Shown: piece by piece, positions 1-41,324 of the stretch
Numbering within the stretch: position 1 is the stretch's first letter
How the letters are laid out: every line of letters starts with the position of its first letter
Source: a virus
Length of the DNA: 41,324 nt
IMG/VR virus record: IMGVR_UViG_3300039308_000029
Span: 1-41,324 of that record
Strand: one strand, 5' to 3'
Notes under the pieces: generated by a model
What the model saw: the letters and a program-made list of their open reading frames with translations, nothing else
Databases searched by the model: none
Told to the model about the DNA's origin: nothing
Translations under genes and position numbers: made by a program

Positions 1-732
1 ATGAAGGACATCGCGGAATTTTCCGAGAACTTCGATACGTACATCACGCGACGGCGGACTAAGAATGCCGTCGCTCTGGTACGACAAGCAGCCTTCCTGG
101 ACAAAAGACTTACTGATCTGGAACTCAGTGCTAACTTCACGGCGTCGCTGCTCGACGCGTCCGAATCTGTTGCGGATGATCGGGGCAGTCTTTCTGTAGC
201 CCTGCCGCTCACGAATAGCTTCACAGACTTCATTGAGCGCTTGTCCGCCATTCAGTCTATGTATGAAGAGGTATGCAATCTTCTTCAGATCTCGCAAGTC
301 GACTCGCCGTTGCAAATCGTGAAAATCGAATCGGGAAGCCTGTGGGCGAGTGTAGCGGGAGACGAAAAGGTCCTTGAGATCATCGCTGGCTTCATTCGAT
401 CGTTCGCCGGCTTCATGTACCGCAACTTGACGACCGAAGGTAAGATTGCCGCCATTCCGCGCAAAGTAGAAAGCATTGATGCGCTCATCGGGCTAAGGGA
501 TAAACTGCGAGCAGCCGGACATGAAACTGGCGAAATTGATGCAAATCTTCAGAAGGCCGCAATCCAGATATCGAAAGATCTTACAACGCTCCTTGACTGC
601 CAGCCGTCTGTAACCGTCAACGCCGAGGTCATCTCCATCGATCAAGAACGGGCAGCGCATAAGATTCCGCTCGATCGTATTCCGCGGTTACAGAATTCGA
701 TCGATGAGAGAACTGACGAGAGCACCGAATGA
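1..732 (+). CDS. Hypothetical protein, 243 aa
   Basis: I do not recognise this protein. It is soluble and rich in alpha helix, with no signal peptide or membrane segment. A mixed central part (about residues 100-150) has the pattern VKIESGSLWASVAGDEKV followed by a hydrophobic helix. The C-terminus is polar. The window begins exactly on its ATG, so an upstream start or promoter cannot be judged. The stop codon overlaps the ATG of the next small gene (ATGA), which implies translational coupling. It lies outside the lysis genes at the end of the prophage opposite the integrase, where accessory genes are common. It could be a moron or a flanking chromosomal gene. Confidence 0.6.
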   Translation: MKDIAEFSENFDTYITRRRTKNAVALVRQAAFLDKRLTDLELSANFTASLLDASESVADDRGSLSVALPLTNSFTDFIERLSAIQSMYEEVCNLLQISQVDSPLQIVKIESGSLWASVAGDEKVLEIIAGFIRSFAGFMYRNLTTEGKIAAIPRKVESIDALIGLRDKLRAAGHETGEIDANLQKAAIQISKDLTTLLDCQPSVTVNAEVISIDQERAAHKIPLDRIPRLQNSIDERTDESTE

Positions 733-902
733 CATACAATCGGCCGATCTTCAACGCCCTCCCCGCCATCAAGTCCGCCACTGTCGAATACCTGCAAGCC
801 GACCAGGGAGACGATGAACGGCCCGTCGGCGATAAGCCGCATCCGGCGCGCGACGATCTGCTCCAGCAGGCAAAGATGCTGCTCGGGGTAAGTGGACTTT
901 AA
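729..902 (+). CDS. Small hypothetical protein, 57 aa, coupled to the preceding gene
   Basis: A 57-residue reading frame starts at the ATG that overlaps the previous stop (ATGA at 729-732) and ends with TAA at 900-902. The product begins MTYNRPIFNALPAIKSATVEY and is hydrophilic and acidic in the middle, with an amphipathic C-terminal helix (DDLLQQAKMLLG). The four-base overlap, the absence of a competing frame and the similar composition to the upstream gene are the only evidence that it is real. A two-gene unit at a prophage end could be a toxin-antitoxin or a protein-chaperone pair, but nothing in the sequence names the function. Confidence 0.4.
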   Translation: MTYNRPIFNALPAIKSATVEYLQADQGDDERPVGDKPHPARDDLLQQAKMLLGVSGL

Positions 903-1011
903 GATTGCGAGGTCAACGGCGAGGAAGCACGGGGACGAGCGCAAGCTCCTCGCGAAGTAGAGGAAGCTCCATCGCTGCTGCGACACGCCGGATTCTTCAT
1001 TCCATTGCTTC

Positions 1012-1260
1012 TTACTGTAAATAGCTCGTCGGCGGAACCCCTATATCCGACACGAGTGGCGGCATTTGCAGCTCCGCTCGAGCTGACGTTCCATTTTTGT
1101 ACATCGCTGCACCGAGAAGAATAAGTCGCTGCAGATCGCTCGCAGCAATGCTGTCCGACAGCAAGAAGAGGACGTGCGAGTAGATCTCGGCTACCAATTC
1201 AGTGTCCAACTCCGCAGTGTTGGTCTCCTTGACTCTCCTTAATATCTCGTCCTGATTCAT
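1012..1260 (-). CDS. Small helical protein, 82 aa, paralogue of the 1480-1743 product
   Basis: The frame can be opened further upstream, but the ATG at 1260 is preferred because GAGGAGG lies just before it. The product starts MNQDEILRRVKETNTAELD and is an all-helical acidic protein. Its first 57 residues align without gaps to the product of the divergent gene at 1480: both begin M-x2-x-x-IL, share a central LD, a Ser in the middle, and an R-x-hydrophobic-x3-GA motif near residue 50. The family is unknown to me. The 219 bp between the two starts should carry both promoters, but I see no convincing -35/-10 pair. A DNA-binding or regulator-subunit role is possible but unsupported. Confidence 0.5.
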   Translation of the reverse strand: MNQDEILRRVKETNTAELDTELVAEIYSHVLFLLSDSIAASDLQRLILLGAAMYKNGTSARAELQMPPLVSDIGVPPTSYLQ

Positions 1261-1479
1261 GGCCTCCTCGTCGTGTAACTGGCAGTAACGACAGGGAGAT
1301 ACGCGAACAGTTCCACTATCCGATTCGAACATGGCGACCGTCGTCGCATATAGCTGACGTTAATAGTCCTTCAACATCGCGACTTTGGACTGATGCAGAA
1401 ATGTTATCGGTGCCGTGGCAACGTGTCGTAGCGGTTCACTGTCGTATGTTACCAACAGCGCAATCACGAAGAGGACATA

Positions 1480-1743
1480 GTGGACGAGTATCAAATTCTG
1501 GCGCTGCTAATGCGCCTCGATTCGCGTAACCTCGACGCCGACCGGATTACTTCCTTATTTGTAGAAACATTAGCGAATGCATCTGAGCGTCTAACTGACG
1601 ACGAAATACGTCGCTTCCTAATGTGCGGTGCGTTCCTCTTTCGTAGCTCACGCCTTCGCTGCAGAGACCATGCGGATGATGCCAATGCTGCATCTGGCAG
1701 TCGTTTAATCGACGTATCCTTCGAAGAAATCATCCGTCATTAG
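1480..1743 (+). CDS. Small helical protein, 87 aa, paralogue of the 1012-1260 product
   Basis: The start is GTG at 1480, preceded by GAAGAGGA at good spacing. Residues 1-57 match the length and hydrophobic pattern of the minus-strand paralogue: IL near residue 6, LD near 18, and IRRFLMCGAFLF near 43-54 against LQRLILLGAAMY. The C-terminal 30 residues differ between the two, being polar and His/Asp-rich here. The zinc-ribbon gene follows 30 bp downstream on the same strand, so the two may be co-transcribed. I do not recognise the family. The paired, divergent arrangement argues that both are real genes despite their size. Confidence 0.5.
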   Translation: MDEYQILALLMRLDSRNLDADRITSLFVETLANASERLTDDEIRRFLMCGAFLFRSSRLRCRDHADDANAASGSRLIDVSFEEIIRH

Positions 1744-1773
1744 AACCAGTGCTCGCGACGGAAGAAAGGAAGC

Positions 1774-2031
1774 ATGATGGACGGGGAGGTAACACAATGC
1801 CGCAACAATGGCTGTGGACACGGATTCCTCGTGCTCCGCTTTGGCTGCTCCCTTGACGAGCCCTTATCAATGCAGGCAGAGATCACCTGCCCGTATTGCG
1901 GGGCAGTCGAACGCGCCCGACCTGGCTACATCTACATCTCCAAGCCGCTACCGTTCAACAACATGTCCGGTGCGGCGGAGAGTGTCGCAATTGTCCGCAA
2001 ACGTGTCCTCAGCTGGGGCTGGAAGCCGTAG
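1774..2031 (+). CDS. Zinc-ribbon miniprotein A, 85 aa
   Basis: The product has a treble pattern C-x4-C-(G/H) near residue 9 and CPYC near residue 39, followed by a conserved P-x-Y-I-Y-I-S segment. This is a four-cysteine zinc ribbon. Two further proteins in this window share the same layout: 31882-32133 and 32251-32454 (minus). AAGGAAGC precedes the tandem ATGs, and either 1774 or 1777 could be the start. The C-terminal tail of about 30 residues is basic and unique to this copy. Zinc ribbons of this size commonly bind nucleic acid or a protein partner, but the target is unknown. The gene ends next to a relict lysozyme tail. Confidence 0.6.
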   Translation: MMDGEVTQCRNNGCGHGFLVLRFGCSLDEPLSMQAEITCPYCGAVERARPGYIYISKPLPFNNMSGAAESVAIVRKRVLSWGWKP

Positions 2032-2125
2032 GCAAAGCGCGCCCTGCCTCGCGGCGCCTGACTAGTCCCTTCAGCCCCGCCGCCGCCGCGTACCCGCTTC
2101 ATGATCTCGACGGTGGCCGCGCACC
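2032..2125 (-). pseudogene. Relict 3' end of a second GH24 lysozyme gene
   Basis: On the minus strand this stretch encodes VEIMKRVRGGGG and then, after a one-base frameshift, LKGLVRRREAGRA. The intact lysozyme at 2862-3326 has VEIMKWVRGGGRVLKGLVRRREAERA in one frame, so this is the C-terminal part of a homologous lysozyme. It carries a frameshift, has lost its stop, and has no upstream portion. By eye the two copies match at roughly two thirds of positions over about 75 bases, so they are diverged homologues and not a recent duplication. It marks an old recombination junction at the end of the lysis genes. Confidence 0.7.
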
Positions 2126-2384
2126 CCTCTTTCCCCTCACAACCCTGGCCACACCCAACCACGGGTTCGTGGGCAACAGCGAGCGAGGCTTGAAAACAGC
2201 AAGCGCCGCTCCAATATGCGTGCAGACCTCAGGATTTGATAGCGGAGAGGATCTGTTCCGCGTAGAATCTCCCGGCCTCAATGCCCATACTCCGCACTGA
2301 CGGTCGATTTTCGAAGCGCCGCACCACGCGCAGGACTACATTGCCGGCCACGTCTCCGCCGCATCCCGCATCGCACCGCCGGAA

Positions 2385-2846
2385 ATGCAAACATTCTTTG
2401 AACGCGATTACATCGAAGTGAGCTTCGATGCGAAAAATAATTGGATCTATGCCAACTGGAAGGGTTACCAGTCTGACGCGTCGGTCGTTGAAGGGTGCGA
2501 GGCGATACTCGCAGCAATGTCTCACTTCAGCGCGACAAAAGTCCTAAACGACAACCGCCTTGTGCAAGGGATTTGGACCGGCGTTGCGGACTGGCTGGCC
2601 CGTGACTGGTTCCAAAGGATGAGGATTGCAGGCATGAAGAGATTTGCGTTGCTCTACAGCCCGTCCAGGCTGTCGCGCATCTCCGCCGATGCTGCCATGC
2701 TACCTGCCGACCCCGAATCGCGCCACGTGCGAGGATTCGACGATGAGCGGCTGGCCACCATCTGGCTTGCAATGACAGACATACCGGCAAATCCGCAGAT
2801 GGATACATCGCAAACGGCCCAGGGGTCGGAAGCAGATATCGGGTAG
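2385..2846 (+). CDS. STAS/SpoIIAA-like protein, 153 aa
   Basis: Residues 8-95 follow the pattern of the SpoIIAA-like/STAS-like family often found beside signalling genes: a first strand IEVSFDAKNNWIYANWKG, a helix VVEGCEAILAAM, then KVLNDNRLVQGIW, WLARDWFQRMRIAGMKRFALLYS and LSRISADAA. Such proteins are usually small cytoplasmic modules of unknown role. No conserved phosphorylatable serine can be assigned from the sequence. The last 40 residues are disordered and probably extra. No good ribosome-binding site precedes the ATG. The gene converges on the lysozyme gene, leaving a 15-bp gap. It is probably a lysogenic accessory gene or a flanking chromosomal gene. Confidence 0.6.
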   Translation: MQTFFERDYIEVSFDAKNNWIYANWKGYQSDASVVEGCEAILAAMSHFSATKVLNDNRLVQGIWTGVADWLARDWFQRMRIAGMKRFALLYSPSRLSRISADAAMLPADPESRHVRGFDDERLATIWLAMTDIPANPQMDTSQTAQGSEADIG

Positions 2847-2861
2847 CCCAGAAGTCTTTGC

Positions 2862-3326
2862 CTACCGCATCAATGCTCGCTCGGCTTCTCTACGTCGCAC
2901 TAGCCCCTTTAGCACCCGCCCCCCGCCCCTGACCCATTTCATGATTTCGACGCCCGCGGCATCCCAGTCGCCGGCGTTCACGCGCTTGCGCAACGTCGAC
3001 GACTTGAGCCGGCCGGTGCCGAGATTGAACGCGAAGTCGATCAGCGCGGCCAGGCGCTCCGGACTGTCGACGTGCGGGCAGAGCTTCAGGACGGCCGGCA
3101 GGTAGATGTACCTGACCATGTGCAGCAGCATGACCTCCGCCGTCTGCTTGCTGATCGGCGGGTCCTTGAGCGTCACTGGTCGGCCGTCGAGGTAGTAGGT
3201 GGCGCCGTATCCGATGCTGGGAACGCCGGCGGCGCACAGGTACGGATGCAGCACCAGTCCTTCGAAGCGCCGGCAGAGCGCCGCCGTCACCTGTACGGCT
3301 AGCGACAGGAACCTGGCCCTGGTCAT
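2862..3326 (-). CDS. Endolysin, GH24 (T4-type) lysozyme, 154 aa
   Basis: This is the phage muramidase that hydrolyses peptidoglycan at the end of infection. The GH24 signature is clear: FEG with the catalytic Glu22, then YLCAAGV and IGYGAT (residues 38-43), then IDFAFNLGTGRLKSSTLRKRVNAGD and the C-terminal RRREAERALM. The active-site spacing is E-8-C-5-S, so Cys31 stands where T4 lysozyme has Asp20, a known variant, and Ser37 replaces the usual Thr. The N-terminus is only weakly hydrophobic, so a signal-arrest-release anchor is doubtful and export probably depends on a holin. The ATG overlaps the previous stop (ATGA), linking it to the lysis cassette. Confidence 0.93.
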   Translation of the reverse strand: MTRARFLSLAVQVTAALCRRFEGLVLHPYLCAAGVPSIGYGATYYLDGRPVTLKDPPISKQTAEVMLLHMVRYIYLPAVLKLCPHVDSPERLAALIDFAFNLGTGRLKSSTLRKRVNAGDWDAAGVEIMKWVRGGGRVLKGLVRRREAERALMR

Positions 3327-3787
3327 TTCCCGCGCCGGAACAGCGTCCGGTCAGCCACGAAGATGCCAAGCGCGGCGCCGGCGAGCTCCCAGCCCGCGGC
3401 ATCCAGCACCCATTCCTTGCGGTAGTAGTGCAAGCTGATCAAGACCATGCACTCGGTGGCCAGCGCCGCGCGGACGGCCGAGTTCCAGGCGTCCACCCAC
3501 TTGAATCCGGTCGTCTTCCCAGTCAGCTCCACGCCGGTACCGAAGATCTCTGCATCGATCTTCGTCAGGTCAACCTCCCCCTGCACGCGGATCGTCTCCA
3601 CGCCGAGCTGGTGCTGGACCTGGATCGCCTCCAGGTTGCGCGCGTGCTGCTTATCGTCCTGCTCGGCCTGGAAGCGCATGCGCTCCATCTCGTGCTTGTG
3701 GTCCTGGTACGCGGTCCATGCCGAGCTGAGTTCGCCCCAGATCATGCGGAAAACGGAGCCGCTGAGGAAGGAAATTAGTGCGCTCAT
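3323..3787 (-). CDS. Lysis-cassette membrane protein, 154 aa
   Basis: The chosen start (MSALISFL) overlaps the stop of the upstream small gene (ATGA). The protein has a short hydrophobic N-terminal segment, a charged coiled-coil stretch (about residues 25-60, HKHEMERMRFQAEQDDKQ), a middle domain containing FKWVDAWNSAVRAA, and a C-terminal hydrophobic segment (about residues 110-145) ending in RTLFRRG. Proteins like this are common beside endolysins in prophages of Betaproteobacteria and have no settled function. The position between a candidate holin and the lysozyme suggests a holin, pinholin or spanin-related role. No Rz/Rz1 nested pair or lipobox is visible here. Confidence 0.7.
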   Translation of the reverse strand: MSALISFLSGSVFRMIWGELSSAWTAYQDHKHEMERMRFQAEQDDKQHARNLEAIQVQHQLGVETIRVQGEVDLTKIDAEIFGTGVELTGKTTGFKWVDAWNSAVRAALATECMVLISLHYYRKEWVLDAAGWELAGAALGIFVADRTLFRRGK

Positions 3788-3954
3788 TTGTGCCACCCAT
3801 TAGAAGAAAGGAACCAGAACGTCAGTGCCGCGAGGCCCATGGAACAGATGCCGCCGAGCGTCCACTTTCCGAGCGTGGCGAACTGTTTGTCGAGCCACTC
3901 GGAAATGGCTTCCTTGATCAGCGCCTTCTGCGCGTCGTTGTCGATATCGGGCAT
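3784..3954 (-). CDS. Candidate holin, 56 aa, one membrane segment
   Basis: The product starts MPDIDNDAQKALIKEAISEW, an amphipathic charged N-terminal helix. It then has one membrane segment (about residues 31-50, WTLGGICSMGLAALTFWFL) and a short polar tail. It is the first gene of the lysis cassette, and its TGA overlaps the ATG of the next gene. Size, topology and position fit a small class III-type holin or an accessory lysis protein. Only a weak ribosome-binding site (AAGAAAG) precedes the ATG. A terminator lies between this gene and the tail genes upstream, so the cassette must rely on readthrough, late antitermination or its own promoter. Confidence 0.6.
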   Translation of the reverse strand: MPDIDNDAQKALIKEAISEWLDKQFATLGKWTLGGICSMGLAALTFWFLSSNGWHK

Positions 3955-3983
3955 TCGAGGCTTTCTTGATGGTTCTAGAAATG

Positions 3984-4004
3984 AAAAAGCCCGCCGAAGC
4001 GGGC
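3984..4004 (-). terminator. Intrinsic terminator after the tail genes
   Basis: On the minus strand GCCCGC-TTCG-GCGGGC is followed by TTTTT, a stable hairpin with a tetraloop. It lies between the fibre-assembly gene and the lysis cassette. It would end tail-operon transcripts unless an antiterminated polymerase reads through. Confidence 0.8.
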
Positions 4005-4024
4005 CGAGTGCGGTGCAGCTGCTG

Positions 4025-4510
4025 CTACCAGGTGATCGCGTCTAGCGCCTCGATCGACGTCGCCGCGGCAATCTGGTCCTCCAGCGCCTGGCGCTTGCCA
4101 ATCGCGGCGCCGGAGATGACGGCGAACGCGTCGGCCTTCTGCAGAATCCGAGATGCCAGTTCCATTCGGTCCATCTGCCGCCCGGCGGCGATAGCGTCGA
4201 TCAGCGGTGTCGCAGCCGCAGGATCCGCCTGTAGCGTCCGTGCCTCGGCCTCCTGCTTCGGCCAGGAAAGCACTTCGGTCTCGGGATACGTCACGCGAAT
4301 GGAGTTAATCGCTGCATCACACGCGACATTGACGATATGTAGCCGTGCGGCCTTCGCAATGTCGAGTGTCGGCGTGGGCGCCGTCAGTGGCGTATTCCCC
4401 TGCGCCTGCCACCGCAGGAATCCTTGGTAGTCGGTGTTTCCTGGGTCGCGGGGGAATTCGCAGCCGTCGCTGAGTCGCCGCAGCACCGTTTCGTTGACGA
4501 TCACATACAT
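4025..4510 (-). CDS. Tail fibre assembly-like protein (DUF4376-like), 161 aa
   Basis: The N-terminal part contains YQGFLRWQAQGNTPLTAP, typical of small proteins encoded after tail fibres. The rest (AKAARLHIVNVACDAAINSI, then VLSWPKQEAEARTLQAD) matches the helical DUF4376-type domain of tail fibre assembly or fibre chaperone proteins. Such proteins help fold or attach the fibre encoded just upstream. A TTG start two codons earlier is possible, but the ATG at 4510 has GGAG at eight bases spacing. The gene is the last of the tail operon and is followed at once by a terminator. Confidence 0.75.
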   Translation of the reverse strand: MYVIVNETVLRRLSDGCEFPRDPGNTDYQGFLRWQAQGNTPLTAPTPTLDIAKAARLHIVNVACDAAINSIRVTYPETEVLSWPKQEAEARTLQADPAAATPLIDAIAAGRQMDRMELASRILQKADAFAVISGAAIGKRQALEDQIAAATSIEALDAITW

Positions 4511-4512
4511 GG

Positions 4513-5637
4513 TCAAAGCTCCGCGGAAAGAATCAGCAATCCGCTCGCGACCGAAGCCACAGCAGCCATGCCGGCAACGGCAGTGCTGCCGCTGATATAT
4601 GTCAGGGCCAACGTCGCGCCATCGACCTTTGCACTATTCATAGAAATAGACGCGGATGCCGACCCGGACGGAATAATGACCCCGCCCACCGCGGAATTGA
4701 ATTCAATTGACGGCGCAGCCCGCATCATGCCGCCGATGAACGGTAAATGCACAATTGCAAGCGATGGGGTGTACCACAGTCCGGCGCCGAGATATGCCGC
4801 GGACGTATTTATCGCGCGGCAGTACCTTAGACACGCCTGCTTTTCACCACCGTAAATTCCGCGGTAGGGCGACCAAGGGAGGACGGCCGAACCCGGACGC
4901 AAGTGAGGACAGGAAAGCGTGCCGGTTCCGAACTCAACGTTGAGATTCGTACCGCCGGCAACTGAAGCCGTGACGCCCGACGAACTATAGCTTCCGGCAC
5001 CGATCTTTCCCTGTGCTGTGCCAGTCCAACAGAGAACGTGTGTGCCGGTATGGAGCTGCTCGCCTTCGATCACCTGAATCAGTGAACCGGCGGTGATGTT
5101 CAACGTGGTCACGCCGCCCGAGTTAGAAAACGTGTACGTACATCCCGCTGCGCCAGCTTTCCAGCGGTCGTGACCGTATGCGCCGGCAGCCAGTGTCACC
5201 GTTCCAGACACGGCTCGCTTGTTCTCTCCGAAGTTCGAGTTGATCAGCACGTTGAACAGAACATCGGACGCACTCGAAAGTACCGCTGCAGACGCCGATG
5301 CCGACGCGGCAAAATCGCCTGCATCGACAGCTGCGTCTTCTGCCGCGTTCTTGGCGGCCTCAGCTGCGTTTCGGTGCGTCTGTGCTGTGTCCCGCGCCGC
5401 CTCGGCCCCGGTCTTCGCCTGGTTCGCGGTGGCTGCATAGTCGCTGGCGTCCGCCGCCTTCTGGGTCGAGGTGGTCGCCGCGGACGACGCAGTCGCCTGC
5501 TTAGCGGTCACATCCTCCTGCAGCGCATTCGCCTCGGTGACGAAGGTCGGGAGCGCCGCCAGGAAGGAATCGCCGCGTTCGGCAAAGTTGGCCGGGTCGT
5601 TCCGGCTGGGCGGAGTGGGAAGTGGTGTCATTGCCAT
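4513..5637 (-). CDS. Tail fibre / receptor-binding protein, 374 aa
   Basis: The start at 5637 (MAMTPLPTPPSRNDPANFAERGDSFLAALPTFVTEANALQ) matches the usual N-terminus of phage side-tail proteins. Residues 40-115 are alanine-rich heptad-like repeats (AATTSTQKAADASDYAATANQAK), a trimeric coiled coil. The C-terminal half is beta-rich with many Gly, Ser and Thr residues and probably binds the host surface. AGGG lies eight bases before the ATG, and TAATG links it to the upstream gene. At 374 residues it is short for a fibre, so the tip domain is probably compact. The specificity region has no recognisable fold by eye. Confidence 0.8.
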   Translation of the reverse strand: MAMTPLPTPPSRNDPANFAERGDSFLAALPTFVTEANALQEDVTAKQATASSAATTSTQKAADASDYAATANQAKTGAEAARDTAQTHRNAAEAAKNAAEDAAVDAGDFAASASASAAVLSSASDVLFNVLINSNFGENKRAVSGTVTLAAGAYGHDRWKAGAAGCTYTFSNSGGVTTLNITAGSLIQVIEGEQLHTGTHVLCWTGTAQGKIGAGSYSSSGVTASVAGGTNLNVEFGTGTLSCPHLRPGSAVLPWSPYRGIYGGEKQACLRYCRAINTSAAYLGAGLWYTPSLAIVHLPFIGGMMRAAPSIEFNSAVGGVIIPSGSASASISMNSAKVDGATLALTYISGSTAVAGMAAVASVASGLLILSAEL

Positions 5638-6521
5638 TATGTGAGCCCTTCGATTTCGAGGTTGCAGAGGGAGTGGTTCGAGTAGGCGATGTCGATCGAG
5701 AAGTCGCGGTAGAACCCGAAGACGGTCAACGGCTGGTACCCGGGTGCGTCGGTGCCGATCCAGACGCACGGCGTCGCGCGCAGGCTGGCCAGCAGCCGCT
5801 GCAGCTTGTTCAGCAAGGCGTTGCCCACCACCATCGACGCCCGCATGCGCTTGCTGTAGCGGCGCTTCACGAACGTGGTCGTGCCGGCCGCGCTGGTCTC
5901 CTTGCGACTGTAGTCGGTGATGCCGGCGCTAGCGCCGCGCTGTGTGCGTCCGATCTCGTACACGTTGCCGACGATCAGGATCCCGCATGCCGCCACCAGC
6001 CCTGAGATGGTCAGCGTCAGGTGCGCGTCGGCGTATGCCGGCAGCCCCTGCAGGACGACCTCGTCGAGCTGCTCGATCGGCTCGTAGAAGTACTGGTACC
6101 AGTCGCCCACGAAGGACCCATCGAGACTCTGCTCGTGGCTGTAGATGACCGGTCCGTCGGCGCCGTCCCGTGCTTCCACGGCAAGGTTCGAACCGGACAC
6201 CCCAAACAGCGCCAGGCTGTTCACGTATCCCGGCTTGAGGACCACCGTGAGCTCCCCGTCCGCTGCCGTCTGCGTGCTGATCTCCGCATCGAACATCGCC
6301 CACTGGTTCGTAGGGCCAATGCGCACCCAGTCGAGCAGAGACGCCGCCGGCGGCTTGTTCAGGTTCCCGGCCTGCAGGCTCTCATAGATGAAGTGGTCTG
6401 CGATCACTCGGGCCTGGGCAGCATAGGTGGTGCCGCTGTTCCAGACCTGGTGCTCGTCCTCCGGCACGCTGCTGCTGACCAGCTTCCCGGAGTCGATCAC
6501 CACCGGCCTGATTACCTTCAT
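5637..6521 (-). CDS. Distal tail protein, 294 aa
   Basis: It lies directly after the tape measure gene, overlapping its stop (ATGA), and before the fibre gene, the position of distal tail or baseplate-hub components. The sequence starts MKVIRPVVIDSGKLVSSSVPEDE, has a carbohydrate-module-like stretch (VWNSGTTYAAQARVIADHFIYES, about residues 27-50), and then beta-rich domains ending in FYRDFSIDIAYSNHSLCNLEIEG. Similar proteins follow the tape measure in several siphophage-type prophages of Proteobacteria, where they are annotated only as phage tail proteins. I infer that it links the tail tip to the fibre. No peptidase or lysin motif is visible. Confidence 0.7.
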   Translation of the reverse strand: MKVIRPVVIDSGKLVSSSVPEDEHQVWNSGTTYAAQARVIADHFIYESLQAGNLNKPPAASLLDWVRIGPTNQWAMFDAEISTQTAADGELTVVLKPGYVNSLALFGVSGSNLAVEARDGADGPVIYSHEQSLDGSFVGDWYQYFYEPIEQLDEVVLQGLPAYADAHLTLTISGLVAACGILIVGNVYEIGRTQRGASAGITDYSRKETSAAGTTTFVKRRYSKRMRASMVVGNALLNKLQRLLASLRATPCVWIGTDAPGYQPLTVFGFYRDFSIDIAYSNHSLCNLEIEGLT

Positions 6522-9500
6522 GCTGCCTCCGTCGTCTTCAGTGGCATGTCGTCTTCCGTCCTCACCACCATCCCGTCTTGCTCGATCCGCTCCAGTCGTC
6601 GGGCGGTGTTGCTCGTATGGCTGGCCACCGCTTCCGTCGCCATCTGCAGTTCCTCGATCCTTCGGTTCAGCCTGCGGACCTCTGCGAGCAATTCAGCGTT
6701 GCCGCCACCGCCCGACAGGATCTGCTTGGTCTGTGCGGCGGTGAAGACACGCGCCGGACCGGTATTGATGAGCTCGCGGCCCCGCTCGCCGACCAGAGCG
6801 ATGCCGCCGGCGTGGTCGCCGCCATTTGCAAACGCCGGAATGCTCTGGCCGGTCAGCGCCGCAACCACCGCCCGCAGGCCGTTGACCGTCTGGTCGCGGC
6901 CGGCGTTGATGGCGCCTACAATCAGCTGGTCCGCCGACTTGGCCGCTGCCTCCAGCGAGGCCAGAGTGGCGTCGATCTGCTCGAGCATCTCCAGGCTGTC
7001 GGCGGCGTAGTCGGTCGGCGTCAGGTTGTCCAGCCGCCCGGCCACGTTGTTCGCCTGCGCCAGCACCGCAGCCACGATCGCGTTGTAGTCGGCACCGTCG
7101 CCATAGACCTCCAGCGCCTTCTCCAGCAGCGGGTTCACCAGGCCGTTCAGCTTGTCCGCGTAGCCAGCCAGCGCCTCGCCCTGCGTCGCCTGGGACATCG
7201 AGTAGGCGGTGGCGAACTGCGTCCGCAGCGCGGCAAACTGGTCCTCCGGCGCCATCTGGCTGTACCGGAAGTCGGACACGGTCTTGCGCAGCCCGGCGGC
7301 GCTGGCCGTCATCAGGTCGGCCAGGCGCTTCTGGGCTTCGTAGTACCGCAGCGTTTCTTCCCGCAGACGGCTCAGCTTGTTGACCGACTGCCCGGCGTCC
7401 AGGGCGAACTGCTGCAGCGCGTCGGCATAGGCTACCTGCGCTGCCCGGGCGTGATCTGCCGCGTCCGTCTGTGCCTCCGCGAGCGCTGCCGTCGCCGCCT
7501 TGTAGTTCTCCTCAAGGGTCGCGACGGCCGCAACCTGCTGCTGGACCGACTTTTCGAACGCGGCCTTCTCCGCCGCGATCACCGGGGCCAGCAGCGCCTG
7601 CAGGCCCTGCTCGATCTGCGCGGCGTCGCTCTTTTTATCGTAGCCCTTCCCGTACTTCTGGTAGTGGCTGGCGAGGAGCGTATCCCACGCCTCCCGGTAC
7701 GCGCTGTTGTTCGCGTACAGCTCCGCATTCGCGGTCGGCACCTTGCCGTTCATCTGCACCAGCTGCGCACCCTCAAGGGTGCTGGGCACCGCAGTGCTGC
7801 GGAAGGCCGCCAGCGCGTCCCGCGCTGCCTGGTACGGCGCCAGCGCTGCAGCCTGCGCTGCCGCCCGCTGCTCGACCAGCGCATACTTCGCGTCCAGCCC
7901 GGCGATACCCATGCTGCCCGGCATCGTGGTGTTGATGCCGGTAATCGCCGCGCGGATCTGGTCCGGCGTCATGCCAGCCGGGTTCGTGATCTGCAGCGCG
8001 GCCTCGCGCACCGCGGCGCGCTCGTCGGCAATGGCACCGATCACGTCGCTGATACGGCCTGCCAGCCGCTCGAACGCCTGCGCGATGGCTTCCGTGAACG
8101 TCGCCGTGTCGACGTCGGCCAGCGCTTCCGCCAACCCGGCGAAGTCGATCACCGCGTCTGCGGCGTTCTGGCCGAGCCGATAGATTTCCTCCGCGAGCAT
8201 GGACGTGCCGGTCAGCGCCATTGTCAGAGCACCGCGACCGCTGAAGGCAGCCAGCAGGTTGCCGGCCGTCTCCTTCGCCAGCCGCTCGGTCGCTTGCGCG
8301 ACGTTCGCGAACTCCGGCGCGATGGACAGCAGCGTGACATACGCTTTCCGGCCGGCTTCCGTGGTCAGGTCCAGGCCGTCGGCCATGTTGCGCAACTCGG
8401 CCATGGTCTCCGGCAGCACCAGGTCGACGCTCTCCAGCGCCTTCCGCATGTCTTCCCGGCTGCGTGCCGCGCGCTCGCCTTCCGTGTAATAGGCCTGGTA
8501 GAACGCGGCACTGACTGCGGCAAGGTTCTCCAGCCCGCCGAACGCGTCGGCGAGCTTGCTGGCGGCGTCGCCGCCGGCAATCGAACTCTGGAACAGCGTC
8601 TGCTGCAGCCGATCCAGCCAACCATTCGCCGTGGTCAGGCTCACAGCCAGGCGCTGCAGCGTGACGCTGGCCGCCTCCCCTTCCTTGGCAAACGCGGAGA
8701 AGTCGCCGACGATGCCGGCCATCTCGTCGCCGATCACGCCGAACATCTCTGCGATCAGCTTCTGGTTCTCGGCCTCGTCTTTCGTCAGTGTCAGCCGGAT
8801 GTGCTTGCTGTAGCCGTCGATCGCGTCCGCAGACAGGCCGAGCGCCTCAGCAAACTCGGTGGTCTGGTCACGGATCGCCACCATGCTGGCCGAGAACTGG
8901 TCGGCGATCGCCGTGTCGAGCGGCGAGAAGTTGGTGCCCTTCTTGTCAGAACGGAACCACCCGCCCTTCTGCTTCCAGTCCGCGAAGTTGCGGCCGGCGA
9001 AACTGTCGGAGTCGAAATCTCCCTCGATGCCGAACGCCTTGACCTCCTTGGGACCGCGTCCGAACGCGCGGTTCAGCAGGCCGCCGACGGCGCCGCCGAT
9101 CAGTGCGCCGAGCGGACCGCCGACTGATCCCAGTAGGCCGAGAGACCCGGCGATGCCGCCGGCGGCAGTGCCCAGACCAGTGGCAGCCATGCTGTTCTTG
9201 CCGATCAGCGAATACTGCCCGGACAAGAGCTGCCCCAAGCCGAGGCCTGCGCCGATGCCTCCGGCCCACGATGCCGCGGTCCCCAGTGCGCTCGCGCCGC
9301 TTCCCAAGTATGCCGCGCCTCCCTCCGCGGAGACCCAGCCAGTGCCGGCCATGCCCGTGCTGACCGGCGCGGTGCCGCCCAGACCGAAGCCGTATTGCGC
9401 CACCTGGCTGGCGGTATTGCCCATGGCGCCGAAGCCGGTGGAGAACCCGTCCCAGAGAAATTTGCCGGCTGAGAGCCAGCTGAGAGCGCCGCCAGCGCCA

Positions 9501-11827
9501 CCGGCGCTCGTAGCGGTAGCCGCTGTGGAAGGTGCAAACGCGGACGCGATCGCACCGGAGACCGGCGCCATGACCGCCTGGATGATCGGCCGAAAGACCA
9601 GCGTCTTGAAGTAGTTCTTCAGGTAGTCGCCAGCGCTCTGGCCGCCCTGCATCAGCGCGTCGCTGAGGGAGCGCCCGATGTCATCGTTGATGCGCTTCCA
9701 ATCGTTGAGCCAGGCACGTTGAGCCGCGCCGTCCATTGCGCGCGCCGCCGCCGCGTCCAGCTGAGCAAGGCGAACCCGCTTTTCCTCCGCGTCGAGGCCG
9801 AGCTCGTCGAGCTTCAGTTTCTCCCGCTGCAGATCGAGCTGGATCCGGTACTGCTCGACGGCGATCTCGCGCTGCGACTCGGTCTTACCCAGGAGGCTGA
9901 TCTCGTACTCGGTGAGCTTGTTGTTTTCGTCGATGCCGCGGCCGTAATCGTTGACCAGCTTGATCGAGGCCAGCGTGGCGCGGTAGCTGCGATCCATCTC
10001 CGATTCGCGTGCCCTTGCCGCTTCTTCCCACTCCGCTGCAAGCACCTCGACTGCGCGAGCCTCCGCCTCGATATTCTTCTTGATCGCCGGCTGCTGCGCG
10101 AGCAATTTCGCTTGGCGCTCGACCAAGTCACTCAGTGAAATTTCGCCGGCAGCGTATGCCTTGCTGAGACGCTCCCAGTCGCCCGCAAACTCACCAGTTA
10201 GGCCCGCTCCTTCAGCCAGCAACCGCGCCTGCTTTTCGAGCTCCGCATTGAACTTGGAGATGGCTCCCTTATCCGCGAAGCTGTCACGAATTGCCTTTTC
10301 CGCGCTCGCAATCAGTTTGGGATCGAGCAGCGCGCTGGTCGGGTTGGCGGCCCGGATCTTGTCGATGTTGGCGCGGTAGACGTCCAGGGCCTTGTTCATC
10401 TGGTCCTGCTTGGACAGAGCCTTCTCGTTGGCCTTATTGACCGCATCGATGGCCGCAACTGCCGCCTGCTGCAGCGCCGCCCGCTCGCCAGCGGAAGCCG
10501 CTGCACGCTCCTCAAGTCGCATCGTCTCGATGATCGAATCGCGCCTTGCCTTTAGCGTATCGATATCATCGCCGAAGATGGAGAACGGATTGTATGAACC
10601 AATCTGCGACTGGACATCTTTCAACTGGTCCGACAGAGTCGTCGCGCGCCCGATGCGCAACATCTCGTCGATTGCTTCGGACGCACCCTTCTTGACCGAC
10701 TTCCAACCACGCTCGAGCAGACCAAGATTGTCCACCACGGCCTTGGTGCGCTTGTCGAACTCGACAGCGAACGCGTTTTGCGCGACCGCAGCTGCCTCTT
10801 CTTGCCGCCCTTGTTCTTCGAGAGCGGAAATCTGCTCGAACACTGCTGCGGTCAGGTATCGGTACTGTTCGTTGAGCTTACGCGACGCCTCGGTGGGCGC
10901 TTTCCCCAGCTCCTGGAAGTTCTTGACGGTCTCGTCCACGGAGATGCCGACCGCGTCCTCCATGCGTAGAGCGACGGCAGTGAACTCCTCCAGATTCCTA
11001 GACGCGACTTTACCTCCTCCTGCCATCTGAGCGAGCGCGGCGACCGCAGCTCGCTGTGTGCCATAGACGCTGTCAATGCCCGCGGCCATGTCCTGTAGTT
11101 GGGACGCGGTCGTGCCGGCGATATTGCCGGACATGATGAGGGCGCGGTTAAACGCGTCGCCCTCTTTCTTCCCTGCGAGGTACGCGACGCCAAGCACGCC
11201 GACCGCACCAGCCGCCAAGGTCAGTGGGTTGATGAGGCCCGCCACGTAGCCGCCGAGCGCGCGTGCAGCCGGGCCGATCCCACCGAACATGTCCTTGAGC
11301 TGACCACCCTGCTGGATGAGCACGGTCAGGGGCGCCTGACCGCTCGCCAAGCTGGTAACTATGTCGGTCAGTTGTGCAGGAACCATGCGAAGCGCGTTCG
11401 CCGTCTGGCCCGCGGTCATGCCGAGGCCCTTGAGGCCCGAGTCCGATCCCCTGATCGCCTGCTCAGCTGCCTTTTGCTTGGCAGCGACCGCCTCCAGCTG
11501 GCTGAGGTACGGACGCAGCACCGTCACGTCCACCCCGCGCTGGTTGGCGAGCACCTCGTAGTAGCGGGCGCTCGTCCTCGATCCTGCCTCCATGACGGCA
11601 GTTGCGCGCTGGATCGACTGGATCATCGACTTGGTCGCCGTATCGACCTTTGCCGCCGACGCTGAGCCACCTGCGCCGATGCCGTCGACCGCCTTGCTGG
11701 CCTGGTTACCGGCCTGCGCGACGGTCTGCGCCATTGACTGCGCCTCGCGCTTGATCTCCCCCAGTCCCTGCTTCGCCTGGGTTGGATCGACGCCGACTTC
11801 GAGCTGTGTCTTCCGCGATTCAGTCAT
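6518..11827 (-). CDS. Tail tape measure protein, 1769 aa
   Basis: This protein sets tail length and is delivered during DNA injection. The start at 11827 (MTESRKTQLEVGVDPTQAK) has GAGGAG six bases upstream. The N-terminal domain is the usual tape-measure region with GLGEIKREAQSMAQT. A hydrophobic Gly/Ala-rich segment (PLTLAAGAVGVLGVAYLAG, near residues 200-220) and a second Gly-rich hydrophobic region in the middle are typical. Long coiled-coil stretches follow. The C-terminal motif FANGGDHAGGIALVGERGREL is characteristic. At about 0.15 nm per residue the length predicts a tail of roughly 250 nm, long for a phage of this genome size. No lytic transglycosylase motif was found by eye. Confidence 0.92.
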   Translation of the reverse strand: MTESRKTQLEVGVDPTQAKQGLGEIKREAQSMAQTVAQAGNQASKAVDGIGAGGSASAAKVDTATKSMIQSIQRATAVMEAGSRTSARYYEVLANQRGVDVTVLRPYLSQLEAVAAKQKAAEQAIRGSDSGLKGLGMTAGQTANALRMVPAQLTDIVTSLASGQAPLTVLIQQGGQLKDMFGGIGPAARALGGYVAGLINPLTLAAGAVGVLGVAYLAGKKEGDAFNRALIMSGNIAGTTASQLQDMAAGIDSVYGTQRAAVAALAQMAGGGKVASRNLEEFTAVALRMEDAVGISVDETVKNFQELGKAPTEASRKLNEQYRYLTAAVFEQISALEEQGRQEEAAAVAQNAFAVEFDKRTKAVVDNLGLLERGWKSVKKGASEAIDEMLRIGRATTLSDQLKDVQSQIGSYNPFSIFGDDIDTLKARRDSIIETMRLEERAAASAGERAALQQAAVAAIDAVNKANEKALSKQDQMNKALDVYRANIDKIRAANPTSALLDPKLIASAEKAIRDSFADKGAISKFNAELEKQARLLAEGAGLTGEFAGDWERLSKAYAAGEISLSDLVERQAKLLAQQPAIKKNIEAEARAVEVLAAEWEEAARARESEMDRSYRATLASIKLVNDYGRGIDENNKLTEYEISLLGKTESQREIAVEQYRIQLDLQREKLKLDELGLDAEEKRVRLAQLDAAAARAMDGAAQRAWLNDWKRINDDIGRSLSDALMQGGQSAGDYLKNYFKTLVFRPIIQAVMAPVSGAIASAFAPSTAATATSAGGAGGALSWLSAGKFLWDGFSTGFGAMGNTASQVAQYGFGLGGTAPVSTGMAGTGWVSAEGGAAYLGSGASALGTAASWAGGIGAGLGLGQLLSGQYSLIGKNSMAATGLGTAAGGIAGSLGLLGSVGGPLGALIGGAVGGLLNRAFGRGPKEVKAFGIEGDFDSDSFAGRNFADWKQKGGWFRSDKKGTNFSPLDTAIADQFSASMVAIRDQTTEFAEALGLSADAIDGYSKHIRLTLTKDEAENQKLIAEMFGVIGDEMAGIVGDFSAFAKEGEAASVTLQRLAVSLTTANGWLDRLQQTLFQSSIAGGDAASKLADAFGGLENLAAVSAAFYQAYYTEGERAARSREDMRKALESVDLVLPETMAELRNMADGLDLTTEAGRKAYVTLLSIAPEFANVAQATERLAKETAGNLLAAFSGRGALTMALTGTSMLAEEIYRLGQNAADAVIDFAGLAEALADVDTATFTEAIAQAFERLAGRISDVIGAIADERAAVREAALQITNPAGMTPDQIRAAITGINTTMPGSMGIAGLDAKYALVEQRAAAQAAALAPYQAARDALAAFRSTAVPSTLEGAQLVQMNGKVPTANAELYANNSAYREAWDTLLASHYQKYGKGYDKKSDAAQIEQGLQALLAPVIAAEKAAFEKSVQQQVAAVATLEENYKAATAALAEAQTDAADHARAAQVAYADALQQFALDAGQSVNKLSRLREETLRYYEAQKRLADLMTASAAGLRKTVSDFRYSQMAPEDQFAALRTQFATAYSMSQATQGEALAGYADKLNGLVNPLLEKALEVYGDGADYNAIVAAVLAQANNVAGRLDNLTPTDYAADSLEMLEQIDATLASLEAAAKSADQLIVGAINAGRDQTVNGLRAVVAALTGQSIPAFANGGDHAGGIALVGERGRELINTGPARVFTAAQTKQILSGGGGNAELLAEVRRLNRRIEELQMATEAVASHTSNTARRLERIEQDGMVVRTEDDMPLKTTEAA

Positions 11828-12164
11828 GGTGCTCCTCACCTGCTGGCGGCGCCGCATCCCCGGCGTCGCCGTCGTTCATCGTCTTCAGGGCCTCAAACTC
11901 CATCACCCTGACGTCCTCTTCCAGCTGGTCGTACTCCGCCGCCGAGAGCTTCATCCTGTCCATCTTGCGGAACAGGACGTTGTAGTCGAGCCCGGTCGGC
12001 CCGCCCATGCCGGTCCGCCACTGCGTGTGGATGGACCAGAAGAGCGACCACGCGTCCCAGTTCTCCGGCCATACCTCGACCGGATCCGTCTCGTAGTCTT
12101 CGGGCTCGAAGCCCGGCGCGACAACCGGGGGCTTCGAGTAAAGTGCCCGGGCGGCTTCCTTCAG
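11820..12164 (-). CDS. Tail assembly chaperone T domain (DUF1799-like), made by -1 frameshift
   Basis: This frame has no convincing start of its own. It becomes continuous with the upstream chaperone gene after a -1 shift at 12164-12170. It encodes 114 residues after the shift (LKEAARALYSKPPVV, then YETDPVEVWPENWDAWSLFW, then a coiled coil ending in EEHHD), which match the DUF1799-type domain found in the same place in many siphophage genomes. The fusion of 129 and 114 residues (243 aa) corresponds to lambda gpGT, in which the G part binds the tape measure and the T part recruits tail tube protein. Its stop overlaps the tape measure start by eight bases. Confidence 0.85.
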   Translation of the reverse strand: MKEAARALYSKPPVVAPGFEPEDYETDPVEVWPENWDAWSLFWSIHTQWRTGMGGPTGLDYNVLFRKMDRMKLSAAEYDQLEEDVRVMEFEALKTMNDGDAGDAAPPAGEEHHD

Positions 12165-12550
12165 TTTCCCAGTCGGCCTTCCAGAATGGCGACCCGATAG
12201 GTCTCCATGATCGCCAGTACGGCACCAGGCAGTTCGTCGGCGAGCTGCTCGATGTTTTCCTTCGTCAGCTCCTCGTCGAGGTTCCACGCCTCGACCACCT
12301 GCAGCAGCTGCTCGGCATTGTTCGCCGCAACCTTCGCCCAGAGCTTCTCGTTGGAGAAAGCCTCGTCGCCGGCGTCGCGCCCCTTCTCGCCGGCGGCTTC
12401 CATGATCGCGTCGATGAAGGCGCCGTATTCAGTGCGGGTGCGGTACTTGAAGGTGACGTCGATCGCTCCCTCGGAGCCGTCGAGCATCTTGACCGTCACG
12501 GTCTTCTTGAAATTCTGCGGGCGGTTGCCCAGCTTGATCTTGCCTGCCAT
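12161..12550 (-). CDS. Tail assembly chaperone G-type protein, 129 aa
   Basis: It starts MAGKIKLGNRPQNFKKTVTV with AAAGG before the ATG. It is a small acidic protein with an N-terminal strand-rich part and C-terminal helices (EAWNLDEELTKENIEQLADELPG). Its place between the tail tube and tape measure genes, its size, and the overlapping downstream frame entered through a slippery heptamer identify it as the lambda G equivalent. The stop codon TGA follows the slippery site directly. Most ribosomes should make this short form, and a minority the fusion. These chaperones are not found in finished virions. Confidence 0.88.
   Translation of the reverse strand: MAGKIKLGNRPQNFKKTVTVKMLDGSEGAIDVTFKYRTRTEYGAFIDAIMEAAGEKGRDAGDEAFSNEKLWAKVAANNAEQLLQVVEAWNLDEELTKENIEQLADELPGAVLAIMETYRVAILEGRLGN
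12164..12170 (-). promoter_or_regulatory. Programmed -1 ribosomal frameshift site GGGAAAC
   Basis: On the minus strand the zero frame reads CTG GGA AAC TGA, so the heptamer is G GGA AAC, of the X XXY YYZ form, with the zero-frame stop immediately after it. Slipping back one base gives the frame CTG AAG GAA, which runs into the T-domain frame without a stop. Lambda uses GGGAAAG at the same place. A downstream GC-rich stretch could supply a stimulatory structure, but I see no obvious pseudoknot. Confidence 0.85.
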
Positions 12551-12570
12551 GTCTTGCCTTTCGCGGAGGG

Positions 12571-12621
12571 TAAAAATGCCCGTGCCACGCCCGGCCGCCC
12601 CGCGAAGGACGAACCGGGCAT
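12571..12621 (-). terminator. Possible weak terminator or attenuator after the tail tube gene
   Basis: On the minus strand the arms ATGCCCG and CGGGCAT are followed by TTTTA, but they enclose a 32-base GC-rich loop that would need its own folding. It lies in the 105-bp gap between the tail tube gene and the chaperone gene and may reduce chaperone expression relative to tube protein. This is a low-certainty call. Confidence 0.35.
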
Positions 12622-12655
12622 GGTCGGTGCTCAGGATGGGCCGAAGCCCAGGGAC

Positions 12656-13303
12656 TTACGCCGCTGCGTAGCGGGTGTGACGGTTGTTGCCGTTGAACTG
12701 CGCGCGGATCCGGTTGATCTGGCCCGACTGCAGCTGCGGAACGTCGTTCAGCGCGACGGTGCTGGGCAGGTAGACGCGGGCACCGGAACGAAGCAGCATC
12801 TTCAGCGCAGTGTCGGTCTGATTGTCGGTCAGCGTACGCAGGGCAGCGTAGCCGGCGGTCGTGTCGTCATCGTCCAGTTCGATGGTGTAGCTGGTCGCCG
12901 TGAAGCCGTCGTTCATCGAGTACTCGACGTCGCTCTCGAGGAACTGATAGGTCACGGTCTTCGGATCTCCGCCGCTCGACTGCGGGTTCATCACCTTGGA
13001 CAGCTGCGTCCAGGCGGTGATCTCGCGCACGGAACCACCGCCAGTGCCGGCGGGGTAGTGCGCGGTGCTGGAGGTGTCCGCTTTCAGCAGCGTGAAGGTG
13101 TCCGCGGTGACCGCGCCGACCTCGAAGATGCGCTTGTTCAGGCGGCCCCAGCCGCTGGTGATCTCGACCACATCGCCGGTGTTGAAGCCGTGCGCGGTGC
13201 ACGAGACGAGTGCATTGACGGCATTCGAGATGCCGTCGACGGTCTTGGACGCGCCGTAGCCACTCGCCACGGAGAACAGGGTACCGGTAGGTACTGCAGG
13301 CAT
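12656..13303 (-). CDS. Major tail tube protein, 215 aa
   Basis: The protein forms the hexameric rings of the tail tube. The pattern fits phage tail tube proteins of the lambda/HK97 type: an N-terminal segment, a central Ig-free beta barrel region (GFNTGDVVEITSGWGRLNKRIFEVGAV, then VTYQFLESDVEYSMN) and a C-terminal strand region (IRAQFNGNNRHTRYAAA). AAGGAAACACC precedes the ATG. Gene order (tail terminator, tube, chaperones, tape measure) supports the call strongly. Two terminator-like hairpins stand directly upstream, which is unusual for a protein needed in hundreds of copies and suggests a separate promoter or antiterminated late transcription. Confidence 0.88.
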   Translation of the reverse strand: MPAVPTGTLFSVASGYGASKTVDGISNAVNALVSCTAHGFNTGDVVEITSGWGRLNKRIFEVGAVTADTFTLLKADTSSTAHYPAGTGGGSVREITAWTQLSKVMNPQSSGGDPKTVTYQFLESDVEYSMNDGFTATSYTIELDDDDTTAGYAALRTLTDNQTDTALKMLLRSGARVYLPSTVALNDVPQLQSGQINRIRAQFNGNNRHTRYAAA

Positions 13304-13332
13304 GGTGTTTCCTTTCTTGCCCAGGTGGGCAT

Positions 13333-13355
13333 AAAAAAAGCCCCCTTTAGGGAGG
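13333..13355 (-). terminator. Intrinsic terminator upstream of the tail tube gene (second of two)
   Basis: On the minus strand GCCTCC and GGGGGC form a stem with one G-U pair, followed by TTTTTTT. It lies just downstream of another hairpin in the gap between the tail terminator and tail tube genes. Confidence 0.65.
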
Positions 13356-13359
13356 CAAG

Positions 13360-13390
13360 AAAAAGCCCCAGCGGATCGCTCCGTGGGGCT
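13360..13390 (-). terminator. Intrinsic terminator upstream of the tail tube gene (first of two)
   Basis: On the minus strand AGCCCCA and TGGGGCT form a seven-base stem that can be extended inside by CGGA/TCCG, followed by TTTTTC. Together with the next hairpin it divides head-and-connector genes from tail genes. Confidence 0.75.
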
Positions 13391-13417
13391 CTACTGGCTG
13401 GCCTTGCGGCCGAATTC

Positions 13418-13771
13418 TTATCGGTTGGACCAGATCGAGAAGTCCTGCCGAGTGCCGTAGACCGGAACGTCCGGGTCAAAATCCGACGCCGGCGCCGCGG
13501 AAGGCCGGGCTTCGAACGCGTCGGCCTGAATCAGTGCCGCCTCGATCTGCACCGCGAGCGCTGACGCTTCCGTGCGCTTGTCCGCCCAGACATTGATCTG
13601 GAACTCGCCGTTCTGCAGCTCGGGAACAGCGTCATCGACGAAACTGACCGCTTGCCCGCCGATCTGCTGGAGCGTCACGTAGGGCCGCTCCGTCTCCACC
13701 GGTGCGAAGTCATAGAAGACCCGCGGGCAGATCGCCAGCAGCGCCTCTCGAATTGCCTTTTCAACCGACAT
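13418..13771 (-). CDS. Tail completion/terminator protein (DUF3168-like), 117 aa
   Basis: It starts MSVEKAIREALLAICPRVFYDFAPVE. The pattern is that of small phage proteins of the DUF3168 group: VTLQQIGGQAVSF in the middle, then FQINVWADKRTEASALAVQIEAAL and a C-terminal strand. Homologues cap the tail and join it to the head (lambda gpU-like role). The ATG at 13771 follows the previous stop by two bases. It is the last gene before a double terminator. The function is inferred from family and gene order. Confidence 0.8.
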   Translation of the reverse strand: MSVEKAIREALLAICPRVFYDFAPVETERPYVTLQQIGGQAVSFVDDAVPELQNGEFQINVWADKRTEASALAVQIEAALIQADAFEARPSAAPASDFDPDVPVYGTRQDFSIWSNR

Positions 13772-13773
13772 TG

Positions 13774-14385
13774 CTATCCCTTTGCGATGCGCTTTAACAA
13801 TTCGTTCTCGGCAGCCCGCAGCGCCTGGGGAAACGCCGACGCAGCCCGGCGCACGAACGATTTCGCGACCCACTGCACGGGCCCGCCCGGGCGGGGCACG
13901 TACCACGCGTCTTTCTCGGCCTTGGTGGCCTTCCGATTACGCCCCTTCTTCCCGGTACCGATCCAGGGCGCCTTTTTGCCGTGGTGCTCGGGCCGCACGG
14001 CGGTGTACCAGTTGCCATCCTTACCGAGATAAGTGGCGTAGCGCTGGATGTAACCGTTCTCGAGCAGTTGGCCGTGCGGAGCCTTGGTCGCGTTCCAGCT
14101 GACGTGGTAGGTCGCCTTCCCGGGCGCGCTGTTGTCCGCGGAATATGCTTGGTAGATCGCCCTTGCAAGATTTCCGGAGCTTCGTCCGATGCTCGCTACG
14201 TTTCGCTGAACCGCGTCATAAAGCACCTGCGCAGCGGCCTGCGCCGCAGGCCGGGCCGCCGCCTCGATCGCGTCGCCGATCTCGTCGATCAGGTCGTTCA
14301 GGCTGGAGGTGTCGAGCCTGAACGTGACGCTGTTTCTCGCCGCGTACTTTGCGCGCCGCACTTCCGGCCGTCGACTCGGCTTCAC
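13774..14385 (-). CDS. HK97 gp10-like tail/connector protein, 203 aa
   Basis: The GTG at 14385 overlaps the preceding TGA (GTGA), which fixes the start. Residues 20-80 contain FRLDTSSLNDLIDEIGDAIE and then an Ala-rich helix and VLYDAVQRNVASIG. The middle has the motif HGQLLENGYIQRYATY followed by WIGTGKKGRN and a C-terminal amphipathic helix, as in the HK97-gp10-like family. These proteins sit at the head-tail interface and are needed for tail completion. It is somewhat longer than the usual 130-160 residues because of an insertion before the C-terminal helix. Confidence 0.8.
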   Translation of the reverse strand: MKPSRRPEVRRAKYAARNSVTFRLDTSSLNDLIDEIGDAIEAAARPAAQAAAQVLYDAVQRNVASIGRSSGNLARAIYQAYSADNSAPGKATYHVSWNATKAPHGQLLENGYIQRYATYLGKDGNWYTAVRPEHHGKKAPWIGTGKKGRNRKATKAEKDAWYVPRPGGPVQWVAKSFVRRAASAFPQALRAAENELLKRIAKG

Positions 14386-14699
14386 GAGACCACCTCGCAG
14401 ACCAGGTCGACATGTTCCTTCCGCGCGAGGTCCGGCAGCGGTGCCTTGATGTCGTAGGTGATCCCGCCGTGCACGGCCCGCATGCCGCTGGTAATGCCCT
14501 CGCGGTACCGGATCCTGATGCTGGCGCGCACGACCGACGCTTCCGCGCCGCCCTTCATCGTCTCCAGCCCGCTCTGGTGCCGGATGTCGGCCCAGACCAC
14601 GGCAACGTCGACCCAGCCGTCCGACAGCTCGCCGTCGGGGTCCTGCGAGACGCCGCGCTTCTGGATCGTCACCCGGTGTTTCAGCTTCGACGCGTCCAT
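14382..14699 (-). CDS. Head closure protein (SPP1 gp16 / HK97 gp7 type), 105 aa
   Basis: It starts MDASKLKHRVTIQKRGVSQDPDGE, the usual opening of head-tail joining proteins. WVDVAVVWADIRHQSGLE, a strand-rich middle and ITYDIKAPLPDLARKEHVDLVCEVV complete the small beta barrel. It docks under the connector and closes the head after packaging. A GTG one codon earlier is also possible, but TGATG coupling to the upstream stop favours ATG 14699. Confidence 0.85.
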   Translation of the reverse strand: MDASKLKHRVTIQKRGVSQDPDGELSDGWVDVAVVWADIRHQSGLETMKGGAEASVVRASIRIRYREGITSGMRAVHGGITYDIKAPLPDLARKEHVDLVCEVVS

Positions 14700-15283
14700 C
14701 ACACTCCCATCCCAAGTCGCAGGGGCTCCAGCAGGCGGCAGAACGCCGTGTTTTCCGACAGTGCTCGCTCGGTCTGGCGCGACGCGTTTTCGACCAGGTC
14801 GCTGATCAGGAGCAGCATTGCGCTCTTCACCGGACCCGGCAGGCTGCTCTCGCTGTAACCGGCGACGTAGCGGATGCGGACGTTCTCGGGCGTCGCCTTG
14901 AGTGCCGGGGTTGCCGACAGCTGCACGAAGGCCCGCTCTCCACCGTGAAGCGAATAGTCCGACGGATTCAGCGTCTGCTCGCCATCGTCAGCGTCGTACT
15001 TGATGCTGACGACAGACTTCACCTCGCCCATGGGCAGGCTGACGCAGCGATCCCAGCCGGTCATTACGAGTTCGAGGGTCTGCTCACCGATGGCGCGCTG
15101 CAGGTAGCTCTGGACGGACTCCCTGGCCGTCTTGATCGCGTCGGCGATTTCGGCGTCGCGGGAACTGGTCGGTTCCGTGGCCGGCGCTACGGGCGCAATG
15201 TCCGCGTCGATCTTGCATTGCAGCCGGGCGCGCGGAAGGCTGATGAGCTCCGCGGCCGGCGGTGTGATGACGCGGACGTGCAT
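14699..15283 (-). CDS. Head-tail connector protein (gp6-like adaptor), 194 aa
   Basis: Residues 40-80 (AEIADAIKTARESVQSYLQRAIGEQTLELVMTGWD) and the region VRIRYVAGYSESSLPGPVKSAMLLLISDLVENAS are typical of the helical adaptor proteins that form a ring below the portal (PF05135-type). The order portal, protease, capsid, small protein, adaptor, head closure is that of HK97-like phages. The start codon overlaps the stop of the upstream gene by one base. Confidence 0.87.
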   Translation of the reverse strand: MHVRVITPPAAELISLPRARLQCKIDADIAPVAPATEPTSSRDAEIADAIKTARESVQSYLQRAIGEQTLELVMTGWDRCVSLPMGEVKSVVSIKYDADDGEQTLNPSDYSLHGGERAFVQLSATPALKATPENVRIRYVAGYSESSLPGPVKSAMLLLISDLVENASRQTERALSENTAFCRLLEPLRLGMGV

Positions 15284-15579
15284 TATTTCCTCTTCCCGGT
15301 CGGCGCAGGCTTTGCTGCTGCGGCGTCTTCGGGCTGCGTTTCAGACGGGGCTTCTAGCTTCTGCTCAGCTTCCGGCAACGCGGTGCCGCCGCCTGCCGGT
15401 TCGCCAGTGCCGCTACCTTCTTCGCCGCCGCCGACCTTCTCGTCCGCCTCGACGATCTCCGCCAGCCCGACCTTCTCCAGGTCTTTCGCTGTTGCCGGCG
15501 AGACCATTGCCTCGTCGCCGCGCTTCAGGTTCAGCTTGCCATGGGCAAAGCCCGATTTCGCCTTGATCTTCACTTCCAT
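15283..15579 (-). CDS. Small phage protein after the capsid gene, 98 aa
   Basis: GGAG lies six bases before the ATG at 15579. Residues 1-45 (MEVKIKAKSGFAHGKLNLKRGDEAMVSPATAKDLEKVGLAEIVE) form a small beta domain seen in short proteins encoded after the capsid gene in related prophages. Residues 46-98 are disordered and rich in Gly, Glu, Pro and Ala. The fold resembles SH3-like or L24-like caps, but I cannot assign a function. It may be a decoration protein, a head-tail accessory or an assembly factor. A terminator separates it from the capsid gene. Confidence 0.7.
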   Translation of the reverse strand: MEVKIKAKSGFAHGKLNLKRGDEAMVSPATAKDLEKVGLAEIVEADEKVGGGEEGSGTGEPAGGGTALPEAEQKLEAPSETQPEDAAAAKPAPTGKRK

Positions 15580-15589
15580 GCTGTTCTCC

Positions 15590-15622
15590 AAAAAAAAGCC
15601 AGCCAGTGTTTAACCGGCTGGC
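15590..15622 (-). terminator. Intrinsic terminator directly after the major capsid gene
   Basis: On the minus strand GCCAGCC and GGCTGGC pair around an 11-base loop and are followed by TTTTTTTT. This is a strong terminator placed inside the morphogenesis operon, 23 bp after the capsid stop codon and before the next gene's ribosome-binding site. Confidence 0.85.
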
Positions 15623-15645
15623 TTCGGTTTCGTGATCGGCGGTAA

Positions 15646-16974
15646 TTACGCTGCCGGGGTCAGATCGCCCTTGACGAAGGCTTCCGGACGGTAGACCGCC
15701 AGCGCCAGACGCTCTTCGGCGAGGATGGTCACGAGGTTGTTGACGAAATCGTCCTCGTTTTCCGTTGCGATCGTCACGTTCGCCTGCTGGCGATCGAAGA
15801 CCTGCGCGCCGAGCTGGAACGCGCCGACCAGGAAGGTGTCGACGTCCATTGCCTGCGTCGGCACTACCGGGCGGCCCCACAGCATCGGCTGGGCGGTCTG
15901 CTGGGGGTTGGCGAAGATGTATCCGCCGGTCGAGTCCTTGGTGAGCTCGATTGCCGCCCAGTCGATCGGGTTCAGCGTGATGCCGGTCGACGGATATTCC
16001 GCCAGTTCAGCCTGCAGCAGCGCCAGGCGGAGCACGTCGATCCGGGTATTGCCGGTCAGGGCGATCGGTGCCGAGTAGGCGGTGGCCTGGGTATAGATGC
16101 CGTTCAGGTTGTTGCCGGCGCCGGAACCCTTGAGCAGCTGCGCTTCTTCAACCAGCGCCAGACCGTAGCGAAGCTTGACGTCGATGATCGACTGCAGCTG
16201 GGCGAAGTCGGACAGGATCTCGGTCGACGCCTTCATGAAGTGCGGGATCTTCACGACTGCCGCTTGCTTCAGATCGAAGGTGATGGACGACTGCGGCTTC
16301 TTAGTCGCTTCAGTGGTCGGCGCCGCGTTGTTCGTGAAGCCGGTCTCCTGCAGGAACTGGATCAGGTTCGAGCCGGTGGTGCCAGGAGAGATCAGGTCGC
16401 GGATGGTCAGGCGACGCTGCGGCAGCAGCTGCACGCCGGGGCGGCGATCCGGTGCAACACCATCGCCGGCGCTTGCCGCGGCGCTGGTGATGCTCTTGAT
16501 CGACACCGAGAAGCGGCGGTTCTTGCTGCCGGAGTCTACGAACTCCTTCAGGCCTTCGGCTTCGATGACCTGTTCGCCGAGACTCTTGGCGCGCTGGCCT
16601 TCGTCCCCGCCCTTGCGTGCGAACTTCTGCAGCGCATCCTGCAGTTGGACCTGCAGCTCGCCTTGCTTGACCAGCAGTTCGTCGACCTGCTGCTTCGTTT
16701 CCAGCGACAGCTTGCCGGCGTCGCCTGCTTCCTTCAGCGCCTTCTCGCCGGCCGATTTGACATCGTCGCCGATGCGCTTGAGCTCCCTGGCGATCGCCTC
16801 GGGATCCGTCAGCGTCACTTCGCCGGCGAAAGCCAGCATGCTGAGCCCAGCAAGTACGTCGGCATGCGGTGCGAGCAGCGCGCCCACATCCACGCCGGCC
16901 GCTTGGGCGCCGAGGGAGAACATTGCCAGTACGGCGAGGCCGACCAGCACGAAGGATTTACGTGTCAGTTTCAT
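15646..16974 (-). CDS. Major capsid protein, HK97 family, with signal-peptide-like N-terminus, 442 aa
   Basis: The C-terminal two thirds show the HK97 fold pattern: RRFSVSIKS, LTIRDLISPGTTGSNLIQFLQETGF, then IPHFMKASTEILSDFAQLQSIID, LRYGLALVEEAQLLKG, NPIDWAAIELTKDSTGGYIF, LWGRPVVPTQAM and FVNNLVTILAEERLALAVYRPEAFV. Residues 55-125 form a charged coiled-coil scaffold (delta) domain that the protease should remove. The first 26 residues, MKLTRKSFVLVGLAVLAMFS followed by LGAQAA, look like a Sec signal peptide with an AQA-A site. AAGGA stands at good spacing before this ATG, so the start is probably real. Capsid proteins are cytoplasmic, which makes this N-terminus odd. It would be lost with the delta domain on maturation. 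Confidence 0.92.
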   Translation of the reverse strand: MKLTRKSFVLVGLAVLAMFSLGAQAAGVDVGALLAPHADVLAGLSMLAFAGEVTLTDPEAIARELKRIGDDVKSAGEKALKEAGDAGKLSLETKQQVDELLVKQGELQVQLQDALQKFARKGGDEGQRAKSLGEQVIEAEGLKEFVDSGSKNRRFSVSIKSITSAAASAGDGVAPDRRPGVQLLPQRRLTIRDLISPGTTGSNLIQFLQETGFTNNAAPTTEATKKPQSSITFDLKQAAVVKIPHFMKASTEILSDFAQLQSIIDVKLRYGLALVEEAQLLKGSGAGNNLNGIYTQATAYSAPIALTGNTRIDVLRLALLQAELAEYPSTGITLNPIDWAAIELTKDSTGGYIFANPQQTAQPMLWGRPVVPTQAMDVDTFLVGAFQLGAQVFDRQQANVTIATENEDDFVNNLVTILAEERLALAVYRPEAFVKGDLTPAA

Positions 16975-16983
16975 GGTGAGTCC

Positions 16984-17670
16984 TTATTTCGAGTTGAGGT
17001 TGAAATTCCGCAGCGCGGAAAGTACGTCGCCTTTTTCGCCACCGGGCTCACCCCGGGAAAGCAGGTCTTTCAGACCGCGGCCGGCGATGGCCGTGGCCTG
17101 AGATTTCGAGAACCCTGACTCCCTCAGGAAGTCCTCAAATTCAGAGAGGGTCGGCAGCTTGCCGGCCTTGATGATCTGTTCCATCGACTTGACGCTGTCG
17201 ATCTGCGCCTGGTCGTTCGCTGGGAACGTGACGATGCTGATCTCGACCAGTTCAAGCTTCGTCAGGGTGCGGATGCGGTCCTTCTCGTTCCAGCTGTCCT
17301 CCAGGACGTAGTAACCGATGGACAGGCCCTTCACCACCCGGCGCTTCATCAGCGCGTAGGCCTCGGCTGCGCGCGGGATCTCATCCTTGAGCAGCCAACC
17401 GGCGACCTTGAGTCCGTGGGCATCCTCCTCGAGCTGGTCGAAGCCGCCGATCGGCTCGCCGGAGCGATGCTGCCAGAGTGCTGGCAGCGGATCGCCCGAG
17501 GACTTGATCGACTTCAGGCTGTCAGCGAACGCCCCGGGCGCCACGATCTCGCGGTAGCTGTCGACGTTGTCGAATACCGAGCCGTAGCCGGTGAAGGAGC
17601 CGTCGTCGTGCACAGCGTCCGCCTTGAAGGCGAACTGCTTGTGCTTCATCGCGATGTCTTTACGTTTCAT
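16984..17670 (-). CDS. Prohead protease, peptidase family S78 (HK97 gp4-like), 228 aa
   Basis: The herpesvirus-like serine protease fold is recognisable: FTGYGSVFDNVDSYREIVAPGAF, then WQHRSGEPIG with catalytic His68, KGLSIGY with nucleophile Ser117, and TKLELVEISIVTFPAN with the acidic third residue near 140. It removes the capsid delta domain and itself during head maturation. The start at 17670 overlaps the portal gene by 11 bp and is preceded by AAGGG. Met15 is an alternative. The C-terminal 70 residues (LSEFEDFLRESGFSKSQATAIA) are the usual self-cleaved tail. Confidence 0.92.
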   Translation of the reverse strand: MKRKDIAMKHKQFAFKADAVHDDGSFTGYGSVFDNVDSYREIVAPGAFADSLKSIKSSGDPLPALWQHRSGEPIGGFDQLEEDAHGLKVAGWLLKDEIPRAAEAYALMKRRVVKGLSIGYYVLEDSWNEKDRIRTLTKLELVEISIVTFPANDQAQIDSVKSMEQIIKAGKLPTLSEFEDFLRESGFSKSQATAIAGRGLKDLLSRGEPGGEKGDVLSALRNFNLNSK

Positions 17671-18961
17671 TGCTTGGGCCCTTCGGGTCATCCTGGGAAA
17701 GCCAGTGGAGCAGCGCAGCCTTTGCCGCGCCGGCGTCGGTGTGTTCGCCGAGCTTGTCGATCGGCAGCATGTTCGATTGGACGGTCAGGACCGCGCTGTT
17801 CCCGCCCTTGGGCGGCAGATTTTCGAGGCGGCGCACTTCGTCCCGAGTCATCAGGCCGTTCTGCACCATGATCGAGTAGAAGGCTGCGCGGGCGGCAGTG
17901 TCGGCGCGCAGCAGGCCCTCGATCGCGAACTCGGCAAAGTACTTCCGGCGCTCTACCGGCGTCAGAAGCGACTTGCGGATACCCTGCTCAATGCGTACGC
18001 ACCAGGTGCGCAGCGTCAGCATCAGGAAGCCGAGCATCTTCTGCTCGACGCCGGTACCCCAGTTGCTCTGCTTCTCGCCGTGGCCGATCAGCACCGGGTC
18101 GACGCGGAACCAACGGCACATCTCCTCGATATTGAACGCGCGGCTACCGAGCAGCTCGGCGTCCGCCGGCTTGAAGCTCAGCTGCTGGAAGCCGGCGCCC
18201 TTCTCCAGCACCATGACGCCGCCTTCCTTCGAAACCTTGTTGACGTGCTGCCGGATGTCCTCACGTTGTTTCGGCTGCAGCACCGAATCCATCGTCACGA
18301 GGCCGGGCGAGCGCATTGCGTCCTTGAACGTCTCGGCGCTGGCCTGGTCGGTCGCGATGGCGGTGCCGAACACGTTGGCGCCGTACTGCACGGGCGACAG
18401 ACCGATCATCCCGTTCGTGGTGAAGGCCGGGATATGCATCATGTCGCCTTCCGGGATCTCCCTCGCCTTCCCGTCCAGACCCCGGTACCGGTATTCGATG
18501 CTCCCGTCGGTCCGCCGCCGAACGCTCACGCTGTCGGGCATCAGGAAGTCGAGCGCGATGATCCGGTTTCCGACCCGGACGATCTCGCAGAAGGCGTTAC
18601 CCCAGAGGAGCATGGAACAGATCACCGCCTCCCAGAACACCACGGCCGTCATATCGGCGTTCGGCTGGTTGTGCAGGATCTCGTACAGTGGATGGTCGAC
18701 GGCCACCTTGCGCGCGCCGTCGGGCGAACGCTCGTAGAAGTTGATCGGCAAAGTCGACAGCGTCTCGGCGATCAGGCGCACGCACGCCCAAACAGTACTG
18801 AGCTGCAGCGCCGCGTCGACGGTCACAGTTTTGCCCGACCAGGATTTCGAGCCCAGCCACGAGGACCAGAACGCGCCATTGGTCAGCTCGATCGGCACCC
18901 CCAGCCACTTCAGGACGCTGGACTTGAGCCGTCCCGGGCTTTTTTGTTTGGTTTCGCTCAT
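17660..18961 (-). CDS. Portal protein, HK97 family, 433 aa
   Basis: It forms the dodecameric DNA channel at one capsid vertex. The family pattern is plain: VDAALQLSTVWACVRLIAETLSTLP near residues 48-75, HPLYEILHNQPNADMTAVVFWEAV, LLWGNAFCEIVR, then HIPAFTTNGMIGLSPVQYG and VMVLEKGAGFQQLSF, DAELLGSRAFNIEEMCRWFRVDP and WGTGVEQKMLGF. The length is normal. ATGA joins it to the terminase gene upstream. The C-terminus (DKLGEHTDAGAAKAALLHW) is variable. Confidence 0.95.
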   Translation of the reverse strand: MSETKQKSPGRLKSSVLKWLGVPIELTNGAFWSSWLGSKSWSGKTVTVDAALQLSTVWACVRLIAETLSTLPINFYERSPDGARKVAVDHPLYEILHNQPNADMTAVVFWEAVICSMLLWGNAFCEIVRVGNRIIALDFLMPDSVSVRRRTDGSIEYRYRGLDGKAREIPEGDMMHIPAFTTNGMIGLSPVQYGANVFGTAIATDQASAETFKDAMRSPGLVTMDSVLQPKQREDIRQHVNKVSKEGGVMVLEKGAGFQQLSFKPADAELLGSRAFNIEEMCRWFRVDPVLIGHGEKQSNWGTGVEQKMLGFLMLTLRTWCVRIEQGIRKSLLTPVERRKYFAEFAIEGLLRADTAARAAFYSIMVQNGLMTRDEVRRLENLPPKGGNSAVLTVQSNMLPIDKLGEHTDAGAAKAALLHWLSQDDPKGPSNET

Positions 18962-20631
18962 GCGATGATCGGATTCGAGAGAAAGTCGTCCAGGGAGCCC
19001 GCAGCTGCGGGGTTCAGTGCCATCAGGGATACGGCGTTGAATGTGGCCATCAGCGGGTCAATCTTCCCGGTGCCGCTGGCCTGCTTCGTGATCAGGATGG
19101 AGTTCGCACGCGGCTCTACCTTGGCATTACCCACGCACCAGTTCATCAGCGGCTGTCCACCATGCACAAGGACGCCTTCCGCGAGCTTCCGCTCGGTGGT
19201 CTTGATCGCGCCGCCTAGCTTCCACCCCTGCGAAATGCCCAGGAACTTGTCCTGCGGGATTTGCCGCTCGACCATGGCGTCCAGAATGCTTCCGATACCC
19301 GCCGGGTCCATGCCGATCTTGTCCAGCATCCCAGTCGCCTCGAGCCGCGCCACGATGTCCGCCACCTGCTCGACGTCGTCGCCGATCTTCTCGACGATGG
19401 TCAAGTCGCCATCCTTTTCGAAGTCCAGGAGCCGCTGAGCCTCACTTTTCCGGCGTTCCAGCACCATCTTGTGCGCCCAGGCGTGATTCCAGAGCAGCCA
19501 CTCCCGGGTTTCCCGGTCGCGTCCGACCGCTGCAAAGCCGAGCAAGTCGTCCAGACCGCCGCCGTCGATGCCTACGTCGATGACTTCGCTACGTTCAATC
19601 AGGTAGTCCAGCGTCACCAGCTTGCGGGCCTGCTGCTCCCAGAACAGCGCGCCAGCCCAGGCATCCGACCGGAGCGCGAGTCCGATCTCGACATTCAGGT
19701 GCTGCGAGGCCCAGGCGCGAAGCTCTTCCTCGCTGGTCGCCTCGGCCGTATGCATCTCCTCGACGAGGCGGTCGATAGTGATCGAGCGGCCAGCGTTCGG
19801 CGTCACCATGTGCCAGTGCGCCGGGTTCTTCCACTCGCCCTGCTTCTTCTGGATCTCCTCCGGAAGCTCGTACAAGACCGGCAGCATCGCGCCTTGCTGC
19901 CTGCCGTCCCGGATTGCCCGGGCCTTCATCAGCTCGGCCCGGAACACGCCTGCGGGCGCTTCCTCGCTCTGCGTGGTGATGAAAGCCATGAAGGCTTCCG
20001 GGTACGGCAGCATGCCGCCGCGCAGCTGCCGGATGGCGCTGGCCGCCTTGCTCATCTTGGCCACGACGTGCAGCTCATCGATGAGCGCGGCGACCGGTTT
20101 CTGTCCGGTCAGCGCCGCAGGGTCGAACGACATGATCTGCAGCTCGGCCTTCGTCTCCCGGTGGACGATGGTCTTCAGGTGCTCGCGGATGTGCAGTTTC
20201 TTCTCGAGCACCGGGTCGAGCCGGATCGCGCCTGCCGCGGCGTCGAATGCCAGCTGCGCGACGTCCTGCACGGGCGCCGTCATGATCAGCGAAGCATTCG
20301 GGCGCGCATTCAGCAGCAGCGCAGTCAGCATCAGCAGCGCGCCGTTCGTGGTCTTGCTGTTCTTCTTCGGCACCAGGAGGAACAATTCCCGGATGGCGCG
20401 GGCCCGGTTGACCGGATCAATGGAGCCAAACAGCGCACGGACCACGTCGCGGAACCAGTCGCCCCCGGCTTCGGCCAGCGTCGGCGTGCCGGGCACGTCC
20501 GCCAGGCGCAGCTTGTTGAAGATCGCTACCGCGCGATCGCCGCGCACGCGATCAATCGGCAGGTCAGGCACCAGCGAGCGGCCGGTGCGCAACCGCTCAG
20601 CCCAGTCAGGGCAGCTGAGGTCCCAGCTCAT
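18958..20631 (-). CDS. terL: Terminase large subunit, 557 aa
   Basis: This is the packaging motor and cos/pac nuclease. The Walker A-like motif LLVPKKNSKTT is at residues 85-95 and the Walker B motif VAALIDE at 180-186, with the catalytic Glu186. The C-terminal RNase H-like nuclease has acidic residues in VIDVGIDGGGLDDLLGF and DKIGMDPAGI. The layout is that of the HK97-type terminases (COG4626 group). The start ATG 20631 overlaps the small-subunit stop (ATGA). Confidence 0.95.
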   Translation of the reverse strand: MSWDLSCPDWAERLRTGRSLVPDLPIDRVRGDRAVAIFNKLRLADVPGTPTLAEAGGDWFRDVVRALFGSIDPVNRARAIRELFLLVPKKNSKTTNGALLMLTALLLNARPNASLIMTAPVQDVAQLAFDAAAGAIRLDPVLEKKLHIREHLKTIVHRETKAELQIMSFDPAALTGQKPVAALIDELHVVAKMSKAASAIRQLRGGMLPYPEAFMAFITTQSEEAPAGVFRAELMKARAIRDGRQQGAMLPVLYELPEEIQKKQGEWKNPAHWHMVTPNAGRSITIDRLVEEMHTAEATSEEELRAWASQHLNVEIGLALRSDAWAGALFWEQQARKLVTLDYLIERSEVIDVGIDGGGLDDLLGFAAVGRDRETREWLLWNHAWAHKMVLERRKSEAQRLLDFEKDGDLTIVEKIGDDVEQVADIVARLEATGMLDKIGMDPAGIGSILDAMVERQIPQDKFLGISQGWKLGGAIKTTERKLAEGVLVHGGQPLMNWCVGNAKVEPRANSILITKQASGTGKIDPLMATFNAVSLMALNPAAAGSLDDFLSNPIIA

Positions 20632-21017
20632 TGCATCCGCGCGCCGGGGCGCAGCAGGTCTTCCCACTCACTACCGACCTGGGCGGTCTGGGCATCGGCC
20701 TGCGCCTGCTCCTTCTTCCCGATCTTGGTCGGGGTGGCAGGCTTCTCCGGCGCCGGTGCGGTGATCGTAGGCGTCATCTGGATGTACGCCTTCTGAGCCG
20801 TGACGTTCCCGCCCTTGGCAGCCTTGAACATCGATTCCAGCACTTCCAGCCGCCGGGCGCACGCACCGGTCGAGAGCTCAGCGTCGAAGTGCTTGTTCAG
20901 GGTATTGCGCGAGATCCCGAGACCGAGGGCGATCTCCTCGTGCGACATGCCCGCACCAGCCGCCACGGCGACCTTGCGACGCATCGCAGCGGTCGGTTTG
21001 AACGGGGGACGTGCCAT
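20628..21017 (-). CDS. Terminase small subunit, 129 aa
   Basis: The N-terminal 50 residues hold a helix-turn-helix (MSHEEIALGLGISRNTLNKHF) that should recognise the packaging site. A helix (ARRLEVLESMFKAAKGGNVTAQKAYIQMT) follows for oligomerisation, and then a Pro/Ala/Lys linker and a C-terminal acidic helix (SEWEDLLRPG) that probably binds the large subunit. Gene order confirms the call. The upstream 238 bp are free of late genes and are the likely site of packaging initiation. Confidence 0.88.
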   Translation of the reverse strand: MARPPFKPTAAMRRKVAVAAGAGMSHEEIALGLGISRNTLNKHFDAELSTGACARRLEVLESMFKAAKGGNVTAQKAYIQMTPTITAPAPEKPATPTKIGKKEQAQADAQTAQVGSEWEDLLRPGARMQ

Positions 21018-21255
21018 TTTTCTGAAATTTGCTCAAAAACTCGTTATCTGCCGGATTTCGGCGGCGGAAAAAAACCTCTGAATGGGGTACCAGGTGGTCT
21101 AGAGGGATCGACTCCCCAGACTTTCACACCCCCTACCCCTGTCAGCAATCGCCGGTGTATGAACGATCGCTGAAGAAGGGCAAGTCTCTTGTGAGGCGTC
21201 AAACAGACGGCGTTACAAGTTCTTACACTGGCAGGACAACCAACAAGGAGGCAGC
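21018..21255 (-). other. Gene-free gap upstream of terminase; likely packaging (cos) region
   Basis: No late gene fits here. HK97-like phages with an HNH gene next to the terminase genes usually carry cos between the two, which makes this stretch the best candidate. I cannot define the cut site: a pyrimidine-rich run around 21113-21142 and several short repeats are visible but no convincing dyad. The distal part (21188-21216) could hold a weak plus-strand promoter (TTGTGA, 18 bp, TTACAA) for the next small gene. Confidence 0.35.
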
Positions 21256-21426
21256 ATGGACGGCATTCGACAAGGACTCGCCAATGTGTTCTGGACAGTC
21301 GTATGTGTGCTGTTCGTTCACGTGTTGATATATGGCAGCGCCGTACTTGGCCTGGTAGTAGAGCGGCTAGGCTTCAAATTCCTCCACGCGCTCCCTGCGG
21401 CGCCCGCACAGGCTTCCGAACTTTAG
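21256..21426 (+). CDS. Small membrane protein, 56 aa, opposite to the late genes
   Basis: AAGGAGG lies four bases before the ATG, a near-perfect ribosome-binding site. The product has one long hydrophobic segment (about residues 10-36, NVFWTVVCVLFVHVLIYGSAVLG) and a short tail with Pro/Ala. Its TAG stop abuts the stop of the minus-strand HNH gene (TAGCTA at 21424-21429), so the genes converge without a gap. I do not recognise it. Small plus-strand membrane proteins amid minus-strand late genes suggest a lysogenically expressed moron, possibly for superinfection exclusion. Coupling to packaging or lysis is less likely because of the orientation. Confidence 0.6.
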   Translation: MDGIRQGLANVFWTVVCVLFVHVLIYGSAVLGLVVERLGFKFLHALPAAPAQASEL

Positions 21427-21762
21427 CTACTGCTGACTCGCTTCCTCGCGCTGCTTGCGTCCGCTATGGCAAGGGGCACACAAGCTTTGCCAATTCGTCT
21501 GATCCCAGAAGAGTTCCTCGTTACCGCGGTGCGCAGCGATGTGGTCGACGACAGTGGCGGCAGTCACACGGCCATCGCACTCGCAGTACACACACAGCGG
21601 GTTGGATGCAAGGAAGCGGTCTCGCGCCTTCTGCCACCGGTAGTCGTAGCCACGGGCGGAGCTGCTCTGCTTCTCAGATCGCCAGGAGACGGACTCGAAC
21701 ACGCGTACGCGCCCGGTCGGTGCAGTAGCCAGCCGAGGCTTCAGGGTTTGCAGTCTTGTCAT
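21427..21762 (-). CDS. HNH endonuclease, 111 aa
   Basis: The N-terminus MTRLQTLKPRLAT is the usual opening of phage HNH proteins found beside terminase. The core has LCVYC (first zinc pair), VVDHIAAHRGNEELFWDQTNWQSLC with the metal-binding DH and the conserved Asn, and CAPCHSGRK (second zinc pair). In HK97-like phages such proteins act with terminase in cutting cos during packaging. The ATG at 21762 lacks a strong ribosome-binding site. Confidence 0.9.
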   Translation of the reverse strand: MTRLQTLKPRLATAPTGRVRVFESVSWRSEKQSSSARGYDYRWQKARDRFLASNPLCVYCECDGRVTAATVVDHIAAHRGNEELFWDQTNWQSLCAPCHSGRKQREEASQQ

Positions 21763-22018
21763 GGGTATCGAGATAGGTTGCTGCAGCCCACGTCTTTCAG
21801 CACGCCGCTCGCGCGACGGGAGCGCCTCCGTCCTTTGCTACGTCTGCAGCTGCTGGCGTTATTCATCCCGCCACTGGCCAGCGCTGGCGGGCCCGCACAA
21901 CGTTCAGTGCACGACACCGGCAGCGAAGTGCAGCGCGCGCATCGCGGATGCCTCGCGGCGCCTGGAAGCAGAAAGCCAGCGTAGGATGAGATTGAAGAGA
22001 CTCTTTGCTAAATAAACT

Positions 22019-22061
22019 TTGTCCATCCCGGGATTACCCAGTTATACGGCGCATACTGGGT
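22019..22061 (+). promoter_or_regulatory. Promoter with overlapping dyad for the 59-aa membrane protein gene
   Basis: TTGTCC (22019-22024) and TTATAC (22042-22047) are separated by 17 bp, a good sigma-70 promoter. The arms ACCCAGT (22036-22042) and ACTGGGT (22055-22061) form a perfect seven-base inverted repeat that touches the -10 element and the start region, so a repressor may act here. The gene's own AAGGAG follows at 22071. Confidence 0.6.
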
Positions 22062-22082
22062 CATTACCATAAGGAGACGGAC

Positions 22083-22262
22083 ATGAAATCCACCATCGCA
22101 GTAAAAGCCGCACCGACGTGGGCAACAATGGATTCAGTTGCACGAGCAATCTTCGTGGCAAAGGTTGGCATCATGGTCTGCACCTTCGGCTTTGTCTTCG
22201 GGGGCGTTCTGGTGGAGGGCATGGTGTATCCCGAGCTTCCAGGCGGTGACAAAGGGCGATAG
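22083..22262 (+). CDS. Small membrane protein, 59 aa, self-contained moron
   Basis: AAGGAG stands six bases before the ATG. Residues 1-20 are polar, residues 22-47 hydrophobic (AIFVAKVGIMVCTFGFVFGG), and the tail is EGMVYPELPGGDKGR. The gene has its own promoter with a dyad and its own hairpin terminator downstream, the textbook structure of a moron. The function is unknown. By size and topology it could be a superinfection-exclusion or envelope-modifying protein. It is not similar to the other small membrane protein at 21256 beyond topology. Confidence 0.65.
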   Translation: MKSTIAVKAAPTWATMDSVARAIFVAKVGIMVCTFGFVFGGVLVEGMVYPELPGGDKGR

Positions 22263-22293
22263 CACAAACGTTTGCGAACTCGAAATAGCAAAA

Positions 22294-22314
22294 GGCCCGC
22301 TGATTAGGCGGGCC
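22294..22314 (+). terminator. Hairpin terminator after the 59-aa gene
   Basis: GGCCCGC and GCGGGCC pair around a seven-base loop. The plus-strand tail is CTTCT, so termination there is imperfect. On the minus strand the hairpin is followed by TTTTG and may also stop transcripts coming from the right. Confidence 0.6.
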
Positions 22315-22349
22315 CTTCTGACACTGATTCGCAGTATGGCAACATAATA

Positions 22350-22592
22350 GTGCCTGAAGGACATTTACGCAAGGCGCTTTGTAAGGAATCTCGTAACGCT
22401 GCGAGGCGTACCATACGCAGCTCATCCTCTGCCGTAGTTCCGCACTACTCGGGCCGCCCGCAGCGGGACGTCGACATCTGCCGCACGCGCCTACGCAGTC
22501 GCGAGGAACTACTCATCAAACTCATCCGTCTAGCGAGGAACGCGCAGCGGTCTAAGGACTCGAACGAGGCACCTGTATTTGAATCGAGGTAG
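22350..22592 (+). CDS. Doubtful reading frame, 80 aa
   Basis: The frame opens with GTG at 22350 and has no ribosome-binding site. The C-terminal part (LRSREELLIKLIRLARNAQRSKDSNE) could form a charged helix, which is why I list it. The N-terminal half is rich in Arg and Ser and looks like noncoding GC-rich DNA. It lies in a 280-bp gap that otherwise shows nothing recognisable. It may be the remnant of a gene. Confidence 0.15.
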   Translation: MPEGHLRKALCKESRNAARRTIRSSSSAVVPHYSGRPQRDVDICRTRLRSREELLIKLIRLARNAQRSKDSNEAPVFESR

Positions 22593-22596
22593 TAGG

Positions 22597-22869
22597 ATGG
22601 GCTTTATTAACGAAACCCAGGCTCGCCAACATATGTCTCGTGCTTAGGCTGTCCGACAAGCCATCAACGATCACATTAGCGTGACTTCAGGCTACGTGGA
22701 TGATGCGGATGTGCGCCGATACTTTGTCCTCATCGAGGATCACGACCTGCCGGCGCCATACCTATACGTCGAGCAAACATTGCTGCTCAGTGAAGTGATG
22801 ATACCTTCGTTACCTCGGACCACACGAGAGACAGACCTGGATGACGACGATTTGCGTAGTCGGGCTTAG
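22597..22869 (+). pseudogene. Small gene interrupted by an in-frame amber codon
   Basis: An ATG at 22597 preceded by GAGG opens a frame of 90 codons that is continuous except for TAG at 22645-22647 (codon 17). The first part reads MGFINETQARQHMSRA and the part after the stop continues AVRQAINDHISVTSGYVDDADVRRYFVLIEDHD to an acidic C-terminus. An alternative start is GTG at 22681, which would give a 62-residue product but has no ribosome-binding site. The family is unknown. The stop overlaps the end of the receiver gene on the other strand. It could be a recent pseudogene, an amber readthrough gene or a sequencing error. Confidence 0.45.
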
Positions 22870-23258
22870 CGAGTGGGCTTAGCGAGTAGCCGAAGGACGT
22901 CAGAAATGCGGTACGGCTTCATTAGAAACTCGAAGCTATCGACCAGACCACTGGCGTCGGTCATCGTCAAGTTGCCCGACACCAGAATAATCTTCATGTC
23001 CCTCCGCAGCCGTCGTGCTTCGTGGGCGAGCTGAACCCCACCTAGACCAGGCAGCGCGACGTCGGTCAGGAGCACTTCGATGTCTTGTGTGCAATTCAAT
23101 ACCTCCCGGGCCTCGGTTCCGTCGGTGGCCGTAACGACCTCGTAGCCATACTGCCGAAAAAGCGTCGCCGTTACCTCAAGCAGGTCAAGGTCATCGTCAA
23201 CCAAAAGCACCTTACAGGCCTGGTCATCGTCGTGTCGGCCGTCATTCGTTGTCGCCAT
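22866..23258 (-). CDS. Stand-alone response-regulator receiver domain, 130 aa
   Basis: The CheY fold is complete: KVLLVDDDLDLLEVTATLF with the acidic pair, VLLTDVALPGLGGVQLAHE with the phosphoacceptor Asp, KIILVSGNLT with the Ser/Thr switch position, and FEFLMKPYRISDVLRLL with the conserved Lys-Pro. No output domain follows. ATG 23258 has GAGG four bases upstream, and longer forms lack support. No histidine kinase gene is in the window, so it would have to be phosphorylated by a host kinase or act as a phosphate sink. It lies in the late-regulation region of the prophage, which is unusual for such a protein. Confidence 0.88.
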   Translation of the reverse strand: MATTNDGRHDDDQACKVLLVDDDLDLLEVTATLFRQYGYEVVTATDGTEAREVLNCTQDIEVLLTDVALPGLGGVQLAHEARRLRRDMKIILVSGNLTMTDASGLVDSFEFLMKPYRISDVLRLLAKPTR

Positions 23259-23397
23259 GTAGCCTCGCATTCGATGCCGTCCCAAACGGGCGGCCGCAAT
23301 CACCTTGCAAGGGCATTGTACTTCAAGCTGCCGCCCTGCCGATTTCTGCACCATTGAAGGGCCGCTCCTGCCTTGTTACGGACATAGCAGGCGAGGG

Positions 23398-24039
23398 CTA
23401 AGCAACCCAATACGAGCTCTCCCGTTCGAATGACACCAGACCGTCCCGCTGAAACATGGGAGTTAGTCGCGCTTCCGCCATCCCAAGCAAGATGTTCGAA
23501 GTGCGCGAGATGATCGCGTTCGCCCTGTGCAGCGTCTTAATGTGGATGTCGCGCTGCTCGCTGATCTCCTGGTAGGACAGCCCGCCCACGTTCTTCTTTG
23601 GATCGAAGGGCTTCCTCTTCGAGCTGTCGAAGTAGCCGTAAACGAGCGCACGGATGGCGATGTCGTCTGTGATGGTGAGTTGGGGCGCAAAGTACTGGGA
23701 CAGTCCCTGCACCCCGTCGCCCTTTTCCTTCTGCTGTCCATACCGTGCCCAGACGGCGTCCCGCTCGGGCGCCGGCAGGTGGTCGGCCACCGCCCTGGTG
23801 ACCATCGCGCACTGCCCGCGCACCTCATACGGGTCGAGACCCGCGAAGTTCACGGTTCCCGCCTCACCCTGCAGCTCCTTGTACCAGGCGCGCAGCTTCG
23901 CCGTCGGCTGCTCGACCGACTCGATGATCCGCATAAGGACCAGCCGGAAGGCATTCTTCTGCCGCGCCTCGACCGACATGATCAAGAACGAGACAGCCAG
24001 CGCCTGCCCAGTGGTTTGGAATATTGGTTCGTCTCGCAT
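23398..24039 (-). CDS. Putative late-gene regulator (Q-like position), 213 aa
   Basis: AAGGAG overlaps the stop of the previous gene, giving a firm start. It is a helical protein whose C-terminal third contains GLSYQEISEQRDIHIKTLHRANAIISR, a helix-turn-helix of the sigma region 4 type. Before it lie LDPYEVRGQCAMVTRAVADHLP and VWARYGQQKEKGDGVQGLSQYFAP. As the last conserved gene of the early operon, before the terminase and virion genes, it has the position of lambda Q. I infer an activator or antiterminator of late transcription, which would also explain how polymerase passes the several terminators in the late operon. The biochemical mechanism cannot be read from the sequence. Confidence 0.6.
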   Translation of the reverse strand: MRDEPIFQTTGQALAVSFLIMSVEARQKNAFRLVLMRIIESVEQPTAKLRAWYKELQGEAGTVNFAGLDPYEVRGQCAMVTRAVADHLPAPERDAVWARYGQQKEKGDGVQGLSQYFAPQLTITDDIAIRALVYGYFDSSKRKPFDPKKNVGGLSYQEISEQRDIHIKTLHRANAIISRTSNILLGMAEARLTPMFQRDGLVSFERESSYWVA

Positions 24040-24040
24040 G

Positions 24041-24235
24041 TTATTTCTCCTTGTATGCCTTGCAGCGCTTCCCGTAGTTCCGGCGCAGCCCCTTGGCGTC
24101 CAGCTTCGTGCAGATCACGATCGTCTTCCCGAACGCCTCCGCCTTGAACTCACCCTCGCAGCCCTTGCAGGTCCGCTCCTCCCGTCGGATCAGCACCTCC
24201 AACGGGTTGCGATACTCGGAGGCCAGCAATGTCAT
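24041..24235 (-). CDS. Small cysteine-motif phage protein, 64 aa
   Basis: CKGC at residues 23-26, a cysteine in VICTK (about 42) and KRCKAY near the C-terminus give four cysteines in a compact zinc-binding layout. Short proteins of the form NPLEVLIRREERTCKGC occur in the nin-like regions of many lambdoid prophages and have no known role. ATGA overlaps couple it to the preceding gene, and its end carries the ribosome-binding site of the late regulator. Confidence 0.65.
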   Translation of the reverse strand: MTLLASEYRNPLEVLIRREERTCKGCEGEFKAEAFGKTIVICTKLDAKGLRRNYGKRCKAYKEK

Positions 24236-24588
24236 ACAGCGCCCCCGAACAGTGCCGCGACCAGCGGATCCCGGCGAACATCGACGACCGTCGGCGCGCG
24301 CGGTGGCTCGGCGTCGTCGTCGAGCTCGACTAGATCTGGCCGCGGCACGTCCTCGCTGTGGCCTGCCCTGAACAGGCGGACGGAGCTCGTCTTGCTCCTC
24401 CGCCAGCCGGACACATAAACCCGACCGACGTCGCGGAGCCTGTCCAAATAGTGCCGGGTGGTGGATTCCGAGATGCCGAGGGCGGCCGCCGCCTCGGCGT
24501 AGCTCATGTCGCGCACCAGGATCGCCTCGAGCTGCTGCAGCCGCCGATCACGAGCAATCGGCTTCCGGGATCTGATTGGAGATACCAT
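24232..24588 (-). CDS. Winged helix-turn-helix phage protein, 118 aa
   Basis: The start ATG 24588 overlaps the resolvase stop (TGATG). Residues 15-60 (RRLQQLEAILVRDMSYAEAAAALGISESTTRHYLDRLRDVG) are a clear helix-turn-helix followed by a wing (RVYVSGWRRSK). The C-terminal half is acidic, Pro-rich and ends in RRDPLVAALFGGAV, a short helix often used for protein contact. The target is unknown. It may regulate early genes or act with the resolvase, with which it is co-translated. Confidence 0.65.
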   Translation of the reverse strand: MVSPIRSRKPIARDRRLQQLEAILVRDMSYAEAAAALGISESTTRHYLDRLRDVGRVYVSGWRRSKTSSVRLFRAGHSEDVPRPDLVELDDDAEPPRAPTVVDVRRDPLVAALFGGAV

Positions 24589-25046
24589 CAGGCGCCCTCC
24601 TTCACCCGAGCCAGGTCGAGCAGCGCCAGCGCGTCCGCGTGGTTGTCGTCGACAGGGCGGAAGCCGCGGCGCTCGGCCTCGGCGATCATCTCGTCCTTCT
24701 TGGCGTTGCCCTTCCCGGTCCAGTGCTTCTTGATCTGGCCGACGCCGACCGGCTTGCACGGGATCCGGTTCATCTCGCACCAGTACTGCAGGTGCGCCAG
24801 GAAGCCACCGTAGATGTGGCTGGCCAGCACTCCGGCGTGGTTCTTGACGTCCTCGTAGTAGACGGCGTGCAGCTCTCCGGAGGAGCGGCCGATCTCGGTC
24901 AGGAAGGCGCGGAACTTCAGCCAGCGCTGCGCCGGACCGTCGTGTTTGCCTGCGGCAAAGGATTGGCTGCCGCTGTGCACGGCGCCGCCACGAGTGCCGA
25001 GGGCGTAGCCGGTTTTGGTACCGAGGTCGAGGGCGAGGATGTTCAT
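24588..25046 (-). CDS. RuvC-like Holliday junction resolvase, 152 aa
   Basis: MNILALDLGTKTGYA carries the first catalytic Asp (residue 7), VYYEDVK the catalytic Glu65, and PVDDNHADALALL the final acidic cluster (Asp134 and Asp138). The length and spacing match the RuvC superfamily (E. coli residues 7, 66, 138 and 141). Phage versions resolve branched replication intermediates before packaging. GKGNAKKDEMIAEAERRGF is the usual DNA-contacting region. It replaces the RusA-type enzyme of lambdoid phages. Confidence 0.88.
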   Translation of the reverse strand: MNILALDLGTKTGYALGTRGGAVHSGSQSFAAGKHDGPAQRWLKFRAFLTEIGRSSGELHAVYYEDVKNHAGVLASHIYGGFLAHLQYWCEMNRIPCKPVGVGQIKKHWTGKGNAKKDEMIAEAERRGFRPVDDNHADALALLDLARVKEGA

Positions 25047-25204
25047 TTCGTACCCATGAAGGTGATGGAGATGTTCAGCGCTGCGGCGGCGAGCCAGTAG
25101 GACGCCTGCGGCCAGTTGCGCGCGTACGCCCAGCGAAGTGCGGCGGCCAGGAACATCAGGATGATCGCGACGTTGAACGCGCGGGGATCAAGAAGCCACC
25201 GCAT
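25043..25204 (-). CDS. Small membrane protein, 53 aa, between replication genes
   Basis: GGAGG lies five bases before ATG 25204. Two hydrophobic segments are visible: VAIILMFLAAALRWAYA (about residues 12-28) and SYWLAAAALNISITFMG (about 35-51). It overlaps the 3' end of the preceding gene and the start of the resolvase gene (ATGA). Its function is unknown. Small two-helix membrane proteins in this place have been annotated only as hypothetical. Confidence 0.6.
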   Translation of the reverse strand: MRWLLDPRAFNVAIILMFLAAALRWAYARNWPQASYWLAAAALNISITFMGTK

Positions 25205-25949
25205 GCTTGCCTCCGTGGTAAGCGGCGACGCGCTGCGCGAGCTCGGCCTTGCGTGTGGCGACATCATGCTGTTCGGCGCGGATCTTCTCGGCTCGGCGCT
25301 GCGCCATCTTCTCGTCAGCCGGGACTAGCTTTGCCAGCTCGGCCTTCAGGCGAGCCAGGCCGGCGTGATCAACCTCCTCCCGGAAGGCAGGTGCAGGCAG
25401 GAGTGCCTGTGCCTGGGCGGCGGGGAGCAGGCCTGCGACCTGCGCCTTGCTGATCACCTCCGTCCGTCGGCCGGCATCTGTGCCAAGCGACACCTGCCAC
25501 TTCACCGGCTTGTGCTGACGGTTCGCCTCGGTCACCAGGCGGGTGTATGCATCCTTGAACGCCATTCGGGCGCCGATCTTGTCGCCGGTGTTGAGCACCG
25601 GCCGGCATGCAGCGAACGCGGCGGCCGTCTCCTCGGTCCAGACTACCGTCTCGGCCTCATCCACCGCAGCAAGCGCCTGTGCCCACGCTTCGTCCACACC
25701 CGGGCGGCCGGCCGCTCCTTGCGCCGCCTCGATCTGGGCGATCAGGTCGGCAGGCGCTGGCTGGAACTTGCCTCGCTGCGGGTCGCGGATGTGGGCGGTC
25801 ATCGCCTTGCTCACTGCATCGAACGGGTACAGCTCGAGCGCGCGGAAGAACAGCGCCTTGCCGTTGGCGCCCAGCGGCTTCCAGTTCGGGTTCAGGGAAA
25901 ACGCGTCATCCAGCAGCTGGGTGAAGCGAGAAAAGTCACGTTCAAACAT
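25188..25949 (-). CDS. Replication protein, probable helicase-loader role (lambda P position), 253 aa
   Basis: It starts MFERDFSRFTQLLDDAFSLNP and overlaps the initiator gene by eight bases. The N-terminal 75 residues (FFRALELYPFDAVSKAMTAHIRDPQRGKFQPAPADLIAQIEAA) are typical of phage proteins encoded after the initiator. The C-terminal region is a charged coiled coil (LARLKAELAKL, then KMAQRRAEKIRAEQ). No Walker motifs are present, so it is not a DnaC-type ATPase. By position I infer it recruits the host DnaB helicase. This remains unproven from sequence. Confidence 0.6.
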   Translation of the reverse strand: MFERDFSRFTQLLDDAFSLNPNWKPLGANGKALFFRALELYPFDAVSKAMTAHIRDPQRGKFQPAPADLIAQIEAAQGAAGRPGVDEAWAQALAAVDEAETVVWTEETAAAFAACRPVLNTGDKIGARMAFKDAYTRLVTEANRQHKPVKWQVSLGTDAGRRTEVISKAQVAGLLPAAQAQALLPAPAFREEVDHAGLARLKAELAKLVPADEKMAQRRAEKIRAEQHDVATRKAELAQRVAAYHGGKHAVAS

Positions 25950-26802
25950 CGATCACCTCCGATTTGTTCTTCCCGAAGAGCATCCGGTACGCCTCCTCGT
26001 TGTCGGCCTGCCGCTGCGCGTCGCCAGCCGGGCCCTGCTGTGCCCGCTGGCGCGGCTGTACCCACTCCGCCTTGAACCCCGTCCAGCCACGCTGGCAGCC
26101 GAGCTGCAGTGCGGAGGCCAGGGGTATGCCGGCGAGCTCGGCCTCCTTCACGATCACTTCGAGCGCTGTCTTCGTGACGACTGCCTTTTTCGCCTTCCGG
26201 AGCTGCAACCAATCCCGCGCCGTCTGCTCATCGACGCCGAGACTCAGCAGCGCATCGAGCGGAACGAACTTCTGTGCCGGGAGGGTGGCGAGCGCTATCT
26301 GATGGTTCCCTGATGGTTCCTCTGACGGTTCCATGACGGTTCCGGGGCCCGTTTTTGGGCCTGTTTCGCGGGAAAAACGGGCCTCTTTGCTGGGAAAAAC
26401 GGGCCTGTTATGTGGGAAATTTGGGCCTGTTCCGTTTTCGGAACTGTTCCGTTTTTGGGCCTCTTTAACAGGCCCGTTTTCGGGCGTGTTTATTGTGCGT
26501 TTCTCATTGTCGGACGCATCAGAAACAGGACCGTTTTCGGGTGTCTTCAAGCGGTACACGATCACCTGCTTTGTGCTGCCCTTCCGCTCGCCCGTGTCCT
26601 CGATGAACCCCCACTCGCGCAACCGGCGGATGTTTTCCTGCACGGTCTTCCTGTCCTGCGCAGTCTGCTCGATCAGGTGAGGAATCGAGGGCCAGCAGAA
26701 GCGATCGGCGTCCGCGTGGTTTGCCATCGCCACCAGGACGAACTTGGCAGTCGAATGGCGGATGGGCTGGGCGAATGCCCAGGAGATAGCTTCGACGCTC
26801 AT
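25942..26802 (-). CDS. Replication initiator, lambda O-like, with internal origin, 286 aa
   Basis: Residues 1-90 form a winged helix-turn-helix (FVLVAMANHADADRFCWPSIPHLIEQTAQDRKTVQENIRRL, then WGFIEDTGERKG) as in phage replication initiators that bind iterons. Residues 90-155 are low complexity with repeated ENGPV and GPxF segments. That stretch is encoded by the iteron array. The C-terminal domain (LDALLSLGVDEQTARDWLQLRKAKKAVVTKTALEVIVKEA, then GWTGFKAEWV) is a helical module shared by many phage O proteins and probably binds the helicase loader. The architecture (DNA binding, origin-encoded linker, interaction domain) is that of lambda O. Confidence 0.85.
   Translation of the reverse strand: MSVEAISWAFAQPIRHSTAKFVLVAMANHADADRFCWPSIPHLIEQTAQDRKTVQENIRRLREWGFIEDTGERKGSTKQVIVYRLKTPENGPVSDASDNEKRTINTPENGPVKEAQKRNSSENGTGPNFPHNRPVFPSKEARFSRETGPKTGPGTVMEPSEEPSGNHQIALATLPAQKFVPLDALLSLGVDEQTARDWLQLRKAKKAVVTKTALEVIVKEAELAGIPLASALQLGCQRGWTGFKAEWVQPRQRAQQGPAGDAQRQADNEEAYRMLFGKNKSEVIDV
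26353..26440. repeat. Iteron array: probable phage replication origin
   Basis: Four tandem 22-bp units begin at 26353, 26375, 26397 and 26419. The middle two are nearly identical (AAACGGGCCT, then GGGAA at the end), and all keep GGGCCTGTT or GGGCCTCTT. Further copies of the same core (TTTTCGG/GGGC with CTNTTT) lie to the right around 26440, 26457, 26482 and 26539 at irregular spacing. The array is inside the initiator gene, as in lambda. The 22-bp period, two helical turns, places the sites on one face of the DNA. Confidence 0.8.
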
Positions 26803-27107
26803 CGATGAACCTTCAGCAGTCCACGCTCGACCAACTGGATGTGGGTCCAGGTGATGAAGCGCGCAGTCATTTCAGGCATTTCGGCCTTCGAGCAGAGCTT
26901 GTACTGATCGAACTTGTCGTGGCAGCCGACGCGGCCTGGTGTCGTGGCGCACAGAGGGAAGGTGGCGGCGTCGCTGGATTTCAGGCCGCGTCCCTTGCCG
27001 TGCTCGTACAAGTTGGAGTGCGCAGTCTGCGACAGCCCCTCTACGTTGCAGTACGCGCAAGGGAGGGATGCGACGGTACGGCGCAAGGACTCGGAACGGA
27101 ACGTCAT
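26799..27107 (-). CDS. YbcO/DUF1364-like putative nuclease, 102 aa
   Basis: The short form starting MTFRSESLRRTVASLPCAYC at 27107 is right because it overlaps the previous stop (ATGA). The pattern CAYCNVEGLSQTAHSN followed by GLKSSDAATFPLC and GRVGCHDKFDQ is that of the YbcO-type (DUF1364) phage proteins, metal-binding relatives of HNH nucleases. The two CxxC-like pairs and the HD/CH positions fit zinc and catalysis. Such proteins are common in nin-like regions and are thought to act in recombination or DNA processing. Activity has not been shown for this protein. Confidence 0.75.
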   Translation of the reverse strand: MTFRSESLRRTVASLPCAYCNVEGLSQTAHSNLYEHGKGRGLKSSDAATFPLCATTPGRVGCHDKFDQYKLCSKAEMPEMTARFITWTHIQLVERGLLKVHR

Positions 27108-27625
27108 TCGTGAAACCTCACCAGGACGCCTTCCACCATCTCCTGCGCCTTCTCGGCAGGCAGGTGTGGCCACAGGTATTTCTGCGCGTGCACCGTGCGG
27201 AGGAAGACGATCGCGTCCTCGTGGAACTGGCGCATCGTGTCCTCGTCGCACTTCTTGTATGAGATCGACCGCGGCACCGGAACGACGCCGCCTTTGGGTC
27301 CAGCCATCCAGTCGACGAAGCCGGCGCCGATCTTCAGCCAGGTGCGGAACTGCTCGAAGCCAGTGATGCGTTCCTGTGACTTGAACACCTCGGCTTCGAT
27401 CTTCATGTGGCGGCGGTGGAACCGGCTGTTCCGGGGCGTCCATGTCTCGATCGACAGGATCTCGCCGGCGGTCGCCTGCATCACCCAGTTCCACAGGCGC
27501 CGCCAAGTCTTCTTGTCAGCGTCGGACAGCCCGTCGATCAGCTCGAAGAGCGCCATGCGCAGTGCCTGACGCTGCTCCTGGGAGAGCTCCGCGTCGGTCT
27601 GCTTTACGAGCATGATGTCGGACAA
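27104..27625 (-). CDS. DUF1367-like phage protein, 173 aa
   Basis: A central part (TPRNSRFHRRHMKIEAEVFKSQ, about residues 62-85) and FRTWLKIGAGFVDWMAGPKGGVVPVPRSISYKKCDEDTMRQFHEDAI match the DUF1367-type proteins of lambdoid nin regions. Their function is unknown. AGAGG precedes a TTG start at 27625. The first ATG, four codons later at 27613, has no ribosome-binding site and is the alternative. The gene is coupled to the YbcO-like gene downstream. Confidence 0.7.
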   Translation of the reverse strand: MSDIMLVKQTDAELSQEQRQALRMALFELIDGLSDADKKTWRRLWNWVMQATAGEILSIETWTPRNSRFHRRHMKIEAEVFKSQERITGFEQFRTWLKIGAGFVDWMAGPKGGVVPVPRSISYKKCDEDTMRQFHEDAIVFLRTVHAQKYLWPHLPAEKAQEMVEGVLVRFHE

Positions 27626-27664
27626 GGGTGACCTCTGGAACGGTTGACGCAGCGCAGGCTGGCT

Positions 27665-27871
27665 TTACCAGCAGGCGAAAGAATGCGAGACGTGGGAATT
27701 CGCGTGCGCGCCGGAGGTGGCGGCGATCCGCTCGTGATAGAACTGCAGCCAGGCGTCGTGCCGGCGCGGGTCCTGATTCCTCGGGTACGGGTTGGCGACG
27801 ACGTCCAGCCCCACGTCGGCGGCGAATTCCGCGTCCTTCTTCACGTCGTCGATGCGCAGCAGCTCACTCAT
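27665..27871 (-). CDS. Small phage protein with RMF-like motif, 68 aa
   Basis: Residues 26-48 (NPYPRNQDPRRHDAWLQFYHER) resemble the NPY...AW..GF core seen in ribosome-modulation-factor-like small phage proteins. The rest is acidic at the N-terminus and polar at the C-terminus. The ATG overlaps the stop of the CII-like gene (ATGA). If the resemblance is real, it could bind ribosomes or RNA, but the motif is short and the call is weak. Confidence 0.5.
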   Translation of the reverse strand: MSELLRIDDVKKDAEFAADVGLDVVANPYPRNQDPRRHDAWLQFYHERIAATSGAHANSHVSHSFACW

Positions 27872-28311
27872 TTCTCGGACATCCCTTCCAGGCGCATCAG
27901 CATCTCGTTCAAGGCTTTCTGCTGGCGGTAGATCGCCGCGCGCACCCTAGCCAGTTCCTTCTTCTCGACCTTGCCGTCGGCGAGCGTCTCGTGCACGGAG
28001 GTGCCGACGTCGCCGTTCGACTGCCAGACCTTCGTGACCAGTTCGAGCACCGCCATATCGGACGAGTCGCGGTCAGCAGGCACCTCGATACACACCCGTC
28101 CGTGGGCGGCAGCCAGGGCGTCGAGGATCCGGTAGTCGCCGGTGATCGCCATGATCTTGTCGGCATCGACCAGCAGCGGCTTGTTGTGGTCCTTGGACTG
28201 GTCGGCCTTGTTGCGCAGGATCGCGGCGGACATGCCCATGCGAGGCGCCAGCGACTCAGTGCCACCCGGGTAGTCGTGCACGGTGTTGAAGAAGGCGTCG
28301 AGGAGATTCAT
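27868..28311 (-). CDS. CII-like phage regulatory protein (PF06892 type), 147 aa
   Basis: It starts MNLLDAFFNTVHDYPGGTESLAPRMGMSAAILRNKADQ, the signature of the Phage_CP76/CII group, with the LAPRMGMSAAILRNK helix-turn-helix. LVDADKIMAITGDYRILDALAAAHGRVCIEVP follows, and a coiled coil (VEKKELARVRAAIYRQQKALNEMLMRLE) forms the C-terminus. Family members regulate the lysis-lysogeny choice. Lying after cro in the same operon, it has the position of lambda cII. AGGGAA precedes the start. Confidence 0.85.
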   Translation of the reverse strand: MNLLDAFFNTVHDYPGGTESLAPRMGMSAAILRNKADQSKDHNKPLLVDADKIMAITGDYRILDALAAAHGRVCIEVPADRDSSDMAVLELVTKVWQSNGDVGTSVHETLADGKVEKKELARVRAAIYRQQKALNEMLMRLEGMSEK

Positions 28312-28455
28312 ACGTTTTCCCTGAAATCTGATGATTTTTTTGATATTTCTTTTGAGTACTATTCACTCATCATCATTGCTGCTCAGAAGGAATGAAGCGT
28401 GAAAGATTTAAACCAAGTACAACGGGGGCGAAGCGATAACGAGGTTCGTGGCGAC
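28312..28455. other. AT-rich gap between the cro-like and cII-like genes
   Basis: No gene of its own fits. The AT-rich run at 28333-28362 stands out from the GC-rich surroundings and is where a CII-activated promoter for cI (PRE) would be expected by analogy with lambda. I see no clear -35/-10 pair in that direction. A GTG frame on the plus strand at 28399 is preceded by AGAAGGAATG but runs antisense through cro and looks spurious. Confidence 0.3.
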
Positions 28456-28704
28456 CTAAGCCGTCGGCTTTGGATCGTCACGACGGCGGTTCTGCCCGGA
28501 CGGTGCCTCGCCGAAAACTTCTGGGTTCAACTCGTAACGGGTCACCTCGCCTGCAAATGCGTCTTCGATTGCGCGACAGCGCTCCGCCGGCGCGTATCCC
28601 TGAGCAACCCACTTTTGAACTGCCTGCGGCTTAACTTTCAAGATGCATCCGAGGGCAGTTTGGCTACCGGCTAGGCGAACCGCCTTTTGAATTCCTGTTT
28701 CCAT
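28456..28704 (-). CDS. Cro-like repressor (YdaS/Cro family), 82 aa
   Basis: It starts METGIQKAVRLAGSQTALGCILKVKPQAVQKWVAQGYAPAERC, the helix-turn-helix of YdaS/Cro-type proteins (residues 10-35), followed by RAIEDAFAGEVTRYELNPEVFG and a basic disordered tail. It is transcribed away from the CI-like gene, and three operator-like sites lie between the two. It should repress cI and, later, its own operon after induction. Confidence 0.87.
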   Translation of the reverse strand: METGIQKAVRLAGSQTALGCILKVKPQAVQKWVAQGYAPAERCRAIEDAFAGEVTRYELNPEVFGEAPSGQNRRRDDPKPTA

Positions 28705-28726
28705 GGTGGTCGGTTTTCGAGTTGCC

Positions 28727-28802
28727 TTACAACCGCAGGTTACAGCAAGGCAGGCCTTTCTACAACTTTCTTTTGCAGTGCGCGTTACAACCAATGCTTG
28801 TA
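28727..28802. promoter_or_regulatory. Right operator region: three operator-like sites and divergent promoters
   Basis: Three 17-18 bp sites share the pattern TRYAA-N(6-7)-GTTGTA read on the minus strand: 28727-28744 (plus strand TTACAACCGCAGGTTACA), 28760-28777 (CTACAACTTTCTTTTGCA) and 28785-28802 (TTACAACCAATGCTTGTA). The minus-strand promoter for cro has TTGTAG at 28760-28765 and TAACCT at 28737-28742, 17 bp apart, so two sites overlap it. The third overlaps a weak plus-strand -10 (TATTCT at 28801) for cI. This matches the logic of a lambdoid OR with three sites. Confidence 0.75.
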
Positions 28803-28813
28803 TTCTTGCGCGC

Positions 28814-29521
28814 ATGGAAACCATGGCTAACCGGATAGAGCAGGCACTGGCACAAAAGAACGGCGGAAATCAGTCCGAGATGGCTCGCTTCGTAGGCGTG
28901 TCTCCTCAGGCAGTACAGAAATGGGTTGCGGGAGACAGCGAGCCACGCGGAGCCAACTTGAAGCGCGCGGCAGAGTTCCTTGGCGTGTCGGAAGTGTTCC
29001 TGAAGTTCGGCCTTCAGCCGATGGCCGAGAAGACCGTGGTTCCTCAATCCATCCCCGGCGCCCGTCGCGTCATCGCGGTCGACGACGAGGAGGAGCATCC
29101 CGACCTAGTGCGGGTCCGGAAGGTGAAGTTACGTCTGTCGGCCGGCATCGCTGGTTTCGCCGTTGAGGATGAGATCGAGGACGACAACCCGATCAGCTTC
29201 CGTCGGAACTGGCTGGAGAAACGCGGATTCACCCGCGAGCAGCTTATTGCGTTGCCGGTGAAAGGCCAGAGCATGGAGCCTGGCCTGTATGACGGAGATA
29301 CCGTCGTGGTGAATACGGCGGACCGGAAGCCCCGGGACGGCGAGGTCTTCGCGGTCAACTATGAGGGCGAGGCCGTCATCAAGCGGATGGTGCGCGAGAT
29401 CGGCTTTTGGTGGCTAGTTTCGGACAATCCGGACCAGCGCCGCTACCCGCGGAAGCAGTGCACCGGCGACATGTGCCAGATCCTCGGGAAGGTCGTGCAC
29501 AAGCAGAGCGAGCATATCTGA
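28814..29521 (+). CDS. CI-like repressor, XRE plus S24 peptidase, 235 aa
   Basis: Residues 19-38 (NQSEMARFVGVSPQAVQKWV) are the helix-turn-helix. The hinge LSAGIAGF offers an Ala110-Gly111 cleavage site. The S24 fold has VKGQSMEPGLYDGD with nucleophile Ser153 and GEAVIKRM with Lys190. Spacing is close to lambda CI (111, 149, 192), so RecA-stimulated self-cleavage on DNA damage is expected. No ribosome-binding site precedes ATG 28814 and the likely transcription start is next to it, so a leaderless message is possible. ATG 28823 with GGA upstream is the alternative. The protein should maintain lysogeny. Confidence 0.93.
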   Translation: METMANRIEQALAQKNGGNQSEMARFVGVSPQAVQKWVAGDSEPRGANLKRAAEFLGVSEVFLKFGLQPMAEKTVVPQSIPGARRVIAVDDEEEHPDLVRVRKVKLRLSAGIAGFAVEDEIEDDNPISFRRNWLEKRGFTREQLIALPVKGQSMEPGLYDGDTVVVNTADRKPRDGEVFAVNYEGEAVIKRMVREIGFWWLVSDNPDQRRYPRKQCTGDMCQILGKVVHKQSEHI

Positions 29522-29721
29522 TGTTCGAGACGGCCTACTTCGCGCTGCGAAACCACTTCCTGGCGCGGCCGGGGGAAGAATTCACGCTCCAGCAGGCGCA
29601 CGAGCTCTGGAATGACCCGTACGGACCGCAGCAGCCGGTTCACCTGACGGAGAAGGCGCTGGAAGCGCTGGAGCGGCAGGGGACGGTGCGTATGAGGGAC
29701 ACTTTCTACTACTTCGGGTAA
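29521..29721 (+). CDS. Small hypothetical protein after cI, 66 aa
   Basis: The ATG overlaps the cI stop (TGATG), so it is translated with the repressor in the lysogen. The product MFETAYFALRNHFLARPGEEFTLQQAHELWNDPYGP has the shape of a small winged-helix: a helix, the TLQQAHELW helix, then LTEKALEALERQGTVRMRDTFYYF with a beta wing. This could be a DNA-binding partner or an anti-repressor. The family is not known to me. Confidence 0.65.
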   Translation: MFETAYFALRNHFLARPGEEFTLQQAHELWNDPYGPQQPVHLTEKALEALERQGTVRMRDTFYYFG

Positions 29722-29764
29722 CGGCATTAATGCGGCCTGGGACGATTCAGTCTGTAAATAGTTC

Positions 29765-29818
29765 TTGTCATGTCCATTTTTTCGACTACAATTGAGGTGT
29801 AAAAAATGGACATGGAGG
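29765..29818 (+). promoter_or_regulatory. Promoter overlapped by a perfect 14-bp inverted repeat
   Basis: TTGTCA (29765-29770) and TACAAT (29787-29792) are 16 bp apart, a strong sigma-70 promoter. CATGTCCATTTTTT (29769-29782) and AAAAAATGGACATG (29801-29814) are perfect inverted copies whose centres are 32 bp apart, about three helical turns. One arm lies between -35 and -10, the other just after the start point. GGAGG (29814-29818) is the ribosome-binding site of the next gene. Autorepression by the XRE protein of this operon is the obvious hypothesis. Confidence 0.75.
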
Positions 29819-29822
29819 TCTT

Positions 29823-30479
29823 GTGCCTGGTACTGTACGTCAAGAACAACTGGATGTGGCTCACCGGCTTTCCCAACTCGGCCTGACGCGCGAGAAGCTG
29901 ATGAGCATTGTCCGCGCCTGCGTCGCTGGACACGGCGGCTGTACCGATAACGATCCGCCGAACGCTAGGGGGTTTGAGTCGTGGCGCTGGGGAGTGCGTC
30001 GCGCACGTGAAGAATTGCGTCCAGAAGGCTGGGAGAAGAACGATGCTGGTAACTTCTCCACGGTGATCAATCGCGAACTCAAGATTCGGCTCGCAATTAT
30101 GAACGCGGATGATGGTGCAGGTCTGCCCAATCGCGTGCCGCAAAACCGTTCGAAGAAGGGCCCGAACTCCGAGAGAGTCGCTGCGACGAACGAGGATTTG
30201 CAGTTCAAACTTCCAGGGATGGAACTCTGGCCCGCCCCCGGGGCACAAGACGACCCTGGACTTGAGGAATTCTCGACTTGGCACCTCTGCGTCTATATCA
30301 GCGGCGATAAGGTACGCGCTGAATTAACGTTACTCCGAGGCTTCGTGAACGGCTTCTTCACTGACTTCATCGAGAAGATTATCATAGTAGGCGACGGTGA
30401 ATGGGACAGAGAGAATGTCTTCGACGACCCCAATGACGCCGACGATAATGAGTACGAAATTGAAGTGGTAAGGAAATAA
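29823..30479 (+). CDS. Hypothetical partner of the XRE-ImmA protein, 218 aa (candidate toxin or effector)
   Basis: GTG start with GGAGG four bases upstream. The N-terminal part (residues 1-95) is helical and begins MPGTVRQEQLDVAHRLSQLGLTREKLMSIVRACVAGHGGC, a shape that could bind DNA or a partner protein, followed by WRWGVRRAREELRPEGWEKND. The C-terminal 75 residues are strand-rich and very acidic (HLCVYISGDKVRAELTLL, then a DDPNDADDNEYE tail). No enzyme motif is obvious. Seven bases separate it from the XRE-ImmA gene, and both share the palindromic promoter. Two-gene operons of this kind include RosmerTA-like toxin-antitoxin defence pairs; whether this one belongs there is not decided by sequence alone. 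Its lower GC supports recent acquisition. Confidence 0.65.
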   Translation: MPGTVRQEQLDVAHRLSQLGLTREKLMSIVRACVAGHGGCTDNDPPNARGFESWRWGVRRAREELRPEGWEKNDAGNFSTVINRELKIRLAIMNADDGAGLPNRVPQNRSKKGPNSERVAATNEDLQFKLPGMELWPAPGAQDDPGLEEFSTWHLCVYISGDKVRAELTLLRGFVNGFFTDFIEKIIIVGDGEWDRENVFDDPNDADDNEYEIEVVRK

Positions 30480-30486
30480 TTAAACA

Positions 30487-31590
30487 ATGTTCAATCCGCT
30501 TCGACTAAGTCTGGCGCGGCGGCGAAGAAAGCTCACAAAAAAAGCACTCGCCGAAGCGGTAGGCTTCGATCAGAAAACCGTCATCCGTTACGAAGCCGGT
30601 GAGGTTGAACCTCCTGCGGACAGTATTGCTGCCCTCTCAGCAGCCCTCGATTTTCCTGAGTCTTTTTTCTTTGGCACGGACGTCGACGAACCACAAGCTG
30701 AAGCGGCCAGTTTTAGATCGCTCAGCTCGATGTCTGCGCGTGATCGCGATGGTGCTCTTGCTGCCGGCGCCTTCGCCTTTCTATTGAGTGACTGGGTGGA
30801 CGAACGGTTTAAGTTACCTATCCAGGATCTTTTGGACTGCAAGGAAGATTCCGATCCTGAAGCGGCAGCTCGTATGTTGCGGCAAAAGTGGGGGTTGGGA
30901 GAGCGGCCGGTTAGAAACATGGTGCACCTACTTGAATCAAAAGGGGTGCGAGTGTTCTCGCTCGCTGAGAACACTCAAACCGTGGATGCCTTTTCAATGT
31001 GGCGTAACAACACGCCATATGTATTTCTCAATACGTTTAAGACTGCAGAAAGAAGTCGGTTCGATGCAGCCCATGAGCTAGGCCACTTAGTGTTACATAA
31101 ACATGGTGGCCCACAAGGGGGGCGCATCGCGGAGGACCAGGCGAATCAGTTCGCATCTGCTTTCCTCATGCCCGAGGCGGAAGTGCGAGCGAAGCTTCCG
31201 CGTATCGGCTCTCTCTCGGAAATCGTTGAAGCAAAGCGTTACTGGCGAGTGTCCGTCGCAGCTCTGAACTATCGCCTGCACAAGTTGGGTATTACAACGG
31301 ATTGGCAGTACCGAAACTTCTGCATTCAAATTGCTGAGCGATTTCGGAAATCAGAACCTTATGGAATTGAACGCGAGGAATCGATTGTCTGGGAAAAAGT
31401 ATTGGCGGATCTAAGGTCTACGGGCACCACAAAACGACATATTGCCAGCGATATTGGCCTTCCAGTTACGGAAATTGAGAATCTTCTATTCCGTCTCACA
31501 AACATGCAGACCTTGAGTGGGAAAGGAACCGGAAGCGGGCAGAGCCGAGCGAAACTATCGCTCGTGCAAGACGATGACTTGGCAGCATAA
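30487..31590 (+). CDS. XRE regulator fused to ImmA/IrrE metallopeptidase, 367 aa
   Basis: Residues 5-60 are a helix-turn-helix (LARRRRKLTKKALAEAVGFDQKTVIRYE). Residues 130-270 are the ImmA/IrrE (PF06114) domain with FDAAHELGHLVLH, the HExxH zinc motif at 196-200, and Glu216 in AEDQANQFASAFLMP as probable third ligand. Such proteins act as antitoxins or repressors and some destroy a partner by proteolysis. The C-terminal 90 residues are helical with a second possible helix-turn-helix (RHIASDIGLPVTEIENLLF). It follows the 218-residue gene in one operon under the palindromic promoter. Its codon use is less GC-rich than the phage core. Confidence 0.88.
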   Translation: MFNPLRLSLARRRRKLTKKALAEAVGFDQKTVIRYEAGEVEPPADSIAALSAALDFPESFFFGTDVDEPQAEAASFRSLSSMSARDRDGALAAGAFAFLLSDWVDERFKLPIQDLLDCKEDSDPEAAARMLRQKWGLGERPVRNMVHLLESKGVRVFSLAENTQTVDAFSMWRNNTPYVFLNTFKTAERSRFDAAHELGHLVLHKHGGPQGGRIAEDQANQFASAFLMPEAEVRAKLPRIGSLSEIVEAKRYWRVSVAALNYRLHKLGITTDWQYRNFCIQIAERFRKSEPYGIEREESIVWEKVLADLRSTGTTKRHIASDIGLPVTEIENLLFRLTNMQTLSGKGTGSGQSRAKLSLVQDDDLAA

Positions 31591-31601
31591 ACGACGTGTT
31601 C

Positions 31602-31626
31602 AAACCCTCCCTCACGATGGGTTTTT
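31602..31626 (+). terminator. Terminator after the XRE-ImmA operon
   Basis: AAACCC and GGGTTT pair around an 11-base loop and are followed by T residues. It begins 11 bp after the stop codon. The stem is AT-containing and modest in strength. Confidence 0.6.
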
Positions 31627-31749
31627 CATTTCTGGCGTCACTTACTCGTCATTTTCGTTATGTACTATTCCGGACGTGGGGAAAGAGCGATACCGCCGCC
31701 CACCCTCCGGAGCTGGCGGTCGGCAGTAATACCAGCATCAGATCTCACG

Positions 31750-31773
31750 GCCCTCCCTTCGCGGAGGGCTTTT
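31750..31773 (+). terminator. Second terminator before zinc-ribbon gene B
   Basis: GCCCTCC and GGAGGGC pair around CTTCGC and are followed by TTTTCATTT. The sequence after the hairpin (TTTTCATTTCT) repeats that found after the previous terminator. No gene is visible between the two, so the 31591-31881 gap holds terminators and little else. Confidence 0.75.
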
Positions 31774-31881
31774 CATTTCTTGTTCACGACCGGCTGCTAC
31801 TGACAGTGGAACCTCCCCTTCCCTCTCGGTCTAACCACCCACTTCCACGGCCCAGCCCCCGCTTTGGAAAGGACTAGATCG

Positions 31882-32133
31882 ATGCCGAATCAACAGGTGA
31901 TGCGGTGCCTGTCCCCTGACTGCCACCGCCTGTTCAAGATTGCTCAGTTCTCGTTCCTCGATACCTCATGGGAGAGAGGAAAGATCGTTTGCCCTCATTG
32001 CAGCGCATCTGCTGTAGGCCCCTCGGATTTCGTTTATCTCTCATACGCCCTGACGGAAAGGGAGGAAGAACGAGCCAACCAGGATGGGATGGGTCCTCCG
32101 CTCGAAACAGGTGGCGACGCAGGTCCTTCTTGA
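31882..32133 (+). CDS. Zinc-ribbon miniprotein B, 83 aa
   Basis: AAGGA precedes ATG 31882 by eight bases; an upstream TTG is unlikely. MRCLSPDCHRLFKIAQF contains C-x4-C near residue 9, KIVCPHC the second pair near 37, and SDFVYLSYAL the conserved Y-x-S strand. The arrangement is the same as in miniproteins A (1774-2031) and C (32251-32454). The C-terminal tail is acidic and Gly-rich. The gene lies in the cI-PL interval, so it may be expressed in the lysogen. The biochemical role is unknown. Confidence 0.6.
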   Translation: MPNQQVMRCLSPDCHRLFKIAQFSFLDTSWERGKIVCPHCSASAVGPSDFVYLSYALTEREEERANQDGMGPPLETGGDAGPS

Positions 32134-32250
32134 ACTTCCGCCACCTGCATGGTCGAACCGGCACACGGCCCCGCTTCAACTCGCAAATTTCTGAGCCGCG
32201 GCTTCTTCTCTGTCGCCTTACTCTCTCCCTGGGAAGCACCAGGGCCGTGC

Positions 32251-32454
32251 CTACTCCTCCGGCCATGCCTCCAGCTCCCGCCGGATCCGCCGGCTGACAT
32301 AGACCTTCCTCGGATCGCCGCCGGCCTGCTTGCCGCAGTGGGGACACTCAATCACCCCGACAGCTCTCCCCGGACCGAAGACCGCACTGCACTGCTCGAC
32401 CTCGAATAGGTGGCCGCACGCACTCTCCCCGCACTTCTCAATGTGCACCGACAT
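32251..32454 (-). CDS. Zinc-ribbon miniprotein C, 67 aa
   Basis: GAGGGAACC directly before ATG 32454 marks the start. The protein is the most compact member: EKCGESACGHLFEVEQ with C-x4-C-(G)H, VIECPHCGKQ, then PRKVYVSRRIRRELEAW. It converges on gene B and diverges from the zinc-ribbon membrane protein at 32590. Two paralogues facing each other 117 bp apart suggest duplication of a cargo cassette. The intervening 32134-32250 holds no recognisable gene. Confidence 0.6.
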   Translation of the reverse strand: MSVHIEKCGESACGHLFEVEQCSAVFGPGRAVGVIECPHCGKQAGGDPRKVYVSRRIRRELEAWPEE

Positions 32455-32589
32455 GGTTCCCTCTCGTTTTTGTTCTCCAGAGCAGGATTTCCAGCATAGG
32501 AGATGTTCGTCAGATGGCAAGGTCGGTGGATGTATACCCCTACTCGGGTTTACGGTTTAATTGCCAATCGACAAGATGAGAGGAGAAAC

Positions 32590-32982
32590 ATGGCGCTTAT
32601 CACCTGCCCAGAATGTAGCAGAGAGGTCTCCTCCGCTGCCGTCGCGTGCCCCACCTGCGCATACCCACTGTTGGCACCTGTAGCAGCCCAATCCGAACCC
32701 GAAATTCGACGCCGCCAAATGCCAGAGCGGAAGAAACGACTCGGCGTGCTCCCCAAAATCGGAATATTCGTCGTGGCAGTGTTCGGAGCATTTCTGCTTT
32801 TTGGAGGGATAAGCGGACGTGACCCTGCAACCGCCGAGCGATGGCGCGCAGCGGATGCGATCGACCTTTGCTGGGAAGAGCAGAAGCGGAAGTCGCTTAG
32901 CCCGAATTCTCAACAGTTTGTAGCAGGGACGTGCGAGATGATGGAGAACGATTTCCGACAGAAATACGGCAGGAATCCGTAG
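32590..32982 (+). CDS. Zinc-ribbon membrane protein, 130 aa
   Basis: AGGAG precedes ATG 32590. Residues 1-25 form a rubredoxin-like zinc ribbon (MALITCPECSREVSSAAVACPTCAYPL). After a charged linker (PEIRRRQMPERKKRLG) there is one membrane helix (residues 57-75, IGIFVVAVFGAFLLFGG), and then a periplasmic or cytoplasmic tail with two cysteines (LCWEEQKRKS, then GTCEMMENDF). Proteins of this plan are common in bacterial and prophage genomes without a clear function. The gene ends just before a strong terminator that insulates it from the left operon. Confidence 0.65.
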   Translation: MALITCPECSREVSSAAVACPTCAYPLLAPVAAQSEPEIRRRQMPERKKRLGVLPKIGIFVVAVFGAFLLFGGISGRDPATAERWRAADAIDLCWEEQKRKSLSPNSQQFVAGTCEMMENDFRQKYGRNP

Positions 32983-33002
32983 GTCGCCGCAGACCTCTGC
33001 AG

Positions 33003-33025
33003 ATCCCGCTTCGACGGGATTTTTT
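33003..33025 (+). terminator. Terminator between the cargo genes and the left operon
   Basis: ATCCCG and CGGGAT pair around CTTCGA and are followed by TTTTT. It lies 20 bp after the zinc-ribbon membrane gene and 28 bp before the first left operator, separating lysogenic cargo from the early operon. Confidence 0.8.
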
Positions 33026-33052
33026 ATTTTCTCTCGTCGGCCGCGCCGCCTA

Positions 33053-33104
33053 TTACAACTTTTTATTGCAAAACCTCTGGTCGTGCTGTAACCTTTGGTT
33101 GTAG
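33053..33104 (+). promoter_or_regulatory. Left early promoter with two operator-like sites
   Basis: TTGCAA (33066-33071) and TAACCT (33089-33094) are 17 bp apart. Two sites of the same type as in the cI-cro interval overlap them: TTACAACTTTTTATTGCA (33053-33070) and TGTAACCTTTGGTTGTAG (33087-33104). The second matches the cI-cro site at 28727-28744 at 15 of 18 positions on the opposite strand, and the -10 hexamer is identical to that of the cro promoter. This is the expected PL/OL of the prophage. Confidence 0.75.
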
Positions 33105-33164
33105 TGATTTAGCGGTTTATCTCGACGGACCGGTTGCTGACCCGTGAAGAGACAAGAACCGCCA

Positions 33165-33183
33165 GCCCGGTGAAACGCCGGGC
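33165..33183 (+). promoter_or_regulatory. Leader hairpin with GAAAC loop, boxB-like
   Basis: GCCCGGT and GCCGGGC pair (one G-U) around the five-base loop GAAAC in the untranslated leader of the left operon. Lambda boxB hairpins have a GC-rich five-base stem and a GAAAA or GAAGA loop in the same position. No boxA sequence and no N-like gene can be recognised, so a nut role is only a suggestion. It could also regulate translation of the next gene. Confidence 0.35.
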
Positions 33184-33209
33184 GCCTGATCAACCAACAG
33201 GAGAGCGCG

Positions 33210-33422
33210 GTGAGCACGACCGACACCCAGCAAACGCCCGAGCAGACCCTTCAGCGGCTGCAAGCGGCAATCCGGAGCGCCTTCGAGTACGCATCCAAAG
33301 ATCCGAACGCCGGCATGCGGCCGCGCTCGTTCGTAGCCTGCCTGGCCGGCGAGATCGACAGCGTCCTCGGCAGGGACGAGGGCCACCGGCTGATGACCTT
33401 GCTGAAAGCGAGGCAGGCATGA
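33210..33422 (+). CDS. Small early protein, 70 aa
   Basis: GTG start preceded by AGGAGAG. The product (MSTTDTQQTPEQTLQRLQAAIRSAFEYAS, then RSFVACLAGEIDSVLGRDEGHRLMTLLKARQ) is a two-helix acidic protein. It is the first gene of the left operon and overlaps the next by ATGA. It occupies the place of lambda N but lacks an arginine-rich N-terminus, so I do not call it an antiterminator. The function is unknown. Confidence 0.6.
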   Translation: MSTTDTQQTPEQTLQRLQAAIRSAFEYASKDPNAGMRPRSFVACLAGEIDSVLGRDEGHRLMTLLKARQA

Positions 33423-33559
33423 AGTACCAGCTGACCCTCGCCCGGCCCGGACAGCCCCCAGAGCACCGCATCGCAATTGGTGACGGCGACGCCCTGATGG
33501 ACGCCGCCTACGACGAAGGCGCCCTCGGCGTGACCATCCATGTCTGGAGCGCCGCATGA
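33419..33559 (+). CDS. Small early protein, 46 aa
   Basis: ATG overlaps the previous stop and its own stop overlaps the next ATG (ATGA at both ends), a tightly coupled series. MKYQLTLARPGQPPEHRIAIGDGDALMDAAYDEGALGVTIHVW looks like a small alpha-beta fold: strand, loop, helix, strand. It is unrecognised. The double overlap is the main evidence that it is translated. Confidence 0.55.
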   Translation: MKYQLTLARPGQPPEHRIAIGDGDALMDAAYDEGALGVTIHVWSAA

Positions 33560-33753
33560 CGGCCCGCGAACTCCTCGCCTTCTCTCTGCGCCCTGCCCTG
33601 CGCAGCTTCCGTCGCTGGTGGATCAACCGCCAGCTCGAACACATCCGGTACCAGATCGCGCACCTGCAGAGCCAGCGCGAGAACGACCGACAAGTAGAGC
33701 GCGTGCTGCAGGGTCGCGAGGCCGTGCTGCGCTCTGATCTTCGCAATTCCTGA
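33556..33753 (+). CDS. Small basic early protein, 65 aa
   Basis: Coupled by ATGA to the preceding gene. The sequence is strongly basic and helical: SFRRWWINRQLEHIRYQIAHL, then QRENDRQVERVLQGREAVLRSDL. A basic amphipathic helix at the start could touch RNA, DNA or a membrane surface, and the second half is a coiled coil. Among the leader genes it is the one with the most arginine. No family is recognised. Confidence 0.55.
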   Translation: MTARELLAFSLRPALRSFRRWWINRQLEHIRYQIAHLQSQRENDRQVERVLQGREAVLRSDLRNS

Positions 33754-33788
33754 TCCCCCACCCCCGCAATTCCACCTGGAGAACGTGC

Positions 33789-34727
33789 ATGGAAGGCACT
33801 GAAGTAATGAACGTCGAGAGCAGCACGATTTCGCTACTCAACAAGTCCGAGATCGATCAGCAGATCGCCACCGCTCACAAGTACCCGCGCTCGATCAAGC
33901 GCTTCCGTGACGAGACGCTGTCCATGGTCACCCTGAACGAGAACGTAGCGCAGGAGTGCATCTACGCCCTGCCCCGCGGCGACAAGACGATCGAGGGCCC
34001 CAGCGCACGCTTCGCCGAGGTGGTGGCATCCGCCTGGGGCAACAGCCGCGCCGGCGCCCGGGTGGTCAATGACCAGGGCGATTTCGTCACCGCTCAGGGC
34101 GTTTTCCATGATCTGGAGCGGAACGTTGCCATCACCTACGAGGTGCAGCGCCGCATCACCGACCGTCAGGGCCGCCGCTTCAATGCCGACATGATCGGCG
34201 TCACCGCGAATGCAGCCTGCTCGATCGCGCTGCGCAACGCCATCCTGAAGGGTGTGCCGAAGGCCTTCTGGTCCGACATGTACGAGCAGGCCCGGGAGAC
34301 GGCCATCGGCAACGTGCAGACGCTGGCCAACCGCCGTGCGCGCGCTATCGCCGTACTGCAGAAGTACGGCGTGAAGCCGCAGCAGATTTTCGACTTCCTC
34401 GGTATCAAGGGCGAGGAAGACATCACTCTCGAGCATCTGACCACCCTCTTCGGCATCACGACCGCTCTCAAGGAAGGCGATACCACGCCAGAACAGGCTT
34501 TCGCGCCGGCAGCCGCCGCGGTGGTAACGACTGGCGGCGACGGAAAGAAGCAGCTGCCGACCTGCAGCGCCGAGGACTTCGAGAAGAAGAAGGCCGGCTG
34601 GAAGAAGGCAATCGAGGGCGGCAAGCCGGTGAACGACCTGGTCGCCATGATCCAGTCAAAGGAGCTGCTGACCGACGAGCAGAAGATGGAAATCGCCTCC
34701 TGGGCGCCGGCAGTGGGAGGTCAATGA
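33789..34727 (+). CDS. Candidate single-strand annealing protein, 312 aa
   Basis: TGGAG stands before ATG 33789; Met7 (33807) is an alternative. The conserved stretch SEIDQQIATAHKYPRSIKRF, EECIYALPRG-like (QECIYALPRGDKTIEGPSARFAEVV), SAWGNSRAGARVV, NVAITYEVQRRITDRQGRRF and MIGVTANAACSIALRNAILKGVPK occurs in phage proteins always encoded before a YqaJ exonuclease. By that pairing I infer the recombinase half of a Red-like system. I cannot match it to RecT, Erf or Beta by motif, so it may be a separate annealing family. The C-terminal 90 residues are a flexible linker and a small helical domain (FEKKKAGWKKAIEGG). Confidence 0.7.
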   Translation: MEGTEVMNVESSTISLLNKSEIDQQIATAHKYPRSIKRFRDETLSMVTLNENVAQECIYALPRGDKTIEGPSARFAEVVASAWGNSRAGARVVNDQGDFVTAQGVFHDLERNVAITYEVQRRITDRQGRRFNADMIGVTANAACSIALRNAILKGVPKAFWSDMYEQARETAIGNVQTLANRRARAIAVLQKYGVKPQQIFDFLGIKGEEDITLEHLTTLFGITTALKEGDTTPEQAFAPAAAAVVTTGGDGKKQLPTCSAEDFEKKKAGWKKAIEGGKPVNDLVAMIQSKELLTDEQKMEIASWAPAVGGQ

Positions 34728-36445
34728 TGCAGATCCACGACCTTATCCAAGGCTCCCCCGAGTGGGACCAGTTCCGCCTGCAGCACTTCGGCGCCAGCGA
34801 GGCGGCCGCCATGCTCGGCCTGTCCAAGAAGGTAAAGCGCTCCGAGCTGCTGCACATGAAGCACACCGGCAACCCGAAGGAGTTCAGCCGCTGGGTGCAG
34901 GAGAACATCCTCGACTACGGCCACGAGGTCGAAGCGCTGGCGCGGCCGATGGTCGAGCAGCTGATCGGCGAAGACCTGTATCCGGTCACCTGCTCTGACG
35001 GCGGGATGCTGTCGGCGTCCTGCGACGGCCTGACGCTTGCCGGCGACATCGCTTTCGAGCACAAACAGTGGAACGAGGAACTGGCCGCCGCGGTGCGCGC
35101 TGGCCAGCTGCCCGAAGACCACATGCCGCAGTACCAGCAGATCCTGCTGGTCACCGGCGCCGGGAAGGTTATCTTCGTCGTCTCGGACGGCACGCCCGAC
35201 CGAATGGTGCATATGGAGGTTTTCCCGGACCTCGGCTGGCATGCGCGCATCGTCGCCGGCTGGGCGCAGTTCAAGCAGGATCTGGAAACGTACGTGCCGC
35301 CCGCGGTGACCGTAGAAGCCGTCGGCCGCACTCCGGAATCGCTGCCGGCGCTGCGCATCGAGGTCACCGGCATGGTCACCGCGAGCAATCTCGACCTGTT
35401 CAAGGAACATGCGATCGCCGTCTTCGGCGGGATCAACCGCGAGCTCAAGACCGACCAGGACTTCGCGGACGCCGAGAAGGCCGTGAAATGGTGCGGCGAC
35501 GTCGAGGACCGGCTGAAGGCCGCAAAGCAGCACGCGCTCAGCCAGACCGAGAGCATCGATGCCCTCTTCCGCGCCATCGACGAGATCAGCGCCGAGGCTC
35601 GCTCCACCAGGTTGGAACTGGACCGGCTGGTGAAAGCACGGAAGGAGCAGATCCGCGCCGAGATCCTGAAGGAAGGTGTCGACGGCCTCGCCGCCCACCT
35701 TGCCGGCCTGAATACCCGTCTCGGCAAGCCGTACATGCCGGCAGTACCGGCCGACTTCGCTGGCGCCATGAAGGGAAAGAAGACGGTCGCCAGCCTGCGC
35801 GACGCGGTCAGCACCACCCTGGCCAACGCGAAGATCGAGGCGAACGCCATCGCCGACCGGATTGACGCCAACCTGAAGACGCTGCGCGAGCAGGCCAAGG
35901 ATCACGCGTTCCTCTTCGCCGACACCGCGCAGCTCGTACTCAAGGCGCCCGACGACTGCCAAGCCGTGATTACCGCGCGCATCAGCGAGCACAAGGCAGC
36001 GGAGGAAAAGCGCCTGGAAGCGGAGCGCCAGCGCATCGCCGATGAAGAGCGCCAGAAAGCTGAAGCGATGGTGCGCGCCGAGCAGGAAGCAGCCGCCGCG
36101 GAAGAGCGGCGCCGCCGGGAGGAGGCCGCCGCGCGCCAGCCGCAGGCGCCGGAACCGGAATACCGGCCCACGCTGCCGCTGGCCGAGGTGCGGCATGCGG
36201 CTGCCCCGGCCGAACTCGCACAGGCCATCGCGCCGCGCACCCCGTCCCTGCGCCTCGGCCAGATCAACGAACGGCTCGGTTTCACGATCACCGCTGACTT
36301 CCTGTCCAGCCTCGGCTTCCCGCCGGCGGCCACCGACAAGAGCGCGAAGCTGTACCACGAGGCCGACTTCACCCGCATCTGCTCGGCGATCGCCCAGCAC
36401 ACCATCGGCGCTGGCAGCCGCTTCGCCGCTCAACTCGCAGCCTAA
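34724..36445 (+). CDS. YqaJ-type exonuclease fused to a coiled-coil domain, 573 aa
   Basis: Residues 1-190 are the lambda-exonuclease fold: IQGSPEWDQFRLQHFGASEAAAML, GHEVE (Glu70), SASCDG (Asp101), FEHKQ (Glu112 and Lys114) and MPQYQQILL (Gln136). It should digest one strand of double-stranded ends and load the annealing protein. Residues 210-330 resemble the DUF1351-type helical domain (ELKTDQDFADAEKAVKWCGDVEDRLKAAKQHAL). Residues 420-480 are a long charged helix (EERQKAEAMVRAEQEAAAAEERRRREEAA). A C-terminal domain has SLRLGQINERLGFTITADFLSSLGF. YqaJ proteins are often near 200-350 residues, so this is a fusion. Confidence 0.9.
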   Translation: MMQIHDLIQGSPEWDQFRLQHFGASEAAAMLGLSKKVKRSELLHMKHTGNPKEFSRWVQENILDYGHEVEALARPMVEQLIGEDLYPVTCSDGGMLSASCDGLTLAGDIAFEHKQWNEELAAAVRAGQLPEDHMPQYQQILLVTGAGKVIFVVSDGTPDRMVHMEVFPDLGWHARIVAGWAQFKQDLETYVPPAVTVEAVGRTPESLPALRIEVTGMVTASNLDLFKEHAIAVFGGINRELKTDQDFADAEKAVKWCGDVEDRLKAAKQHALSQTESIDALFRAIDEISAEARSTRLELDRLVKARKEQIRAEILKEGVDGLAAHLAGLNTRLGKPYMPAVPADFAGAMKGKKTVASLRDAVSTTLANAKIEANAIADRIDANLKTLREQAKDHAFLFADTAQLVLKAPDDCQAVITARISEHKAAEEKRLEAERQRIADEERQKAEAMVRAEQEAAAAEERRRREEAAARQPQAPEPEYRPTLPLAEVRHAAAPAELAQAIAPRTPSLRLGQINERLGFTITADFLSSLGFPPAATDKSAKLYHEADFTRICSAIAQHTIGAGSRFAAQLAA

Positions 36446-36465
36446 CCACCAGGGAGAACAGACCC

Positions 36466-36996
36466 ATGTACAAACCGCAATTCGACCTCGACAAGCAGCT
36501 CGTCAAGATCGTCAACATCAACAGCCGCACCGAAAAGCACGGCGACGACAACGTCCTCGCAATCGACCTGCAGATCGAGGCGCGCATGCCGAACGACTCG
36601 CTCTCCATGTTCAGCTCGACGCTGAAGACCGCCCTCTACTTCAAGGACGAGTCCGTGCAGGGCGATCTGGTCGACGACAAGACCCACGCGCCCAACCTGC
36701 GCAACCCGCTGCTCGGCCCGCTGAAGTGGGGCGCCGAGCTCGAGCACATGCAGCTGCGCGTGCACCACGGCGTGCGCGGCGAGGACGACATCGTCTTCTC
36801 GGAGTCGAAGATCAACAAGTTCAAGTTCATCTGCCAGGAGGGCGGTACCGTCGTGATCGCCTTCCGCGCGCAGGTGCATCCGACCGAGAAGGACGCCGCC
36901 AAGCTGCTCACCCTGATTCAGAGCGAGGTGCACGTTAGTGTGATCTCGGAAATCTCCGAGGAAGGCCTGCAGGGCGACCTGAAGGAAGCCGCCTGA
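36466..36996 (+). CDS. Early recombination-operon protein, 176 aa
   Basis: GGGAG precedes the ATG. The protein is strand-rich (MYKPQFDLDKQLVKIVNINS, LAIDLQIEARMPNDSLSMF, WGAELEHMQLRVHHGVR, KINKFKFICQEGGTVVIAFRAQVHP) and begins with an aromatic/basic surface. Position beside the exonuclease and annealing genes, size and fold suggest an OB-like or SSB-like single-strand-binding accessory. No acidic C-terminal tip as in host SSB is present. It is named only by inference. Confidence 0.6.
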   Translation: MYKPQFDLDKQLVKIVNINSRTEKHGDDNVLAIDLQIEARMPNDSLSMFSSTLKTALYFKDESVQGDLVDDKTHAPNLRNPLLGPLKWGAELEHMQLRVHHGVRGEDDIVFSESKINKFKFICQEGGTVVIAFRAQVHPTEKDAAKLLTLIQSEVHVSVISEISEEGLQGDLKEAA

Positions 36997-36997
36997 T

Positions 36998-37444
36998 ATG
37001 GGACTCCCCTACGAGAACGCCACCAGTGGCAGCGCCGCGCTCGACGACATCCGGAAGGTGCTGACGCGTTTCGGGTGCCCGCGATTCGGCACGATGACGG
37101 ACAACGAGAAGGGCGAGCTGCTGGTGCAATTCTCGTACCGTGGGCGCGACGTCACCGTGAAGGCCAGCTACCGCGGCTACGCGGCCGCCTGGCTGCAGGA
37201 GTATCCGTACAACCCGTCCCGGCACCGTCGGACCCGCGAGCAGCACGAAGCCCGGGCGATGGATCAGGCGCAGGTCAGCGTCTGCTCGGTGCTGCGCGAC
37301 TGGATCAAGGGACAGACCATCGCGATCGAGGTCGGCATCCTGACCTTCGAGGGTGCATTTCTCGGCCAAATCCTGCTGCCGAACGGGAAGACGGTGATGG
37401 AACATGCCGTCGCCGCCGGGCTGCTCCAGATCGAGGGGAAATGA
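36998..37444 (+). CDS. Conserved phage protein of unknown function, 148 aa
   Basis: It follows the previous stop by one base. MGLPYENATSGSAALDDIRKVLTRFGC, then VQFSYRGRDVTVKASYRGYAAAWLQEYPY and ARAMDQAQVSVCSVLRDWIKGQTIAIEVGILTFEGAFLGQILLPNGKTVMEHA form an alpha-beta protein. I have the impression that close relatives occur in the same operon position in other prophages. No catalytic motif is seen. Its gene overlaps the methyltransferase start (ATGA). Confidence 0.65.
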   Translation: MGLPYENATSGSAALDDIRKVLTRFGCPRFGTMTDNEKGELLVQFSYRGRDVTVKASYRGYAAAWLQEYPYNPSRHRRTREQHEARAMDQAQVSVCSVLRDWIKGQTIAIEVGILTFEGAFLGQILLPNGKTVMEHAVAAGLLQIEGK

Positions 37445-38520
37445 CGGTGACCGTCCGCATCCTCATCGGGGACGTCCGCGAGCAGCTGCGCACCCTGCCG
37501 GCCGACTTCGTGCATTGCGTGGTCACCAGCCCGCCCTACTGGGGGCTGCGCGACTACGGCGTCGCCGGGCAGATCGGCCTGGAGGCCTCGCCGTCCGAAT
37601 TCATCGCCACCATGGTCGAGGTCTTCGACGAGGTGCGCCGGGTGCTGCGGCCGGACGGTACCTGCTGGGTCAACATGGGCGACAGCTATGCAGGCAACCG
37701 CGGTAGCACGAACAGCCCCGCCATCGGTCTCAAGCACCGGTCCGCCAGTGGCGACGCACAGCGGCAAATGATCACCAGCCGACGCCGCGATGACGCGCCG
37801 ATTCCTCGCTCCGACGTGCGTGTGCCCGGGCTGAAACCGAAAGACCTGGTGATGATGCCGCACCGCCTGGCCATCGCCCTGCAGGATGCCGGCTGGTGGG
37901 TGCGTCAGGACATCGTGTGGCACAAGCCGAACCCGATGCCAGAATCCGTGCGAGACCGCTGCACGAAGGCTCACGAGTACATCTTCTTGCTGACGAAGAG
38001 CGAGAGCTACTACTACGACCAGGATGCGATTTCCGAACCGGTGTCCCCGAACACGCACGCACGCCTGGCACAGGACGTGCAAAACCAGAAAGGCAGTGCT
38101 CGAGCAAACGGCGGCACCAAGACAAACGGCACCATGAAGGCGGTCGGCCGCAAGTTGGCCGACGCCGGTAGCGGCATCAAGAGCAATTCGAGCTTCGATG
38201 CTGCTCTGGCCATGCCGGTCGACCGCCGCAACAAGCGCAGCGTCTGGACCATCACCACACAGCCCTTCTCTGAGGCGCACTTTGCCACCTTCCCGCCGGA
38301 GCTGCCCGAGATGTGCATCAAGGCTGGCTGCCCGCCCGGAGGCCTGGTGCTCGACCCATTCTTCGGCGCCGGCACCACGGGTCTGGTCGCCGACCGGCTG
38401 CAGCGGGACTGCATCGGCATCGAATTGAATCCGGCGTACGCAGAGATCGCGCGCCGGCGTATCCAGGGAGAAGCGTCGCTTCTCGCCGACGTCACGCTCG
38501 AAACAAAGGAAGCAGCATGA
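37441..38520 (+). CDS. DNA methyltransferase, beta class (N4-cytosine or N6-adenine), 359 aa
   Basis: ATGA coupling fixes the start. Catalytic motif IV is TSPPYWGLRDY (residues 29-39) near the N-terminus and the AdoMet motif I is DPFFGAGTTG (about 305-314) near the C-terminus, the beta order. Motif X-like VDRRNKRSVWTITTQPFSEAHFATFP precedes it. The target domain lies between. The SPPYW form is typical of N4-cytosine and some N6-adenine enzymes, so the base cannot be decided. No restriction enzyme gene is nearby, so it is an orphan and probably protects phage DNA from host restriction or regulates genes. Confidence 0.92.
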   Translation: MTVTVRILIGDVREQLRTLPADFVHCVVTSPPYWGLRDYGVAGQIGLEASPSEFIATMVEVFDEVRRVLRPDGTCWVNMGDSYAGNRGSTNSPAIGLKHRSASGDAQRQMITSRRRDDAPIPRSDVRVPGLKPKDLVMMPHRLAIALQDAGWWVRQDIVWHKPNPMPESVRDRCTKAHEYIFLLTKSESYYYDQDAISEPVSPNTHARLAQDVQNQKGSARANGGTKTNGTMKAVGRKLADAGSGIKSNSSFDAALAMPVDRRNKRSVWTITTQPFSEAHFATFPPELPEMCIKAGCPPGGLVLDPFFGAGTTGLVADRLQRDCIGIELNPAYAEIARRRIQGEASLLADVTLETKEAA

Positions 38521-38552
38521 ACAAAAAGGTTGAAGGCTCAACGCCAGGAGCA

Positions 38553-39221
38553 CTAGAAGTCTTCGAGATCGGTGATCCAGGGACCGTATATTTCCTCATG
38601 TGTGGGCAGAGGGGCTCCTATCTCGGAAGCTTTGACGCATTCAAGTTGGGCAACCTTCAAGAGATCGAAAATCTGATCAATTTGCTTCGACCATTTCTTC
38701 GCATAGTGTTCACGTCCAGCCGCAGTAACTTGCTGCCAGCGGGAGATATTCATGTAAGGCTCCAGCTCTTCAGAGAAGCCATGAATCATTCCCACTGCAC
38801 GAGCAATTCTGTGCGCGGCTCGATTGGGAAGCGGCGACAGCAAAACGAGACGATCCGCGTTACCGAGAGCGCTGATCGGGTCTGGCTTCAGCGCGAACAC
38901 GTGAGTCGCGAAAGCCGGACCAAGTTCTGCCGGGTTCCCGAATGTGAGTCTTGCCTGGATCTGCTCGACTCGGTCAATCATTGCTGCAAGCTCCCCCGAC
39001 ATGCGCGCGGCAACCAGGTGTGCAATATCGGCGTCCGCCTTTTGTTTCAGACGGTATTGAGACGTAGCGAGCCAGATGGTGCCGGCAAAGGCAAGAAGGG
39101 TTCCCAACGCAGCAACCCATGCGGCCCATGCTTCGGCAGAGAGGCAGAAGAAGTACTGAACAAGAAAAACCACTGCGATCGTGGCCACCAGCGCCGGATA
39201 GCCAATCAAAAACCAACGCAT
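38553..39221 (-). CDS. Membrane protein inserted against the early operon, 222 aa
   Basis: GGGAGG lies before ATG 39221. The N-terminus has two membrane helices (YPALVATIAVVFLVQYFF and WVAALGTLLAFAGTIWLA, residues 8-52), then a coiled coil (AARMSGELAAMIDRVEQIQARL) and a soluble helical domain to the acidic end ITDLEDF. It reads against the flanking plus-strand genes, has its own ribosome-binding site and lies between the methyltransferase and ASCH genes. That is how morons are placed. A helical cytoplasmic domain behind two membrane anchors is shared by several superinfection-exclusion and abortive-infection proteins. The assignment is a hypothesis. Confidence 0.75.
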   Translation of the reverse strand: MRWFLIGYPALVATIAVVFLVQYFFCLSAEAWAAWVAALGTLLAFAGTIWLATSQYRLKQKADADIAHLVAARMSGELAAMIDRVEQIQARLTFGNPAELGPAFATHVFALKPDPISALGNADRLVLLSPLPNRAAHRIARAVGMIHGFSEELEPYMNISRWQQVTAAGREHYAKKWSKQIDQIFDLLKVAQLECVKASEIGAPLPTHEEIYGPWITDLEDF

Positions 39222-39253
39222 ATCCCTCCCTTAATTCCGCGAGGCATCCTAGC

Positions 39254-39979
39254 ATGAAAGAACGCCCCATCCTTTTCAGCGCGCCGATGGTGCGCGCCAT
39301 TCTCGACGGCACCAAGACACAGACGCGCCGGGTGGTGAAGCTGCCGCACCAGAACCCGCTGGGACAGTGGGAGCCGACCACCGTGGGCGGCCCGACCATG
39401 ACCACCAGCGCCGGACAGACAATCCCCGAGCAGGACGCTATCTTCCACACCCGCACCGGCGACACCCTGATGTGCCCCGATGGCGGGCCCGGCGACCGAC
39501 TGTGGGTGCGGGAGAACGGCTGGGAGCGACCCGAGCGCACCGCTCGGATGCTTCGTGACGGCGCCGACACCTGGCCACCGTATGAGTACGACGTCGAGCC
39601 GGTCACCTGCTGCACCCGTGGTGACCTGCGCCAGTGGGGCTGGAAGCGACGGCCTTCCATTCACATGCCGCGCTGGGCTAGCCGTATCACCCTGGAGATC
39701 GCCGGCATCCGGATCGAGCGGCTCAACGACTGCAGCGAGACCGACGCGATCGCGGAAGGCATCGAGGGGTGCGACGTCGTTATCAACGGCCGCAGTCAGG
39801 GAAAGACGTGGCTCGACTACAGCTTGAAGTGCGATGACCCCTGTGAGTGGTTCAGCAGCCCGATTGTCAGCTACCGGACGCTTTGGGAGCAGATCAACGG
39901 CGCCGGCAGCTGGGACCTCAACCCATGGGTATGGGTGGTCGAGTTTAAGCGTGTCGACGCACTGAAGAAAGCAGCATAG
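39254..39979 (+). CDS. ASCH/PUA-like phage protein, 241 aa
   Basis: It starts MKERPILFSAPMVRAILDGTKTQTRRVVK, the well-known opening of ASCH-like phage proteins. GGPGDRLWVREN and MPRWASRITLEIAGIRIERLND continue the beta barrel, and SYRTLWEQINGAGSWDLNPWVWVVEFKRV ends it. ASCH domains bind RNA or modified nucleotides, and the phage version has no proven role. It follows the inserted minus-strand gene. GAGG lies ten bases upstream. Confidence 0.8.
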   Translation: MKERPILFSAPMVRAILDGTKTQTRRVVKLPHQNPLGQWEPTTVGGPTMTTSAGQTIPEQDAIFHTRTGDTLMCPDGGPGDRLWVRENGWERPERTARMLRDGADTWPPYEYDVEPVTCCTRGDLRQWGWKRRPSIHMPRWASRITLEIAGIRIERLNDCSETDAIAEGIEGCDVVINGRSQGKTWLDYSLKCDDPCEWFSSPIVSYRTLWEQINGAGSWDLNPWVWVVEFKRVDALKKAA

Positions 39980-39990
39980 GAGGACCGACT

Positions 39991-40230
39991 ATGAGCGCAT
40001 ACCTCACAGCGCAGGAGTTGGCCGAGATGATCAGCTGCGAGCCGAACAGCTACTCATGCATGCGGCGCTACCTGACAAAGCACGGCTGGCCCTTTGAGCC
40101 GAACCGGCGCGGATTCCCGCAGGTGAGCCGCAACTATTACGACAAGCGCATGGCCGGCGAGCTGGGGCAATCCGCCCAGAACGGCGGCGACTTCGAAGAA
40201 CCTGATTTCAGCATGTTCAAACTGGCATGA
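39991..40230 (+). CDS. DUF4224 family, probable excisionase, 79 aa
   Basis: AGGAGG precedes the ATG by seven bases. MSAYLTAQELAEMISCEPNSYSCMRRYLTKHGWPFEPNRRGFPQVSRNYYDKRMAG is a DUF4224-type winged helix close to MerR/Xis folds. Such proteins are regularly encoded directly before integrase in prophages, and its stop overlaps the integrase start (ATGA). Excisionase function is inferred from place and fold. The C-terminal 23 residues are acidic. Confidence 0.8.
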   Translation: MSAYLTAQELAEMISCEPNSYSCMRRYLTKHGWPFEPNRRGFPQVSRNYYDKRMAGELGQSAQNGGDFEEPDFSMFKLA

Positions 40231-41324
40231 TTGGTCGACGCAAATCACCCGACGGGATGCCCTTCCGCCTATACGAGCGGAGCGGCAAGTTCAAGGTCAG
40301 CTACGGCTACAAGCTGCCGAACGGGAAGTGGGAGTTCCGGCTTACCGCGCCCGCCAGCGATGCCGAAGCCGTTGCGCGGGTTCGCACCGAAGCAATCGAG
40401 CGCGCGAACGTGCTGAACGGCGCCGCTCCGACATCCGGGCCGACCGAGGATTTGTTCCAGAAGTACTTCGCTTGGCAGAAAGGCCTGCCGGCCGACAGCG
40501 AGGACCGGAAGGCGGCATCAACCCTCTCCGAAAACGAAATCGAGTCGAAGCGTTTGATCAAGGTCTTCGGGAAGGTGAAGCCGTCGGTCATCAAGCCGGT
40601 CCACGTCTACAAGTACCTGGCCGGCCGCGCTCAGGAAGGCGCGCCCGCTAAGGCAAACAAGGAGATCGCCCTGCTGTCCGCCGTGCTCGAGTACGGCCGC
40701 CGGCTGGGTGAGTTGGAGACGAACCCTTGCCGGGGCATCAAGTACAACAAGACACGGCCGCGCCAGAAATATGTCGAGGAGGCAGACATCAACATGATGA
40801 TGCGTGTTGCGCGCGAACGCGGCGGCAGCTACCTGATCCTGGCGCTGTGCCTGCAGGTGGCTTACCTGACGGTGAGCCGGCCGGAGGAGATGCGCCAGCT
40901 CATGCGCCAGGCGGTGAAGGACGGCGGCATCGAGGTCGCTGTCGGCAAGCGGAAGAAGGGCCATGCCGTGAAGCACAAGCTGATCGAGTGGTCGCCTGCT
41001 CTGCACGCGACGGTGCAGGAGGCGCTAAGCCTGCAGCGTACCACTAGCCTGTACGTGTTCGGGAATACCGCCGGCCAGCCCTACACCCGCAGCGGCTTCA
41101 ATACGATCTTAGGCCGACTGATGAAGTACTGCGCGCAGCAAGCTGCTGAAGACGGGGGTACCTTCAACCGCTTCACTTTGGCGGACATGCGTCCGACGGC
41201 GGTGACCGATCGGATGGAGGAAGGCGACACCAAGATCACAGACGCAACCGGCCATAGCGACGGAAGGATGGTTGCAAAGGTGTACGACCGGCGCCGGATC
41301 AAGACCGCCAAGGCAACGAAGTAG
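40227..41324 (+). CDS. int: Tyrosine recombinase integrase, 365 aa
   Basis: Residues 10-45 (MPFRLYERSGKFKVSYGYKLPNG) are an arm-binding domain, 75-175 the SAM-like core-binding domain, and 180-360 the catalytic domain. Catalytic residues: Arg218 in VSRPEEMRQL, Arg322 in TLADMRPTA, His343 in TGHSD and Tyr353 in KVYDRRR. The usual His of the HxxR box is Ala319, a known variation. It should integrate and excise the prophage. The gene ends on the last base of the window, so attachment sites are outside. Confidence 0.94.
   Translation: MIGRRKSPDGMPFRLYERSGKFKVSYGYKLPNGKWEFRLTAPASDAEAVARVRTEAIERANVLNGAAPTSGPTEDLFQKYFAWQKGLPADSEDRKAASTLSENEIESKRLIKVFGKVKPSVIKPVHVYKYLAGRAQEGAPAKANKEIALLSAVLEYGRRLGELETNPCRGIKYNKTRPRQKYVEEADINMMMRVARERGGSYLILALCLQVAYLTVSRPEEMRQLMRQAVKDGGIEVAVGKRKKGHAVKHKLIEWSPALHATVQEALSLQRTTSLYVFGNTAGQPYTRSGFNTILGRLMKYCAQQAAEDGGTFNRFTLADMRPTAVTDRMEEGDTKITDATGHSDGRMVAKVYDRRRIKTAKATK

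Follow-up and report, generated by a model that had tools for sequence, protein, structure and literature searches.

A signal-peptide-like, exchangeable N-terminal cassette on the HK97-type major capsid protein of a temperate phage

The major capsid protein (MCP) encoded in the window, i.e., the whole 41,324-nucleotide stretch of viral DNA analysed here (IMG/VR record IMGVR_UViG_3300039308_000029), begins with a segment whose sequence features (net charge +3, KD12 2.89, AQA before A26) are those of a Sec signal peptide. Computational comparison with its relatives shows that such extensions are exchangeable N-terminal cassettes, gained, lost and swapped independently of the shell. This exchangeable signal-like cassette is a new variation on the HK97 MCP family, and it is kept by selection, probably for docking or organising the immature shell and not for secretion of the MCP.

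The protein itself clearly belongs to the HK97 MCP family, with a PF05065 shell, an N-terminal coiled-coil scaffold domain in the AlphaFold2 (AF2) model and an adjacent S78 protease gene (Table 1). The reading frame described in the earlier note was recovered by ORF analysis and lies on the minus strand, running from 16974 to 15646, a strand that the note had left out. The packaging and head module has the order TerS-like protein, TerL, portal, S78 protease and MCP, followed by connectors and tail genes. HK97 gp5 and the D3-type MCPs (PF05065) have the same order of portal, S78 protease and MCP, and have the coiled-coil delta domain and the HK97 shell in common with the MCP of the window. Directly after the MCP stop codon there is a strong intrinsic-terminator-like hairpin with a T8 run (15595-15625, minus strand), and this T-run abuts the ribosome site of the next gene. 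Comparable hairpins follow the MCP gene in 24 of 188 relatives versus 2 in a control interval; the hairpin may step down the expression of the connector genes. The phage is temperate. A CI-like repressor (phrog_4; 28703-29521, plus strand) and an HTH plus metallopeptidase-like protein (phrog_2439, partial phrog_87; 30487-31590, plus strand), the latter a regulator, fit this lifestyle; a RecE-like recombination exonuclease is also encoded (phrog_7655, E 9.7e-198; 34724-36445, plus strand).

Table 1. Features of the MCP gene and the neighbouring head module, in coordinates of the window
Feature	Position	Strand	Basis
MCP gene, 442 aa: N-terminal cassette, delta (scaffold) domain and HK97-fold shell	15646..16974	-	ORF; PF05065 E 1.6e-56; phrog_10 major head protein
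Signal-peptide-like helix 1, residues 1-25, MKLTRKSFVLVGLAVLAMFSLGAQA; predicted signal-peptidase-I-type site A25/A26	16900..16974	-	KD12 2.89, net +3 n-region, A.A motif
Second hydrophobic stretch, residues 38-51, ADVLAGLSMLAFAG	16822..16863	-	KD12 2.01, summed transfer score ~3.1
Internal ATG, Met46	16837..16839	-	Weak ribosome site, SD -2.4 kcal/mol
Delta (scaffold) domain, about residues 55-160; coiled-coil helices 58-86 and 91-121	16495..16812	-	AF2 model; aligns with N-terminal region of HK97-type MCPs
HK97-fold shell domain, residues 170-437	15664..16467	-	Pfam PF05065 E 1.6e-56; solved homologues 9osb, 9lbm, 3qpr, 1ohg
Shine-Dalgarno (SD) TAAGGA, over the stop codon of the protease gene	16981..16986	-	Sequence; anti-SD duplex -5.9 kcal/mol
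Prohead serine protease (Peptidase_S78)	16984..17691	-	PF04586 E 8.4e-40
Portal protein	17660..18961	-	PF04860 E 3.8e-97
Terminase large subunit	18958..20667	-	PF03354, PF20441

As to the anatomy of the N-terminus, the basic residues K2, R5 and K6 are followed by a hydrophobic core (F8-L21) and by A23-Q24-A25 before A26; the basic start, core and AQA before Ala reported in the earlier note are thus all present. The signal-like helix is followed by a second hydrophobic stretch (residues 38-51), which that note had overlooked and which is unconvincing as a transmembrane span on a crude scale; in MCPs with such a pair of stretches the loop between them is almost always free of K and R. The AF2 model, built on 36 aligned relatives, places helices at residues 3-25 and 38-49 of the extension at pLDDT below 50, and the delta helices 58-86 and 91-121 ahead of a shell of mostly good confidence. 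The segment does precede the delta domain, as had been proposed: extension, delta-type coiled coil and shell follow each other in this order. The likeness to signal peptides was quantified with a position matrix trained on 37 signal peptides of E. coli K-12, picked by gene names and products; the calibration set comprised six 50-kb pieces, and scoring was leave-one-out. The MCP of the window scores 15.1, which places it at the 81st percentile of the true signal peptides and above all 47 inner-membrane and all 59 cytosolic controls, so that the description of the segment as signal-peptide-like is borne out.

The extension appears to be translated from its own start. TAAGGA stands 6 nt upstream of the MCP ATG, in agreement with the good ribosome-binding site noticed earlier (-5.9 kcal/mol), and SD strength at the start site is equal in MCPs with and without an extension. 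The internal Met is residue 46, not 47 as previously counted, and it is unlikely to be the main start. An internal start yielding a cytosolic isoform was rejected, given the weak ribosome site of Met46 and the lack of enrichment of good internal ATGs in long-type genes (4 of 32 have one within codons 25-70, versus 19 of 113 cassette-less MCPs). In ten pairs the dN/dS of the extension is 0.08-0.43, similar to that of the delta domain; this amounts to purifying selection, and therefore the extension is translated and matters. The hydrophobic pattern persists across sequences less than 30% identical. As regards the suggestion of a harmless extension, the dN/dS values disfavour neutrality, yet very close relatives do without the segment. 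Since these phages are near-identical, the cassette is not essential in all backgrounds.

The relatives came from 453 loci, whose 445 MCP genes include 194 that are distinct at 90% identity. Hydrophobic N-terminal extensions of some kind are present in 73 of the 194, with a bimodal distribution, a proportion that is biased upward, as are the others from these loci, because the locus sets were gathered with extension-bearing queries. N-terminal hydrophobicity over 12 residues reaches at least 2.4 in 35 of the 194 MCPs versus 2 of 567 other genes of the same loci. When about 1000 genomes of four host families were searched with the full-length MCP, the values were at least 1.6 in 28 of 80 MCPs and at least 2.4 in 13 of the 80. 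Many relatives begin at the delta domain. In the comparison with homologous capsid proteins, put forward in the earlier note as a check, the segment is present in many and missing in some.

Two types of extension can be distinguished: long ones, consisting of a signal-like helix and a second stretch, and short ones, with a single hydrophobic stretch followed by motifs. The matrix places 30 of 34 long-type, 19 of 38 short-type and 2 of 113 extension-less MCPs above the best cytosolic control. Among the 35 strongly hydrophobic cases the n-region is net positive in 34, and A-x-A follows the core in 27 versus 17.5±2.3 expected by shuffling (maximum 25 in 2000 shuffles), a comparison that overstates independence because the 35 MCPs are mutually related. 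In the short types the A-x-A site is often missing. Their recurrent motifs (ERxxGRYMR..GH, GPRIxFDKPDD or GRKDGG, e.g., in L187, L223 and L066) run from basic to acidic and might be recognised by a protease or a partner. In several long types the second part looks like an entire short type (L220 and L374 compared with L223 and L187), as though the front of N-termini of the short kind had gained or lost a signal-like helix. Hydrophobic or amphipathic basic N-termini, e.g., MTHHNRYFTRAAAALLASGAAIHRKDD, were also seen on the distant MCPs L492, L478, L486, L525 and L526, from betaproteobacterial and alphaproteobacterial genomes, whose shells are 31-45% identical; this suggests that such N-termini reach past the clade of the window's MCP. 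In one further relative (L521, 577 aa) the MCP frame is apparently fused to an N-terminal S78-like prohead protease domain (METKAIKLEVKELAETGEFSGYASVFG...).

The independence of cassette and shell is best seen in close relatives. Three MCPs whose shells are 99.7% identical over the last 330 residues have a long extension (L273), a short one (L252) and none (L269). Between the latter two the extension is a clean indel of ~38 codons, starting at codon 4-5 of the MCP gene, and the DNA is 93-94% identical over about 2 kb on each side, which makes an obligatory, co-varying partner gene in the immediate vicinity unlikely. The L252 cassette was found again in L250, a contig from another metagenome, and an assembly chimera was accordingly rejected as the source of the swapped N-termini. 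In another pair one MCP has a long extension (L294) and the other none (L295), while the remainder is ~84% identical. Conversely, a cassette like that of the window (..GIAQALGFDV..) stands on a shell only 31% identical (L492). Extension identity correlates with shell identity at r 0.41 versus 0.76 for the delta domain. On the shell tree (FastTree, 185 tips) presence and absence require 43 changes, versus a mean of 57 and a minimum of 48 after shuffling; to some extent, then, presence is inherited, and it is often turned over. As for the origin of the cassettes, searches of Pfam and PHROG with ten extension peptides at E up to 10 yielded no relevant match and none to a coat family, inoviral ones included; an origin by capture, be it from inoviral coat proteins or from other known families, was rejected on these grounds, there being no relevant phage match either.

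Comparison with known systems helps to delimit the possible functions. The D3 MCP is ~54% identical to that of the window (a close homologue has been solved, 9osb) and begins right at the charged delta domain, whereas the window's MCP has about 52 more residues ahead of it. Mesorhizobium phage vB_MseS-P1 (PP232116) has an MCP that is 52% identical and bears a comparable hydrophobic N-terminal extension, itself only ~26% identical to that of the window. This phage is infectious, and its MCP was found among the virion proteins by mass spectrometry (PMC11409702); the text of that paper makes no mention of a signal peptide. Since its virions contain an MCP of the signal-bearing type, wholesale export is excluded, and the worry of the earlier note that an exported capsid protein would be misplaced is answered in general terms. 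The precursor of M13 pVIII (procoat) is a functional comparison only: it likewise has a signal peptide, a short K/R-free loop and a second hydrophobic segment, but differs in fold, virion and assembly, and in the window a weak second segment is followed by a 390-residue cytoplasmic capsid domain. T4 gp40, acting with the gp20 portal, would share a prohead start at the inner membrane (PMC3185693), docking being a proposal in our case; the T4 chaperone is a protein of its own and acts on the portal, whereas in our case the MCP carries the hydrophobic part. Our search of the open-access literature found no description of signal-peptide-like N-termini on HK97-type MCPs.

We tentatively prefer, judging from sequence features, the reading in which the first ~52 residues, as an exchangeable cassette at the tip of the MCP scaffold (delta) domain, would serve in membrane docking. 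It is favoured because the MCP N-terminus follows signal-peptide grammar, beyond mere hydrophobicity. The signal-like helix would engage the inner membrane during MCP synthesis, by insertion of the SRP/YidC type, while the second stretch, together with fast folding or assembly, would prevent the delta and shell domains from leaving the cytoplasm; prohead assembly in its early phase would thus be docked or concentrated at the inner membrane. The cassette would then be removed, either at A25/A26 or with the whole delta domain once the prohead protease fires, so that mature capsids would lack it. In HK97, scaffold residues 2-66 build trimeric towers that surround the portal; elsewhere they point inward, and the scaffold N-termini are digested by the protease before maturation (PMC10275583). 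By this geometry and digestion the cassette should be at the scaffold tip and should vanish with the scaffold; its removal together with the delta domain is the natural expectation by analogy, and the prohead serine protease of the window is expected to accomplish it. Several points argue against docking. As a transmembrane segment the second stretch is poor in most cases (summed score 5.5 on average), L297 and L028 alone being convincing, and a two-helix membrane hairpin was rejected as a general rule, this stretch being usually too polar. The absence of the cassette from near-identical phages, and of the A-x-A site from many short types, also counts against it. The inward-pointing scaffold N-termini (PMC10275583) face the wrong way for anchoring a shell from outside, and according to a 2011 review prohead-membrane association was undemonstrated outside T4 (PMC3185693).

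The same geometry agrees better with a role away from membranes, in which the hydrophobic helices would cluster in the prohead interior, at the delta tower tips, strengthen scaffold-scaffold or scaffold-portal contacts and be digested with delta. The HK97 scaffold N-termini are inside, near the portal (PMC10275583); the cassette is joined directly to the delta coiled coil in the AF2 model; and short-type cassettes, hydrophobic as they are, have basic residues at either end and in this differ from a transmembrane segment. We nevertheless consider such an internal scaffold core, the main rival of docking, somewhat less probable, as it leaves the positive n-region, the A-x-A enrichment and a score above those of inner-membrane proteins unexplained, and SRP/Sec should encounter an N-terminus of this kind while it is being translated. 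If turnover is taken as the main feature, the cassette might alter the visibility of the scaffold to host defences or capsid-hijacking satellites, or tune assembly to the host. The fast replacement on a constant shell (three N-termini on 99.7% identical shells), the weak dependence of extension identity on the shell, the patchiness on the shell tree and the similar motifs on the 31%-identical shell of L492 would all suit this, but most cassettes have the same physical design, which pure escape would not demand, and we hold this explanation to be unlikely. Genuine export of a fraction of the MCP, with a minor pool secreted or cleaved and the rest folding before targeting and assembling, would account for the complete signal-peptide design including the A-x-A site; it is more improbable still, as exported MCP has no apparent function, a fast-folding, abundant protein that jams Sec would be costly, and the MCP is present in the virions of vB_MseS-P1 (PMC11409702). 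Finally, an annotation artefact or neutral leader, with the true start at Met46 or the delta domain and the upstream frame open by accident, could appeal to the delta-domain starts of many relatives, but the SD contrast between the long start and Met46, the dN/dS of the extension and the conserved hydrophobic pattern largely refute it, and a non-translated or neutral leader is disfavoured as well, leaving this reading the least credible by far.

To return to docking, its broadest form would be that a group of HK97-type temperate siphophages of alpha- and betaproteobacteria start their capsids on the inner membrane via a cleavable, procoat-like signal hairpin of the MCP, traded as cassettes independently of the shell. 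This generalisation seems to us rather unlikely to hold in full.

For annotation, the finding means that secretome predictions for prophages may label such capsid proteins as exported. The question of function is directly testable, as L252 and L269 form a near-isogenic natural pair that differs in the presence of the cassette. In the textbook view, HK97 assembly is cytosolic and its scaffold domain has a fixed role; a selected and often swapped export-signal-like cassette on this domain suggests either that assembly docked at a membrane occurs in phages other than T4 or that the scaffold has a second function which has gone unrecognised.
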